This document shows positions 1 through 52,675 of a DNA stretch of 52,675 bases, piece by piece. This DNA comes from Bacteroidota bacterium (lineage in GTDB: Bacteria; Bacteroidota; Ignavibacteria; SZUA-365), in the NCBI GenBank assembly GCA_014860565.1, contig JACZJN010000027.1:1-52675 (forward strand). Direction: 5' to 3'. The notes under the pieces are model-generated. The model was not told where the DNA came from and made no database searches. It was given only the letters and a program-made list of their open reading frames with translations. The position numbers and the translations under genes were made by a program. Within the stretch, counting starts at the first letter, position 1. Each line of letters begins with the position of its first letter.

Positions 1-107
1 GATATCGTCCACCGGCACCGGAAGCGATTATCCCCTTTGAAGAGTTGGTAGGGAAACGGAAGCTCGTAACAGAGCCTTCGAGGATAGAGAATTGCAGATT
101 AAACTAA
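1..107 (+). CDS. Integrase-core transposase, C-terminal fragment (cut by window edge)
   Basis: The first 107 bases hold an open frame that enters from the left edge and ends at TAA (105-107). It reads YRPPAPEAI... and stops about 34 codons later. The preceding partial codon ends in GA, which would fit Gly, giving GYRPPAPEA. An LGYRPPAPEA-like stretch is characteristic of the extreme C-terminus of DDE/integrase-core transposases of the IS3/IS481 type (family knowledge). Only the tail is visible, so family and intactness cannot be judged. Its position beside a tRNA gene fits an insertion sequence near a tRNA. It could be a coincidental reading frame, but the motif match makes this less likely. 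Confidence 0.5.
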   Translation, partial: YRPPAPEAIIPFEELVGKRKLVTEPSRIENCRLN

Positions 108-404
108 CATTCGGGCCGGACCAAAGAATGGGGGCTCGTCACGAGAAAACGCACCATATTGCCGTGCGGTTGAGTCAAGAATGGACGGTGGGGGAAGAAA
201 GCTGAGAAGATACGGCCATTCGTACTGGAAGATCTCGAGTGTATCCATGGCCGGAATCTAGTCAACGTGGTGATAAAAGTCAACTCCTTAAGTTAGCGCA
301 ACGGGGACTGTCCCGACTCGTCACCCCGAGACTTCATCATGATCTTTGTGTCCAGCGAATCGTCCAGCACTTCTCCCCTCTTGCATTTTTCACCGCGACC
401 TTCG
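108..404. other. Non-coding stretch between transposase tail and tRNA
   Basis: No convincing gene is seen. A 67-codon frame beginning at 239 has no recognisable features and runs into the tRNA, so it is rejected. The stretch contains a short palindrome, gggactgtccc at 304-314. It may be the end of the insertion sequence whose transposase tail lies to the left, but no terminal inverted repeat can be identified without the other end. Confidence 0.4.
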
Positions 405-410
405 TATATT
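381..410 (+). promoter_or_regulatory. Candidate promoter of tRNA-Arg
   Basis: A TTGCAT box (381-386) is separated by 18 bp from TATATT (405-410), which resembles a sigma70-type -35/-10 pair. The tRNA 5' end is 17 nt after the -10 box, a sensible distance for a short 5' leader. Confidence 0.45.
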
Positions 411-427
411 GCAGGTCTGAAATAGAC

Positions 428-501
428 GCGCCCGTAGCTTAATTGGATAGAGCACCTGACTACGGATCAGGAGGTTCGGGGTTCGAATCCCTGCGGGCGC
501 G
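428..501 (+). tRNA. tRNA-Arg (anticodon ACG)
   Basis: A full cloverleaf can be drawn. The acceptor stem gcgcccg (428-434) pairs with cgggcgc (494-500), with G501 as discriminator. The D arm follows tagctta. The anticodon stem cctga/tcagg encloses the loop ctacgga, giving anticodon ACG, normally modified to ICG and reading CGU/CGC/CGA. The T arm contains gttcgaatc. The 3' CCA is not encoded. A strong terminator hairpin follows nine bases later. Confidence 0.95.
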
Positions 502-509
502 CAGCTGTC

Positions 510-539
510 AAATCCCTCGGACCGAGGGATTTGCTTTTT
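510..539 (+). terminator. Rho-independent terminator of tRNA-Arg
   Basis: The stem aaatccctcg (510-519) pairs perfectly with cgagggattt (523-532) around a 3-nt loop and is followed by gcttttt. It closes the tRNA transcript before purC. Confidence 0.8.
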
Positions 540-582
540 CCAACAGACCGCATGCACCAGAGAACAGCCGAGGAGACAGGCG

Positions 583-1476
583 ATGCAGGCAATTTCACGT
601 ACGGATTTCGAGGGACTCTCACTGTTCCGTCGCGGCAAGGTGCGCGACGTGTATGATCTGGGCGACGCGCTGCTGATCGTGGCTACGGACCGCCTTTCGG
701 CGTTCGACGTCGTGCTTCCCGATCCGATCCCGATGAAAGGCACTGTGCTGACCATGATTTCGAAATTCTGGTTCGACCGCACGGGACACATCATCCCCAA
801 CCACGTGATCTCCACCAACGTCGACGAATACCCCGCAGCCTGCGCGCCCTACGCCGCGGAGCTGAAGGGACGCAGCATGCTCGTGAAAAAGACGCAGCCC
901 CTGGCGATCGAATGCGTCGTCCGCGGATATCTGACCGGGTCCGGGCTCAAGGAATACCGCAAGACGCAGTCCGTCTGCGGCATCGACCTGCCCGAAGGAC
1001 TGGTCGACGGCTCCATGCTTCCCGAACCTCTGTTCACTCCTTCCACGAAAGCGGAGGAAGGTCACGACGAGAACATCGATTTCGATACCGCCGCCGGAAT
1101 CGTCGGCCGCGAAACCGCCGAGAAAGCCAGCGCCATGAGCATTGCGCTCTACAGCTTCGCGCGGGATTTCGCGCGCGAGCGGGGCATTATTATCGCGGAC
1201 ACGAAATTCGAATTCGGCATCGATGAAAACGGCGAACTCATCCTCATCGACGAAGCGCTCACGCCGGACTCCTCCCGCTTCTGGCCGATGGAGGGGTACG
1301 AACCCGGCCACGCGCAGCCCAGCTTCGACAAGCAGTACGTCCGCGACTACCTCGAATCCGTGCACTGGAACAAGACGCCGCCGGCGCCTGAACTTCCGGC
1401 CGAGGTGATCGCCCGGACGACCGAGAAATATCTCGAGTCGTACCACCTCATCACCGGCGAGGAGCTTTCGGTGTGA
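583..1476 (+). CDS. purC: Phosphoribosylaminoimidazole-succinocarboxamide synthase (SAICAR synthase)
   Basis: This enzyme joins CAIR and L-aspartate with ATP to give SAICAR, the eighth step of de novo purine synthesis in the cytoplasm. The 297-aa product has the N-terminal nucleotide-binding region with [13 protein letters not shown] (about residues 16-28), the [17 protein letters not shown] segment, the VRGYLTGSG motif and the IADTKFEFG...[12 protein letters not shown] block that marks the longer, yeast-like PurC class (about 300 aa) rather than the short 240-aa type. Start ATG 583 is preceded by gaggag at a normal distance. The next gene starts on the stop codon, which suggests translational coupling. 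Identification is secure. Confidence 0.97.
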
Positions 1477-2174
1477 TGGAAGAACGCAGCGACGAATTGA
1501 ACACGCCCGAGGATGCCCAGCCGGATTCTGACCAGGCCGGCGAAGACGTTTCGGGAGACGATGCGTCGAGAGAGGCTCGTCCAGAGAAGCAGCGACGGTA
1601 CAAGCGGGAAATCCGCCCGAGCCGGGAAGCCGCTTCCGCTCAGGAGAATGATGGCGACGATCCCTCCCGCGAGGTCCGCCCCGCTCGAGACGTCCACCCG
1701 GATGCCGAACGCGTTGAACAGGGAATCGCGCGGCTGCCGTTCAACGACTTCAAGCATCCGCCCACACGGCCTGAAATCGACCTCCTGCTTGGCATTTCCC
1801 CTTCCGCCGAACTCAAGCGTTTCGAACATCAACTCGAAATGATGGAACCGCTCGTCAACTGGGCGATGCAATGGTACGAAAATGAAACCGGCTGGGGATA
1901 CCGCGCGTCGTATCGCGCGCGCGTACTCTGCGTGCTGCATTTCTACCGCGGCTTCTTCACGGTGACCCTTTCCATCCCGACCGACGAGGAAGAGCGGTAT
2001 CGGTCGTTGCGCGAACTGACGCCCGGACTCCGCAAGGCCTTCGAGCATTACACGCTGTCGACGAAGATGAAGTGGATCAACTTCCACGTCCGCACGCGAA
2101 AGGAAGCGGACGCAATGCTGGCCATCCTCACCTTGAAGTTCGAAGATCTCCGGAAAAAGACCTCGCGCGGCTGA
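1476..2174 (+). CDS. DUF3788-like hypothetical protein with acidic N-terminus
   Basis: The protein has 232 aa when read from ATG 1476, which shares its A with the purC TGA; a GTG at 1473 is the alternative start. The first ~85 residues are low-complexity and rich in E, D, R and S (REARPE, REIRPS, REVRPA repeats), probably disordered. The rest (about 95-228) resembles DUF3788: RPEIDLLLG near its start, a WGYR...HFYRGFFTVTLSI core and a C-terminal WINFHVRTRKEADAML segment. Family function is unknown to me. The tight coupling suggests co-transcription with purC, but no purine role can be inferred. The charged N-terminal extension is unusual compared with the compact family domain. Confidence 0.6.
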   Translation: MEERSDELNTPEDAQPDSDQAGEDVSGDDASREARPEKQRRYKREIRPSREAASAQENDGDDPSREVRPARDVHPDAERVEQGIARLPFNDFKHPPTRPEIDLLLGISPSAELKRFEHQLEMMEPLVNWAMQWYENETGWGYRASYRARVLCVLHFYRGFFTVTLSIPTDEEERYRSLRELTPGLRKAFEHYTLSTKMKWINFHVRTRKEADAMLAILTLKFEDLRKKTSRG

Positions 2175-2316
2175 AGATCGCGGGCGACCGAAGCTCGCGA
2201 GCGTCTAAGCCTGCGGGGACCTGCAACCTGATGGCCTGCGCTGAAACGGGGATTTCACGCGGACCGCACGTCTTTTTCCATTTTCCCATGATGACATTCT
2301 CCTATCTTACATGAAT

Positions 2317-2340
2317 ACCGGTTCAGGGAAACCGGTTTTC
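2317..2340 (+). terminator. Probable terminator after purC operon
   Basis: The stem accggtt (2317-2323) pairs with aaccggt (2330-2336) around a 6-nt loop and is followed by a short T run (tttc). It sits just upstream of the next plus-strand gene, so some read-through is possible. Confidence 0.5.
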
Positions 2341-2362
2341 ACGTTTTCTTTGGGAGAAACAC

Positions 2363-3082
2363 ATGTCCACACTGCAGCGGCGGTTTTTCCGCCATGACGC
2401 GGACGCGGGGAACGTCCGCGAACTCCATTCCTTCCTCACCTGCCGGCTCGTTCACTCCATTCCTTTTTCCGCACGCGAACAGTTGATGACGTATCGTGGC
2501 AACTGCGAGCAGCGTCATGGTGCGGTGAGGTCGCCATTCCCTGTAGATCCTTCGACACAATCCGTTCTCCGTGACGTCGCGGGGCGCTTCGCCGCTCCTG
2601 CGGCCGGTGGATTCGAACAGGGATTCACCGCCGAACTCTTCTCCTTCTGGGATATGGTGCTTGGTTCGTCGCCCGGACCCGGCTGGCTTCGGCATCCACG
2701 CATCGCCGACGCCGCCCAGCAGTCGCTTCACGCCCTTGATGGCGTCCTCTGCCGCATCGAGGCCTTTGTCGTCCTACCCACCCACGTGCACATCGCGTTC
2801 TCGCAAAACGTCGGCCTCCGCGATGGACCGACGCCCGAGCACGTCTCCGGCGCATTCAAGGCACCCGTGGAGCATCAGGCCAACCGCTTCCTCGTCCGCA
2901 GCGGGCCTTTCTGGGAGCAGGAGGACCATCACCGCTTCCTTCCCGGTCCCGCCGACCTCCGCGGCGCCATCCGCTTCATCCGTGAGGATCCCGTGCGCAG
3001 CGGCCTCGTGGAAAAACCCGAGGAATGGGAATGGCTGTACGTGCGGGAGGGGTGGAAGTCATCACTCTGCCGGTCATCATGA
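2363..3082 (+). CDS. REP-associated (RAYT) / Y1-family transposase-like protein, possibly inactive
   Basis: The 239-aa product matches the TnpA_REP/IS200-like HUH transposase fold along its length. An N-terminal RRFFRH...HSFLTCRL segment resembles the RAYT opening (residues 6-30). The HUH motif appears as LPTHVHIAF (about residues 139-147). The C-terminus, AIRFIREDPVRSGLVEKPEEW, corresponds to the conserved NPVRAGLV-type end. In active family members a W...YYD/H segment supplies the nucleophilic tyrosine; here it reads FWEQEDHHRFL with no tyrosine, so the single-strand nuclease chemistry may be lost. An acidic/GC-rich insert (residues 60-110) lengthens it. RAYTs are domesticated enzymes linked to REP palindromes, and such palindromes occur elsewhere in this window. 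ATG 2363 has ggga shortly upstream. Confidence 0.7.
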   Translation: MSTLQRRFFRHDADAGNVRELHSFLTCRLVHSIPFSAREQLMTYRGNCEQRHGAVRSPFPVDPSTQSVLRDVAGRFAAPAAGGFEQGFTAELFSFWDMVLGSSPGPGWLRHPRIADAAQQSLHALDGVLCRIEAFVVLPTHVHIAFSQNVGLRDGPTPEHVSGAFKAPVEHQANRFLVRSGPFWEQEDHHRFLPGPADLRGAIRFIREDPVRSGLVEKPEEWEWLYVREGWKSSLCRSS

Positions 3083-3191
3083 CCACTCCCTTCCGCGCCC
3101 TGGAGGATGAGGCTTCAGGACGGAGACTCGACGCGGCAAGCACGGGACGCTCTGCAGGAGTACGACTCGACACACTGCAGATTCTTTCTTG

Positions 3192-3301
3192 CATGAACCC
3201 AAACCGCCCATCCCGTCCGGGTTGACATGAACTCAACCGCCCATCCCGTCCGGGTTGACATGAACTCACCCCGTATCAGGGTTGACATGAACTCACCCCC
3301 C
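3192..3301. repeat. Left tandem array of 'catgaactca' units flanking the DUF559 cassette
   Basis: Units begin at about 3192, 3226, 3259 and 3286. Each starts with catgaac(c/t)ca and most end in gggttga. Unit lengths are about 34, 33 and 27 bp, and the last runs into a hairpin. The same decamer in reverse orientation (tgagttcatg) forms a tandem array on the other side of the DUF559 gene at 3830-3918. Confidence 0.85.
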
Positions 3302-3330
3302 ATCCCCCCTCTCTTGACAGAGAGGGGGGC
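3286..3330. repeat. Left inverted repeat with subterminal hairpin
   Basis: The sequence begins catgaactcacccc and continues into a perfect 11-bp hairpin, cccccctctct (3304-3314) / agagagggggg (3319-3329) with loop tgac. The reverse complement of 3800-3839 matches it with few differences, so the pair behaves like terminal inverted repeats of a small element carrying the DUF559 gene. Confidence 0.75.
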
Positions 3331-3392
3331 GAAGGGAGATATCAAAAGCGAGGGGGAGGGTGAATGTGTTCACCAATATTGGGAGGCATGGT

Positions 3393-3797
3393 ATGAGCCT
3401 ACTTCTTCTCGGGAAACTGAAAGATGTGGCAAAGATTCGCTGCCGTGAGCTGCGCCGTCAGCAGACACCGGCGGAGGTGCGCATGTGGCATCTGCTCAGG
3501 AACCGTAAGTATCACGGACTTAAATTCAACAGGCAGCATCCCATTTTCCACGATCTCGATGGCAGGGAAACGTTCCTGATTGCGGACTTTTTCTGCCATG
3601 AACTGCGGCTCGTGATAGAACTCGACGGATCGGTGCATGCCGACACCGGCCATGCAGATGCCCACCGTGACCGCACCCTATCCCTGCTGGGCTTTACCGT
3701 ATTGCGCTTCACAAATGACATCGCCCTCGAACACCCATACCGGATCCTTCAAGCCATCGACGAGATACGATCCAGACAAAATCCATCCCCCTCTTAA
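3393..3797 (+). CDS. DUF559-family (Vsr/restriction-like) endonuclease
   Basis: The product has 134 aa from ATG 3393, chosen because gggagg lies 6 nt upstream; an upstream GTG at 3360 would add 11 residues. The sequence shows the whole DUF559 signature: RELRRQQTPAEVRMWHLLR (the helical N-terminus), GLKFNRQHPI, FLIADFFC, RLVIELDGSVHAD (the acidic catalytic core of the PD-(D/E)XK-like fold) and a final GFTVLRFTN strand. DUF559 proteins resemble very-short-patch repair endonucleases; their biological role is poorly known. The gene is isolated, flanked by inverted repeats and mirrored tandem arrays, and has no obvious partner, which suggests a mobile cassette. The identity of the domain is firm; activity is inferred. 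Confidence 0.88.
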   Translation: MSLLLLGKLKDVAKIRCRELRRQQTPAEVRMWHLLRNRKYHGLKFNRQHPIFHDLDGRETFLIADFFCHELRLVIELDGSVHADTGHADAHRDRTLSLLGFTVLRFTNDIALEHPYRILQAIDEIRSRQNPSPS

Positions 3798-3799
3798 AG

Positions 3800-3839
3800 C
3801 CCCCTCTGTCAAGAGAGGGGGTTTGGGGGTGAGTTCATG
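3800..3839. repeat. Right inverted repeat with subterminal hairpin
   Basis: The hairpin ccccctct (3800-3807) / agaggggg (3814-3821) is followed by tttgggggtgagttcatg. In reverse complement this reads catgaactcaccccc...ccctctcttgacagag, matching the left repeat at 3286-3330. Confidence 0.75.
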
Positions 3840-3918
3840 CAAACCCCTTTGAGGGTGAGTTCATGCAAACCCCTCCGGCAGTGAGTTCACGCAGCCACCG
3901 CTCGGAGTGCGTTCATGT
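3830..3918. repeat. Right tandem array of 'tgagttcatg' units, 26-bp period
   Basis: Units start at 3830, 3856, 3882 and 3908, an exact 26-bp period, each opening with tgagttca(t/c)g or the variant tgcgttcatg. The array mirrors the one at 3192-3301 and runs into the last codon region of the minus-strand spmB gene (stop at 3918-3920). Confidence 0.85.
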
Positions 3919-4460
3919 CACAACACCAGCCCCACAAAAAAGACCGCGGCGAGGAAGGCGATGAAATCGGCGAGAAGTCCGGTGGGGAGGGCGTGACGCG
4001 TGTTGCGGATTCCCACGGCGCCGAAGTAGACGGCGAGTACATAGAACGTGGTTTCGGTGCTGCCGTAGAGGGTGGAGACGAGAACGCCGATCGGGGAGTC
4101 GGTACCATAGGCCCGCATGGTCTCGGTCATGATGCCGAGGGAACCGCTGCCCGAAAGCGGACGCATGATCGCCATCGGCAGGACCTCGGCGGGAATGCCG
4201 ACCAGATCGGTGAGCGGACGTACGAGCGTGATGAACACGTCCATCGCGCCGCTGGCGCGGAATATCGCGATGGACACGAGCATCAGCACGAGATACGGTA
4301 TGATGCGCACGGCGATGGTGAAACCCTCTTTCGCTCCCTCGACGGCAACTTCGTACACCTTGACCTTGCGAAAAGCGCCGTAGACAAGAAAGAAAAGCAG
4401 TAGCGCGGGAATGGCGACCGCGGAAAGCAGCGAGACAACGGTGCGAAAAATATCCATCAC
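3918..4460 (-). CDS. spmB: SpmB-like nucleoside-recognition membrane protein
   Basis: This 180-aa integral membrane protein is of the Gate/nucleoside-recognition family. About four or five hydrophobic segments can be seen, with the conserved stretch MAIMRPLSGSGSLGIMTE and then YGSTETTFYVLAVYFGAVGI, both typical of SpmB. It overlaps the upstream spmA by 4 bp (ATGA), the usual spmAB arrangement. In Bacillus the pair acts in spore dehydration, but homologues are common in non-sporulating Bacteroidota, where the role is unknown; a transport or sensing function is assumed. Its 3' end touches the tandem repeat array of the DUF559 cassette, so that element lies immediately downstream of the operon. 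Confidence 0.9.
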   Translation of the reverse strand: MMDIFRTVVSLLSAVAIPALLLFFLVYGAFRKVKVYEVAVEGAKEGFTIAVRIIPYLVLMLVSIAIFRASGAMDVFITLVRPLTDLVGIPAEVLPMAIMRPLSGSGSLGIMTETMRAYGTDSPIGVLVSTLYGSTETTFYVLAVYFGAVGIRNTRHALPTGLLADFIAFLAAVFFVGLVL

Positions 4461-5419
4461 TCAGCCTCCGATCTGTCCCAGCGGAACATCTTCACGCGCG
4501 CCAGCAGCTTCGAAATCGTCACCGCGAATATTGTCGCGGTGAGGGAGGCGAGAAAGGACGTTCCGATGATGATGGCGGGATCCGACGAACCGGCGGCGGC
4601 ACGCACGGCAATCGCCGTGGCGGGAATCAGCGTGATGCACGAGGTATTCAGCGCGAGGAAGGTCACCATCGAATCGGTGGCCACACCCTTCTTGGTGTTC
4701 AATTCGTCGAGCTCTTCCATGGCCTTGAGCCCGAACGGCGTTGCCGCGTTGCCGAGACCGAGCATGTTCGCGGAGATGTTCATGATCATCGAACCCACGG
4801 CGGGATGGTCGACGGGAATGTCAGGGAATAGCCGCACGGTGATCGGGCGCATGAAGCGTGCGAGATGCGTTATCAGTCCGGCTTTCTCCGCGACTTTCAT
4901 CACCCCCAGCCACAGTGCCATGATGCCGATCAGACCGATGGCGATCTGCACTGCGACGCCGGCGATGTCAAAGGCGGCGTTCGTGACCTTCTTCAGATAC
5001 ACGAGCGACACGGGGTCGATCGCGGCTTCCCAACCTGCGGCGTTGTGGCGCAGACGCACGGTCAGCATCCCTTCTCCCCCGAGGGCCGCCGCCATCACCT
5101 TGAAGCGCTCGGGCACGTCACCACCGCTCATGTCAAGCACGGCGAATCCGTCGGTCGCATGCGTGAGCGTCACCCGGGCAGGAATGCGGACGTCGACGTG
5201 TTCGCTGAAATCCTTGAAATGCAGCGCTATCTGCCGTCGTGGGATGAGCAGGACGGCGTTGACCGGTTCTCCATACGCTTCGATCGACTCGGGAGATTCG
5301 ATCTGCAGCATCCACGGAACTCCGTTGCCGTAGCTGTTCTGCGTTACGTCGTAAATGTCGCGTCCGGCAGCGGTGAGAATGCCGATCACGATCAGCGCGA
5401 GCCAGATATGATTGAGCAT
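4457..5419 (-). CDS. spmA: SpmA-like nucleoside-recognition membrane protein with a large N-terminal insert
   Basis: The 320-aa protein is considerably longer than classical SpmA (about 200 aa). After a first hydrophobic helix (residues 1-17) comes a ~110-residue soluble region (about 35-145) rich in beta-type sequence, then membrane segments and the SpmA signature ISANMLGLGNAATPFGLKAM, followed by DSMVTFLALNTSCITLIPA. The insert probably faces the periplasm (inference). It is translationally coupled to spmB by an ATGA overlap. The stop codon of the amidase lipoprotein gene lies about 50 bp upstream on the same strand, so the three genes could be one transcript. Confidence 0.88.
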   Translation of the reverse strand: MLNHIWLALIVIGILTAAGRDIYDVTQNSYGNGVPWMLQIESPESIEAYGEPVNAVLLIPRRQIALHFKDFSEHVDVRIPARVTLTHATDGFAVLDMSGGDVPERFKVMAAALGGEGMLTVRLRHNAAGWEAAIDPVSLVYLKKVTNAAFDIAGVAVQIAIGLIGIMALWLGVMKVAEKAGLITHLARFMRPITVRLFPDIPVDHPAVGSMIMNISANMLGLGNAATPFGLKAMEELDELNTKKGVATDSMVTFLALNTSCITLIPATAIAVRAAAGSSDPAIIIGTSFLASLTATIFAVTISKLLARVKMFRWDRSEAE

Positions 5420-5467
5420 GGATGCCGCAAAAAGGATAGTGAGAAAATCAGTACGCGCGCCGGAAGA

Positions 5468-7732
5468 TCAACGCATCACTTCGGTGCGCACACCCTTGAT
5501 GATATACTGGTCGGAATCGAGCACCCGCACTTCGTCTTCGTCCACGCTGACGCCGACGAAGCGGCATTTGCCGACGTTGTCGGTCATGCCCGTCAACGCA
5601 TGGTTGAGCTGCACGAGCACGTATGGGGCGGGATTCCCCTGCCTGTCGTGCACGGTGACTTCCACGACCTTCGCACCGGAACTCGTATAGTCCTCCGATG
5701 CGAGAATGGACGCGTACACCGCCCAGGCGACGTTCCATGAAAACAGCGGCGCCACCTGCTGCGCATAGGTGCGGCCCGAAGGAACGGGCAGGGTGACGCT
5801 GATCTGCATGTTGTTCTTCAGCTCATATCGCCAGGGCACACGAAGCACAAAGCGGTTGAGTCCGACTCCGGTGAATTGCGGTACGATGCGCTGCATGCGC
5901 ACACCGAAATTCCGGCTCTCGCTGAGGTTGTTCGCATGCAGGGTAAGCTCGCGATCGTTGGCGGCGACGTCGAACTGAAATACCGGTGCGCCCTTGTACA
6001 GCGCGAGCGCATCCTTCATCGACGGCGCACCCTCGCCCTCCGTCGACACCGCGCGAGCGCCGCTTGCGACGAGCAGTTGCTTGAGGTTTCGCAGGGCCAG
6101 TGCATCGACACGATCCGCGGGAACAGGGTCGTCGCCCGGGAGGTCGAGAATGAAGATCTTCCCGAGCAAAACGCCGCGCGCGACGGGAGAAAGCAGCACC
6201 GGATCCTGGATGGGACGCCCGGTCAGCGCCTCGCTGCGCCCGAAATATCCCGGAGCGGTGATGACCACGGTCATTCCTTCGGTGTCCTTGCCGGCGATGA
6301 TGTACTCGCCGCGTTCGTTGGTGTTCACGACGGCCCCGCCCGGCAATGCGACTTCCGCACCCTGCACGGCTTTCCCGTCCGTGCTCATCACGATGCCGCG
6401 CGCATACTTGGCGTCGGGCGACGTGGTGATGATTCCCTCGGTTTTCACCGGGCCGTTCGTCGCCTCGAAGGTCACTCGTTCGTTGCGTCCGGGATAGACG
6501 TACACGCGCGCGACACCGTTTTGCAGCGTAAGCATGGTATCGAGACCGTTTGACGTGCGGAAGCGGATCGGCAGTCCGTCGGCGACCGAAGTCCCGGTGC
6601 TGTCAAGCGCAAGCAGTGTCACCATACTGAAGGCACTGCGATCGGGAGGAAGAATGGCCGGATCGGCGGTCGACCGCAGCAGCACCGGCGGCTTGCCGAG
6701 GGCGAAATAGAGCTCGAATGGGGCGGAGGAATTCCCGTTGCTGTTGCGCACCTGCGCAGCCAGATGATGGTATCCCTGCGACAGCGCGCCTGAGGGATTG
6801 ACGGCGATCTTCCCGGTCTTGCGGTTGAAAGTGAATCCCTGCTCCTCGCCGTCGATATATACCCGTATGCTTTCGTCGAGAATGTCGGATCGGTCGCTGA
6901 CGTGAATTTCCAGTTTCGGATCCGCTTCACTGAATACCAGCGGGGAATCGTAGCGCAAATGCGGTATGCCGGCCTGGAAATACTTCCCGATCCCGAGAAA
7001 AATGCCCCAGGCCTGAATGTCGTTGAACTCGGGCAGGCGCAGACGCTGCTCTTCGTACGCGCTGGTAAAAAAGCCGCACTCGACCAGGACGGAAGTCATC
7101 GCGGTATTGCGCAGAACGGAGAAGCCCTTGCCCGGATAGATCAGTTCGTCCGACATCGTGCCGTCGAACGATGCGAGGGGACCCGGATTTCCCATCGCGT
7201 ACGCCAGATCGCGCTGGATGTACCGCGCGAGATCCTGGCTCGACGGAGCGTATCCCGGCTGGCCCGGACGCGCATGATAGAATGTCGTGGTGTAGTTCGT
7301 GTACGAGTTGCCGGCGGCGTTGTGATGGATCGAGACGAAAATTTCCGCGTTGTTCGCGTTCGCCTGCTGCGCGCGCGCTTCAAGCGGAACGGTCTTGTCC
7401 ACCTCGCGCGAGAGCATGACGTTGGCACCCGCTTTCTTCAGATAATCGCGCAGCGACAGTGCCACGCGCAGGTTCACATCTGCTTCGACGACATCCTCGG
7501 CGGGACCCATCCCGTCCCGGTCCTCCCCGCCGTGTCCGGGATCGATGAATATGGTGACATCCTTGAGTGCTTCACGGTACGACGCGATGGTGGAATCCCT
7601 GCGGAATGCTTCCTTCCAGTCCGGTGGCCGCACGAAATACACCGTCGGTCCGCATGCCTGCAGCAGCAGGGCGAAAAGCCCCGTGAGGAGCATGCTGAGA
7701 GTAATATGGCCTGATTTCACTGTTTTATGCAT
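5468..7732 (-). CDS. N-acetylmuramoyl-L-alanine amidase lipoprotein with C-terminal carrier/beta domains
   Basis: ATG 7732 (754 aa) is preferred over an upstream ATG at 7798 because it starts a good lipoprotein signal (MHKTVK..., lipobox LQAC, Cys27) and the longer frame would overlap the divergent gene. Residues ~58-250 form an Amidase_3 zinc domain: FIDPGHGG (His67), Glu83, SIHHNA (His136) and LVECGFF (general-base Glu). It cleaves the amide bond between MurNAc and the stem peptide. The remaining ~500 residues contain Ig-like and carboxypeptidase-regulatory-like beta domains (a GAVVNTNERGEYIIAG segment near the middle) whose role is unknown, perhaps wall or partner binding. It is likely anchored to a membrane facing the periplasm. 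Such a large C-terminal part is unusual for AmiA/AmiC-type amidases. Confidence 0.9.
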   Translation of the reverse strand: MHKTVKSGHITLSMLLTGLFALLLQACGPTVYFVRPPDWKEAFRRDSTIASYREALKDVTIFIDPGHGGEDRDGMGPAEDVVEADVNLRVALSLRDYLKKAGANVMLSREVDKTVPLEARAQQANANNAEIFVSIHHNAAGNSYTNYTTTFYHARPGQPGYAPSSQDLARYIQRDLAYAMGNPGPLASFDGTMSDELIYPGKGFSVLRNTAMTSVLVECGFFTSAYEEQRLRLPEFNDIQAWGIFLGIGKYFQAGIPHLRYDSPLVFSEADPKLEIHVSDRSDILDESIRVYIDGEEQGFTFNRKTGKIAVNPSGALSQGYHHLAAQVRNSNGNSSAPFELYFALGKPPVLLRSTADPAILPPDRSAFSMVTLLALDSTGTSVADGLPIRFRTSNGLDTMLTLQNGVARVYVYPGRNERVTFEATNGPVKTEGIITTSPDAKYARGIVMSTDGKAVQGAEVALPGGAVVNTNERGEYIIAGKDTEGMTVVITAPGYFGRSEALTGRPIQDPVLLSPVARGVLLGKIFILDLPGDDPVPADRVDALALRNLKQLLVASGARAVSTEGEGAPSMKDALALYKGAPVFQFDVAANDRELTLHANNLSESRNFGVRMQRIVPQFTGVGLNRFVLRVPWRYELKNNMQISVTLPVPSGRTYAQQVAPLFSWNVAWAVYASILASEDYTSSGAKVVEVTVHDRQGNPAPYVLVQLNHALTGMTDNVGKCRFVGVSVDEDEVRVLDSDQYIIKGVRTEVMR

Positions 7733-7780
7733 AACTTTGGAATATACCGAGCTTTCCACTGTCGGACAAGGTGAACACAC

Positions 7781-8521
7781 ATGCTCACTCCCGGACAATT
7801 CTACGATGCACTTGCCGATAATTACGACAGTATGACGCAGTTCGCCACGCGGCTGCAGCGTCAGAAGGAATTACTGGCTGCCGTGCTTTCGGCAATGCCG
7901 GCTCGGACGGCTATCGACATGGGCTGCGGTACGGGAGTGCATGCCATCGCCCTTGCGCAGTTGGGCCTCGAAGTGACGGGTGTCGATATCTCCGAGGGAA
8001 TGCTCGAGAAAGCACGGACGAATGCGAACGAGTCGAACGCGCCGCTGCGTTTCGTTCGGGGGGATTTTCTCACAAGCATCGCTCCGACCCCGACCGATCT
8101 CCTGATCTGTCTCGGTAATTCCCTTCCGCACCTCGAATCCCGCGAGGCCCTCGCGGCGGTGCTCACGCATTGGCGCACCCTCTGCGCTCCAGGGGGATAC
8201 GTGCTCATCCAGCTGCTCAATTACGGCCGCGTGCTCGAACAGCGAGAGCGCATCGTGAACATCCGACGCAGTGGAGTTGAATCCATCATCCGATTCTACG
8301 ATTTTCTCGACGACGCCCTGCAGTTCAACATCCTGTCGATCCGGGAAACGGGGGGTGTCATCACGCATACCCTTCAGTCCACCCGGCTCTCCCCCTTCGT
8401 TGAAACAGATATCCTTTCCGCAGCGGAATCCGCGGGATTTTCTGATGTACGCATTTACGGCTCCCTCGCATTCACTTCACTGACGAACGAAAGCGCGGAT
8501 CTCGTCGCCGTGCTCAGGTAG
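7781..8521 (+). CDS. Class I SAM-dependent methyltransferase
   Basis: The 246-aa cytoplasmic protein carries a clear Rossmann-type SAM-binding fold. Motif I is AIDMGCGTGVHAIALAQLG (about residues 45-63), followed by an acidic ribose-binding loop, GVDISEGMLEKAR. Motif IV is LLICLGNSLPHL and the post-motif LCAPGGYVLIQLLNYGRV follows. The LGNSLPHL type of loop is common in small-molecule or glycine/sarcosine-like methyltransferases, but the substrate cannot be read from sequence. It is divergent from the amidase gene, with only ~48 bp between the starts, so their promoters must overlap. A REP-like repeat array follows the stop codon. Confidence 0.85.
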   Translation: MLTPGQFYDALADNYDSMTQFATRLQRQKELLAAVLSAMPARTAIDMGCGTGVHAIALAQLGLEVTGVDISEGMLEKARTNANESNAPLRFVRGDFLTSIAPTPTDLLICLGNSLPHLESREALAAVLTHWRTLCAPGGYVLIQLLNYGRVLEQRERIVNIRRSGVESIIRFYDFLDDALQFNILSIRETGGVITHTLQSTRLSPFVETDILSAAESAGFSDVRIYGSLAFTSLTNESADLVAVLR

Positions 8522-8530
8522 AAGGGGGGG

Positions 8531-8719
8531 GCCCCGCGCACCGACCCCAGGGCTGAAGCCCTGGGCTGCAACAGGTCGCGCTTTCAGCGCGGGAGGGGAG
8601 AAATCGGGCCCCGCGCACCGACCCCAGGGCTGAAGCCCTGGGCTGCAACAGGTCGCGCTTTCAGCGCGGCAGGGGAGAAATCGAGGCCCGCGCACCGACC
8701 CCAGGGCTGAAGCCCTGGG
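8531..8719. repeat. REP-like direct repeat, 77-bp period, two full copies plus a partial third
   Basis: Copies start at 8531, 8608 and 8685. Each contains the palindrome ccagggctgaagccctgg and, in the full copies, a second palindrome gcgctttcagcgc. The copies are almost identical. Such GGGCTGAAGCCC-centred palindromes are widespread intergenic repeats in many phyla (general knowledge), resembling REP/BIME units served by RAYT transposases. The array lies between the convergent 3' ends of a methyltransferase gene and a membrane hydrolase gene. Confidence 0.9.
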
Positions 8720-8744
8720 AGATGACGTACCACCCCTTCGGGGC

Positions 8745-8768
8745 TGCCTCCTGCCTCCTGCTTCCTGC
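8745..8768. repeat. Short TCCTGCY heptamer tract
   Basis: About three copies of tcctgc(c/t) lie directly downstream of the REP-like array and run to the stop codon of the minus-strand gene. The same heptamer forms a longer tract at 15166-15207, also just after a palindromic repeat. Confidence 0.7.
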
Positions 8769-9841
8769 TACTTCCCCACGGCCGGAGTCTTGCGCTCCAA
8801 TCCCTTCAGCCGCTTCCAGAGCGCATCGATGATTGCACCCGCGCCGGAGAGGCGGAAGTCGGCCTGCCGGATGGTGAGTTGGTCAGGTCCTTCGGTCGCA
8901 CCGGTCTCAACGAAGCGAAAGCTGAAAAAGTACGCGAGATTCAGCGGATTGTTGAGTCCGAAATCTCGCTCCGGACTGGTGGTATCGTACTCACCGAAGC
9001 GCAGATCGTTGAATTGCAGGCCCTGCTCGTCCTTGGACACGCTGTACCAGCCGTCGGAGAACCATTTCAGCGTCTCAACCGCACGCTGATCCTTGATCGC
9101 TTCGAGCAACTGGCCATTGCGGGGCACATACCAGAATGAAACTTCATGCTGTTCATCGAAGACGGACCGGTATCCGATGAAGTAACCGTCCGCTGTTTCC
9201 GCGACGCAGCGCCAGAGCATGGTGTTGAAAGGCGTGGCCGAGGTGGTCACCCGCTGCGCCGGAATGTGCTGCCGCTCGATCTCACGTTCGAAAGAGGTCA
9301 GCGTGCTGAATTTGAGCAGCAGCGCGACCAGCACGTACGCGCTGGAGAGCGTCAGACCGATGGCGTTGCGAAAGAGTTTGGCCCGTGTTTCACCGGGCAG
9401 CAGCGAGAGCAGAAGGAATATCAGGAGCGGAAGCGTATACAGCGGGTCGATGATGAAGAGCGTGTTGAAGGAAAACGCGTGATCCGAAAACGGCGCGAGA
9501 ACCTGCGTCCCGTATGTCGTGAACAGGTCGATGAGCATATGTGTCCCGAGCGCCAGCAACGCGAAGATCGTGGTTTTCTCGAACGTGATCTGGCCCGAAT
9601 GCACGCGTGCGATCAGCCAGCCGAGCAGAAGGGAGGCGATAACGGCGAACAGGATGCCGTGCGTGACGCTGCGATGCCAGGTCAGCTGCGTGACCGGATC
9701 AAACAGAGGATTGACGAGCATGTCGAGGTCCGGCAGCACCCCTCCGAGCACACCCCAGAGCACGGCCTTGTTGCCGATATCGCGGTGCATCGTGGCCTGT
9801 CCGACCGCGGCTCCCAATACGGCTTGCGTGAAATAATCCAT
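8768..9841 (-). CDS. YdjM/DUF457-type membrane-bound metal-dependent hydrolase
   Basis: The protein has 357 aa. The N-terminal ~190 residues carry the YdjM (DUF457) pattern: MDYFTQAVLGAAVG, a GGVLPDLDML acidic motif, WHRSVTHGILF and HMLIDLFTTYGT, with about five membrane helices. The His/Asp residues in these motifs probably bind a metal. The C-terminal ~150 residues are soluble and contain a YFIGYRSVF...VSFWYVPRNG beta region; this extension is common in the longer family members. The substrate is unknown, though phospholipid-like targets have been proposed for the family. It lies 15 bp downstream of the GH76-like gene and is likely co-transcribed with it. Confidence 0.8.
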   Translation of the reverse strand: MDYFTQAVLGAAVGQATMHRDIGNKAVLWGVLGGVLPDLDMLVNPLFDPVTQLTWHRSVTHGILFAVIASLLLGWLIARVHSGQITFEKTTIFALLALGTHMLIDLFTTYGTQVLAPFSDHAFSFNTLFIIDPLYTLPLLIFLLLSLLPGETRAKLFRNAIGLTLSSAYVLVALLLKFSTLTSFEREIERQHIPAQRVTTSATPFNTMLWRCVAETADGYFIGYRSVFDEQHEVSFWYVPRNGQLLEAIKDQRAVETLKWFSDGWYSVSKDEQGLQFNDLRFGEYDTTSPERDFGLNNPLNLAYFFSFRFVETGATEGPDQLTIRQADFRLSGAGAIIDALWKRLKGLERKTPAVGK

Positions 9842-9856
9842 GGGACGCGCCTCGAC

Positions 9857-11086
9857 TTACTTCCCGTCCGGCGGGAGAAAATTATGCACGACATAGGCGA
9901 AGACGCCGAAAGCGCGCACAGCCTGCGACTGCGGATGTACGGTGCCGACTTCATCCACGCCGTAGCCGTCCTCCCCGCCGTTCGGATTCCATCCGTTGCG
10001 TATGCCGTGATCGGATGTGCGGTGCAGGGTGACTTTCGCCCGGCCGTAATGGTTGGTCCACACATGCTCGAGCATGCGATCGACTTTCATGGGGATGTCG
10101 GGCAGTTCGTCTGGCGCAAGCATGTAGGCATCGAGCGCGAAATGTACAAACGCCCCGTTCCCGTCCATGTGAATCTGGTAGAAATCCTTGGCGTCGATCC
10201 AGCCGTTCGCGGGATCCATGACACGTTTCGCAGTGGCCACGACGATGTCGCGGTATTTCGGATCCTTCGTCACGCGGTACATCGCCGCGCCGATGCTACA
10301 ATACGACATGCCTTCCCACGGCAGCTGCTTTCCGAAAGCCGCGGGTCCCCGCGCGCCTTCCCATCGCCCGTCGCCCTTGTAGAGCGTCTGCTCAATGCCG
10401 GGCGTTTTCCCGTCCCCGTTCCATACTTTCAGTGCGTCGTCGAGATATTCCTTCTTGCCGGTCGCTTCGTAGAGGCGGCAGGCGACGTTCACCATCTGGT
10501 TCATATTGCTGTTGGTGAAAATCTGATCGCGCACCTCGGATTGAGGCGGCCAGTTGTACCAGCTCCAGTATCCCTCATGATTCGAAAGCCGCCCCTGCAT
10601 TTTCGCTTCCACGTAGCGCAGTTCCGCGCTCTCAACAAGCTCCTTCCGTGTGCGGCCGGTGAAATCCCACCAGTACAGCTCCGCCAGGGCGGCCCAGGCG
10701 CGGTCGTCGACCCAGGTTCCGTTGAAGAGATCCTTCATCGGATGCAGGACGGTATGAAAGCGCAACAGGCTGCTGTCGCGCGTGACCGCGAAAATGTGCG
10801 CGTCGCCGATCGCTCCGTTGGCACCTTCCCAGCCGGCGGTGTATACCTTGTGAAAGAGTTCATCGATCATGTACGCGCGCTGCAGCCATTTTCCTTCCGG
10901 TTGATATGACGCGGTCGGATCGCCGTCGCGCACATCGTTTCTCCCGTTGCCCCAGATCCAGTTGAAGCCGCCGACGGCATAAACGATGGAGAGAGCGAAG
11001 AGCACCCCGCCTGCGATGAGCACGATCGCGCTGATGCTGTTGGATCCTTTGTCCGCGGAATGCGCGGCGTTGCGTTTCTTGGTCAT
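9857..11086 (-). CDS. Membrane-anchored GH76-like glycoside hydrolase (alpha-1,6-mannanase type)
   Basis: The 409-aa protein has one N-terminal transmembrane helix (about residues 20-42), after which the chain should lie outside the inner membrane. The rest forms an alpha-helical (six-hairpin) glycosidase: GTWVDDRAWAALAELY (about residue 125) contains the paired Asp residues used as catalytic residues in GH76 endo-alpha-1,6-mannanases. NSNMNQMVNVACRLYEATG and LPWEGMSYCSIGAAMYRVT are further barrel helices. The substrate is inferred only from family similarity. A bacterial polysaccharide such as a capsule or lipopolysaccharide is possible, as is yeast-type mannan. It heads a two-gene unit with the YdjM-like hydrolase. 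Confidence 0.7.
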   Translation of the reverse strand: MTKKRNAAHSADKGSNSISAIVLIAGGVLFALSIVYAVGGFNWIWGNGRNDVRDGDPTASYQPEGKWLQRAYMIDELFHKVYTAGWEGANGAIGDAHIFAVTRDSSLLRFHTVLHPMKDLFNGTWVDDRAWAALAELYWWDFTGRTRKELVESAELRYVEAKMQGRLSNHEGYWSWYNWPPQSEVRDQIFTNSNMNQMVNVACRLYEATGKKEYLDDALKVWNGDGKTPGIEQTLYKGDGRWEGARGPAAFGKQLPWEGMSYCSIGAAMYRVTKDPKYRDIVVATAKRVMDPANGWIDAKDFYQIHMDGNGAFVHFALDAYMLAPDELPDIPMKVDRMLEHVWTNHYGRAKVTLHRTSDHGIRNGWNPNGGEDGYGVDEVGTVHPQSQAVRAFGVFAYVVHNFLPPDGK

Positions 11087-11188
11087 GCCATTGTCGTACT
11101 GAGTTCGCGAGATTGCTTAAATATCAGGAATATTCGCGACATTTGCCTATCTTCATCATTCGTAATTTCCAACGACCATGCATTGCCC

Positions 11189-11869
11189 ATGAGGATACGG
11201 AATACGGGATTCGTGCTTTCTCTGCTGCTGCTTCTGCCGGCCTGCCTTCCTGCGCAGGTTGCCGTCGGCTATGCGCAGACGGGCATCGCCTCGTATTACG
11301 GCCGCAAGTTCCATGGGAGAAAGACATCCAGCGGCGAGGTCTTCAACATGTGGGCGATGACTGCCGCGCACAAGACCATTCCGCTGAACGCCAAGGTTCG
11401 CGTGACGAACCTCTCCAACGGTAAAAGCGTGGTTGTGCGCGTCAACGATCACGGACCACACGCAAAAGGCCGCATCATCGATCTTTCACGCGCCGCCGCG
11501 GCACAGATTGGAATGATCGAAAAAGGCACGGCACGGGTCAAGGTGGAAGTGGTTACCCTCGACGATCGCCCCGATGAGGAGAAGGATCGCGGGAACACCG
11601 AATTTTTCGCCGTCAACGTCCAGCGCGCAGATCTTGCAGGCTACGCGATTCAGATCGCTTCGTTCGAGCAGATGAGCAACATGATTCACCACCTCGACCG
11701 CCTCAAGGCCGCGGGCATTGAAAACGCCTACGTCCAGATGGCGACGGTCTCCGGCAAACTCGTGCACCGCATCGTCGTGGGTGACTACGAAACCGAGGCC
11801 GCGGCGGAGTGGAAGCTGAAAACCCTGCGGGAACAGGGCTTCAACGGTTTCATACTCCGCATCCCCTAG
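11189..11869 (+). CDS. rlpA: Septal ring lytic transglycosylase RlpA family protein with SPOR domain
   Basis: ATG 11189 (226 aa) starts a signal peptide with a lipobox-like LLPAC; the in-frame upstream extension has no signal and overlaps the divergent gene. The double-psi beta-barrel follows: GIASYYGRKFHGRKTSSGE, FNMWAMTAAHKTIPLNAKVRV and VRVNDHGPHAKGRIIDLS, with the acidic and His residues needed for transglycosylase activity in RlpA. The C-terminal ~75 residues (YAIQIASFEQMSNM...RIVVGDYETEAAA) form a SPOR domain that binds denuded glycan at division sites. The protein is predicted to cleave peptidoglycan strands lacking stem peptides, which fits with the amidase and SpoIID-like genes elsewhere in the window. 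Confidence 0.9.
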   Translation: MRIRNTGFVLSLLLLLPACLPAQVAVGYAQTGIASYYGRKFHGRKTSSGEVFNMWAMTAAHKTIPLNAKVRVTNLSNGKSVVVRVNDHGPHAKGRIIDLSRAAAAQIGMIEKGTARVKVEVVTLDDRPDEEKDRGNTEFFAVNVQRADLAGYAIQIASFEQMSNMIHHLDRLKAAGIENAYVQMATVSGKLVHRIVVGDYETEAAAEWKLKTLREQGFNGFILRIP

Positions 11870-11951
11870 CTTTCAACCCCGGCCGCCCGTTTCGGCCTTT
11901 CGCGGTATCGCGGGCGAACCGTATTTTTCAGGAAATCGTATCATTCACACG

Positions 11952-12839
11952 ATGAACATCATGCACCGTTCTTTCTCCCGTTGCTTTTCCACATTCGTCG
12001 CCCTCGCCTGTCTCCTCCCCGTTGTCCTGCCAGCACCCGCCGCGGCGCAGTCGCTGCTCTGGAAGATCGAGGGCAAGGGCCTGACGGCGCCGTCGTATCT
12101 GTACGGGACGATCCACGCCATCTGCCCTGATGATATGCAGATCACGGACGCGATAACCGACGCCATAGGCAATACGGCACGCGTGGCGCTTGAACTCGAT
12201 CTCGACGACCCCCGCCTGGTGGTGGAGATGGGACATTTTTCCTTCATGCCGGATGACAGTACGCTCAATGACCTGTTCACCAAGGATGAATTCACTTTCC
12301 TCGAAAACTGGTTCCGCGATTCGGTGGGGATGTCGATTACGCCGATGAACAATATCCGGCCGCTGTTCCTCTTCGGACTCCTGATCGGGAAGACGCTGAA
12401 CTGCACGCCGAAATCCTACGAGGAGGTCTTCATGGCCATGGCGCGGCAGCAGGGAAAGGAAACCATCGGCATCGAGACGCCGCAGGAACAGCTCGCCGCC
12501 TTCGGCGCGATTCCCCTGCGCGAGCAGGCCACGATGGTTCTCGACATGCTGACGCATATGGACAGCACCCGCGCGGCATTTCGTGTCCTGACGGAGCTGT
12601 ATAAGAAACAGGATCTCGACGCACTCTATCGCTTCATGCTCGATTCAGGCATAGAATACGGTCGCTACGATGCGGCCCTTCTGACGACACGCAACAAGGC
12701 GTGGATTCCGCGCATCCTGGAAATCGCGTCGGAGAAACCCACATTTATCGCGGTGGGTGCCGGACATTTCGCGGGGGAATACGGGATTCTCAACCTGCTG
12801 AAGAAAGAGGGCCTCCGGGTCACCCCGGTGAAAAATTGA
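11952..12839 (+). CDS. TraB/GumN (PrgY-like) family protein, exported
   Basis: The 295-aa protein has a signal peptide ending at PAAAQS (about residue 33). The TraB fold is seen from YLYGTIHAICPDD (residues ~50-62), through ALELDLDDPRL and LFGLLIGKTLNC, to FIAVGAGHFAGEYGILNLLKKEG near the end; the GTIH and GxGH motifs are the probable metal-binding sites of the family. Family members are putative erythromycin-esterase/EreA- or Tiki-like metalloproteases; substrate here is unknown. A terminator hairpin follows within 25 bp, so it is the last gene of its transcript. Confidence 0.85.
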   Translation: MNIMHRSFSRCFSTFVALACLLPVVLPAPAAAQSLLWKIEGKGLTAPSYLYGTIHAICPDDMQITDAITDAIGNTARVALELDLDDPRLVVEMGHFSFMPDDSTLNDLFTKDEFTFLENWFRDSVGMSITPMNNIRPLFLFGLLIGKTLNCTPKSYEEVFMAMARQQGKETIGIETPQEQLAAFGAIPLREQATMVLDMLTHMDSTRAAFRVLTELYKKQDLDALYRFMLDSGIEYGRYDAALLTTRNKAWIPRILEIASEKPTFIAVGAGHFAGEYGILNLLKKEGLRVTPVKN

Positions 12840-12861
12840 ACGCGATCTTTTTATCTTGATC

Positions 12862-12887
12862 AAGTGAGGATTTTTCCTCACTTTTTC
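12862..12887 (+). terminator. Rho-independent terminator
   Basis: The stem aagtgagg (12862-12869) pairs with cctcactt (12876-12883) and is followed by a T run. It ends the TraB/GumN gene before the Omp28-like gene. Confidence 0.75.
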
Positions 12888-12948
12888 TCTTGACTGATCT
12901 GATCCTCCAGACATTCCCATTTTCATTCGCATAATAGAAGGACTTCCC

Positions 12949-15018
12949 ATGAAGCGTGTTGTACTTTTTGCACTCGCATTCGGTGTTCTGTTCTCGCTGC
13001 AGGACCTGCACGCCCAGGCGCGCAAAATCGTGCTCTTCGAGCATTTCACGAATGCGAGCTGCGGTCCCTGTGCATCGCAGAACCCTGTATTCGAACAGAA
13101 TATCCGCGACAAGAACAAGGGGAATTACATCCACGTCGCGTATCACACGGTCTGGCCTGGACGCGACCCCATGAACGCGTACAACAAGGATGATGTCGCC
13201 GCGCGCGTCACCTATTACAATGTGACCGGCGTTCCCGATATGGTGATGCTCGGAAACCAGTACAACGGCGGACCCTCGGGCGTATCGCAGGAAATTCTCG
13301 ACCGCGCGTCGGCACAGTCTTCTCCTCTCCGCATCCGCGTTCAGGAAAGTTCCAACGGCACCCAGCGCACGGTGCATGCAACGCTGACCAGCGCAGGCGT
13401 CGTGCCGAGCGCCGGGCTCCGCGTGCGCGCGCTGACAATTGAAAGTGACATCAGCTTTGCGACCGCACCCGGCAGCAACGGAGAAAAGGAATTTCCGAAC
13501 GTGTTCCGACGCTTCCTCAATACGCCGAACGGCGAGGACTTTGCCCCCGCGGCCCTCGGAGAATCGGTCGACTTGTACTGGACCTACGACCTCGAGCCCG
13601 CTGAGTGGGACACCACAAAAATATATGCGGTCGTCTTTGTGCAACTCGAAAGTACCAAGGAAGTCATCAATGCAGGAGCACGCTTCCTGCCAGATGTCGA
13701 ACTCGTTGCCGAAGACGATCAGTTCAAGAAAGGCATGCCGCAGCAGCAAACCTCGTTCAGCGGCCGCATCATCAATTTCGGCGAGGCGGAGGCGCATGTG
13801 CGTCTCGCCTTGACGTCGGCACAACCGAATGACTGGACCGCGGAATACACGGTCGACGGCACGGTCGCCAGCGGCGCGACCGATGTCACCGTGCCTGCCA
13901 ACGGCAGCATTCCCGTCGCGGTGAACTACAGCGTCGGCGGTACCGCCGGCATCGCCGAGGGCATGCTCGGAATGGCGTCCCTCGATGATGCGGAACTCAC
14001 GTCACAGTATTTCGGCACGGGCGTCATTTCCAACGTCACCGATCTCGTCGTGAACAACGACAACAGCTGGGGCAGCGACGACGGCACCAAGTCGTCGGAC
14101 TTCCAGGAAGCCTACCTCGCCGGCATAACGCTGGCGGGCAGCAGCACGCACGCCGTGACCGCGCTCAGCACGTTCATGCGCGCCTTCAATGCAAAGATGC
14201 TGGATGATGTCGATCATATCTACTACAATGCCGGCTGGGCTTTCCCCGCATTGCCGGACGATTTCAGCCGCGCGATGATCGGCTTCCTCGGCGAAGGCGG
14301 CAACCTGCTCGTCGCCGGACAGGACGTGGGCTGGGATGTCACCGATCCGAATGGGCACGGGACCTCTACCGCGCGCGCATTCTATCGCACCTACCTGTTC
14401 GCCAACTACACGGCCGACGGCGGTCCGACCAACGCGGCATTAACGTTCATGGCGGAAGACCTGCTGTTCGGCGGCGTCGCGAAATCCGCGCTCGTCAACG
14501 TGTACGGCAGCAATACGCAAGGGACGCCGTATTTCTATCCCGATCAGATCCGTCCTTCCCCCGATGGTGTGAGTGTTTCATATTATAACGACGATCCCAC
14601 CCTGATCTCGGGCATCCGCGGCGCGAAGAACAACTACAAGACGGTGTACTTCGGGTTCGGACTCGAGCAGGTCAGTGATGAAAGCGTACGCAACGAGATC
14701 ATGAAGTTGACCTGGCAGTGGTTCCACGGCATCATCACTGCGGTCGAATTCGACGCCGCGGTGGCCTCGCTGAGCATAGGACAGAACTATCCGAATCCCG
14801 TCTCCATGGAGACCGTGATCCCGATCACACCCGCCGCACGAGAACGTACTCTGCGCGTGTACGACATCACCGGCCGCCTCGTCATGACGCACAGCGTCGC
14901 TCCTGCCGCATCCCGGCTGCAGCTGAGCACCGCCGCACTGCATCCGGGCATGTATTTCTACCAGCTTTTTGACGGCACCGCACTCGTCGGCAGCCGGACG
15001 ATGCAGGTATTGCGGTAA
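12949..15018 (+). CDS. Omp28-related outer-membrane protein with type IX sorting domain
   Basis: The 689-aa protein has a signal peptide (to DLHAQA, about residue 24). An Omp28/thioredoxin-like domain follows, starting IVLFEHFTNASCGPCASQN (residues ~28-46), whose CGPC pair lies where thioredoxins have CxxC, and VTGVPDMVMLGN (~residue 92) as the cis-Pro-like region. The middle holds beta-rich domains with a probable ADP-ribose/DUF-like glycosyl-type fold around residues 365-575. The C-terminus carries SIGQNYPNPVSMETVI...VYDITGRLV...GMYFYQL, a Por secretion (T9SS) sorting domain, so it is expected to cross the outer membrane and be attached at the surface. SD aagga lies upstream of ATG 12949. 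Function beyond secretion is unclear. Confidence 0.85.
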   Translation: MKRVVLFALAFGVLFSLQDLHAQARKIVLFEHFTNASCGPCASQNPVFEQNIRDKNKGNYIHVAYHTVWPGRDPMNAYNKDDVAARVTYYNVTGVPDMVMLGNQYNGGPSGVSQEILDRASAQSSPLRIRVQESSNGTQRTVHATLTSAGVVPSAGLRVRALTIESDISFATAPGSNGEKEFPNVFRRFLNTPNGEDFAPAALGESVDLYWTYDLEPAEWDTTKIYAVVFVQLESTKEVINAGARFLPDVELVAEDDQFKKGMPQQQTSFSGRIINFGEAEAHVRLALTSAQPNDWTAEYTVDGTVASGATDVTVPANGSIPVAVNYSVGGTAGIAEGMLGMASLDDAELTSQYFGTGVISNVTDLVVNNDNSWGSDDGTKSSDFQEAYLAGITLAGSSTHAVTALSTFMRAFNAKMLDDVDHIYYNAGWAFPALPDDFSRAMIGFLGEGGNLLVAGQDVGWDVTDPNGHGTSTARAFYRTYLFANYTADGGPTNAALTFMAEDLLFGGVAKSALVNVYGSNTQGTPYFYPDQIRPSPDGVSVSYYNDDPTLISGIRGAKNNYKTVYFGFGLEQVSDESVRNEIMKLTWQWFHGIITAVEFDAAVASLSIGQNYPNPVSMETVIPITPAARERTLRVYDITGRLVMTHSVAPAASRLQLSTAALHPGMYFYQLFDGTALVGSRTMQVLR

Positions 15019-15051
15019 CACACATTGCCCGCACTTTCCGACGTTTCGATG

Positions 15052-15081
15052 TTCCGTTATTCCGTTATTCCGTTATTCCGT
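15052..15081. repeat. 8-bp tandem repeat (ttccgtta), about 3.75 copies
   Basis: Copies start at 15052, 15060, 15068 and 15076, with an exact 8-bp period. The tract directly precedes a long perfect palindrome. Confidence 0.9.
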
Positions 15082-15083
15082 TG

Positions 15084-15113
15084 TGTAGGGGCGCAGCATG
15101 CTGCGCCCCTACA
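15084..15113. repeat. Perfect 30-bp palindrome (REP-like)
   Basis: The 30 bases are self-complementary with no mismatch, centred at 15098/15099 on gcagcatgctgc, with outer arms tgtagggg/ccccta ca. Similar GTAGGGGCG...CGCCCCTAC palindromes are common dispersed intergenic elements in bacteria (general knowledge). The tract can form a cruciform or an RNA hairpin between the Omp28-like and Fe-S oxidoreductase genes. Confidence 0.9.
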
Positions 15114-15165
15114 ATGTTATCACGTGGGGGCGATGGCACCATGCGGACGAACCTGGGGCTCATCC

Positions 15166-15207
15166 TCCTGCCTCCTGCTTCCTGCCTCCTGCTTCCTGCC
15201 TCCTGCC
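15166..15207. repeat. TCCTGCY heptamer repeat, six copies
   Basis: Copies start at 15166, 15173, 15180, 15187, 15194 and 15201, mostly alternating tcctgcc and tcctgct, i.e. an underlying 14-bp period. The same tract type occurs at 8745-8768 next to the other REP-like element. Confidence 0.9.
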
Positions 15208-15248
15208 CGCATTGTGAATCCCGCCCTCAATCCGTAAGTTTAAGGACG

Positions 15249-17315
15249 ATGTCCTCCGGCGTCGTCACCGTCATCCCTCCTGTCGAACCTGTCAGGCCCA
15301 TCTTCATGGAAATCAAGAACATCGTCTTTTTGCTGGTACTGATTGCGGCGTTTGCGGCGTTCGGGTACACCGCCCGTCGGGTCTTCGGATATCTGAAGCT
15401 TGGCAAACCGGAAAACCGCTTCGATCATTTCGACAAGCGCATCAGCAACGTGCTTGCGATCGCCTTCGGACAAACGAAGATCCTCCGCGATCCCATCGCG
15501 GGTCCGATACATTTCGGTATTTTCTGGGGATTCGTGATTCTCCTGACCGCCGTGGTCGAATCCATCGGTGAAGGACTCATCCCCGGCTTTTCCTTCAGCT
15601 TTCTCGGTCCGCTCTACACCGTCATTTCACTCGGCAGTGACATCATGGCTGCCGTGGTATTGCTGATGGTGATCAGTGCACTGTTCCGCCGTCATGTTGC
15701 CGGTCCGAAGCGTCTGCGCGAAATCGACAGGCATTCACAGCTCGACGCTACGCTGGTCCTCTCGGCCATAGCTGTCATCATGATTTCCATGCTGCTGCAG
15801 AACGCCACCCACATCGCTCTTGAGGGCGGCACTTCCGCAAACGCACTGCGTCCGATAAGCACAGCGCTCTCCGCGTTGTTTCCGGTTTCGGCGAATACGT
15901 GGCTGCTGTACGAGATCTCATGGTGGGTACACATCCTCTTCGTGCTGGGCTTCCTGAACTTCCTGCCGTATTCCAAACACTTCCATGTGCTCACTTCCAT
16001 TCCGAACATCTATTTCAGCAATCGCGGCATTCATAAGGAAGGCGACGGCGCGCTCAAGCCGCTGAACCTCGAGGACGAGACGGCCGAGAAATTCGGCGCG
16101 TCCGACATCGAGGATCTCAGCTGGAAACAGCTGTTCGACAGCTACACCTGCACGCATTGCGGACGCTGCACTTCCGTCTGTCCGGCCAACATCACCGGGA
16201 AGCTGCTTTCTCCGAAGAAAATCATCGTCGACACGCGCACACGCTTCGAGGAAAAAGCGCCGGTGCTCGCCAGGGGCGACACCGAATCGCCCGTGCTCGA
16301 ACGGCAGCTGCTGCACGATTTCATCAGCCCGCAGGAACTCTGGGCCTGCACCACCTGCCGCGCCTGCGTGCAGGAGTGTCCGGTCATGATCGAGCATGTC
16401 GATGAGATCGTCGATCTGCGCCGGCATCTGACGCTCACCGAGGGCGAGTTCCCCGAACAGCTGCAGGTGCTGTACCGCAATCTCGAGAACAACTTCGCGC
16501 CGTGGCAGTTTTCCCCTGAAGACCGCGGGGCCTGGGCCGACGGACTGCATATTCCCCAGTTGTCCGAGCTTGGCAGCGCCGAGGAAATCGACTATCTCTT
16601 CTGGGTCGGCTGCGCGGGCTCTTTCGACGCGCGCTACAAGAAAGTCAGCGTCGCTCTCGCGCGCATCATGCAGAAAGCGGGAATCCGTTTCGCCATTCTC
16701 GGGAAAGAAGAAAAATGCAACGGCGACTCGGCCCGGCGCGCGGGCAACGAATATCTCGCACAGACCCTCATGGTCGACAACATCGAAAAGCTGAATTCCT
16801 ACAAGGTGAAGAATATCGTCACCGCCTGTCCGCACTGCTTCCACTCGCTGAAAAACGAGTTTCCGCAGTTCGGCGGCAACTACAGCGTGATTCACCATTC
16901 GCAGCTGATCAGCGAGCTCGTCCAGCTCAGCATTATCGCGCTGGACAAGCCGCTCGACGGATCGGTCACCTTCCACGACAGCTGTTATCTCGGCCGCTAC
17001 AACGACATCTACGATCAGCCGCGCTCATTGATCGAAGGCATTCCCTCTGCCGAACTGATCGAGATGGACCGCAACCGCGACAAAGGCTTCTGCTGCGGCG
17101 CGGGCGGAGCACAGATGTTCATGGAAGAAACGGAAGGAAAACGCGTCAACATCGAACGGACGGAAGAGGCCCTCGCCACCGGCGCCGGCACCATCGCCTC
17201 GGCCTGTCCGTTCTGTATGACCATGATGACTGATGGGGTGAAGGAGAAAGGGAAGCAGGAAGAAGTGGAAGTCAAGGATATCGCTGAACTCGTCTATGAG
17301 GCAATGAGAAAATGA
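15249..17315 (+). CDS. Membrane Fe-S oxidoreductase, EtfD/HdrD-like (NarI-like + 2[4Fe-4S] + two CCG domains)
   Basis: ATG 15249 (688 aa) has aagga just upstream; ATG 15306 is an alternative. About five N-terminal helices (residues ~20-260) resemble a NarI-type diheme quinone-binding subunit. Two ferredoxin motifs follow, CTHCGRCTSVCPAN (~300) and CTTCRACVQECPV (~370), then two cysteine-rich CCG domains, WVGCAGSFDARY...CNGDSARR...ACPHCFHSLKNEF and HDSCYLGRYNDIYD...GFCCGAGGAQMF...CPFCMTMM. This layout is that of FadF/EtfD-type proteins, which pass electrons from ETF to menaquinone, and of HdrDE (family knowledge). Menaquinone synthesis genes lie in the same window. No etfAB or hdr partner is adjacent, so the electron donor is inferred. 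Confidence 0.82.
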   Translation: MSSGVVTVIPPVEPVRPIFMEIKNIVFLLVLIAAFAAFGYTARRVFGYLKLGKPENRFDHFDKRISNVLAIAFGQTKILRDPIAGPIHFGIFWGFVILLTAVVESIGEGLIPGFSFSFLGPLYTVISLGSDIMAAVVLLMVISALFRRHVAGPKRLREIDRHSQLDATLVLSAIAVIMISMLLQNATHIALEGGTSANALRPISTALSALFPVSANTWLLYEISWWVHILFVLGFLNFLPYSKHFHVLTSIPNIYFSNRGIHKEGDGALKPLNLEDETAEKFGASDIEDLSWKQLFDSYTCTHCGRCTSVCPANITGKLLSPKKIIVDTRTRFEEKAPVLARGDTESPVLERQLLHDFISPQELWACTTCRACVQECPVMIEHVDEIVDLRRHLTLTEGEFPEQLQVLYRNLENNFAPWQFSPEDRGAWADGLHIPQLSELGSAEEIDYLFWVGCAGSFDARYKKVSVALARIMQKAGIRFAILGKEEKCNGDSARRAGNEYLAQTLMVDNIEKLNSYKVKNIVTACPHCFHSLKNEFPQFGGNYSVIHHSQLISELVQLSIIALDKPLDGSVTFHDSCYLGRYNDIYDQPRSLIEGIPSAELIEMDRNRDKGFCCGAGGAQMFMEETEGKRVNIERTEEALATGAGTIASACPFCMTMMTDGVKEKGKQEEVEVKDIAELVYEAMRK

Positions 17316-17872
17316 GACACTACACAACGCTTTGCGCGTTTACACGCCATGCCCGCCTGCTCGGCACCGGCGCCTTCGCCCTGATGCTGCTTGTCAGTGC
17401 CTGTCAGCGCGGAGACGACAAACCCGTGATGACAGCGGCCGATAGCACGGAGGTCGATAGTACGGCAACTCCTGTCCAGGTGGATGAAGAAAGCCACGTC
17501 GACATAGGCCGCTGGTATGACATGACACGTGCCGACTTCGACAGGCAGTTCACGACATTCACACAGGTCGAACCGCCGGTTGTGCGCGACTACGGCATCT
17601 GCGATTCCATCACCTGCCACTTCCCGTCGAGCGCCCCGGACGCCAAGGCGGAAATTCTGGTCTGCGATCTGAACGGGGTGTACGTCATCACCGACGCCTT
17701 CCGTCTCCTCGGTATCGAAATCGGACAGGTCGGCAGCACGGATGGTCCATGGGTCAGCGTCGCCAGCCTCGACAAGCGATTCTCGGAGCTGCGGTACAAG
17801 AATATCGGAAAAACCGCCGACCACACCACGCAGATTCTGCTGCAGTTCAGACGGGAAAAAACGGACAAGTAA
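17312..17872 (+). CDS. Hypothetical lipoprotein
   Basis: The product has 186 aa and its ATG overlaps the stop of the Fe-S oxidoreductase gene by 4 bp, so translational coupling is expected. The N-terminus has a signal with a hydrophobic run and lipobox LVSAC (about residue 30), then an acidic linker. The mature part has a CDSITCHFPSS segment with two further cysteines that might form a disulfide, and a C-terminal region with VSVASLDKRFSELRYKNIG. I recognise no family. Its coupling suggests an envelope role linked to the Fe-S oxidoreductase, but this is speculation. Confidence 0.75.
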   Translation: MRHYTTLCAFTRHARLLGTGAFALMLLVSACQRGDDKPVMTAADSTEVDSTATPVQVDEESHVDIGRWYDMTRADFDRQFTTFTQVEPPVVRDYGICDSITCHFPSSAPDAKAEILVCDLNGVYVITDAFRLLGIEIGQVGSTDGPWVSVASLDKRFSELRYKNIGKTADHTTQILLQFRREKTDK

Positions 17873-17950
17873 ACTCAACGAGCCTGCCGGCCGCGTCCGA
17901 GTCCCGCGCTGCGGGACGGAAACGGGAAGGCGTATCCTCCATAAGTGCAA

Positions 17951-17982
17951 AAAGCCCCGCCAATCGGCGGGGCTTTCTCTTT
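17951..17982. terminator. Bidirectional rho-independent terminator
   Basis: A perfect 11-bp stem, aaagccccgcc (17951-17961) / ggcggggcttt (17966-17976), has a 4-nt loop. A pyrimidine tail (ctctttt) follows on plus and an A-rich flank gives Ts on minus. It separates the convergent lipoprotein gene and frr. Confidence 0.88.
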
Positions 17983-18000
17983 TACATCGCGGTCGGGAAG

Positions 18001-18558
18001 CTACACTTCCATGATCTCGGCTTCCTTGAGCTTCAGCAGCTCATCCACGCGGGCGACGTGCTTGTCCGTCATTTCCTGCACTTCCTTCTCCGCCTTGATG
18101 CGGGCGTCCTCGGAAACGTGGTCTTCCTTCTCGGCTTTCTTCAGATGCTCGTTGGCATCGCGGCGCACGTTGCGAACGGCGACCTTGGTCTCTTCCCCAA
18201 AGCGCTTGACCAGTTTGACGAAGTCGCGGCGGCGTTCCTCGTTGAGCGCGGGGATGGGGACACGGATGATGTTTCCATCGTTCGATGGATTCAACCCGAG
18301 GTCGGCGGCCATGATCGCCTTGTCAATGGAATTGAGGGCGCTCTTGTCCCACGGCTGCACGCTGAGCGTGTGGGCATCGAGCACCGAAACGTTCGCCATC
18401 TGGTTAATCGGCGTCGGGGTTCCGTAGTAATCCACCTTCACGCCATCGAGCAGGGCGGTGGTCGCCTTGCCCGTACGGATCTTGCTGAGTTCGTCGCGCA
18501 GGGTCTCGAGAGATTTGTCCATGCGCTCCGAGGCATCCTTGAGTATTTCCTTCATCAT
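18001..18558 (-). CDS. frr: Ribosome recycling factor
   Basis: RRF splits post-termination 70S ribosomes together with EF-G. The 185-aa size is standard. Hallmarks are the N-terminal helix with LRDELSKIRTGKATTALLDGV (the conserved RTGRAxxxLLD motif), YYGTPTPINQMANV, the VQPWDKSAL loop and IRVPIPALNEERRRDFVKLVKR. A Met at codon 2 (18555) is an equally possible start. It lies 16 bp downstream of pyrH, the common pyrH-frr arrangement, and ends next to a strong bidirectional terminator. Confidence 0.97.
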   Translation of the reverse strand: MMKEILKDASERMDKSLETLRDELSKIRTGKATTALLDGVKVDYYGTPTPINQMANVSVLDAHTLSVQPWDKSALNSIDKAIMAADLGLNPSNDGNIIRVPIPALNEERRRDFVKLVKRFGEETKVAVRNVRRDANEHLKKAEKEDHVSEDARIKAEKEVQEMTDKHVARVDELLKLKEAEIMEV

Positions 18559-18574
18559 AATGGCAGCTCCGTTA

Positions 18575-19315
18575 TTACGAATTCATGGGAGTCGTCATTG
18601 CAAAATCAGACACGATGGTTCCGACGGCCTCGCCAAGCAGCAAGCGGCGGAGATTGCCCTTCGTGTTGATGTCGAAAACAATTATAGGAAGTTTATTCTC
18701 ACGACACAACGTGATGGCGGTCAAATCCATCACACGCAGATCTCTCTGGAGCACGTCGAGGTATGAAATCTCCTGGAAGCGGAAAGCCTCCGGATTCTTT
18801 TCCGGGTCGCTGTCGTAGACACCATCGACGCGCGTCCCCTTGATAATCACATCTGCCTCGATTTCGACCGCGCGCAGGGCGGCTGCCGTATCGGTGGTGA
18901 AGTAGGGGTGGCCGGTACCGGCGCCCATGATAACCACCCGGCCTTTTTCCAGATGCCGGATGGCGCGGCGGCGGATGTACGGTTCCGCGATCTGGTTCAT
19001 CTCGATTGCGCTGGCGAGGCGCGTGTGCACGCCTTTGGATTCGAGGATGTTCTGCAGTGCGAGCGAGTTGATCATGGTGGCCAGCATGCCCATCTGATCC
19101 CCCGAGGCCTTGTGAATGCCCTGGGCCGCGGCAGCGACGCCGCGATAGATATTTCCGCCGCCGAGCACGATGCCGACCTGCACGCCAAGCTCCACCGCCG
19201 AGATGATTTCATCAGCGTAGCTGAGGAGCGCGGCGGGGTCGATCCCGTAATCGCGTTCCCCCATGAGAGCTTCGCCGCTCAGCTTCAGAAGGATGCGTTC
19301 AAACCTGGGTTCCAT
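18575..19315 (-). CDS. pyrH: UMP kinase
   Basis: This hexameric amino-acid-kinase-fold enzyme phosphorylates UMP to UDP with ATP. The 246-aa sequence shows [13 protein letters not shown] at the N-terminus, [13 protein letters not shown], the [13 protein letters not shown] segment, [20 protein letters not shown] (ATP/UMP site) and [15 protein letters not shown]. Length and motifs fit standard bacterial PyrH. It is followed by frr and lies below a terminator-like hairpin that separates it from tsf. Confidence 0.97.
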
Positions 19316-19330
19316 TGATCCTCCGGATAA

Positions 19331-19361
19331 AAAAATGCCTTTTGGCGTGAACCAAAAGGCA
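19331..19361 (-). terminator. Terminator or attenuator between tsf and pyrH
   Basis: The inverted repeat tgccttttgg (19336-19345) / ccaaaaggca (19352-19361) has a 6-nt loop; in the minus direction it is followed by seven Ts (19335-19329 region). It should end most tsf transcripts, leaving pyrH-frr to read-through or its own promoter. Confidence 0.8.
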
Positions 19362-19381
19362 GGTTTCGAAGAGATGGGGCA

Positions 19382-20227
19382 TCAACCGCCAACCTGAAAA
19401 CGCTCGAAGCGCGTGACTTTCAGTTCGGCGCCGACGGCCTTGGCAACTTCGGCAATGTGGTCTTTCACTGTTTTTGTCGTATCGCGCAGGAAGGTCTGCT
19501 CGATGAGGGTGTACTCCTGGAAGTACTTGTTCAGCTTGCCTTCGGCGATGCGGTCGAGCATGTTTTCAGGCTTGCCCTGTTCGGCGGCCTGCTGACGATA
19601 GATGTCGAGTTCCTTATCGCGCACGTCCTGCGGCACGGCATCGCGGTCGATGGCGACCGGATTCATTGCTGCGACCTGCATGGCGAGATCCTTACCCAGC
19701 TTGACGACTTCGTCGTTGCCGGCGATGCCCTTGATCTCGATGATCACGCCCAGCTTTGCGCCCGGGTGGATGTACTCGATCAGCGAACCATCCGTCTTCA
19801 ATGTGGCGAAGCGGCGAATCTCGATTTTCTCACCGACCTTGCCGATGATTTCGGTCAGGTAATCGCTGAGCGTCAGTCCGTCGCTCTGGAGGGCGAGCAG
19901 TGCGTCGACGTCGGCCGGCTTCTCATTCTTGACGAGCGCGAGGGCACGGCTGGCGAAGCCGAGAAAATCATCGCTGCGCGCGACGAAATCGGTTTCGCAG
20001 TTGACTTCGATGATGCTTCCTTCGCCGTCGTTGATTTCTGTCATGACCACACCTTCGTTCGCGGAGCGGTCAGAGCGTTTTTCGGCGGTGGCGGCGCCTT
20101 TTTTGCGCAGGTACTCGATTGCTTCCTGCAGGTTTCCGTTGGACTCGCCCAACGCCTTCTTGCAATCCATCATGCCGGCTCCGGTTTTATCACGGAGTTC
20201 CTTCACCATGGCGGCTGTGATTTCCAT
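19382..20227 (-). CDS. tsf: Translation elongation factor Ts
   Basis: EF-Ts is the guanine-nucleotide exchange factor for EF-Tu. The 281-aa protein begins MEITAAMVKELRDKTGAGMMDCKKAL, the standard N-terminal module, and has IIEVNCETDFVARSDDF and, further on, VVIE/IKGIAGNDEVVKLGKDLAMQVAAMNP. The C-terminus KTVKDHIAEVAKAVGAELKVTRFERFQVG is also typical. The rpsB-tsf order is conserved. A hairpin lies between them, allowing unequal expression. Confidence 0.97.
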   Translation of the reverse strand: MEITAAMVKELRDKTGAGMMDCKKALGESNGNLQEAIEYLRKKGAATAEKRSDRSANEGVVMTEINDGEGSIIEVNCETDFVARSDDFLGFASRALALVKNEKPADVDALLALQSDGLTLSDYLTEIIGKVGEKIEIRRFATLKTDGSLIEYIHPGAKLGVIIEIKGIAGNDEVVKLGKDLAMQVAAMNPVAIDRDAVPQDVRDKELDIYRQQAAEQGKPENMLDRIAEGKLNKYFQEYTLIEQTFLRDTTKTVKDHIAEVAKAVGAELKVTRFERFQVGG

Positions 20228-20272
20228 ACGTACTCTCTATCGGGTTAAAATGAAAAAATAGTTGGCGATGTT

Positions 20273-20301
20273 AAAAAGAATGGCTGAACGAGCAGCCATT
20301 C
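20273..20301 (-). terminator. Hairpin with T-run between rpsB and tsf
   Basis: The 9-bp stem gaatggctg (20278-20286) / cagccattc (20293-20301) is followed in the minus direction by five Ts (20277-20273). It probably acts as a partial terminator that tunes tsf relative to rpsB. Confidence 0.7.
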
Positions 20302-20309
20302 CCTGAAAT

Positions 20310-21071
20310 TTATTCGGTTTCGTCTGTCTTCTCGGTTTCTTTTGCGATACGCTCTTCCTCGGCTTCCTGCTCGGCCTTCACCACGCGACCACGTTCGCGG
20401 CCTTCATCAATCGATTCGATCAACGCATTGATGACCAGTTCGATCGTGCGGGCGGAGTCGTCGTTGCCGGGAACCAGGTGATCGACCTGATCCGGATCGC
20501 AGTTGGTGTCAACGATGGCAAGCACGGGAATGCCGAGATTGCGGGCTTCCTTGACGGCGATATGCTCTTTCTTGATATCGACGATGAACAGCGCACCGGG
20601 GAGACGGTTCATGTCCACAATACCGCTGAGAATTTTGTTGAGGCGCTCTTTCTCGCGGGAGATCATGAGACGCTCTTTCTTCGTAATCTTATCGTAGGTA
20701 CCGTCGCTTTCCATCTTCTCGATGTTCGTCAGACGCTTGATGCTCTTGCGGATCGTGGAGAAGTTGGTGAGCATGCCGCCCAGCCAGCGCTCGACGACGT
20801 AATTCTGACCGCTCTTGACGGCGGCTTCGCGAATGATGTCCTTCGCCTGCTTCTTGGTGCCGACAAAAAGGATGCGCTTGCCGTCGGAAACGATGTCCGC
20901 GATGGCTTTGCATGCGATGTCGAGATGTTCCTGGGTTTTCTTGAGATCGATGATGTGGATGCCGTTGCGTTCCATGAAGATGTAGGGTTTCATCTTCGGA
21001 TTCCAGCGGCGGGTCAGATGACCGAAATGCGTACCTGCGGCAAGCAGGTCTTCGAGTGCGACCTTGGACAT
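20310..21071 (-). CDS. rpsB: 30S ribosomal protein S2
   Basis: The product has 253 aa from ATG 21071, chosen because an aggag SD lies 7-8 nt upstream and the sequence opens with the canonical [62 protein letters not shown] and [26 protein letters not shown] are all S2 signatures. The acidic C-terminal tail ([20 protein letters not shown]) is longer than in E. coli, which is usual for this group. It is the first gene of the rpsB-tsf unit. Confidence 0.97.
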
Positions 21072-21256
21072 GAGAGCTCCTGGGATTGGTTGTTGTTCCG
21101 CTGCGCCCATCCACCCGTCTGTCTATGTCCTGATGAGGACACACCCGACAGCCGGTCCGGACGCATGTGTGATGTAATACGTGAATCAAGGAACGCAGCG
21201 GCAGCCACAAGTGACTGCCGCGCGCATCCCTGCCCGGAGACAGGGGAAAAACTCGA
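21072..21256 (-). promoter_or_regulatory. rpsI-rpsB intergenic leader with several hairpins
   Basis: On the minus strand this 185-nt stretch can form a ccctg/caggg hairpin just after the rpsI stop, a gcggcag/ctgccgc hairpin (21197-21220 area) and a tight tgtcct/aggaca tetraloop hairpin (about 21126-21141) before the rpsB SD. There is no good poly-T tract. Ribosomal S2 autoregulation through a leader is known in other bacteria, but no consensus could be matched here, so a leader function is only a suggestion. Confidence 0.35.
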
Positions 21257-21643
21257 TTAGCGCTTGCTGAACTGGAAGCGCTTGCGGGCCTTCTTCTGAC
21301 CGTACTTCTTGCGCTCGACCATGCGGGAATCACGCGTCAGCAGGCTGTATACGCGGAGCTTCGGACGAAATTCCTCATCGATGGCAAGCAATGCGCGGGC
21401 GATGCTCATCTTGACCGCGCCAGCCTGACCGTGTGTACCGCCGCCCCGCACGCGCACACGCACGTCGTAACGGTCGTTGGTCTCCGTCGCCGTCATCGGC
21501 AGACGAACTTCCTCGAGCAGCGTGTCCGTCGGGAAGTAAACGCTGACGTCCTTGCCGTTCACGGTGATCTTGCCCGTACCCGGCGTCAGAAATGAGCGGG
21601 CCACTGCCGTTTTCCGGCGCCCGACACAGATATTGTGAACCAT
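21257..21643 (-). CDS. rpsI: 30S ribosomal protein S9
   Basis: The 128-aa protein begins CVGRRKTAVARSFLTPGTGKITVNGKD, the S9 N-terminal signature, has RVRGGGTHGQAGAVKMSIARAL in the middle and ends in the basic tail RKKYGQKKARKRFQFSKR that reaches the P-site tRNA. It follows rplM by 37 bp, the conserved rplM-rpsI pair. Confidence 0.97.
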   Translation of the reverse strand: MVHNICVGRRKTAVARSFLTPGTGKITVNGKDVSVYFPTDTLLEEVRLPMTATETNDRYDVRVRVRGGGTHGQAGAVKMSIARALLAIDEEFRPKLRVYSLLTRDSRMVERKKYGQKKARKRFQFSKR

Positions 21644-21680
21644 AACTACCTTGTGTATCTGGTGAAGAAGTATCGTTTCG

Positions 21681-22133
21681 TTAGATCTCGAATTTCAGCT
21701 CTTGCGGCTGCTGCGCCTCGTGCGGATGACCGGCATCAGCATATACCTTCAGCTTCTTGATCAGACGGCGACCGAGACGGTTGTGCGGAAGCATGCCACG
21801 CACCGCGTGCTCGATCACGTACTGCGGGTTGGACTTGATAAGGTCCTTGAACATTCTGGTCTTGTCTCCACCCGGGTAACCCGAATAGGTGAAGTAGGAC
21901 TTCTGCTCTTCCCGCTTACCTGTCAGACGAACCTTGCCGGCGTTGACAATAATCACGAAGTCGCCGTTATCCATGTGCGGTGAGAAAATCGGCTTGTGCT
22001 TCCCGCGGAGAATGCGCGCAACGTTGGCGGCAAGACGTCCGAGGACCAGGCCTTCAGCATCGACGACGTACCATTTCTTGTCGACTTCTTCTTCGCTGGC
22101 ATGAAAGGTTCTCTGGGTAGTGCGTTTGCTCAT
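21681..22133 (-). CDS. rplM: 50S ribosomal protein L13
   Basis: The 150-aa protein contains WYVVDAEGLVLGRLAANVARILRGKHKP (the classic L13 opening), FVIIVNAGKVRLTGKR, YFTYSGYPGGDK and HAVRGMLPHNRLGRRLIKKLKVYADAGHPHEAQQP. It is the first gene of the rplM-rpsI transcript; a promoter-like element lies about 50 bp upstream. Confidence 0.97.
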   Translation of the reverse strand: MSKRTTQRTFHASEEEVDKKWYVVDAEGLVLGRLAANVARILRGKHKPIFSPHMDNGDFVIIVNAGKVRLTGKREEQKSYFTYSGYPGGDKTRMFKDLIKSNPQYVIEHAVRGMLPHNRLGRRLIKKLKVYADAGHPHEAQQPQELKFEI

Positions 22134-22455
22134 ATTATGCCTTTGTGAAACCGTTTATAACTCGACAAAATTAAACCGATCTACAAATTAACGGCAACAG
22201 GTGGAAAAAGTCAAGGATTGAAATGCCGACCTGAAAATTCTCCTGTAAAGAACTGGCGAAACGCATGCTCCTTTCGCCGAATGCGGAAGACAGCGGGGTG
22301 TTCTTCCCACGGTTCTCTGTTTCATTATCACATTTGGAGCAGAAATTATCACCTCCCTGTCGCGTCCGCTTTTCCTCGCTTTTGCCCTCTCGCCGCGAAA
22401 TCATATATTTCCATGTTCAATGTTTCTATCCGCTCACACCCACACATCATTACGC
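22134..22455. other. Divergent intergenic region, rplM / aminotransferase
   Basis: The 322-bp stretch has no gene. It is visibly more AT-rich than its surroundings and carries the candidate rplM promoter at its left end. The right half, upstream of the plus-strand aminotransferase, shows tcatatatttcc and other AT-rich boxes but no convincing paired promoter. Confidence 0.5.
22185..22214 (-). promoter_or_regulatory. Candidate rplM-rpsI promoter
   Basis: On the minus strand TTGACT (22214-22209) is followed after 18 bp by TAATTT (22190-22185), about 50 bp before the rplM start. It resembles a sigma70-type promoter. Confidence 0.45.
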
Positions 22456-23925
22456 ATGAACAGCACCCTCGACCGCCACTGCAACTGGAAATTCGAAGAA
22501 CTGCGTCCGAACATCATGGGGATCGATACCATGGTACCGATTCTCGACGGCACTCGCGTCCCGTATGTATTTCTTGACAACGGGGCCAGTACACCCACCT
22601 TCCGGCACGCCTTCGAAGTCATGGGCGCATTCATGCCGTTTTACTCCGGCGTACACCGGGGCACCGGATTCAAATCCATCCTCGCGACACAGGTCTTTGA
22701 CGAAGCACACGATCTCGCGGGAGAATTCGTCAACGCCGATCTCGAGCACAACACCGTGATCTTTGTGAAAAACACGACGGAAGCAGTCAACAAGCTGGCC
22801 AACCGCTGTGACTGGCGTGAAGGCGACGTGGTGATCACTACACTCATGGAACACCATTCCGACGATCTTCCATGGCGCAAACATGCGAACGTCATTCACA
22901 TCGGTGTGGATGACAAGGGATATCTCGACATGGCGCAGCTGCGCGAAACGTTTGCTCGGAATGCGGGGAAGGTCCGTTTTCTCGCCGCCACAGGGGCATC
23001 AAATATTACCGGCATCATCAATCCGATGCATGAACTCGCTGAACTTGCGCACGCCAACGGTGCCTTCATGTTTGTCGATGCCGCACAACTCGCTCCGCAT
23101 CGCGCCATCGATGTACTGCCAGACAGCCATCCAGGCCACATCGACTTCATCGCCTATTCCGCACACAAAATGTATGCCCCCTACGGTATCGGCGTCCTCA
23201 TCGGACCGAAGGAGTACTTTTCCACGGGCGATCCCGATATGGTCGGCGGCGGCGTGGTCGACATCGTCGAAACGGACTTCGTGGCCTACAGCGCTCCTCC
23301 GGCTCGCGAGGAAGCCGGCAGTCCGAATGTTCCTGGCGCGGTCGGACTCGCCGCGGCCATCCACATGCTGCGGAAAGTGGGCATGGACCGCATCGCCGAA
23401 CACGAGCACACCCTCGTCAGCTATGCCATCGAGAAAATGAAGGAAGTGCCCGGCATGCGTCTCTATGGTCCAGTCGAGGCGGATGAACTCGCCAACAAAG
23501 TCGGCGTAATCAGCTTCGACATCGATGGCGTGCCGCACGCAAAAGTTGCGGCGATTCTCAGCGCCGAAGGCGGCATCGGTGTGCGCAACGGCTGCTTCTG
23601 CGCGCATCCGTACGTCAAACGGCTCCTGAAGGTCGATGAAGCTACGACGAAGGAAATCACCGAAGAAATTCTGGGCGGCGATCGTACCAACCTCCCGGGC
23701 ATGGTGCGTGCGAGCTTCGGCTGCTACAACAACATTGATGACGTCGACCGCCTCGTCACCATGCTGCATCGCATCGGCAACGGGGAATACCGGGGAGACT
23801 ACGAACTCAATCGGCGCAGCGGCACCTATTGGCCGAAAAATTTCGATTACGATTTCTCATCCTACTTTCCCCATTTTTCCTTCCGTCCGACGACGTCGAT
23901 CACGGAGTTTACCGAAGCGAGCTGA
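22456..23925 (+). CDS. Class V aminotransferase / cysteine desulfurase-like protein
   Basis: The product has 489 aa from ATG 22456; 12 upstream in-frame codons are discounted because they lack homology. It is a PLP enzyme of fold type I: FLDNGASTPTF at the N-terminus, NTTEAVNKLA, VVITTLMEHHSDDLPWR (the EHHSN-like motif), FVDAAQLAPHRAID and AYSAHKMYAPYGIGVLIG, whose Lys should bind PLP. GVRNGCFCAHPYVKRLL contains cysteine at the position where group II desulfurases (SufS/CsdA) have theirs. Its length exceeds SufS (about 410 aa) through a C-terminal extension, and no suf or isc genes adjoin, so desulfurase, selenocysteine lyase or another transaminase role remains possible. Confidence 0.82.
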   Translation: MNSTLDRHCNWKFEELRPNIMGIDTMVPILDGTRVPYVFLDNGASTPTFRHAFEVMGAFMPFYSGVHRGTGFKSILATQVFDEAHDLAGEFVNADLEHNTVIFVKNTTEAVNKLANRCDWREGDVVITTLMEHHSDDLPWRKHANVIHIGVDDKGYLDMAQLRETFARNAGKVRFLAATGASNITGIINPMHELAELAHANGAFMFVDAAQLAPHRAIDVLPDSHPGHIDFIAYSAHKMYAPYGIGVLIGPKEYFSTGDPDMVGGGVVDIVETDFVAYSAPPAREEAGSPNVPGAVGLAAAIHMLRKVGMDRIAEHEHTLVSYAIEKMKEVPGMRLYGPVEADELANKVGVISFDIDGVPHAKVAAILSAEGGIGVRNGCFCAHPYVKRLLKVDEATTKEITEEILGGDRTNLPGMVRASFGCYNNIDDVDRLVTMLHRIGNGEYRGDYELNRRSGTYWPKNFDYDFSSYFPHFSFRPTTSITEFTEAS

Positions 23926-23933
23926 TGCATCCC

Positions 23934-23978
23934 GGCAAGTAACGGCGGACCCGATGAACGGATTCGCCGTTACTTGCC
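23934..23978. terminator. Long inverted repeat between convergent genes
   Basis: A 14-bp perfect stem, ggcaagtaacggcg (23934-23947) / cgccgttacttgcc (23965-23978), has a 17-nt loop and overlaps the last codons of the DUF190 gene. There is no T-run; it probably serves as a bidirectional transcript end or 3' stabiliser. Confidence 0.6.
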
Positions 23979-24317
23979 TGGACGCAGCAGCAGCACCTCC
24001 ACTTTTTCCATGGTCGCCATCCCACCGCAGCCGGCACGATCGAAAATCCCCGGCAGCTGTTCGACGAAGGGGGCGATGCGCTCTTCCTTGTCCGCTATTT
24101 CGACGACGATCGGCAAGTCCTCGGACAGCCTGAGTATGCGCGCCGTGTGCAGCCGGCTGGCGGCACCGTAGCCTTCTATGCCGCGCAGCACCGTCGCACC
24201 CGCCAAACCCTGCTCCCGCGCCAGCCTGACGAGGTATTCGTAGAGAGGAAGCCCATCACACCGGTCCTTTTCACCTATGAAAATCCGCAGCAGTTTCGCC
24301 TCGCCGAGTGTGTTCAT
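23970..24317 (-). CDS. DUF190 domain protein
   Basis: The 115-aa small cytoplasmic protein of the PII-like DUF190 family shows the expected AKLLRIFIGEKDRCDGLPLYEYLV start, the GLAGATVLRGIEGYGAAS loop and the LPIVVEIADKEERI strand. These proteins are commonly encoded next to crcB and are thought to be trimeric PII-type regulators, possibly of the fluoride channel. Here it lies 18 bp downstream of crcB on the same strand, consistent with that partnership. Ligand is unknown. Confidence 0.9.
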   Translation of the reverse strand: MNTLGEAKLLRIFIGEKDRCDGLPLYEYLVRLAREQGLAGATVLRGIEGYGAASRLHTARILRLSEDLPIVVEIADKEERIAPFVEQLPGIFDRAGCGGMATMEKVEVLLLRPGK

Positions 24318-24335
24318 GAAAACCTCCGCGTCTGA

Positions 24336-24722
24336 TTATATCATTCGTGCAAGCACCATGCCCGCCCAGATTCCCACAAGACAGAGCACAAGACTGCCGG
24401 CGATGTTGCCAGCCGCAAGCAGGTAACTGCCATCCTGCAGCAGACGAAACGATTCGAGTGAAAACGTGGAAAATGTGGTGAACCCTCCGCAGAGACCGAC
24501 AGTGAGCAGCAGCCTCAACCACGGGCCCGGACCGGTTTTCGATTCCGCGATCTGCACGATGAAGCCCAGCAGCAGCGATCCCAGTATATTCACGACCAGC
24601 GTACCGTAGGGGAATTCGTCACTGGTCCACTGCTGCACCAGGCCGGCCATTATGTATCGCATCGCGGCCCCGGCGCCACCGCCGATCGTTACCGCGAGTA
24701 TCATGTTCCATTCTGTCGCCAT
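24336..24722 (-). CDS. crcB: Fluoride channel CrcB/Fluc
   Basis: This small four-helix inner-membrane protein forms dual-topology dimers that export fluoride. The 128-aa version from ATG 24722 is used; ATG 24746 or 24704 are alternatives, and the family normally begins close to ILAVTIGGGAGAAMRY. Conserved segments are GTLVVNILGSLLLGF with the essential Asn, and GLCGGFTTFSTFSLE, which holds the Phe-box and the Na+-binding TTFST motif. The pair with DUF190 is typical. I looked for a fluoride riboswitch upstream and did not find the conserved pattern. Confidence 0.93.
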   Translation of the reverse strand: MATEWNMILAVTIGGGAGAAMRYIMAGLVQQWTSDEFPYGTLVVNILGSLLLGFIVQIAESKTGPGPWLRLLLTVGLCGGFTTFSTFSLESFRLLQDGSYLLAAGNIAGSLVLCLVGIWAGMVLARMI

Positions 24723-24893
24723 ATTCGAATGTACGGAATAGCGCATTCCGACGCATGCACAAATCCTTCCGGCCTGAGATGAGGGTCCGAGCGTTCTGTC
24801 TGCGCCGAGCGGCGACGATACCGGGGAATGATACTCCCCGGGAAAATGTTGTCACCAGCAGAGACCGATGTTCCATTTTCTTCGGCTAGCGAA

Positions 24894-25601
24894 ATGAAAT
24901 CAATACTGATCACTGGCGGAACGGGCGCACTCGGTAGCGTCGTCACGCACCGCCTCATCGACGAAGGCTACCGTTGCGTCGTTCCGTACCGCAATGAGCA
25001 GGAGGCCCAGCTCCTCCGCGCGCGTATCGCACCTCAGCAACGCGATCAGCTTTTCCTGCTCGAAGCGGATCTGCTGACGGAGGGCGAGCCGGATCGCGTA
25101 TTCGACGCAGCGATTACACAAAGCGCATTATACGGTTTCGTGCATCTGCTCGGCGGTATCCGCGGGTTCCAATCCATCGCTGAAACACCGGTCGAAGACT
25201 GGGATTTTCTTTTCAATCTGAACCTGCACCCGCTCTTTCTGTTCAGCCGTCTCGCGATGAAACACTTTCGCGAGCAGGGGGCAGGACGCATCATCACCAT
25301 CGGAGCGATGGCCGCGGTCAAGCCGTCGGCGAATCAGGCCGGGTACGGCGTGTCGAAAGCGGGCGTGTCGGCACTGACGAAAATTCTCGCCGACGAAGGA
25401 CGCTCGTTCGGCGTGACGGCAAATTGCATTCTTCCCAGCGTGATAAAAACTGACGCCAATCTTTCCTGGGGCGCGGAAGAGGACATTCCAGACTGGGTCA
25501 CGCCCGGGGAAATTGCCGGTACAATCAACTATCTTCTCAGTACGGAGGCCTCCGGCGTCAACGGATCGGACATCCGCCTCTTCGGGAAACTCAACATTTG
25601 A
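24894..25601 (+). CDS. Short-chain dehydrogenase/reductase lacking the catalytic serine
   Basis: The product has 235 aa from ATG 24894. The Rossmann nucleotide site is ILITGGTGALGSVV (residues 4-17). The YGVSK motif supplies Tyr and Lys of the SDR active site, but the position 13 residues before the Tyr, normally Ser, is Ala (IGAMAAVKPS). Dihydropteridine-reductase-like SDRs also lack this serine, so a related reaction is possible (family knowledge; inference). FLFNLNLHPLFLF has the usual Asn. The gene diverges from crcB and precedes the DAHP synthase gene by 70 bp. Substrate cannot be predicted. Confidence 0.82.
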   Translation: MKSILITGGTGALGSVVTHRLIDEGYRCVVPYRNEQEAQLLRARIAPQQRDQLFLLEADLLTEGEPDRVFDAAITQSALYGFVHLLGGIRGFQSIAETPVEDWDFLFNLNLHPLFLFSRLAMKHFREQGAGRIITIGAMAAVKPSANQAGYGVSKAGVSALTKILADEGRSFGVTANCILPSVIKTDANLSWGAEEDIPDWVTPGEIAGTINYLLSTEASGVNGSDIRLFGKLNI

Positions 25602-25628
25602 GCTGTACATTGTGAACGATTCGTCCTG

Positions 25629-25657
25629 TTGAGATTGTTAAACTGGTGTTATATTTG
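25629..25657 (+). promoter_or_regulatory. Candidate promoter of aroF (TAnnTTTG type)
   Basis: TTGAGA (25629-25634), a 15-bp spacer and TATATTTG (25650-25657) lie just upstream of the DAHP synthase gene. TATATTTG matches the Bacteroidota -7 consensus TAnnTTTG. The predicted transcription start would be close to 25664. Confidence 0.5.
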
Positions 25658-25671
25658 GTTTTTTACGTTAA

Positions 25672-26571
25672 TTGCAGATTGCAGGATTGAGTTTTACAAC
25701 AACACATACAGATACAGCGCTTCGATCGAACACGTCCGCTCCGGCGGAACGGCGCATAACTCCAACGACAAAAGGACCTGATATTCTGGCACGCACACGT
25801 GTCTATATTCGCGATATCGAGCTGGGCGGGAACCGCTTTGTTGTCATCGCCGGTCCATGTGCGATCGAATCCGAGACGCAGATTCACGACGCGGCCGCGC
25901 TGGTTGCCGCGCATGGCGCGCATATCCTTCGCGGTGGCGCCTTCAAGGCCCGCACGTCTCCGTACACGTTTCAGGGACTCGGTCTCGACGGCGTCAAGCT
26001 CATGCGCGAGGCCGCTGACCGGCAGCACATGCCGATGATTACGGAAGTACTGTCCGAGCGCGACATCGAAGGCATGGTCGATATCGTCGACGCATTCCAG
26101 GTCGGTTCACGCAATATGGACAACACCGCCCTGCTCAAGGAACTCGGGCAGACGAAAAAGCCCGTGCTGCTCAAACGCGGTTTCGCCGCAACGATAAAGG
26201 AATGGCTGCTTGCCGCCGAATACATCATCGTCGGCGGCAACGATCAGGTCGTGCTTTGTGAACGCGGCATCCGCACTTTCTCGAATGAAACCCGCTTCAC
26301 CCTCGACCTCGCCGGCGCCGTGCTTGCGCGTCAGCAGACCCATCTTCCTGTCATCGTGGATCCATCGCACGCGACAGGCAATCCGTCGCTGATTCCGGCG
26401 CTCGCCGCCGCCACTATGGCCGCAGGGCTCGACGGACTCATGGTCGAAGTGCATCCGGATCCCACCGTTGCACTTTCCGATGCAGATCAGGCGCTGTCGC
26501 CAGAGCTGTATCGCGGCATGATGGAGCAGCTTCATCTGCTTGCCACCGTGATGGGACGCCCGCTTACCTGA
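25672..26571 (+). CDS. aroF: 3-deoxy-7-phosphoheptulonate (DAHP) synthase, KDO8PS-like class
   Basis: This enzyme condenses PEP and erythrose 4-phosphate, the first step of the shikimate pathway. From about residue 55 the sequence is a complete AroA-beta/KDO8P-like barrel: FVVIAGPCAIES, LRGGAFKARTSPYTFQGLG, ITEVLSERDIE, FQVGSRNMDNTALLKELG, KPVLLKRGF, VIVDPSHATG and GLMVEVHPDPTVALSDADQ. The N-terminal ~50 residues are low-complexity, without the ferredoxin-like/ACT regulatory domain of the Thermotoga enzyme, so it may not be feedback-controlled. Its start is uncertain: only TTG (25672) or later non-ATG codons are available. It lies 40 bp upstream of ubiE, linking chorismate supply to menaquinone. 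Confidence 0.9.
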   Translation: MQIAGLSFTTTHTDTALRSNTSAPAERRITPTTKGPDILARTRVYIRDIELGGNRFVVIAGPCAIESETQIHDAAALVAAHGAHILRGGAFKARTSPYTFQGLGLDGVKLMREAADRQHMPMITEVLSERDIEGMVDIVDAFQVGSRNMDNTALLKELGQTKKPVLLKRGFAATIKEWLLAAEYIIVGGNDQVVLCERGIRTFSNETRFTLDLAGAVLARQQTHLPVIVDPSHATGNPSLIPALAAATMAAGLDGLMVEVHPDPTVALSDADQALSPELYRGMMEQLHLLATVMGRPLT

Positions 26572-26611
26572 TGCTTTTCCCCTCCTTCAAGTCCAGTACA
26601 GGCACCCACGC

Positions 26612-27301
26612 ATGAGCCGCGAAGTCCATGACATGTTCGCCGAAATCTCCGGCTCCTATGACCGCGCAAACTCCGTGCTTTCACTCGGCGTGCATCATCG
26701 CTGGCGCCAGGCCACGGTGCGGCACAGCGCCGTTCAGCAGGGCGATCGTGTTCTCGACTGCGCAACTGGAACCGGAGACCTGGCATTGGAATTCAAGCGG
26801 ACCGTCGGGGCGGAGGGACGCGTCGTCGGCACGGATTTCTGCGCGGAAATGCTGGCGTTCGCTCCGGCCAAGGCCGAGCACGCCGGACTCGCGGTGGAAT
26901 GGGAAGTGCAGGATGCAATGCAGCTCAGCTATCCCGACGATACCTTCGACGTAGCGTCCATCGCTTTCGGCATCCGCAACGTCGATGATCCCATGCAGGC
27001 ACTGCGCAGCATGGGACGCGTGGTACGTCCGGGCGGACGCGTGATGGTCCTGGAATTCGGCCGGCCGCTCTGGTGGATGAAGCCGTTTTTCTCCTTCTAC
27101 AGCAGGGTGATCATTCCTCTTGTCGGCGGGCTCGTCTCTGGCAAACGCGATGCGTACGAGTACCTCACGCGCACATCGGCCGCCTTTCCGACCGGCGACG
27201 AGTTCCTCGCACTTATGGACCAAAGCGGCATGTACTCCGAACGCCGTACCATTCCCCTAACCGGCGGTATTGCCTACCTCTACATCGGAACCGTGAAATA
27301 A
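26612..27301 (+). CDS. ubiE: Demethylmenaquinone methyltransferase (UbiE/MenG)
   Basis: This SAM-dependent C-methyltransferase carries out the last step of menaquinone synthesis at the membrane. The 229-aa product has the UbiE signature pieces MFAEISGSYDRANSVLSLG at the N-terminus, VLDCATGTGDLALEF (SAM motif I), GTDFCAEMLAFA, DVASIAFGIRNVDD and GGRVMVLEFGRP. The C-terminal GGIAYLYIG also fits. It is oriented with aroF and converges with menE, completing the men set. Confidence 0.95.
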   Translation: MSREVHDMFAEISGSYDRANSVLSLGVHHRWRQATVRHSAVQQGDRVLDCATGTGDLALEFKRTVGAEGRVVGTDFCAEMLAFAPAKAEHAGLAVEWEVQDAMQLSYPDDTFDVASIAFGIRNVDDPMQALRSMGRVVRPGGRVMVLEFGRPLWWMKPFFSFYSRVIIPLVGGLVSGKRDAYEYLTRTSAAFPTGDEFLALMDQSGMYSERRTIPLTGGIAYLYIGTVK

Positions 27302-27303
27302 TT

Positions 27304-27422
27304 TCCGTCTCTCCCGTTGGCTCGTCCGATGGACGAGCCGCATGCTCTCACGAACATCCATCCTTATCTGAAGATGCACTTGACTGGCGTCCGGTCGGTC
27401 CGTCTCTCCCGTTGGCTCGTCC
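27304..27422. repeat. 24-bp direct repeat pair and palindrome between ubiE and menE
   Basis: The 24-bp sequence tccgtctctcccgttggctc... occurs at 27304-27327 and 27399-27422, identical over its length. The first copy also opens a 9-bp palindrome ggctcgtcc/ggacgagcc (27319-27339) that can serve as a transcript end for ubiE. The second abuts the menE stop codon. Confidence 0.8.
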
Positions 27423-28841
27423 CTACGGTCTGCTGGGAAGGCTGTCGATGAACATTCTCCTGACCTCGCCCCTGATCAGCTTTCCTGATGCGGTGCGGGG
27501 GAGCACCTCCACGCGCAGCCATACACGAGGTATTTTGTAGCCGGCCATTTCCCTACGGCACCAGTCCTCGAGTTCTGCAACCGTCAGATCCGCATGGCAA
27601 ACGATCGCGGCGGCGATTTTCTGTCCCCAGTCCGCATCTTCGACGCCGGTCACTGCCGTTTCGTGCACCGCAGGATGCCGGACCAGTATATCTTCTATTT
27701 CTGTCGGATAGACATTCTCCCCGCCTGTGACAATCATGTCGTCGCGGCGTCCGATGACGTGCAGACAGTTCGCGTCATCGATCATCCCGACATCGCCGGA
27801 ATGGAACCACCCGTTCGCGAACCGCTCCGCTGTCAACGGCACATTGCGCAGATACCCGGTGGCCACCATCGTGCCGCGAATACAGATTTCACCTGTATTT
27901 CCAGAGGTCAGCGCATTCCCGTGCTCGTCTTCTATACGCAATTCCGCACCGCCGATAGGCCGACCCGCACTGCCCGCCATGGCCGCAAGCGCGGAGGGCG
28001 AGGCCGTAACGACCTGGGAGCAGGTCTCCGTCAACCCGTATGTTCCCAACACCGGGAGTCCGCGCGCAAGCGCATCATCCCAGAGCGTGCGCGATGCAGC
28101 TGCGCCTCCGAGCAGGATGGCCCGCAATGCCGGCAGCGATGCGGCGGTGAAAGACGCATTCGCTTCAAGCATTCTCTGCAGCATTGTCGGCACAAGCGAC
28201 AGCAGCGTGATGCGTTCACGGCCAAGCGTCTCGAGAATGGCGGACGCTTCGAATCCCTTCCATACAGTCAGCGCGGTTCCGTAAAACAGGCTCCGCGTCA
28301 CGATGGCGAGTCCGCCGATGTGATAGAGAGGAATCACACACATCCAATTGTCGTCCGTACGCACACCGAGATTCTCCGCCGAACCTTCCGCGCTGGCGCG
28401 ATGATTCATCCACGTATGCGGCACCGCCTTCATTTCACCCGAGGTCCCTGAGGTGAAGAGAATGCTGCACAGCCTGCTTTCATCCGTCTGCACGGGGTGG
28501 AAGTCTGCGCTGCTCGCTGTGAAGGAAACGGGTTCAGACAGGAATAGCCGCGGCTGCAGATGCGCAATCTGCCGGCTTTGCTCGGCAGCTGTCAGGCGCA
28601 CGTTCAGTGGCGCAGCGATGGCGCCGCAAAGAAAAATCGCATGCAGGAGAATTACGTGCCCGGCGTCGTTTTCCAGCGCCGTCGCGACGATGTCGCCGGG
28701 AGCAACCCCATGCGTCTGCTGTAATTCCGCGGCCAGCGCGCGGGCTTCGTCATGGAGACGACTCCAGTTCCACCGCTCGTCGCCATCGACGAGTGCGATG
28801 CGCTCGGGCCATCGCGCGGCACGGTCGGCAAGCAAGTTCAT
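27423..28841 (-). CDS. menE: o-Succinylbenzoate-CoA ligase
   Basis: This ANL-superfamily enzyme activates o-succinylbenzoate to its CoA ester. The 472-aa sequence carries ILFTSGTSGEMKAVPHT (P-loop-like A3 motif, about residue 131), GTYGLTETCSQV (A5), GWFHSGDVGMID (A7), VIGRRDDMIVTGGENVYPTEIE (A8 hinge) and PRTASGKLIRGEVRR with the A10 catalytic Lys. It is slightly shorter than typical acyl-CoA ligases, as is usual for MenE. The start overlaps the menC stop by 4 bp (ATGA). Confidence 0.94.
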   Translation of the reverse strand: MNLLADRAARWPERIALVDGDERWNWSRLHDEARALAAELQQTHGVAPGDIVATALENDAGHVILLHAIFLCGAIAAPLNVRLTAAEQSRQIAHLQPRLFLSEPVSFTASSADFHPVQTDESRLCSILFTSGTSGEMKAVPHTWMNHRASAEGSAENLGVRTDDNWMCVIPLYHIGGLAIVTRSLFYGTALTVWKGFEASAILETLGRERITLLSLVPTMLQRMLEANASFTAASLPALRAILLGGAAASRTLWDDALARGLPVLGTYGLTETCSQVVTASPSALAAMAGSAGRPIGGAELRIEDEHGNALTSGNTGEICIRGTMVATGYLRNVPLTAERFANGWFHSGDVGMIDDANCLHVIGRRDDMIVTGGENVYPTEIEDILVRHPAVHETAVTGVEDADWGQKIAAAIVCHADLTVAELEDWCRREMAGYKIPRVWLRVEVLPRTASGKLIRGEVRRMFIDSLPSRP

Positions 28842-29956
28842 GCCAGCTCCGTTTCCTGTTCGCCGGGGATCCCCATGGGGCTGATGCCGAGTCCGGCGAC
28901 GTCCGAGAGCAGAAAATGTCCCTGTACGATACGGTCATGGCCCGTGTCTTCGAGAAACAGCGATCCCGTGGCAAGACCATGGTGACGCGGTGAATGCGGG
29001 AGCGAGGCGCACAGCTGCGCCACCGCGTTTCTGCCGATGGCGGAATCGATCAGCGAAGTGAATACCACATCACAGCCGCGCTCCGCTGCTTCGAGCGCGA
29101 ATGCACGGCAGGCACACAGACTCCCGACGGCCATGGGTTTGATGACAAAGAGATTCACCGCCCCGCGTGCGAGCAGCATGTGGGCCTGCTCCAGATTCTG
29201 CGCACTTTCGTCGGCTGCGACGAACATGATTCCGAGGCCGGTGAGGGCGGCCAGTTCGTCTACTTCATCCGCGGCGACGGGCTGTTCAATGTATTCGATA
29301 TCGTAGAGGGCAAACTCCCTCAGCGCTTGCTCCGCTGCCCCGAAATCCCAGGCGCCGTTTGCGTCGAGCCGGAGCAGAACATCATCCGGTACGGCGAGGC
29401 GCACTGCGCGGACCCGCGCAATATCCTCCTCCAACGATCCCCCGCCCACCTTGATTTTCACACAGGTGAAACCCGCCTTCCATGCCGCTTCCGCGTCGGC
29501 GCCCGCTTCAACGGCATCTCCGCCACCGATAACGGCGTTCACCGGAATGCTATCGCGATAGCGCCCGCCCAGCGCCGCCGCCATGGAAATACCGCGTATG
29601 CGCGCGTCGAGATCGAGCAGCGCGCACTCCACCGCGAACCGCGCCGCCGGAGCAGCTGCGAGGTCCGGGATCGCACCTTCAAGCCGTGATATCACGGCCT
29701 CGCGCTCCGCTTCTCCAGCCGCGGGGAAATTGTCGGCATCGTCGAAATACACGGCCGCTGCCTCCAATGCGTGCAGACATGCGGCATGATCCTCGGTACC
29801 GAAAACGGGGAGCGGAGCGGCCTCGCCCCAACCGCTCAACTGCGATCTGGCGTCATGTATGGAGAATAACAGGATGTCCCGTTGCGCAAGTGTCCAGCCG
29901 CTAGTCCTGAACGGCCGGCGGAGAGGAAGGACTCGCGGGTGAATGCGGCAGCGCAT
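28838..29956 (-). CDS. menC: o-Succinylbenzoate synthase
   Basis: An enolase-superfamily dehydratase that converts SHCHC to o-succinylbenzoate. ATG 29956 (372 aa) is chosen because the longer frame has a low-complexity Cys-rich leader that overlaps menA; this leaves a 4-bp gap after menA. Catalytic elements are visible: FTCVKIKVGG (KxK base pair), LLRLDANGAW and YIEQPV and ADES (the three metal ligands) and FVIKPMAVG (second catalytic Lys). Enolase capping-domain sequence precedes them. The fold is shared with other muconate-lactonising-type enzymes, but the men context settles the assignment. Confidence 0.93.
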   Translation of the reverse strand: MRCRIHPRVLPLRRPFRTSGWTLAQRDILLFSIHDARSQLSGWGEAAPLPVFGTEDHAACLHALEAAAVYFDDADNFPAAGEAEREAVISRLEGAIPDLAAAPAARFAVECALLDLDARIRGISMAAALGGRYRDSIPVNAVIGGGDAVEAGADAEAAWKAGFTCVKIKVGGGSLEEDIARVRAVRLAVPDDVLLRLDANGAWDFGAAEQALREFALYDIEYIEQPVAADEVDELAALTGLGIMFVAADESAQNLEQAHMLLARGAVNLFVIKPMAVGSLCACRAFALEAAERGCDVVFTSLIDSAIGRNAVAQLCASLPHSPRHHGLATGSLFLEDTGHDRIVQGHFLLSDVAGLGISPMGIPGEQETELA

Positions 29957-29960
29957 CGGA

Positions 29961-30869
29961 TCACGCGAGGTAGTAGCCGGCGGCATACAGCAGCCCGTAC
30001 AGCGCCAGCAGCTGTCCTGTGCCTGCGAGTGCGTGGTTGAGTTCAGAGCCATCGGTCGACCGTTCAACGATGCGCAAAACGTGATAGGCGAATGGCAGCG
30101 TCAACAGCGGAAGCAGGAGCCAGAGGGGCGCACCTGCGCGCAGCGACTGTACTACCGGAACGGAATAGGCGAGCAGCAGCAGCAGACGATATTCCATCCG
30201 CGTGGCCGCGCGACCGATGCGGACCGCCATGGTCTTTTTGTTCGCGACCTTGTCAGTATCGATATCGCGGTAATTGTTCACTACGAGAATCGCGGTGGAA
30301 ATAGCACCCACGGGCAAGGACGCAATCAGCGCATCCATCGACCAGTGCAGCGCCTGCACGTAATGCGTCCCCGTTACAGCGACGATGCCGAAAAACAGAA
30401 ACACAAACACGTCACCGAGACCCACGTAGGCCAGGGGGAAAGGCCCCGCCGTATAAATCACCGCGCAGAACAGCGATGCCACCCCGATGGCGAGAATCGG
30501 CCATCCGCCGACCGAAACCAGATACAGTCCGAGAATAAAGGTCAGGACAAACACACCGATCATGGCATTGCGGACCGTGCGCGGCGGGATCAGTCCGCTC
30601 TGCGTCACACGTACCGGTCCGACGCGATGCTCCGAATCGGCTCCCTTGATGAAATCGAAATAATCGTTCGCCAGGTTGGTGCCGATCTGTATCAGCAGCG
30701 CGCACAGCAGCGCGACCAGCGCCGGGAAAAAGGAAAACGCTCCGTCGGCGGCGGCAACCGCTGATCCGACGAGCACAGGGACAACCGCGGCAGGCAGTGT
30801 TTTCGGCCGCGATGCCAGCAGCCAGGCATGAGCACGGCTGATCTTCAGCGGCTGGGACGATGCATTCAT
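29961..30869 (-). CDS. menA: 1,4-Dihydroxy-2-naphthoate polyprenyltransferase
   Basis: A UbiA-family membrane prenyltransferase that attaches the isoprenoid tail to DHNA, giving demethylmenaquinone. The start is taken as ATG 30869 (302 aa); upstream in-frame sequence overlaps the menB frame and is not homologous. It has about eight hydrophobic helices. [14 protein letters not shown] is the first Asp-rich Mg/prenyl-diphosphate site (NxxxDxxxD), and [16 protein letters not shown] is the second. [18 protein letters not shown] is the characteristic MenA start. It is 16 bp downstream of menB. Confidence 0.95.
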
Positions 30870-30885
30870 CTGCGTCACTCTCCTC

Positions 30886-31734
30886 TCACCACGGAAGCCA
30901 GCGATACTTTCGGAAATCCGGCTTGCGCTTCTCGACATAGGAATTCTTGCCTTCCTGCGCCTCTTCCGACATGTAATACAGCAGCGTCGCATTGCCGGCG
31001 AGTTCCTGAATGCCGGCCTGCCCGTCGAGTTCGGCATTAAACGCCGACTTCAGAAGGCGAATGGCCAGCGGTGATTTCTGCATGATCTCGCGTGCCCACT
31101 GCACACCCTCCTCGCCGAGGCGCTCAACGGGTACCACCGTGTTCACCAGCCCCATGTCAAACGCTTCCTGTGCCGAGTACTGGCGGCAAAGATACCAGAT
31201 CTCGCGTGCCCGCTTCTGTCCGACCATGCGGGCGAGATACGATGCGCCGAAACCGCCGTCGAAACTTCCGACTTTCGGACCCGTCTGTCCGAATACCGCA
31301 TTCTCCGCCGCGATGCTCAGATCGCATACTACATGCAGCACATGTCCCCCGCCTATGGCGTACCCGGCCACGAGCGCGATCACCACTTTGGGCATGCTCC
31401 GGATGAGGCGCTGCAGTTCGAGAATATGGAGGCGCGGCACTGCGTGCTCGCTTTGCGCCATGTAGCCCGCGTCTCCGCGAATCTTCTGGTCGCCGCCGCT
31501 GCAGAACGCCCACTTCCCGTCTTTTGCAGGACCTTCCCCCGTGAGGAGGACGACGCCAACCTCGGGGTCGAGCGCGGCCATATGGAACGCGTCGAGCAGC
31601 TGATCGACCGTCTCGGGACGAAACGCGTTGCGTACTTCGGGACGATTGATGGCGATGCGCATGATGCCTTCATCGCTTTTGCGGAATGTGATGTCGGAGT
31701 ATTCCTTGACGGTTTTCCAGGTGATATCGCTCAT
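30886..31734 (-). CDS. menB: 1,4-Dihydroxy-2-naphthoyl-CoA synthase
   Basis: This crotonase-fold enzyme closes the second ring of menaquinone. ATG 31734 (282 aa) is used; 26 upstream codons look non-homologous. Marker segments: [66 protein letters not shown] and the C-terminal [15 protein letters not shown] that crosses to the neighbouring subunit. The QTG residues suggest the bicarbonate-dependent type I class (E. coli-like, family knowledge). It lies 74 bp downstream of menD-menH. Confidence 0.96.
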
Positions 31735-31808
31735 GGTGTCTTTCTGTCGGAATAAGGTGAAGATGAAAACACACATCAAACCGGGACGAATCCCCGTTTG
31801 TTTATCGG

Positions 31809-34436
31809 TCACCGCAGCCAGAGCCGCTGCAGCGCCTCGGCCAGCGGACCCGGAGTTTCGAATAAGAGGTCGTGTCCGGCGTTTTCGAACACATGCAATT
31901 CTGCGTGCGGCAGCAGTGCATGCATGCGTGTGGCGATTTCCGCATAGCGTCCGTCGCTGGCGCCGGCGGCGACAAGCACCGGTAAGCCGAGCTGCGGGAG
32001 AAACTCCCAGAGCGGCTCCTGTGCGCCCTGTCCGCTGCCGATCAGTGAGCCCTGCAGTCCGCGGCTCTGCCTTCGACTACGATCTCTCCGCGCTTCCATC
32101 CATGCGTGCGCATTCAACGCACGCTGCGCCGCGAACAGCGGGCCTTCGCTCCATTCGGTGACGAAGCGTTCCAGTCCGATCTCCCCGATCCGCATTGCCA
32201 GTTCCGCGTCGGCTTCCTTTCGCCGCGCACGCTCCGGTCCGTCCTCTATGCCGGGGTTCGCGCTGATCAGGGCCAAGGAACGCAGCAACTCCGGATGGCG
32301 GAGCGCCATATGCAGCGCTGTACGTCCCCCGAGCGAATACCCGACCAGATGTACTTTGCCTGCCCCGAGGCGCTCGACGATTTCTTTCAATTCCTCGGCA
32401 GCGTATTCGAGTCCGTAGACATCAAGATGCGCCGCGGGATCCGGCTGAGGAGAAGTGCCGTGTCCCATCAGGTCGATTCCGATGGCAGACGTTTCCGGCA
32501 GATGCGAGAGTAGCGGACGCCAGCTCCCACTGGCGCGCGTGAAACCGTGCAGGAACAGCACCGGGGTTCCCCCGCCTGCGCTGAGAGTATGCCAGGCAAA
32601 GGGAAAACGCTCTTTTCTTCCCGACAGCGCAGCGTCCCGCACTGGGAGCGTCCCGTCCACGGCATCGGCAAGATCGCGGAGCAGTTCGCGCCGCAGGGAT
32701 CCGCTTTCCTTGATGGACGTCCGAACTTCGATCACACTCATGCGCTGCGAAGCGAACGCTGCATCGAGTGCCGACCCGAGTTCGTCCAATGATGCGAGCG
32801 TCCGGAAGTCGACATCGAACGCCGCACAGACGCTCCCGAAATCAACGCCATGCGCGGTAGTGAAATGTCGTGAGTACGCAGGGTCGAAATCACGCACCGG
32901 GAGCATGTCGAAAATCTCTCCGCCGTCGTTGTTGATCAGCAGCACGGTGAGTGGAATGTCGCACATTCCCGCTCCTGCGGCGGCGTTCATGTTGTGCAGG
33001 AAGGCGATGTCGCCTGTGAGCAGCAGCGACGGTGTGCCACGTTCGCGCGCCACGCCCAGCGCAGTCGAGATGATGCCGTCAATGCCATTTACACCGCGGT
33101 TGAAATACACGGCACTGCCTTCAGGCAGGTCGAGGGCGAAACTCTCGAAATCGCGTATGGGCATACTCGAGGAAACAAAAATGGCGCTGTGTGCGGGAAT
33201 GAGCTTCCCCAGACGGTGCATCATCGCACCTTCGAATTGCGGGGGGGACGATGCCCAGCGCTCCGCAAGCAGCCGTCGGACAGCGGCATCTCCGTCACCG
33301 ATCGTGCGCATGAAATCCGCATCGACAGGTCGCGGTGGACAGGTCTCCAGAAACGCGGACAGGCGCGTCAGAAAATCGCCCGACTCGTCGTGCACCTGCA
33401 GGCGCACCGTATGCGCCGCATCGGCGCGGCCATAATCACTGGTGATGCATAGATGATCCGCCGATGAGTGGCCGAGAAAACGCTGCACCGTCGCGTTGGT
33501 GGGCACTCCCCCGATCTGTAGAATCACGTCCGGTTGAAACACGTTCCGAAATGCGGAGGAGCGCAGCAGCAGATCAAGGGTCGAAATGCGCATTGCGTGC
33601 GCGGGCGCTGACCTCAGCTGCGAGGTCGCTTCGGCGAACACCGGCACGTTGTGGCGCGACGCGATCCGCAGCAATTCCCCGGAGTGCTTCGCGCCTCCGG
33701 GATCGGAACCCGCGAGTATCACCGGACGCCGTGCGCTCAATAATGCGTCGGCTATTGCCTCGAGCGCTCCTTCCCGGGGAACGGATGATAGCACGCGCGT
33801 CCATGGCCGGCCGTCGAATCTTCCCGCCGCCGCTTCCGGGTCACGCGTAAAGAGCTCGTCGGGAATCCGGTCCTGTTCTCTCTCGATCGGAATCGGCTCC
33901 AACGGTTTACGGAACGGAAGATTGACATGCACCGGTCCGGCCGGCTGCCCCGCCGCCCTCGCGAACGCATGACACATGGACGAGCGCAACGCGCGGAGAC
34001 GAACCTCGTCCGCCTCCGGAAGACACGCATCCAAAAACCACCGTACATGGCCGCCGTACAATTTGAGCTGATCCATCGTCTGCGGCGCACCGCTGTCGCG
34101 GAGCGATCCGGGCCTGTCCGCCGTCAGGAGCAGCAGCGGAACGCGTGACGCATCCGCTTCACAAACCGCTGGGAAATAATTGGCGGCGGCGGTACCCGAA
34201 GTACAGAGCAGTACAACGGGCAGACGGGTTGCTTTCGCGAGACCGAGAGCGAAAAAAGCGGCGGAGCGTTCGTCGATGACGGAATGGTCGGTGATGTCGG
34301 GGTGCGCCGCGAGTGCGAGCACTACCGGTGTATTGCGCGAACCAGGAGATATCACGGCATGACGTACACCGCAGCGGGCGAGTTCATCGGCGATGACCTG
34401 CGCCCAGAGCTGATTGATATTTGCGTAGTGCTGCAA
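31809..34436 (-). CDS. menD: MenD-MenH fusion: SEPHCHC synthase and SHCHC synthase in one chain
   Basis: The chain has about 875 aa if it starts at TTG 34436; no ATG precedes the conserved sequence except one 70 codons upstream inside menF. The first ~600 residues are MenD, a ThDP enzyme joining isochorismate and 2-oxoglutarate: [32 protein letters not shown] (catalytic Glu region ERSAAF), [15 protein letters not shown] and [11 protein letters not shown], then [12 protein letters not shown] and [12 protein letters not shown] for the cofactor. Residues ~625-875 form a full MenH alpha/beta hydrolase: [20 protein letters not shown] (Ser ~701), Asp ~828, AGHD (His ~855). Both active sites look complete, so SEPHCHC could pass straight to the MenH site. 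It lies about 90 bp downstream of menF. Confidence 0.92.
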
Positions 34437-34527
34437 GAAAAATCGTGCGTCTCTGGATGGACAATAATGCCTGTATCGTTTTAAAATACGGAATTGTGTC
34501 CTCCGACACACCCCTCCGTGCAGAATC

Positions 34528-35712
34528 TCAGGATGCGGCCCCGAGAATGTCGAGCATGGTCTGCAGCTTCGCCCGGGTTTCCCTTTCCTCCGCGTCGGGA
34601 TCGCTGTCGCGCACGATTCCCGCCCCAGCCCAAACCAGCGCCTCACGATCGTTCACGAGCGCACTTCGAATCGCCACTGCCGCGTCGCCCTCCCGCTCTC
34701 CCAGAAACCAGCCGATGCAGCCTGCGTACAGTCCGCGCGTAAACGGTTCGAGGGCCGCGATCAACTCCTGCGCTTTCTCCCGTGGCGTTCCCGCCACCGC
34801 GGGAGTCGGATGGAGGGCCGCGATGACATGACGCATACTGCAACCGGAACGCATCGATCCGGAAATGCCAGTAAGAATATGCGTGACGTGGGGAAGTTCG
34901 AGCACGCGCACATCGTGCATCGCCACGTCCGTCGCGAATGACTCCATTGCAGATCGGATCATTTCGACGACGTAGGTATGCTCCGCCCGTTCCTTGGCGT
35001 CGGCAAGCAGATCCTGGCGCGCGCGGTCGCCCTGCCGTGTGAGTGTGCCTGCAAGCGCCATTGTTTCGAAGCGTCCGTCTGAGATCCTCCCCAGCCGCTC
35101 CGGTGTCGCGCTGAGAAAAAAGCGCTTACCGTCGGGACTATAGCAAACCGTAAACGCATGGGGCTGCCGCTCCATCGCCTTTAATGCCTGATAGGGATTG
35201 AACGACTGTGAAAGCAATACCCTACTTCTCCGCGCGAGCACGACCTTGTCGATACGCCCTTCCCTGAGCGGAAGCAGGGCGCCTTCCACACGTTCCCGAT
35301 ACCCCTCTTCATCCCAAGCGCGCACCGTCAATCCGGTTTCCGAAAATACTTCGGCCTCCGGCGACACCAGATATACCTCCCCATCAGCCTCTTCGGTACC
35401 CCAACGGCGAACCACCCCTTCTCTCACGGAGACCGCAACCTGGGGCTGATAGAATTGCGCGGAGGGAAAACCGGTCCAATCCGGAGAACGATCCTCCACG
35501 GGATGGAAGAAGGAGAGCGTGATTACGGGAATTTCGGGATCGGCATCACAACTGCCTTCGGCCCACCTGCGCCAATTTTTCGGGTCCCCGGGCATGGATT
35601 GCCAGCGCAATCCCGCTGCCATAAGCACGTCTCCTTCGGGCGAACGCCAGAAGAAATACGGACCGGGCTGCTTCTGCATGAGATCGATGAATTGCGCAGG
35701 ATAGTCTGCCAT
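34528..35712 (-). CDS. menF: Isochorismate synthase
   Basis: This enzyme isomerises chorismate to isochorismate, the committed step toward menaquinone. The 394-aa chorismate-binding fold shows GRIDKVVLARRSRV (general-base Lys), LSATPERLGRI, TMALAGTLTRQGD, LPHVTHILTGISG, HPTPAVAGTP (Mg/chorismate loop) and AGAGIVRDSDPDAEERET at the end. Salicylate synthases and EntC share this fold, but the men neighbours indicate MenF. It starts 5 bp after the stop codon of the giant YCF48/T9SS gene. Confidence 0.94.
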   Translation of the reverse strand: MADYPAQFIDLMQKQPGPYFFWRSPEGDVLMAAGLRWQSMPGDPKNWRRWAEGSCDADPEIPVITLSFFHPVEDRSPDWTGFPSAQFYQPQVAVSVREGVVRRWGTEEADGEVYLVSPEAEVFSETGLTVRAWDEEGYRERVEGALLPLREGRIDKVVLARRSRVLLSQSFNPYQALKAMERQPHAFTVCYSPDGKRFFLSATPERLGRISDGRFETMALAGTLTRQGDRARQDLLADAKERAEHTYVVEMIRSAMESFATDVAMHDVRVLELPHVTHILTGISGSMRSGCSMRHVIAALHPTPAVAGTPREKAQELIAALEPFTRGLYAGCIGWFLGEREGDAAVAIRSALVNDREALVWAGAGIVRDSDPDAEERETRAKLQTMLDILGAAS

Positions 35713-35717
35713 GCGTC

Positions 35718-38700
35718 CTACCGCACGATGATGGTTGTTACCTGCTGCTGTTGCGTCGGTGCGTTTCCTGCCGTGAGAATCGCAAGGTAGCTTCCGCTCG
35801 GCAAGGCGGCGAGTTGAGCCATGATTTCATGGCGGCCGGCGGAAAACAATCCTTCGGCAATGCGCAGCACTTCGCGCCCCTGCAGATCGAAAAGCGCCAG
35901 CGTCACCAGCATGGCCGATGGCAGCGTGACTGTGTACACGGTTTGACCCGTGCTCACGAGGGAAACGGGGTTCGGATAATTCTGTGCGAGCTGCACCGCG
36001 CGGGCGTTGGGGGCATCGTCCACACCCAGAGTCGTGGCATTTCCATGCAACCGAAGATCATAGCTGCTGTTGACCAGGTCGTCGGAGCCGATCGTGATGA
36101 CGGCACTCTTTTCGCCGTAGCTTCGCGGAGTGAATGTCACGGGCAGCACCAGGGAGTCACCGCCCGCGATGGTAACGGCGCCGGGATTGGTGAATGCGAA
36201 CGCAGATGCATCGGCGCCGCCAGGCGTCCAACCGCTGATGTGCAGTGCGGCGCGGCCGACATTTCGGATACTCACATCCATTGTCTTGCTGCTGTCGATC
36301 AGCACGTAGCCAAATTCGATCACGTCGTCGGTTGCGATGGTTGGCGTGATGCCGCTCCCCTTGATTGGTATACGGTACGACGGCTCCACCGGATCATTCG
36401 ATTCGATGAGCAGCCAGCTGCTGAAGTCTCCCGGACGCAGGGGTGAAAACGTCACCTGCACGGAATCGACTTTCCCGGCTGCGAAAAAGAAGGTTGACTC
36501 GAGCGTCACCTGGAACATGGTGGAATCACCGCCGCTCATGCGCTCGACGTTGACCAGTATGGGCTGCGTGCCGCGGTTGGTCACGCGCACATAGCGCGAT
36601 TCGTACGTCCCGAGGAGGAGCGTTCCGAAATCCAGCGTATCGGGTGCATGGGTCAATGCCGACGTGCCGGGCGGCACGCCGTGTCCGACGAGATCGATGA
36701 AGGGAATGCCCAGGGCAGCGTTTGAATACACCGTCGCCGTGCCGTAGGCCATTCCGGTGTCTTTCGGTGCGAATGCCACGGTAATGACACGGCTGTCGCC
36801 GGGCGGCAGCGGAGAAAGATCCCCATTGGCAAACAGGAAGCCCGTACCGATCGTCGCCACATTCGTGAAGTCGAGCGGGATTTCCCCTCGGTTGAAGACC
36901 GTGAAACTCAGATCCTGCTGCCGGTTCACCGCCACGTCGCCAAAGTCGAGACGAGACGGCTGAATGTAGATCGCCGCGGCGGGGGTGTACCGCAGCACGG
37001 TACCGAAATCCCCGGCCAGCCAGAGATGCCCGTCGCCCACGGCATCGAGGTCTCGGAGCCCCACAGCGGGATAATCCGTGCGATAGAATGTCGTCCCGCC
37101 ATCGCTGGTACGCGCAACCGAACGGCTGAGCATGAAATATCCATGCTGGGCATCCGTAAACACGATGCGGTAAATCACGTCAAGACCGGCGAGTCCCGGC
37201 ACGGAGATCCATGTCGTTCCGCCATCGCTTGTTTTCAGCAGAGCGAGCTGTCCGCCGGCCCAGCCGTTCATCGCATCGGTAAAATACACCGTCTGCAGAT
37301 GTGTGGAAACGGTGGAGTTTTGCTCGATCCAGTTCGCGCCCCCGTCACTCGTATGATAGATGCGCCCTTCATTGCCGACGACCCATGCTTCGCTCGCGGA
37401 AATCGCAGCGATGCCGTTGAAGTCATGCGTCACCCCGGCATCGAGATCAATCCAGGTCGCCCCTCCGTCGCTGCTGCGCGCAAGCGTGCCATGTGCGCCT
37501 GCGAGCCAACCGTTATTATCGTCGACAAAAACAATCTGGGCGATCTGTCCCTGTCCGTTGAGTTGCTGTGTCGTCCAGTTCTGTCCGGCATCGTCGGAAA
37601 ACATGACCTGTCCCTGGCTGCCCGCACCGATGATGCGCGTATCGGAGAGTGCATACCCCGAGCGGAATCCCGCAAGGGAAATCGTGTCCGAACCGCTCCA
37701 GCTCTGCCCGGCATTGTCGGTGAAGAATGCCGCTCCGTCGCCAAAGACCCAGGCGGACGAATCGCTCAGCGCGGAAACGCCGTGGAAATGCTGCCGTGAG
37801 AACGCGGTACCGTGCTGCGTCCATGACTGTCCGCCGTCAAGTGTGGAGAAAATCGCGCCGCCTGTGCCGAGCAGAAACGCCTTCTGCTCGTCGACAGGAT
37901 AGACGGAATAAAACGTAAAACGACGCGGCTGTTCGACGGCGACGAACTGCCAACTTGAGCCGCCGTCGATTGTCTTGAATACCGACCCGACACTGTTGCT
38001 CACAAGCCAGCCGGTGGTCGGACTGGTGAATCGCACCTGCGTGAGTTCGTTGAGTACGAAGGAGGTGTCGCTCCATGTCGCACCGCCGTCGGTCGTGCGC
38101 AGCAGATACTTGGGCTTCTGCACGGCGAAGCCGTTCTGCGCATCGCGGAAATCGATGGATGTGATATCCGTGCCGATCGAGGCCGCGATGCTCGTCCAGC
38201 TCTGCCCACTGTCCACGCTGCGGAGGATGACACCACCGCCGCAGACGGCAACGACCGTCTGCGCATCCGGAAAATCGATGTCATATACCACGGTACTGAT
38301 CCCGGTAGACAAGCGCTCCCAGCTCAATCCCGCATCGGTGCTGCGCGCGACGGTACCCAGACTTCCGACACCCCAGAGACTGCCGTCCGGCGCCTTCCGC
38401 AGCTTCTGGATCGTGAGGCTGGTGCGCGGCAGCAATTCCCAGGTGAACCCACCGTCGCTGCTGCGGAGGAGCAGTCCGTTGTTCGTCGACACGACGCCCG
38501 TCAAAGCATCAGTGAAAACGATGCTTAGCCCGAGAAACGGCGTGGTGCGCAGAATGTTCGGTTGCGATGACCATGTCATGCCGCCGTCGCTCGTGCGCAA
38601 TAAAGCACCGTTGCCTCCGGCGATCCAGCCATGCTGGGCATCGGGAAACGTCGCATCGAGAAACTCATTCCCTTCGGACAAGGGATTGAGCCACTGCCAT

Positions 38701-38777
38701 TGGGCTGCCGCGTGTTGGATCGTCAGCAGGTGAACAGCGAGAACTGCGAAAAGAAACAGGAAGCGGTACGTTTTCAT
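35718..38777 (-). CDS. YCF48-repeat / ASH-domain secreted protein with type IX sorting signal
   Basis: ATG 38777 (1019 aa) gives a signal peptide (to AAAQ, about residue 25). Residues ~25-620 contain a long series of BNR/YCF48-type repeats recognisable by recurring (T/S)SDGG(x)TW and D(A)(Q)(x)GW motifs; YCF48/Hcf136 proteins form seven-bladed propellers and this one could form two. Residues ~625-920 hold ASPM-SPD2-Hydin-like 'choice-of-anchor' beta domains (FGDVAVNRQQDLSFTVFNRG, FGTLLLGTYESRYVRVTNRG, FGYVLIDSSKTMDVSIRNVG). The C-terminus has LAQNYPNPVS...LFDLQGREVLR, a Por/T9SS domain. It should be a large surface protein. It sits 5 bp upstream of menF and may share its transcript. Confidence 0.85.
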   Translation of the reverse strand: MKTYRFLFLFAVLAVHLLTIQHAAAQWQWLNPLSEGNEFLDATFPDAQHGWIAGGNGALLRTSDGGMTWSSQPNILRTTPFLGLSIVFTDALTGVVSTNNGLLLRSSDGGFTWELLPRTSLTIQKLRKAPDGSLWGVGSLGTVARSTDAGLSWERLSTGISTVVYDIDFPDAQTVVAVCGGGVILRSVDSGQSWTSIAASIGTDITSIDFRDAQNGFAVQKPKYLLRTTDGGATWSDTSFVLNELTQVRFTSPTTGWLVSNSVGSVFKTIDGGSSWQFVAVEQPRRFTFYSVYPVDEQKAFLLGTGGAIFSTLDGGQSWTQHGTAFSRQHFHGVSALSDSSAWVFGDGAAFFTDNAGQSWSGSDTISLAGFRSGYALSDTRIIGAGSQGQVMFSDDAGQNWTTQQLNGQGQIAQIVFVDDNNGWLAGAHGTLARSSDGGATWIDLDAGVTHDFNGIAAISASEAWVVGNEGRIYHTSDGGANWIEQNSTVSTHLQTVYFTDAMNGWAGGQLALLKTSDGGTTWISVPGLAGLDVIYRIVFTDAQHGYFMLSRSVARTSDGGTTFYRTDYPAVGLRDLDAVGDGHLWLAGDFGTVLRYTPAAAIYIQPSRLDFGDVAVNRQQDLSFTVFNRGEIPLDFTNVATIGTGFLFANGDLSPLPPGDSRVITVAFAPKDTGMAYGTATVYSNAALGIPFIDLVGHGVPPGTSALTHAPDTLDFGTLLLGTYESRYVRVTNRGTQPILVNVERMSGGDSTMFQVTLESTFFFAAGKVDSVQVTFSPLRPGDFSSWLLIESNDPVEPSYRIPIKGSGITPTIATDDVIEFGYVLIDSSKTMDVSIRNVGRAALHISGWTPGGADASAFAFTNPGAVTIAGGDSLVLPVTFTPRSYGEKSAVITIGSDDLVNSSYDLRLHGNATTLGVDDAPNARAVQLAQNYPNPVSLVSTGQTVYTVTLPSAMLVTLALFDLQGREVLRIAEGLFSAGRHEIMAQLAALPSGSYLAILTAGNAPTQQQQVTTIIVR

Positions 38778-38843
38778 GGATAACCTCACAGTCTCAAACA
38801 TAGCGTGAATATAGCACGAATTCCGCTCTTTTTCTCCTTGTCA

Positions 38844-38872
38844 TTGTATCCGTCGGCCGGGAAACGTAGATT
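38844..38872 (+). promoter_or_regulatory. Candidate promoter of the Yip1-family gene
   Basis: TTGTAT (38844-38849), a 17-bp spacer and TAGATT (38867-38872) lie about 50 bp before the start codon in the divergent region. Confidence 0.35.
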
Positions 38873-38922
38873 GGTAGCATTCAGAAAGCAAATCCCATTT
38901 TTCACTCTTGGAGGAATCACCC

Positions 38923-39714
38923 ATGACAGATGATACAATGGCGAATGAACCTCAGCCTGAAGGCATGGGCATGAGCAGCGTTCCACCTCCGCCCGTGGAG
39001 CCGCTTTCCATAACGGACAAGTTCATCGGCATACTCACTGAACCGTCTCCCACCTATGAGAATGTCCGCGCCGCAGGCGCTCGCACCTCCGACTGGCTGG
39101 TGCCGGTCCTGATTACAGCCCTCATTCTCGGTGTGGGAATGTTTCTGCGTTTCGGGAACCCCACGTTCATGAACACCCTCGCAGAGAAGCAAACCGAAGA
39201 GCTGGCCAAACAGGTGGATTCGGGACGAATGACACAGGAGCAGGCCGATCAACAGGCACAGCAGTTTGAATCCATGAAAGGATTCATAAAGATTTCCGGG
39301 ACCATCGGTGCTGCCATCGGTTTTATCGTGGTGTTTTTTGTACTCGCCCTCCTTTATTGGCTGGCGGTGCGCTTCGGCCTGAAAGGTGATGCGACATTTG
39401 CGTTGATCCTTTCCGCGGCCGGCCTGAGTACATACCTCTCGGGCATCGATCAGCTCGTAAGTCTGCTCCTGACCTTCGTGACCGACAAACCTTTCGCAAA
39501 CCTGAGTCCCGCCCTTTTCTTCGATGCGGACATCGCTTCCATGAGCACGCGCTTTCTCATGATGCTCAATCCCATTGCCATCTGGTCGTATTATGTGCTG
39601 GGAGTGGGTTTCGAGAAGGTAGCGAATATCAGCCGGGTCAAGGGACTTGCTGCGGCCTTCGCCATCTGGATTCTCTTCTCGCTCCTCGGAGCGCTGGCTG
39701 GCTTCGGCATGTAA
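38923..39714 (+). CDS. Yip1-family membrane protein
   Basis: The product has 263 aa from ATG 38923, chosen because ggagg lies 8 nt upstream; the TTG 15 bases earlier falls in front of that SD. A Pro-rich soluble start (residues 1-35) precedes SITDKFIGILTEPSPTYENVR, typical of bacterial Yip1-domain proteins. About five hydrophobic helices follow, with a charged Q/E-rich loop (EKQTEELAKQVDSGRMTQEQ) between helices one and two. These proteins are conserved in Bacteroidota but have no established function. The gene is monocistronic, with a strong terminator 60 bp downstream. Confidence 0.75.
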   Translation: MTDDTMANEPQPEGMGMSSVPPPPVEPLSITDKFIGILTEPSPTYENVRAAGARTSDWLVPVLITALILGVGMFLRFGNPTFMNTLAEKQTEELAKQVDSGRMTQEQADQQAQQFESMKGFIKISGTIGAAIGFIVVFFVLALLYWLAVRFGLKGDATFALILSAAGLSTYLSGIDQLVSLLLTFVTDKPFANLSPALFFDADIASMSTRFLMMLNPIAIWSYYVLGVGFEKVANISRVKGLAAAFAIWILFSLLGALAGFGM

Positions 39715-39773
39715 TTTTTCCCGGAGCGGGTGCCCCCAGCCCGATCCGAAGTCATATTTCTTTCCTTATTGTG

Positions 39774-39806
39774 AAAAGTCCCGCACGATGGCGGGACTTT
39801 TCTTTC
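39774..39806. terminator. Bidirectional rho-independent terminator
   Basis: A perfect 11-bp stem, aaaagtcccgc (39774-39784) / gcgggactttt (39791-39801), with a 6-nt loop separates the Yip1-family gene (plus) from rpiB (minus). Confidence 0.9.
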
Positions 39807-40236
39807 ATTCTTCGATTTCGATTTTTTGTATGCGTCGCTCGTGGCGGCCGCCCTCGAATGGGGTTTCGAGCCAGAGGCGTATCATCTGCTCTGCGAGATC
39901 CCAGTCAACGAGCCGCTCGCCGAGCGCGAGCACATTGGCATCGTTGTGAAGACGCGACAGGCGCGCCGCTTCAGGAATCTGGCAGGCTGCCGCCCGAATG
40001 CCATGGTGACGATTGGCCGCGAGGCTGATACCGATACCTGTACCGCAGATGAAGATGCCCCGATCGCATGCACCGCTTTGTATCGCAAGGGCAGCGGCAT
40101 GGGCAAAGTCGGGATAGTCGACGCTGTCTTCACTTTCTGTGCCGAAATCCTTCCACGAGAGACCAAGTTCATCGAGCAGCGCCTTCGTGCGCTCTTTGTA
40201 GCGAAATCCTCCGTGGTCGGATGCAAGTGCGATCAT
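39805..40236 (-). CDS. rpiB: Ribose-5-phosphate isomerase B
   Basis: This enzyme interconverts ribose 5-phosphate and ribulose 5-phosphate. ATG 40236 (143 aa) starts MIALASDHGGFRYKE, the expected N-terminus; the longer frame would overlap the upstream gene. YPDFAHAAALAI, GIFICGTGIGISLAANR (active-site Cys and phosphate loop), AAACQIPEAARLSRLHNDANVLALGER and WLETPFEGGRHERRI are all present. It follows the TPR gene by 11 bp, so they may be co-transcribed. Confidence 0.95.
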   Translation of the reverse strand: MIALASDHGGFRYKERTKALLDELGLSWKDFGTESEDSVDYPDFAHAAALAIQSGACDRGIFICGTGIGISLAANRHHGIRAAACQIPEAARLSRLHNDANVLALGERLVDWDLAEQMIRLWLETPFEGGRHERRIQKIEIEE

Positions 40237-40247
40237 GCGGCTATTCC

Positions 40248-41531
40248 TTACGGTGTGACACTTCGGTTGATCCAGCCGTAGCAATCCTTGTTGATCGTGT
40301 ACGGTTTGCCCTTCGGAATCTTGTTGACAAACAGATCCTCGGCCGAAGGTGTCAGGGTACTCAGTGCCCTCGAGCGTTCGCGCGCCTGTGCCTCGACCTG
40401 CGGATCCTGCGCGGCACGGCTGTACTCGGTCTGCGCCAGCAGGTACACCATCTTGTCGATCACCTTCATGTTGGCCCAGCCGCCACGGGTTCCTTCGACG
40501 CAGCGCGATATCGCCATCTCATAGGCATTGGCCACCACCATATGCGGGGCGCCCCAGGAAGGATCGAGCGCCGACGCCTTTTCGGCATACGTACGCGCGT
40601 CCGAAAACTTGTTTTCCTGCAGCACCGAACGCGCGAGATTCATCCAGGCCTCTTTGGATTCGGGGTCGAGCTCCGTCACCTTGCGGTAGGCATCGGATGC
40701 AAGCTTGTAATTTTCGAGAAACAGCAGCGAGGCGCCGTAGCGCTGCCAGTAATTCTTCACGTCGGGAGAAATCTTCGTGAGTTTCTCAAAATAGACTGCT
40801 GCGCTGTCGTATTGCTGCACGAGTTCGTAGAATCCGTTCGCCAGTTCGTACAGCTTTGTCACGTTTTCGGAATCGGCGTAATAGGCATCGCGCAGGACGC
40901 CGAGGTATTCTTCAGGATTCTCCATCAGGCTCTTGAGTAGATTCTGCGCTGTCTCGTTGTTCGGTTCGCGCAGGAGAATCGCCTGCAGCACCTGAATGGC
41001 TTTGGCTTTCATCTCGGGGGATTTCGAATACAGCAGCGCCAGGCGCATGAGATAGTACATGTCCGCATTCGCGTAATCGCTGTGGAGCCCCTCTTCGTAT
41101 GCGGCAATTGCATCCATGTCGCGATCAGTAAACTGCCGCTCGATCTGATAACCCTTCAGCAGACTGAACTCCGCTTTACGATCAGGAAAGGTCGTAATCG
41201 CGTTGTCGAAAATCAGCAGAAGCGTATCGGCGATACTCGTCTTTTCCTCAGGAGTCGCCGCGGCAGTCGCAAGCGAATCATAGAGATCGATCATCTTGAC
41301 GTGAAAGGTGTTGAACCGCGCAGGATCGAGTTCCATGATTTTCCAGCCAGCCTTTTTCGCGGCTTTATAATCGTGGGTTTTGAAATATTCGAGGAAAAGG
41401 CTCCAGTTGCGGCGAAGCAGCCGCTCGGTATCTTCGCCGTTGCTGTCGTTCTGCGCCCACGCCGTCAGGGGTTGGACCGCAAGCACGAACAGGACGAGGA
41501 TTCCGAAGAGCTTGTTCTTGAGGGGGTGCAT
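40248..41531 (-). CDS. Exported tetratricopeptide-repeat protein
   Basis: ATG 41531 (427 aa; SD gagga) gives a signal peptide ending at TAWAQ (about residue 27). TPR-like helix pairs run through most of the chain, clearest in AYRKVTELDPESKEAWMNLARSVLQENKFSDARTYAEKASALDPSW (written here only in part as ELDPESKEAWMNLA). The C-terminus ends with KGKPYTINKDCYGWINRSV. Such proteins usually act as periplasmic scaffolds. The order TPR protein, beta-barrel and lipoprotein (all minus, small gaps) suggests an envelope-related unit. Confidence 0.8.
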   Translation of the reverse strand: MHPLKNKLFGILVLFVLAVQPLTAWAQNDSNGEDTERLLRRNWSLFLEYFKTHDYKAAKKAGWKIMELDPARFNTFHVKMIDLYDSLATAAATPEEKTSIADTLLLIFDNAITTFPDRKAEFSLLKGYQIERQFTDRDMDAIAAYEEGLHSDYANADMYYLMRLALLYSKSPEMKAKAIQVLQAILLREPNNETAQNLLKSLMENPEEYLGVLRDAYYADSENVTKLYELANGFYELVQQYDSAAVYFEKLTKISPDVKNYWQRYGASLLFLENYKLASDAYRKVTELDPESKEAWMNLARSVLQENKFSDARTYAEKASALDPSWGAPHMVVANAYEMAISRCVEGTRGGWANMKVIDKMVYLLAQTEYSRAAQDPQVEAQARERSRALSTLTPSAEDLFVNKIPKGKPYTINKDCYGWINRSVTP

Positions 41532-41561
41532 ATTATCCTCCAAAGTCGAGATCGAAGAAAA

Positions 41562-42764
41562 CTAATCGGTTTTACGAATGAACCAAGGCTCACCAACGGT
41601 GACGGACACTGTAGCACGCAAGATATTCTGCGTTCCGAGCAGCTGGCTGTCGCTGCCGCGCCATCCGTATTCAAGAGCCACATCGCCGCGATTGCTGCCG
41701 AAGATCGGGAAACCGGCACCTGCGGTGAAAAAGTATTCGGTTCCTGTTTGATTGTCGATGGACATATACGTTTGCTGCTGGTAAAATCCGACACGGAATG
41801 CTGTCCGGCTCAGTGTGCGCGCATCCAGGTCATTTTTGTATGGGTACCATTCTGCGCCCACTGCCCATTTGTACGCCTCTCCTTGCCCGTTTTGTTTCCC
41901 ATCGAAAACAATCGCATCGGTCCAGTCCTGCCGGCTATAGTCCGTGGCAAGGAGCAATTCGTCGGACACTTGCCAGGACACTCCGACAGAAAGCGCCATC
42001 GGAAGATCCTGTGTGCCGCTTGCGCCGAGCAGCGTCGAATCCTGCGTGGAATATTCATAGACCAGATTGCGGCTGGCATTCAGCGATGCGGCGGTTCGCA
42101 TCGAGACTCCGAGCGTCAGATCCTTCACACCGTCGTACAGGGCGCCAAGCAGAAAACCCGATCCGCTGTGGCTCGTCGCGCGGGTTTGTCGCGCGGGGAA
42201 CCATGCGCCGTTATCGAATCGCAGTTCAGAGCTCTGGTCGATATTTCCGAAATAATAATTGTACGCCGCGCCGATTTTGACATGGGGCAGCGGCTCGGCC
42301 GAGAGTCCGGCCCGGAACAGCGACAATCCGCCTGCACCTTCATATGTGACCGTGTAGGGCTCTCCTTCGAGCGTCCCGTAACCCAGCGTTTTGTACTCGG
42401 ACCGGCTCACCGGCATCATGGCGGACCCGAGACGCAGCCGCATGCTCTCTTCGAGTGGGAAAACAAAACTGAAGCCCTTGATTGCGCCGCTGCTGAAGGC
42501 ATCGCTGCTGTGCGACGTAGTGATGTACTCGAACGACATCCCGCCCTGAAGGCGCAGTTCCATTATGGACGACCAGGCGGCGGGGTTGATGGAGTTGATA
42601 TCCGTTGACGAAGCGAGACCGGAAGCCGTCGTACCCATGCCCCGTTGACGCGCCGTCACCATCAAATCCAGTTCGCCGATTCCGTAACGCGATTCAACGG
42701 TACCCCCGTTCTGCGCGCCGGCAACGCTGGTGAAGAGAAGAAAAGCGATGATGATTTTTTTCAT
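41562..42764 (-). CDS. Outer-membrane beta-barrel protein (FadL/PorV-like appearance)
   Basis: The 400-aa protein has a signal peptide (MKKIIIAFLLFTSVAGAQ). RQRGMGTTASGLASSTDINSINPAAWS near the N-terminus is typical of Bacteroidota outer-membrane proteins related to the FadL/OmpP1 or PorV group, with the small, Asn/Pro-rich 'INPAAW' motif. The rest consists of alternating amphipathic strands ending in an aromatic-rich strand (EPWFIRKTD). It lies 6 bp downstream of the DNRLRE lipoprotein gene. The cargo or solute is unknown; a T9SS shuttle role as for PorV is only a guess. Confidence 0.7.
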   Translation of the reverse strand: MKKIIIAFLLFTSVAGAQNGGTVESRYGIGELDLMVTARQRGMGTTASGLASSTDINSINPAAWSSIMELRLQGGMSFEYITTSHSSDAFSSGAIKGFSFVFPLEESMRLRLGSAMMPVSRSEYKTLGYGTLEGEPYTVTYEGAGGLSLFRAGLSAEPLPHVKIGAAYNYYFGNIDQSSELRFDNGAWFPARQTRATSHSGSGFLLGALYDGVKDLTLGVSMRTAASLNASRNLVYEYSTQDSTLLGASGTQDLPMALSVGVSWQVSDELLLATDYSRQDWTDAIVFDGKQNGQGEAYKWAVGAEWYPYKNDLDARTLSRTAFRVGFYQQQTYMSIDNQTGTEYFFTAGAGFPIFGSNRGDVALEYGWRGSDSQLLGTQNILRATVSVTVGEPWFIRKTD

Positions 42765-42770
42765 GTCGGA

Positions 42771-43931
42771 TCAGGGTTGGGAAGTGTAGGTCACGACCAG
42801 GCGCGGACGTTTGTCCGCATCCGCGTCCGCACCGTAAAGCGCTATTCGGTCGAGGTCGGTATTTTCGTTCATCGCCACGAGAATAAATCCTCGGTTGCCC
42901 CGGCCGTTCACCCAGTTCTGCACAGCCCGCGTTACCGGACTTCCCTCGGCGATGAGAATTCCGGGCATGGCATTATCGATACGTGTGATCACACCGGTGC
43001 TGCTGAGCAGGTTCTCGGTACTGTCCACGCTTTCATAGACGAGAACGGAATCCGCACCGTGATAGTTTTTGGTACTCAGCGCAGGATCCATGGTCAGGTA
43101 CAGCGTCGCATAGTTGACCACGCTGGCAGGGGGAATTGCGGACAGGTCGAAAAACAGCTTGCCGCGAACCGAGGTCCCACCCTGCAGCACGATCCGCTGC
43201 GCGTCTTCGTGCATGGGACCCGAGGCGATAAACGTGTCGTCACCAGAATCTCCGCGCAGCGTATCAAGCTTGCCGTTCGATTCAATTACCACGGTAAGCT
43301 CGGGTGCCAGGCCTGTCCCCGCGTCAAGGGAGAAGAAACTGCGGATTCCTCCGTTCGGGGCGACAAGCAGAACGCCGTAGTTTTCGGAGTACTTGCCTTC
43401 ATGACTGTTGACCAGCCACTTGCGGACGAGAGTACTGTCAAGTGGGATGTCGATGCTGTCGGATACTCCCAGAGTTCCTTCGAAAACACCTGCGGGAACC
43501 GCCTGACGTTGCAGGGTAGGGAGACTGTCCGTAGTGAATGTGAAGGAATTCCAGAAACTGGTGATTTCCTGCGCCTCGATCCGATACGAGGCATTCACAT
43601 CCCCGATGTGGTAGGATGCGGAGCGAAGACGGATGCTCGCGGACACAATGCGTCCCCCATCCCAGCTGCTGTCGGGCAGATAGATCCAGCGCAGCAGCGC
43701 GCGGCTGCTGTCACCGTCGGCGAACCCGACAGACAGCACGGACGAACTCGCATGCGTCATGGTGAAGGGATACACGGCATGCCTCAGCGCGGAGGAGTCG
43801 CGCTGTGAATCGAAGCGAAGCGCCTCGATGAGGTCCGCGTCGGGGACAAGTCCGATTCCCGTAGGATCGGGATCATTCTGGCATGCTGTCAGAAACAGCA
43901 GCATAACTGCAAAGGCGGTGACGATACGCAC
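42771..43931 (-). CDS. DNRLRE-like / DUF4270-like surface lipoprotein
   Basis: GTG 43931 (386 aa) is chosen because aagga lies about 10 nt upstream and the sequence from there is a lipoprotein signal with lipobox FLTAC (about residue 17). The mature chain shows two beta-sandwich modules (RWIYLPDSSWDGGRIVSASI..., FFDLSAIPPASVVNYATLYL) like DNRLRE/DUF4270 domains, with VTRAVQNWVNGRGNRGFILV resembling the 'V..WV.G...N.G..L' end of those modules. These are common outer-surface proteins in Bacteroidota. Partner of the adjacent beta-barrel is possible. Confidence 0.7.
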   Translation of the reverse strand: MRIVTAFAVMLLFLTACQNDPDPTGIGLVPDADLIEALRFDSQRDSSALRHAVYPFTMTHASSSVLSVGFADGDSSRALLRWIYLPDSSWDGGRIVSASIRLRSASYHIGDVNASYRIEAQEITSFWNSFTFTTDSLPTLQRQAVPAGVFEGTLGVSDSIDIPLDSTLVRKWLVNSHEGKYSENYGVLLVAPNGGIRSFFSLDAGTGLAPELTVVIESNGKLDTLRGDSGDDTFIASGPMHEDAQRIVLQGGTSVRGKLFFDLSAIPPASVVNYATLYLTMDPALSTKNYHGADSVLVYESVDSTENLLSSTGVITRIDNAMPGILIAEGSPVTRAVQNWVNGRGNRGFILVAMNENTDLDRIALYGADADADKRPRLVVTYTSQP

Positions 43932-44090
43932 GTGTGGGCGTTCCTTTTTATTCACGATACCGCCGGAATCCGCTCCGGCTGGGATAGACAGATAAAATAC
44001 TGTATCCCGACTATCCCCGGCAAGGGAGAATTCCCTGGACAACATTGTGCGCGGATGTTCCCTGGATTTTTGAATCCTGTTGATGTTCCG

Positions 44091-45578
44091 CTACTTCTTT
44101 TTAAGCAGATTCTTGTAAAGTTCAATGTATTTCTGGGCCGAGGCGTCCCAGGAATTGTCTTTCATCATGGCGCGTTTCATTGCCGCCTGCCACATCTTCT
44201 CATCGCCGAAGGCACTGAGCGCTCGTTTGATTGTATCGAGCATTTGTTTCGCATTGTATTTCTCGAAAACAAAGCCCGTACCCGATTTCGGTTTGGCGTC
44301 GAGGTCCTCAACGGTATCGGCGAGTCCGCCAGTCGAGCGCACGATGGGCAAAGTGCCGTAGCGAAGACTGTACATCTGGTTAAGACCACAGGGTTCGTAC
44401 TTCGAAGGCATCAGGAACATGTCCGCCCCCGCCTCGATCAGGTGCGCCAGCTCTTCGTCGAAGCCAATATGCGCGCCGACTTTCTTCTTGTACTTCTTGG
44501 CCGCCTTGGTGAACAGGTCCTCGTATTTCTTCTCTCCTGAACCGAGCACGACCAGTTGGAGATCCATTTTCATCAGATCTTCAAGCTTTTCCTGGATGAG
44601 ATCAAACCCTTTCTGATCCGCGAGGCGGGACACGATGCCGATCACCGGTACGCGGGGATCGTATGGAAGCTTGAAGTGATCGCACAGCGCTTTCTTGTTT
44701 TCCAGCTTGCCTTCCAGCGTCTCGGCGGAATAGGTCTTCGGAATCACCTTATCAATTTCCGGATTCCAGATACTGACATCCATCCCGTTGAGAATGCCAT
44801 AGGTCTTCCGCGCCTTCTTTTTGAACACACCCTCAAGGCCGTAGCCGTATTCCTTGGTGCTGCGCACTTCCTTGGCATAGGTAGGACTGACCGTCGTGAT
44901 CGCGTCGGCATACATCAGGCCCGCTTTCAGCAGATTGATGTCGCCATGAAATTCGATGCCTTCCAGCTTGAATGCCTTGTCGGGGAGTCCGGTTTTCACA
45001 AACGATGTCTTGGGAAATACCCCCTGGTACGCTGCGTTATGCACCGTGAACACGACTTTCGTATTCTTGAACAGTGGTTCGTTGGCGTATTCGGTCTTCA
45101 GCAGCGCTGCGATCAGGCCGCTCTGCCAGTCGTTCAGATGGATGATGTCCGGCTTCCAACCCAGCAGAATCAGCGTCTCGATGACACCACGGCAGAAGAA
45201 AATAAATCGATCGTCGTTATCGGGCCATGCTTCCTTTGTCTTCGGATCCACATAAAGATCGGAACGGCAGTACAGCTGTTCATTGCTGAGGAAGTACACT
45301 TGTACTTTCGTTTTGATATTGGTCAAAAACGAACTTTTTACGCTCCCGAGAAAGGTGCGGTCGCCCAATTGGATGGGCATGTCGGTCAGACGCTTGATGT
45401 CATGTATCTTGAATTTGCGGTCGCTGACGGCAGCGAATTTCGGCATGATGATGCGAATATCATGGCCGAGTTCACGCACGACCTGGGGAAGAGCGGCCGA
45501 AACATCCGCCAGGCCACCCGTTTTGGCGAAAGGAACAACTTCGCTGGAAACGAAGAGTATACTCATGGGTTTCGCCAT
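44091..45578 (-). CDS. glgA: Glycogen synthase
   Basis: This GT5 enzyme transfers glucose from ADP-glucose (or UDP-glucose) to the end of an alpha-1,4-glucan. ATG 45578 (495 aa; SD ggag upstream) begins MAKPMSILFVSSEVVPFAKTGGLADV, where KTGGL binds the nucleotide-sugar. IIHLNDWQSGLIAALLKT, VVFTVHNAAYQGVF, GILNGMDVSIWNPE, VIGIVSRLADQKGFDLI and MPSKYEPCGLNQMYSLRYG are standard. The chain is extended upstream in the frame but this extension has no homology. No other glg gene is nearby. Confidence 0.94.
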   Translation of the reverse strand: MAKPMSILFVSSEVVPFAKTGGLADVSAALPQVVRELGHDIRIIMPKFAAVSDRKFKIHDIKRLTDMPIQLGDRTFLGSVKSSFLTNIKTKVQVYFLSNEQLYCRSDLYVDPKTKEAWPDNDDRFIFFCRGVIETLILLGWKPDIIHLNDWQSGLIAALLKTEYANEPLFKNTKVVFTVHNAAYQGVFPKTSFVKTGLPDKAFKLEGIEFHGDINLLKAGLMYADAITTVSPTYAKEVRSTKEYGYGLEGVFKKKARKTYGILNGMDVSIWNPEIDKVIPKTYSAETLEGKLENKKALCDHFKLPYDPRVPVIGIVSRLADQKGFDLIQEKLEDLMKMDLQLVVLGSGEKKYEDLFTKAAKKYKKKVGAHIGFDEELAHLIEAGADMFLMPSKYEPCGLNQMYSLRYGTLPIVRSTGGLADTVEDLDAKPKSGTGFVFEKYNAKQMLDTIKRALSAFGDEKMWQAAMKRAMMKDNSWDASAQKYIELYKNLLKKK

Positions 45579-45738
45579 AAAAAGCTCCGGAGAAAGTGAA
45601 TAGCAGATTCTACCAAAGTATAAAAGTACGAAAATTGTGAAAAATCTACAATTTACACCTTTTCCCCTTCTTTGACGGGCACGCCGCCGGAGATGGACAT
45701 GAAGCACCGGGGTACGGAGAGGATTGTCGGCCGAGGTC

Positions 45739-47004
45739 TCAGTACAGCGTGAGGATTTCGGTTGCGGGAAAATAATTCTGCAGAATATCCTCGCATGAAA
45801 AGCCGGCCCGTGCCATTCCAATGGCCCCCCACTGGCACATCCCTACGCCATGACCGCTGCCTCCTCCGTCGATTCGAACACGCTCGATCCAGTGCGCGCT
45901 GTTCCTGCTGATGGAGATGTCAAACAGCGTGGAGCGCAAAGGCTGATCGCCTCCCGGACGCCGGATGCCCCACCGGACCTTGTCTCCATGGATATAGTAG
46001 GAACGCTGCTGCCCGCGGTTTCCCATCACTACCTGCAGCGTGGTGACGCGGCCAGAGGCGCCACGCTTGAGTATGTTGAGATCGAGCAGATACCACTTGG
46101 AATCAGGAATATCCGAAGGAAGAATGGCTTCGTTTGCCGAGGGAAGAAAGGTGCGCAGGATGGACTCCAGATCCGCGCGCGTGTATTCCTCCGTCCACCG
46201 GTAGGATGGCGAGATGCGGCAGTAATCTCCGTCACGGCCTCTGTCGCTGCCGCCGATGAGGTAGGGCTTGGACTGCGGGCGCTGCCAGACGAGCGACGAG
46301 GCCGCGGTGCGGCCGCCACAGGTGGAGTGATAATAGCATTCAGCCAGCTTTCCTCCATACGCAAGCACCTGTCCCGCTGTCTGCTCCACTCCGCGGGTCG
46401 TCAGTTCGTCGCGCTCTCCTATGCCGCCGAATACCTGGTCACGGGTATCGTCATACACGTCGAACAGCCGCGCCAGTGGGAGGGAGATCTTTCCGAGGGC
46501 GTAGGTGCGAGCGAGTATTGCCTGCGCATTGATCGCCGCCTGCTCCTCGATTTTGCGGTTGCGGCCGATTTCCCGGGGCACGACGCTCTTCAGGTATTCC
46601 TCAAGCGGCAGGATATTGATGACATACAGACTCTGTCCGTCGGAAGCGAAAAGCAGCGTGTCGCTGTACGTCCGTTCATTCAAGGAGAAAACGGATCCGG
46701 GTCGGCGATAGTAGCAGCGTGCCACTCCGCGAAAGCGCCGCGCGGCCTTGCCGTCCATGAAAACCTGTATACCTCCGTCCGCCGCAAGTTCACAGCGCAT
46801 TTCCTTGAAGCCATCGAGCGAGTAGCGTCCCTCCGGCGTCAGCAGAAGAGCCCCTTCGCTAATACCGATGCTTGCTTCACGCGCACGGTCCGCGATGCAG
46901 ACGCGGATACTCGGCACTCCGCGGTCGCGCAGCTGCTCCTGCAGCGGAGCAGAGCATCCGGCGACGACACAAAGGAGAATGAATGGGATCAGTATACGGC
47001 GCAT
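45739..47004 (-). CDS. SpoIID/LytB-domain lipoprotein
   Basis: ATG 47004 (421 aa) starts a lipoprotein signal with lipobox VVAGC (about residue 16). SpoIID-domain markers are LPLEEYLKSVVPREIG (the conserved LxxExYLxGVVPxEM-like motif), INAQAILARTYAL, VEQTAGQVLAYGGKLAECYYHSTCGGRTA and the final SGHGVGMCQWGAIGMARAG. SpoIID is a lytic transglycosylase that cleaves glycan lacking stem peptides; the Glu in the PREIG segment is the likely catalytic residue. In non-sporulating FCB bacteria it may remodel the wall together with amidases. Confidence 0.9.
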   Translation of the reverse strand: MRRILIPFILLCVVAGCSAPLQEQLRDRGVPSIRVCIADRAREASIGISEGALLLTPEGRYSLDGFKEMRCELAADGGIQVFMDGKAARRFRGVARCYYRRPGSVFSLNERTYSDTLLFASDGQSLYVINILPLEEYLKSVVPREIGRNRKIEEQAAINAQAILARTYALGKISLPLARLFDVYDDTRDQVFGGIGERDELTTRGVEQTAGQVLAYGGKLAECYYHSTCGGRTAASSLVWQRPQSKPYLIGGSDRGRDGDYCRISPSYRWTEEYTRADLESILRTFLPSANEAILPSDIPDSKWYLLDLNILKRGASGRVTTLQVVMGNRGQQRSYYIHGDKVRWGIRRPGGDQPLRSTLFDISISRNSAHWIERVRIDGGGSGHGVGMCQWGAIGMARAGFSCEDILQNYFPATEILTLY

Positions 47005-47045
47005 GCACACGGCCTTCGAGAAGCACTGTGGGAGGAAATACAAGA

Positions 47046-47071
47046 AAGGGCATGTCTCGCGGCATGCCCTT
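47046..47071 (-). terminator. Hairpin at the end of the FN3-like gene
   Basis: The stem aagggcatg (47046-47054) pairs with catgccctt (47063-47071). In the minus direction it is followed by ttcttgtattt, consistent with transcript termination before the SpoIID-like gene. Confidence 0.55.
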
Positions 47072-47095
47072 CAAAACACGTGGGAACGATTTTCC

Positions 47096-47500
47096 TCAGC
47101 GGAACATCGCCTTGATGCTTCCCCAGGTGCGCTTCACGCTGCTGACGCTGTGGGAAACGGTGATCTCGTTCGAAAAGGACGCCGGTCCGGAAGACGTCTC
47201 GACTATCTTCAGACGATACACGTAAATGCTCTCGGCATCCTTGTATGCGGAGCGGTCGATGAACGTGTACTGCGAATTGGATCCCTTCGGCGACACGGTC
47301 GCAAGACTGACGAAGTCTCCGTTCTGACCGGCTTTACGCTGAATCTCATAGCGGAGCATATTCGATTCCGTGCGGGTCTTCCACTCGAGAACGATGTTGT
47401 CTCCGTCGCTTCTGCCATTGAAGAAATCCAGGAATGCGCCGCTGAAGGCGCTTCCGGCAAGCAGAAGGAAGACGATAACTATGCTGCTGAAATGTTTCAT
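47096..47500 (-). CDS. Small secreted fibronectin-III-like protein
   Basis: ATG 47500 (134 aa) starts a signal peptide (to SAFSG, about residue 20). The mature part (DGDNIVLEWKTRTESNMLRYEIQRK...YVYRLKIVETSSG) has the alternating strand pattern of a single FN3-like domain, as often placed before T9SS signals, but there is no sorting domain here. Function unknown. It lies 90 bp upstream of the SpoIID-like gene with a terminator between. Confidence 0.65.
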   Translation of the reverse strand: MKHFSSIVIVFLLLAGSAFSGAFLDFFNGRSDGDNIVLEWKTRTESNMLRYEIQRKAGQNGDFVSLATVSPKGSNSQYTFIDRSAYKDAESIYVYRLKIVETSSGPASFSNEITVSHSVSSVKRTWGSIKAMFR

Positions 47501-47768
47501 GGCTTCAGGATTACTCCAAGTCAGGTAAAATGTAGGGGGAATTCCGACAATTGTCAAGAGACAGTTTCATATCTCATGAAATTCTCATTTTCAATTCCTG
47601 GAGCCCCGCTCCGCACGACTTCCATCCTCGGTCAAACTGCTGCAGCAACTTGCGAGTCATCCCGTGTCACGAACGTGGCTATCAGGTCAGAGATGGGACG
47701 ACATTTTGCATGGATTCCATTCTCGCCTCTGTGTACGTTGCATCTTCGCAACAACAACAGGGAGACAC

Positions 47769-49196
47769 ATGATGCTGCGATTCATTCCCTTTTCATTTCT
47801 TCTCATTCACTTTTTTTTCGTCGCACCCACGTTGCCGCTCATTGCGCAGCAGGTCGTCGTGAATGAAATCATGTTCGCACCCGCAACGGGAAATGCCGAG
47901 TGGGTCGAACTGTTCAATCCCGGCGTGAACGATGTTTCCATCAGGGATTGGTCCATGTGCGACAGAAGCGGGGCCACGGCGCTTCTCACGGCCGAGGATT
48001 GCACCATTCCCGCCGGGGGCTATATCATCATCGCGTCGTCGACACCGCTGGCCGCAGGCTGGGAAACGCTTCCCGCTGCGGTGCTGCTGCCATCGAACTT
48101 CCCCTCGCTCAACAACAGCGGCGACGATGTCGTGCTACACGATGCCGACGGGAACACCGTCGACTCCGTTGCCTACGCAAGCAGCTGGTCGCCCCAGCGA
48201 GGCGTATCCGCGGAACGCGTGCGCCATGATCTTGTGCCGCTGCGCGAAAACTGGGCGGCGTGCCAGGCGGCGGCAGGCGGAACGCCGGGCGAGGGCAACA
48301 GCGTGTCCGTTCCTCCGGTGGATCCCCTGCCCCGCTACAGTCTCATCATCAATGAAATCATGCCCGCGCCGCTTTCTTCTTCCTGTGAATGGCTGGAGCT
48401 GTTCAATCCCGGCACCGCTGCGGTGGATCTCTCGCGATGGGCCCTCGCCGGAAAAGCCGACAGCCACGGCGACAGGGCAATCATCGCGCTCCCGGCAGGG
48501 TCGGGAGAAATTCAGCCCGATGGCTACACGGTGATCGCCGCGGACTCAAGCATTCTGCTGCAATTCCCCGAAATCACTTCCCTCGAAAACGCAACGCTGC
48601 TTATTCTCAATCGCAGTTCGCTTTCCCTCAGTAACGCGGACGATGAAATTCTTCTTCTCGACCCTTCCGGCGCATGCATCGACAGTATCTGGTATCAGGA
48701 GAATTGGCATCATCCGATGCAGGCAAGCACGACCGGAATTTCTCTGGAACTGATGCAGCCGGACTTCCATGCATTCGGGTCAAGCGCATGGGGCAGCTGC
48801 ACCGCACCGGAGGGGGGCACACCGGGCGCGCGTAATTCCATCTTCACGGATGCGCCGCCACGGACCAGGACAGACGGCGCCTCGCTGTCCGCTTCACCCA
48901 ATCCGTTTTCTCCGGACGGGGACGGGCAGGAAGATTACTGCGTGTTTCACTGTCGACTTCCGGCGAGCGTAAACCAGATTCGCATGCGCATATACGATGT
49001 GGAAGGTCGGCAGATCGTGACACTGCGCAACAATCAGCCCATGGGCCGGGAAGGAGTGATCGTCTGGAACGGATTGGATGATGAAGGACGGCGCGTACGG
49101 GTAGGGGCGTTTGTCGCGCTGCTCGAGGGAATTGATCCGTTCGCGAATGTCGTCGGAGCAGCGAAGACGGTGGTAGTGGTCGCCCGCCGCTTATGA
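47769..49196 (+). CDS. Lamin-tail-domain secreted protein with FlgD-like C-terminus
   Basis: ATG 47769 (475 aa; SD ggag 5 nt upstream) gives a signal peptide to LIAQQ. Two lamin-tail (LTD) domains follow: VVVNEIMFAPATGNAEWVELFNPG (residues ~28-51) and LIINEIMPAPLSSSCEWLELFNPG (~190-213), each with the NEIM...EW(V/L)ELFN signature. The C-terminal ~100 residues (SASPNPFSPDGDGQED...DEGRRVRVGAFVALLEG) are of the FlgD-Ig/gliding-motility C-terminal type that sits in secreted proteins. The stop codon overlaps the convergent histidine-kinase gene by 6 bp. Role unknown. Confidence 0.8.
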   Translation: MMLRFIPFSFLLIHFFFVAPTLPLIAQQVVVNEIMFAPATGNAEWVELFNPGVNDVSIRDWSMCDRSGATALLTAEDCTIPAGGYIIIASSTPLAAGWETLPAAVLLPSNFPSLNNSGDDVVLHDADGNTVDSVAYASSWSPQRGVSAERVRHDLVPLRENWAACQAAAGGTPGEGNSVSVPPVDPLPRYSLIINEIMPAPLSSSCEWLELFNPGTAAVDLSRWALAGKADSHGDRAIIALPAGSGEIQPDGYTVIAADSSILLQFPEITSLENATLLILNRSSLSLSNADDEILLLDPSGACIDSIWYQENWHHPMQASTTGISLELMQPDFHAFGSSAWGSCTAPEGGTPGARNSIFTDAPPRTRTDGASLSASPNPFSPDGDGQEDYCVFHCRLPASVNQIRMRIYDVEGRQIVTLRNNQPMGREGVIVWNGLDDEGRRVRVGAFVALLEGIDPFANVVGAAKTVVVVARRL

Positions 49197-50888
49197 CCGT
49201 TTATTTTCGGAGCGCAGGAAGCCCTCCATCGATTTCTTTAATTCCTCGATCTGAAACGGCTTCGAGAAATACGCATTGCACCCGGCCTCGAGGCTTTGAA
49301 TGCGGTCTTTCGGAAACGCGTGCGCGGTGACCGCGATGATGGGGGTGGTACCGAATCGCTGATCGTGTCTGATACGCTTCGTCAGGGAAATACCATCTTC
49401 ATCGCCTTGCAGGGAAAGATCCATCAGCACGAGATCGATATGCGTGGACTCAATGATCCCCCATGCCTGCGCGGCGGTGGATGCGATGCGCAGGTTGTAT
49501 TCACGAGCCAGGAGCGACGCCATGTACTCCTGCGTCTCCTCGTCGTCTTCCACGAAGAGCACGGTCCGGAGTCCCTCGACCTGTGGCGTTTGCAGAAGCG
49601 GTTCAAGCGGAACGGTATCCGGGAAAACGCCATCGTCAAGCACCAGCGCCTCTTCGACCCGCTCTGCGAGAAATTGCAGCGTGAAAGTCGAGCCCTTCCC
49701 CTTGCGGCTTTTCACGGAAATCGAACCGCGGTTGAGCTCGACGTATTTCTTGGTGAGCGAGAGGCCGAGTCCCAGGCCGTCGAAAGGACGTGTGTAGCCC
49801 GACGCTTCCTGCGAGAACGTGCTGAACACCTTCGGCAGGTATTCGGGCGCCATGCCGATGCCCGTATCCGCGATCTCGATGCAGACGCGGCGATCCTGAC
49901 AGTACACGCGCACGTCGACCTGCCCCTTTTTCGTGAATTTGATCGCGTTGTCTATCACGTTCGAGACCGCCTGGTCGATGCAGTAGCGATCAGCATAGAG
50001 AATGACGGCGGGACATTCTGTGCTGTAGTTGAGGAGCAACCCCTTTTTGTGTGCGAGCGATTTCAGCTCCTGGACCAGTTCCTCGATGCGGTCCGAGACG
50101 CGGATCTCCTCTGGCTGCACGCTGAACGTTCCGACCTGAATGCTGGAAATGTTGAGAATGTGTTCGACCGTGCGCATCAGGCGTTGACTTCCGCGGCGGA
50201 TCGCCTGGAAATAGGAATCCATCTCGGGATACAGTTGTCCGACCAGTTCGTTGGTGATCAGGTTGCTGTAGCCGATAATGATGTGAAGGGGCGTGCGGAT
50301 TTCATGCGAGATGTTGGCGATGAATGCGTCCTTGAGCTTGTCCGACTGCTCGGCCCGCTCCTTCGCTGCGATCAGTTCCGCTTTCTGGCGTTCCTGCTGG
50401 GTGATGTCACGGATGACAATGTGCCGTGCTTCCTTCTCACCGTAGACGATAGGGATGGCGGTCAGCTCGATGTCGATGATCTGTCCGTCGAGTTTCTCAA
50501 GGTTTCCCTTTACATCCTTGACTTCCTGATTCTGCTCGAGAATATATGGGAATCGGCTATCCTCCCTCCGCTCGAAATCGCTCATGATGAAATCGAACAC
50601 CGAGCGTCCGTAAAGATCATCCTCCGTCGCCGCATCGAGCAGCCGCAGGCTCGCATCGTTAATGAAAACGATAATGTTGTCGACGGTGACGATGAGAGGA
50701 AATGGTGAGAGCTGCACGAGGCGGCGATAGCGTTTCTCGCTTTCGGCGAGCTGATCGAGGTTGCTCTTCTGCAGCGCGAACACCCTGCGCTGCTGGAAGA
50801 TGATAACGACGATGATGCCGAGCGCGAGCGTAAGCAGTACGATCGTACCGCTTATTACGACAGTCAGGAGTGAATTCGATTCGGCCAC
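49191..50888 (-). CDS. Hybrid sensor histidine kinase (TM-PAS-HisKA-HATPase-REC)
   Basis: The 565-aa protein starts at GTG 50888 (SD ggagag). One transmembrane helix (residues ~8-31) is followed by a PAS domain (~46-165), a HisKA with FIANISHEIRTPLH (His195), a HATPase_c (VIDNAIKF Asn314, DTGIGM, GLGLGLSL) and a C-terminal receiver domain (LFVEDDE, phospho-acceptor Asp490 in LVLMDLS, and a final Lys in FSKPF). It has almost no periplasmic part, so the signal probably comes through the PAS domain or a membrane partner. The multi-pass membrane protein encoded 175 bp upstream is a candidate. No DNA-binding regulator is present. Confidence 0.93.
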   Translation of the reverse strand: MAESNSLLTVVISGTIVLLTLALGIIVVIIFQQRRVFALQKSNLDQLAESEKRYRRLVQLSPFPLIVTVDNIIVFINDASLRLLDAATEDDLYGRSVFDFIMSDFERREDSRFPYILEQNQEVKDVKGNLEKLDGQIIDIELTAIPIVYGEKEARHIVIRDITQQERQKAELIAAKERAEQSDKLKDAFIANISHEIRTPLHIIIGYSNLITNELVGQLYPEMDSYFQAIRRGSQRLMRTVEHILNISSIQVGTFSVQPEEIRVSDRIEELVQELKSLAHKKGLLLNYSTECPAVILYADRYCIDQAVSNVIDNAIKFTKKGQVDVRVYCQDRRVCIEIADTGIGMAPEYLPKVFSTFSQEASGYTRPFDGLGLGLSLTKKYVELNRGSISVKSRKGKGSTFTLQFLAERVEEALVLDDGVFPDTVPLEPLLQTPQVEGLRTVLFVEDDEETQEYMASLLAREYNLRIASTAAQAWGIIESTHIDLVLMDLSLQGDEDGISLTKRIRHDQRFGTTPIIAVTAHAFPKDRIQSLEAGCNAYFSKPFQIEELKKSMEGFLRSENKRS

Positions 50889-51016
50889 GTGATCTCTCCG
50901 ACAATTGCCTGAAGCGACCTTGGGAGCTTGGGGGGCTGAAAGGTCTGGGAAACGTCAAAAGGGCGTTTGGCTAAAGAACGCTCGGCGGGTAGAATACGAT
51001 TTTGTCTCGGAAAATC

Positions 51017-51044
51017 CCAGCATCGCGGTGCTCAGTGATGCTGG
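51017..51044 (-). terminator. Terminator-like hairpin after the membrane protein gene
   Basis: The inverted repeat ccagcatc (51017-51024) / gatgctgg (51037-51044) is followed on the minus strand by gattttc. It lies between the multi-pass membrane gene and the kinase gene, so they may be separate transcripts. Confidence 0.5.
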
Positions 51045-51062
51045 CTGCCGGTATGGCTGTGG

Positions 51063-51866
51063 CTAATTTTGTTCGATTTCTTTCGATTTCCGAAGCTTCC
51101 GCCAGATTAGACTCCACCAGCTGCGCGGTCTCCTTGTGATCACCTTCCAACCATACTTTGGTGCACCAGTGCTGAGGATCCCGAAGGAAAAGAGTATGTT
51201 TTTGGTAACATTCAAAGCAGTATGGATGATCCAGATCCCGTGGTAGGTGTCTACACCCGGGCGGAACAGCTGTTCGATCAGCGAGAAGACAAACAGGTTT
51301 CCCGCGAAATACACGAGCAACCCCGAGGCGATCCAGAAAACTGGGTTGTCTACCAGCAGAACGCTGCTGTCTCTCATTTCCTTCACGAGTGTAAGGACTG
51401 AAAGAATGACGAAAACCACACTTTCGATAGAAAGAAAAATACTATCGAATTTATCTACCTCTGCAGAAAAATATTTCCCCGAAGACCAGATAATCAGAAA
51501 TATGGGGATGCTTGAGTACAGTATCCACCGTATCCCGCGATTTGGAAACCACCTGCTGAATACCAGGATCAGGAACACATATTCAATGGCAGAGAAAATG
51601 TCGTAGATATAAAGGTTGGGTTTGTACTGCCGAGCGAGTGCATATGCACTTGCTTCGCTGATTAGTACCAACAATAGGAGTACGGTAAAGTAGCGAAACG
51701 CCTTGTCAAGTTTTTTAAATCCGAGAGTTCCCAGGCTGAGTGGGAAAATCACCGTGAAGACAGACAAAAGAAAAATCTTGTTGAGAGTCTCACTGTAACT
51801 GTCTGTTGCAACAGACTGTATCAGGCCGAGTACGGGCTGGATGAACGAAAGGAGGAAAGAAGGCAC
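51063..51866 (-). CDS. Multi-pass membrane protein of unknown function
   Basis: The 267-aa product starts at GTG 51866, which has gagga 5 nt upstream. Seven or eight hydrophobic helices can be counted, from FLLSVFTVIFPLSLG to SFGILSTGA. FWIASGLLVYFAGNLFVFSLI and GIWIIHTALNVTKNILFSFG are the most distinctive segments, along with YKPNLYIYDIFSAIEYVFLILVF. I do not recognise a named family, but comparable unannotated proteins occur beside histidine kinases in Bacteroidota (impression, not verified). The gene is visibly more AT-rich than its neighbours. Its position between the kinase gene and the small paralogues suggests a shared system. Confidence 0.75.
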   Translation of the reverse strand: MPSFLLSFIQPVLGLIQSVATDSYSETLNKIFLLSVFTVIFPLSLGTLGFKKLDKAFRYFTVLLLLVLISEASAYALARQYKPNLYIYDIFSAIEYVFLILVFSRWFPNRGIRWILYSSIPIFLIIWSSGKYFSAEVDKFDSIFLSIESVVFVILSVLTLVKEMRDSSVLLVDNPVFWIASGLLVYFAGNLFVFSLIEQLFRPGVDTYHGIWIIHTALNVTKNILFSFGILSTGAPKYGWKVITRRPRSWWSLIWRKLRKSKEIEQN

Positions 51867-51909
51867 TGAATTCCTCGAAGAGGATGGGATTCATCAAAAA
51901 GAAATACCG

Positions 51910-51936
51910 AAATGGCTGTCCGCGAAACGGACAACC
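51910..51936 (-). terminator. Terminator-like hairpin after the first small paralogue
   Basis: On the minus strand atggttgtccg/cggacagccat pairs across a short loop with one mismatch and is followed by a T-rich stretch (tatttcttttt). Confidence 0.45.
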
Positions 51937-52017
51937 ATCTCATGTATGGAGAAATATAGCACTCGCTCCGGCAAACGCAAAGCATTCTTTGCACTAGTGC
52001 GGCACGGGGATGGGCTT

Positions 52018-52446
52018 TCAGGAATTCAACTCATTCGCCTCTTCATGGAAGCGCGAGATGGGTAATGCGTGACCGAAGACAAACCCTTCGGTGAGATCCT
52101 GACCATAGGGATCGACCGCTACCATGACCATCTGCGGATGTCCGTCTGTGTCTTTGCCATAGTAGTAGCGAATTCCGACGACATCTTCCTGCAGCAGCAG
52201 CTGTTCGATTGCCGCGCGGCTGAAATAGCGTCCTTTCACCGCACCTGTGCCTGCGTCCTTGCGATAGTTTCGCGTAAGGCTACCCGCCTCTTTCAGCGTG
52301 ATTGTATGATCCTCGAAACCTGTGAATACAGGACGAGTCCGTTCACGCAGAGCGACCGGCGCAGGTGGTGCGAGTGGCGCGTCGATATAGTACTGCGACA
52401 GGTCGATATCGGTCTTTGGCGCTGCATTGTTGTGCATTTCATTCAT
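52018..52446 (-). CDS. Small protein of unknown function, paralogue A
   Basis: The product has 142 aa from ATG 52446, chosen because aaagga lies about 8 nt upstream. A disordered Pro/Ala-rich start (residues ~1-35) precedes an Arg-rich helix-like segment (HTITLKEAGSLTRNYRKD), the core FSRAAIEQLLLQEDVVGIRYYYGKDTDGHPQMVMVAVDPYG, and a C-terminal tail ending NELNS. The core and the ending closely match the partial gene that follows on its other side, e.g. MVAVDPYGQDLTEGF versus MVGVDEHGKDLVNGF. I cannot assign a function. This copy lacks the cysteine tail seen in paralogue B. Confidence 0.75.
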   Translation of the reverse strand: MNEMHNNAAPKTDIDLSQYYIDAPLAPPAPVALRERTRPVFTGFEDHTITLKEAGSLTRNYRKDAGTGAVKGRYFSRAAIEQLLLQEDVVGIRYYYGKDTDGHPQMVMVAVDPYGQDLTEGFVFGHALPISRFHEEANELNS

Positions 52447-52548
52447 GTCTGTATCCTTTCGATGCATGTCCGTTACTGGGGAATTGGTCTGTGGACCTGG
52501 GCGGAATCCCTCCTCTCGCCCTGGGCGGGAGGAGGGTCCGGATACAAC

Positions 52549-52675
52549 TCAGCTGTTGAGCGGATTGAGGCCGCCACAGAACGGGGGACACGGGATCGAA
52601 CGCTCGGCGATGAAGCCGTTGACCAGATCCTTGCCGTGCTCGTCGACGCCCACCATGATCAGCACCGGACGTCCG
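52549..52675 (-). CDS. Small protein of unknown function, paralogue B (5' end beyond window)
   Basis: The open frame reads GRPVLIMVGVDEHGKDLVNGFIAERSIPCPPFCGGLNPLNS (here in part) and ends at TGA (complement of 52549-52551); it continues past the right edge. It is a paralogue of the gene at 52018-52446: both have a (I/V)MV(A/G)VD core, a G(Q/K)DL...GF motif and end LNS. Unlike paralogue A it ends with CPPFCGG, i.e. two cysteines spaced CxxxC, which could bind metal, form a disulfide or be modified. Function unknown. Confidence 0.7.
   Translation of the reverse strand, partial: GRPVLIMVGVDEHGKDLVNGFIAERSIPCPPFCGGLNPLNS

Follow-up and report, generated by a model that had tools for sequence, protein, structure and literature searches.

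How does a histidine kinase that hardly reaches beyond the membrane receive its signal, and do the genes encoded beside it belong to the same system? This question is raised by one end of a 52,675-nucleotide stretch of DNA from a Bacteroidota bacterium, which is the entire contig C88 of its assembly and is termed here the window. Two small genes (SML-b and SML-a), a gene of a membrane protein (MEM) and a gene of a hybrid histidine kinase (HK) follow one another there (Table 1). A sequence-only reading had placed all four genes on one strand and had suggested that the small proteins act as signals or substrates, the membrane protein as a sensor or processing factor and the kinase as output, or else that the genes are simply neighbours; the positions and the common minus strand were confirmed in the present analysis.

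Table 1. Positions of the cassette genes and associated features in the window.
Feature	Position	Strand	Remarks
SML-b (3' part)	52549..52675	(-)	remainder on contig C90, 1-324, minus strand
SML-b C-terminal tail CPPFCGGLNPLNS	52552..52590	(-)	motif common to the cassette's upstream proteins
SML-a, small protein, 142 aa	52018..52446	(-)	
SML-a C-terminal tail PISRFHEEANELNS	52021..52062	(-)	second tail type
Terminator-like hairpin, SML-a/MEM intergenic	51908..51942	(-)	16 pairs, then TATTTCTTT
MEM, seven-helix membrane protein, 267 aa	51063..51866	(-)	GTG start
Hybrid histidine kinase, 565 aa	49191..50888	(-)	one TM helix, PAS, HisKA, HATPase_c, receiver

The SML-b gene is cut by the end of the contig and, since C88 and C90 overlap exactly, the last 31 bases of the former being the first 31 of the latter, its 5' part continues on C90; the encoded protein ends in ..SIPCPPFCGGLNPLNS. 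A whole-genome search recovered it as a true paralogue of SML-a (41% over 41 aa, E 0.001), in agreement with what had been read from the sequence. For SML-a itself, an ATG at 52467 provides an alternative start that would give a protein of 149 aa. The assembly breaks within the same small paralogue in several related MAGs (window 52675 / C90:1; L207, L212, L213), probably because the tandem copies are near-identical. Neither SML nor MEM of the window has a Pfam or NCBIfam match; the first reading, too, could name no family for them. The MEM gene has 46% G+C, compared to 58% for the window. The kinase contains PAS (53-164), HisKA (186-251), HATPase_c (304-406) and Response_reg (443-553) domains, and its HisKA, HATPase_c and receiver domains define it as a hybrid histidine kinase; the near lack of an extracytoplasmic part, noted before, was borne out by a single N-terminal TM helix with few residues outside. 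A gene on the opposite strand (47664-49196, plus) converges on the kinase gene and encodes two lamin-tail-domain stretches with a weak CHU_C/FlgD_ig match at the C-terminus.

Some features of the window speak for independent genes. The intergenic gaps amount to 150-175 bp and a hairpin lies between SML-a and MEM, which would suit unrelated neighbours; together with the lack of a separate response regulator (RR) in the window, they count against the receptor reading favoured below. The claim that each gene has a hairpin of its own was upheld in part only: one good hairpin was found (51942-51908), and the scan as a whole gave five hairpins vs 3.7 +/- 2.1 in shuffles, i.e., no excess.

The same genes keep the same company in other genomes, as was seen when 296 Bacteroidota genomes were searched with a MEM profile and an SML profile. 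The MEM profile detected 138 copies in 62 genomes (in a sample of 395, 81 genomes; several copies per genome are often present) and the SML profile 33 places in 21 genomes; all 29 SML matches that lay on MEM-bearing contigs were directly upstream of MEM on the same strand. Neighbourhoods were read in 129 fetched regions holding the 138 MEM genes, and a histidine kinase was found directly after 118 of these genes, compared to 1 of 587 control genes. The gene after the kinase is usually a response regulator of the LuxR type (Response_reg in 47 and GerE in 45 of 50 sampled), and the median spacing is operon-like, with 15 bp between SML and MEM, an overlap of 18 bp between MEM and HK and 1 bp between HK and RR. 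In hold-out genomes, which had been kept outside model building, the kinase lay directly 3' of MEM in 31 of 34 cases; as the hold-out and the first set have some genera in common, this constitutes replication, not a fully independent sample. Among the relatives with a name are Hymenobacter, Pontibacter, Larkinella, Fibrivirga, Spirosoma (on a plasmid), Fluviicola, Calditrichota and Gemmatimonadales. MEM was present in 27 of 200 genomes of a Gemmatimonadota sample, with a kinase next to it in 12 of 17 checked loci, gene calls being rougher at that G+C.

SML, MEM and the kinase are associated, and the cassette is a real, widespread accessory module of two-component systems. The unrelated contexts that would have pointed to mere neighbours are not what the genomes offered: the pattern recurs in new genomes and in other phyla, and the gene order, which is fixed in more than 100 loci spread over dozens of genera and three phyla and was replicated in the hold-out, already refutes that alternative, which in spite of the wide gaps and the hairpin of the window has a negligible probability. 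Two features went beyond the sequence-only reading, namely the LuxR-type response regulator that normally completes the set and the tail motif of the upstream proteins. The SML-MEM-kinase module is apparently undescribed so far, since no published description was found in a literature search that was thin on subscription journals; the graspetide and biological-conflict literature, which was also considered, concerns other systems.

The window represents a clade variant of this module. Its closest relatives are Ignavibacteria-type MAGs, in six of which one or two copies with the CPPFC tail precede a single copy with the P[IV]SRFHE tail; behind these, where the contig extends that far, come MEM and a hybrid-sized kinase of ~560 aa. 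The presence of both tail types in six relatives indicates that the tandem pair is maintained, and the possibility that SML-a, which lacks CPPxC, is a decayed copy was rejected on the same ground, the P[IV]SRFHE tail being kept in all six. Most other cassettes have a HisKA_3 kinase of ~260 aa and a separate regulator. Tandem and alternating arrays were also observed, i.e., SML-MEM-MEM-HK, SML-MEM-SML-MEM-HK and SML-MEM-MEM-MEM-HK (L103, L104, L136, L177, L226, L233), which suggests that MEM forms hetero-oligomers or that one kinase serves several receptors, and in the loci examined there was no MEM-kinase or SML-MEM gene fusion. Some cassettes have effector-like neighbours, possibly their targets, in the form of genes of an M43 metallopeptidase, a Tle1-like lipase, a ClpB-type ATPase, a caspase-domain protein or a GDPD (L116, L184, L159, L188, L190, L105); no single common regulon emerged from the neighbouring genes. 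On the plasmid of Spirosoma oryzicola (L205, 6679-8351) three annotated tail fibre proteins come directly after the response regulator, the first of them with a phage-tail-collar match.

What, then, supplies the kinase with its input? The partner kinases elsewhere have HisKA_3 in 52 of 59 and HATPase_c in 57 of 59, a single TM segment, close to the N-terminus, in 113 of 118, and mostly no sensor domain. Kinases built on a single TM helix and mostly sensorless must obtain their input from elsewhere, and MEM, which adjoins the kinase and is receptor-shaped, is the best candidate for it. Its AlphaFold2 model (pLDDT 88.8, pTM 0.81) has seven long helices at 24-234, and the loops after helices 1, 3 and 7 are positively charged, so that by the positive-inside distribution the N-terminus is predicted outside and the C-terminus inside. 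Among PDB structures the model comes closest to GPCRs and microbial rhodopsins, with every one of the seven helices matched (Z 14.1, rmsd 3.5, 206 residues; Foldseek E only 0.057); unrelated helix bundles can reach such a Z by chance. By sequence MEM gave nothing significant against the PDB and no kinship to rhodopsins or GPCRs, and as far as the predicted model goes the likeness is one of arrangement only. Other identities were also considered and found no support: none of 96 MEM members matched any Pfam family, 7TMR-DISM_7TM (PF07695; hhalign probability 7.6%) and HisKA_7TM (PF16927; 2.5%) included, and for a retinal rhodopsin the lysine is lacking, as no lysine column in helix 7 rises above about a fifth of 95 sequences.

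As to what MEM reads, the tailed protein encoded just upstream of it is the strongest candidate. The SML proteins differ enormously from one another, with lengths of about 100-310 aa, and the SML profile fails to match roughly one third of the genes upstream of MEM, yet even these share a C-terminal tail that is proline-rich and often contains cysteine (CPPxC, YDF..PCPPxC, NHGxLIPP, MNYGNIGRPP or a terminal YDxGxxYP/RP). The tail pattern is present in 99 of 108 upstream genes (71 of 75 of the SML family, 28 of 33 others), compared to 37 of 567 small control genes. The pattern was composed after the first sequence set had been viewed and was then scored, in fixed form, on new genomes, where it was found in 29 of 32 hold-out genes and where, of the three misses, two finish with a related aromatic tail. 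Genomes with at least three cassettes usually show a distinct tail type in each, and different tails may serve to separate parallel cassettes within one genome. In partial Mantel tests the tail distance follows MEM and kinase distance and not regulator distance, the effect being modest: the partial r of tail vs MEM is 0.215 with HK and RR distance removed (0 of 500 permutations) and that of tail vs RR, given MEM and HK, is -0.109, and the tail-MEM correlation falls to 0.077 (6 of 500) once the SML body is also controlled.

The variability of the bodies, which far exceeds that of the tail, would suit input domains that can be exchanged while the docking tail stays common to all, and it raises the question whether SML might be the true sensor, of a small molecule or of the envelope state, with MEM as a mere adaptor or anchor to the kinase. 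The body of the window SML is in line with this, as SML-a is confidently predicted to be a folded alpha/beta domain (pLDDT 87, helix-helix-strand-strand core) rather than a disordered carrier of a peptide. Its fold found nothing in the PDB at E <= 0.001 (best Z 3.0), which does not by itself prove a new fold, and a search of SML against the PDB by sequence gave no significant match. We consider SML as the sensor unlikely, since no ligand-binding or enzyme family, nor any Pfam match, was recognised among 61 SML members, and since MEM is the most constant part beside the kinase and its seven-helix shape exceeds the needs of an adaptor.

The adjoining small tailed protein, membrane protein, kinase and regulator also bring to mind Agr (AgrBDCA), in which the same four component types form one set. 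By analogy, MEM would process or export the SML tail as a peptide signal and the kinase would sense the peptide, and both the different tails among the cassettes of one genome and the two cysteines around prolines in many of them would fit a pheromone. The likeness to AgrBDCA is one of working only. The cassette kinase has just one TM helix and lacks an outer domain for peptide binding, unlike the multi-helix receptor of the AgrC type; MEM shows neither protease-like conservation nor any near-invariant residues of a catalytic type (the best conserved are G182, F177, N84, W178 and Y186); SML is a folded domain of about 100-250 aa, and in about two thirds of cases it has no export signal. Such a peptide relay seems to us less probable still.

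The export signal poses the main difficulty for the reading favoured below. While about two thirds of SML proteins lack it, about one third resemble lipoproteins or proteins anchored in the membrane, and in the set used for the tree 28 SML proteins with a lipoprotein or anchor signal stand against 48 without. On the MEM tree the trait changed at least 12 times while tail and partners remained constant (gain and loss were observed in the upstream genes of L076-L204), and near-identical tails occur in opposite states, e.g., MNYGNMGPPP in the lipoprotein of L108 and MNYGNIGRPP in the signal-less protein of L142. So many changes are hard to reconcile with a single docking side; either the signal-less proteins leave the cytoplasm in some other way, or docking can take place on more than one side.

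We favour the reading, with a probability of about 0.55, that MEM is a stand-alone receptor, with the tailed protein as what it reads and the kinase under its control, the three parts forming a dedicated input to a two-component system. SML would act as a ligand-like partner and dock on MEM through its conserved C-terminal tail, MEM being a putative seven-helix receptor that stands alone in the inner membrane; the state of MEM would be passed to the downstream kinase by helix-helix contact, and the kinase would then phosphorylate the LuxR-type response regulator next to it, or its own fused receiver domain in the clade of the window. The sensorless kinase, the seven-helix MEM and the common tail agree with the signal, sensor and output roles proposed at first; the assignment of each role, with MEM and neither SML nor the kinase as the receptor, we infer, and physical contact between the parts and the direction of the signal are likewise presumed.

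Accessory proteins that act on kinases are known from other bacteria. SaePQRS of Staphylococcus consists of the accessory lipoprotein SaeP, the membrane protein SaeQ, the kinase SaeS and the regulator SaeR, so that a kinase without a large sensor domain is encoded with a small accessory lipoprotein and a small membrane protein. The cassette resembles it in that a small accessory protein and a membrane protein are encoded with a sensor-poor kinase and a regulator; unlike SaePQRS, it has a seven-helix membrane protein, the order SML-MEM-HK-RR, a common C-terminal tail and small proteins of which about two thirds lack an export signal, and the two have no Pfam family in common. In LiaFSR, an accessory membrane protein goes along with an intramembrane-sensing kinase. 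The likeness there lies in a membrane partner encoded, along with a regulator, beside a kinase that has nearly no outer part. LiaF, which PMC3543457 describes as an accessory negative regulator in LiaFSR, is of another family than MEM, and in the Lia system no tailed small protein is encoded upstream; no Pfam match to SaePQ or LiaF was obtained among 96 MEM or 61 SML members. Seven-helix sensors that feed outputs such as histidine kinases are found among 7TMR-DISM / 7TMR-HD, HisKA_7TM and LytS/BtsS-type proteins, e.g., BtsS, a bacterial seven-helix sensor with its N-terminus outside (PMC10653868), but these are fused to their output domains, whereas MEM stands alone. Judged by analogy, the cassette would work like the accessory-protein-controlled kinases of SaePQRS and LiaFSR with no families in common, and its tail code, common to the cassettes, is absent from both.

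The favoured reading can be carried further, to a bacterial analogue of peptide-GPCR signalling in which a stand-alone seven-helix receptor of rhodopsin/GPCR shape reads the C-terminal tail of a dedicated protein ligand from an adjacent gene and drives a sensorless kinase. This idea is tentative and rather doubtful; if it were true, multiple cassettes with different tail codes would be parallel channels, possibly for cell-cell communication in Bacteroidota, a phylum in which little such signalling is known. About one fifth of the sampled Bacteroidota genomes carry the module, and both of its sensor-side families are without a Pfam entry. Over a hundred 'hypothetical proteins' in the sample become a testable system. 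The module would explain the input to a large set of sensorless histidine kinases, and it may bring to light bacterial seven-helix receptors with ligand specificity.
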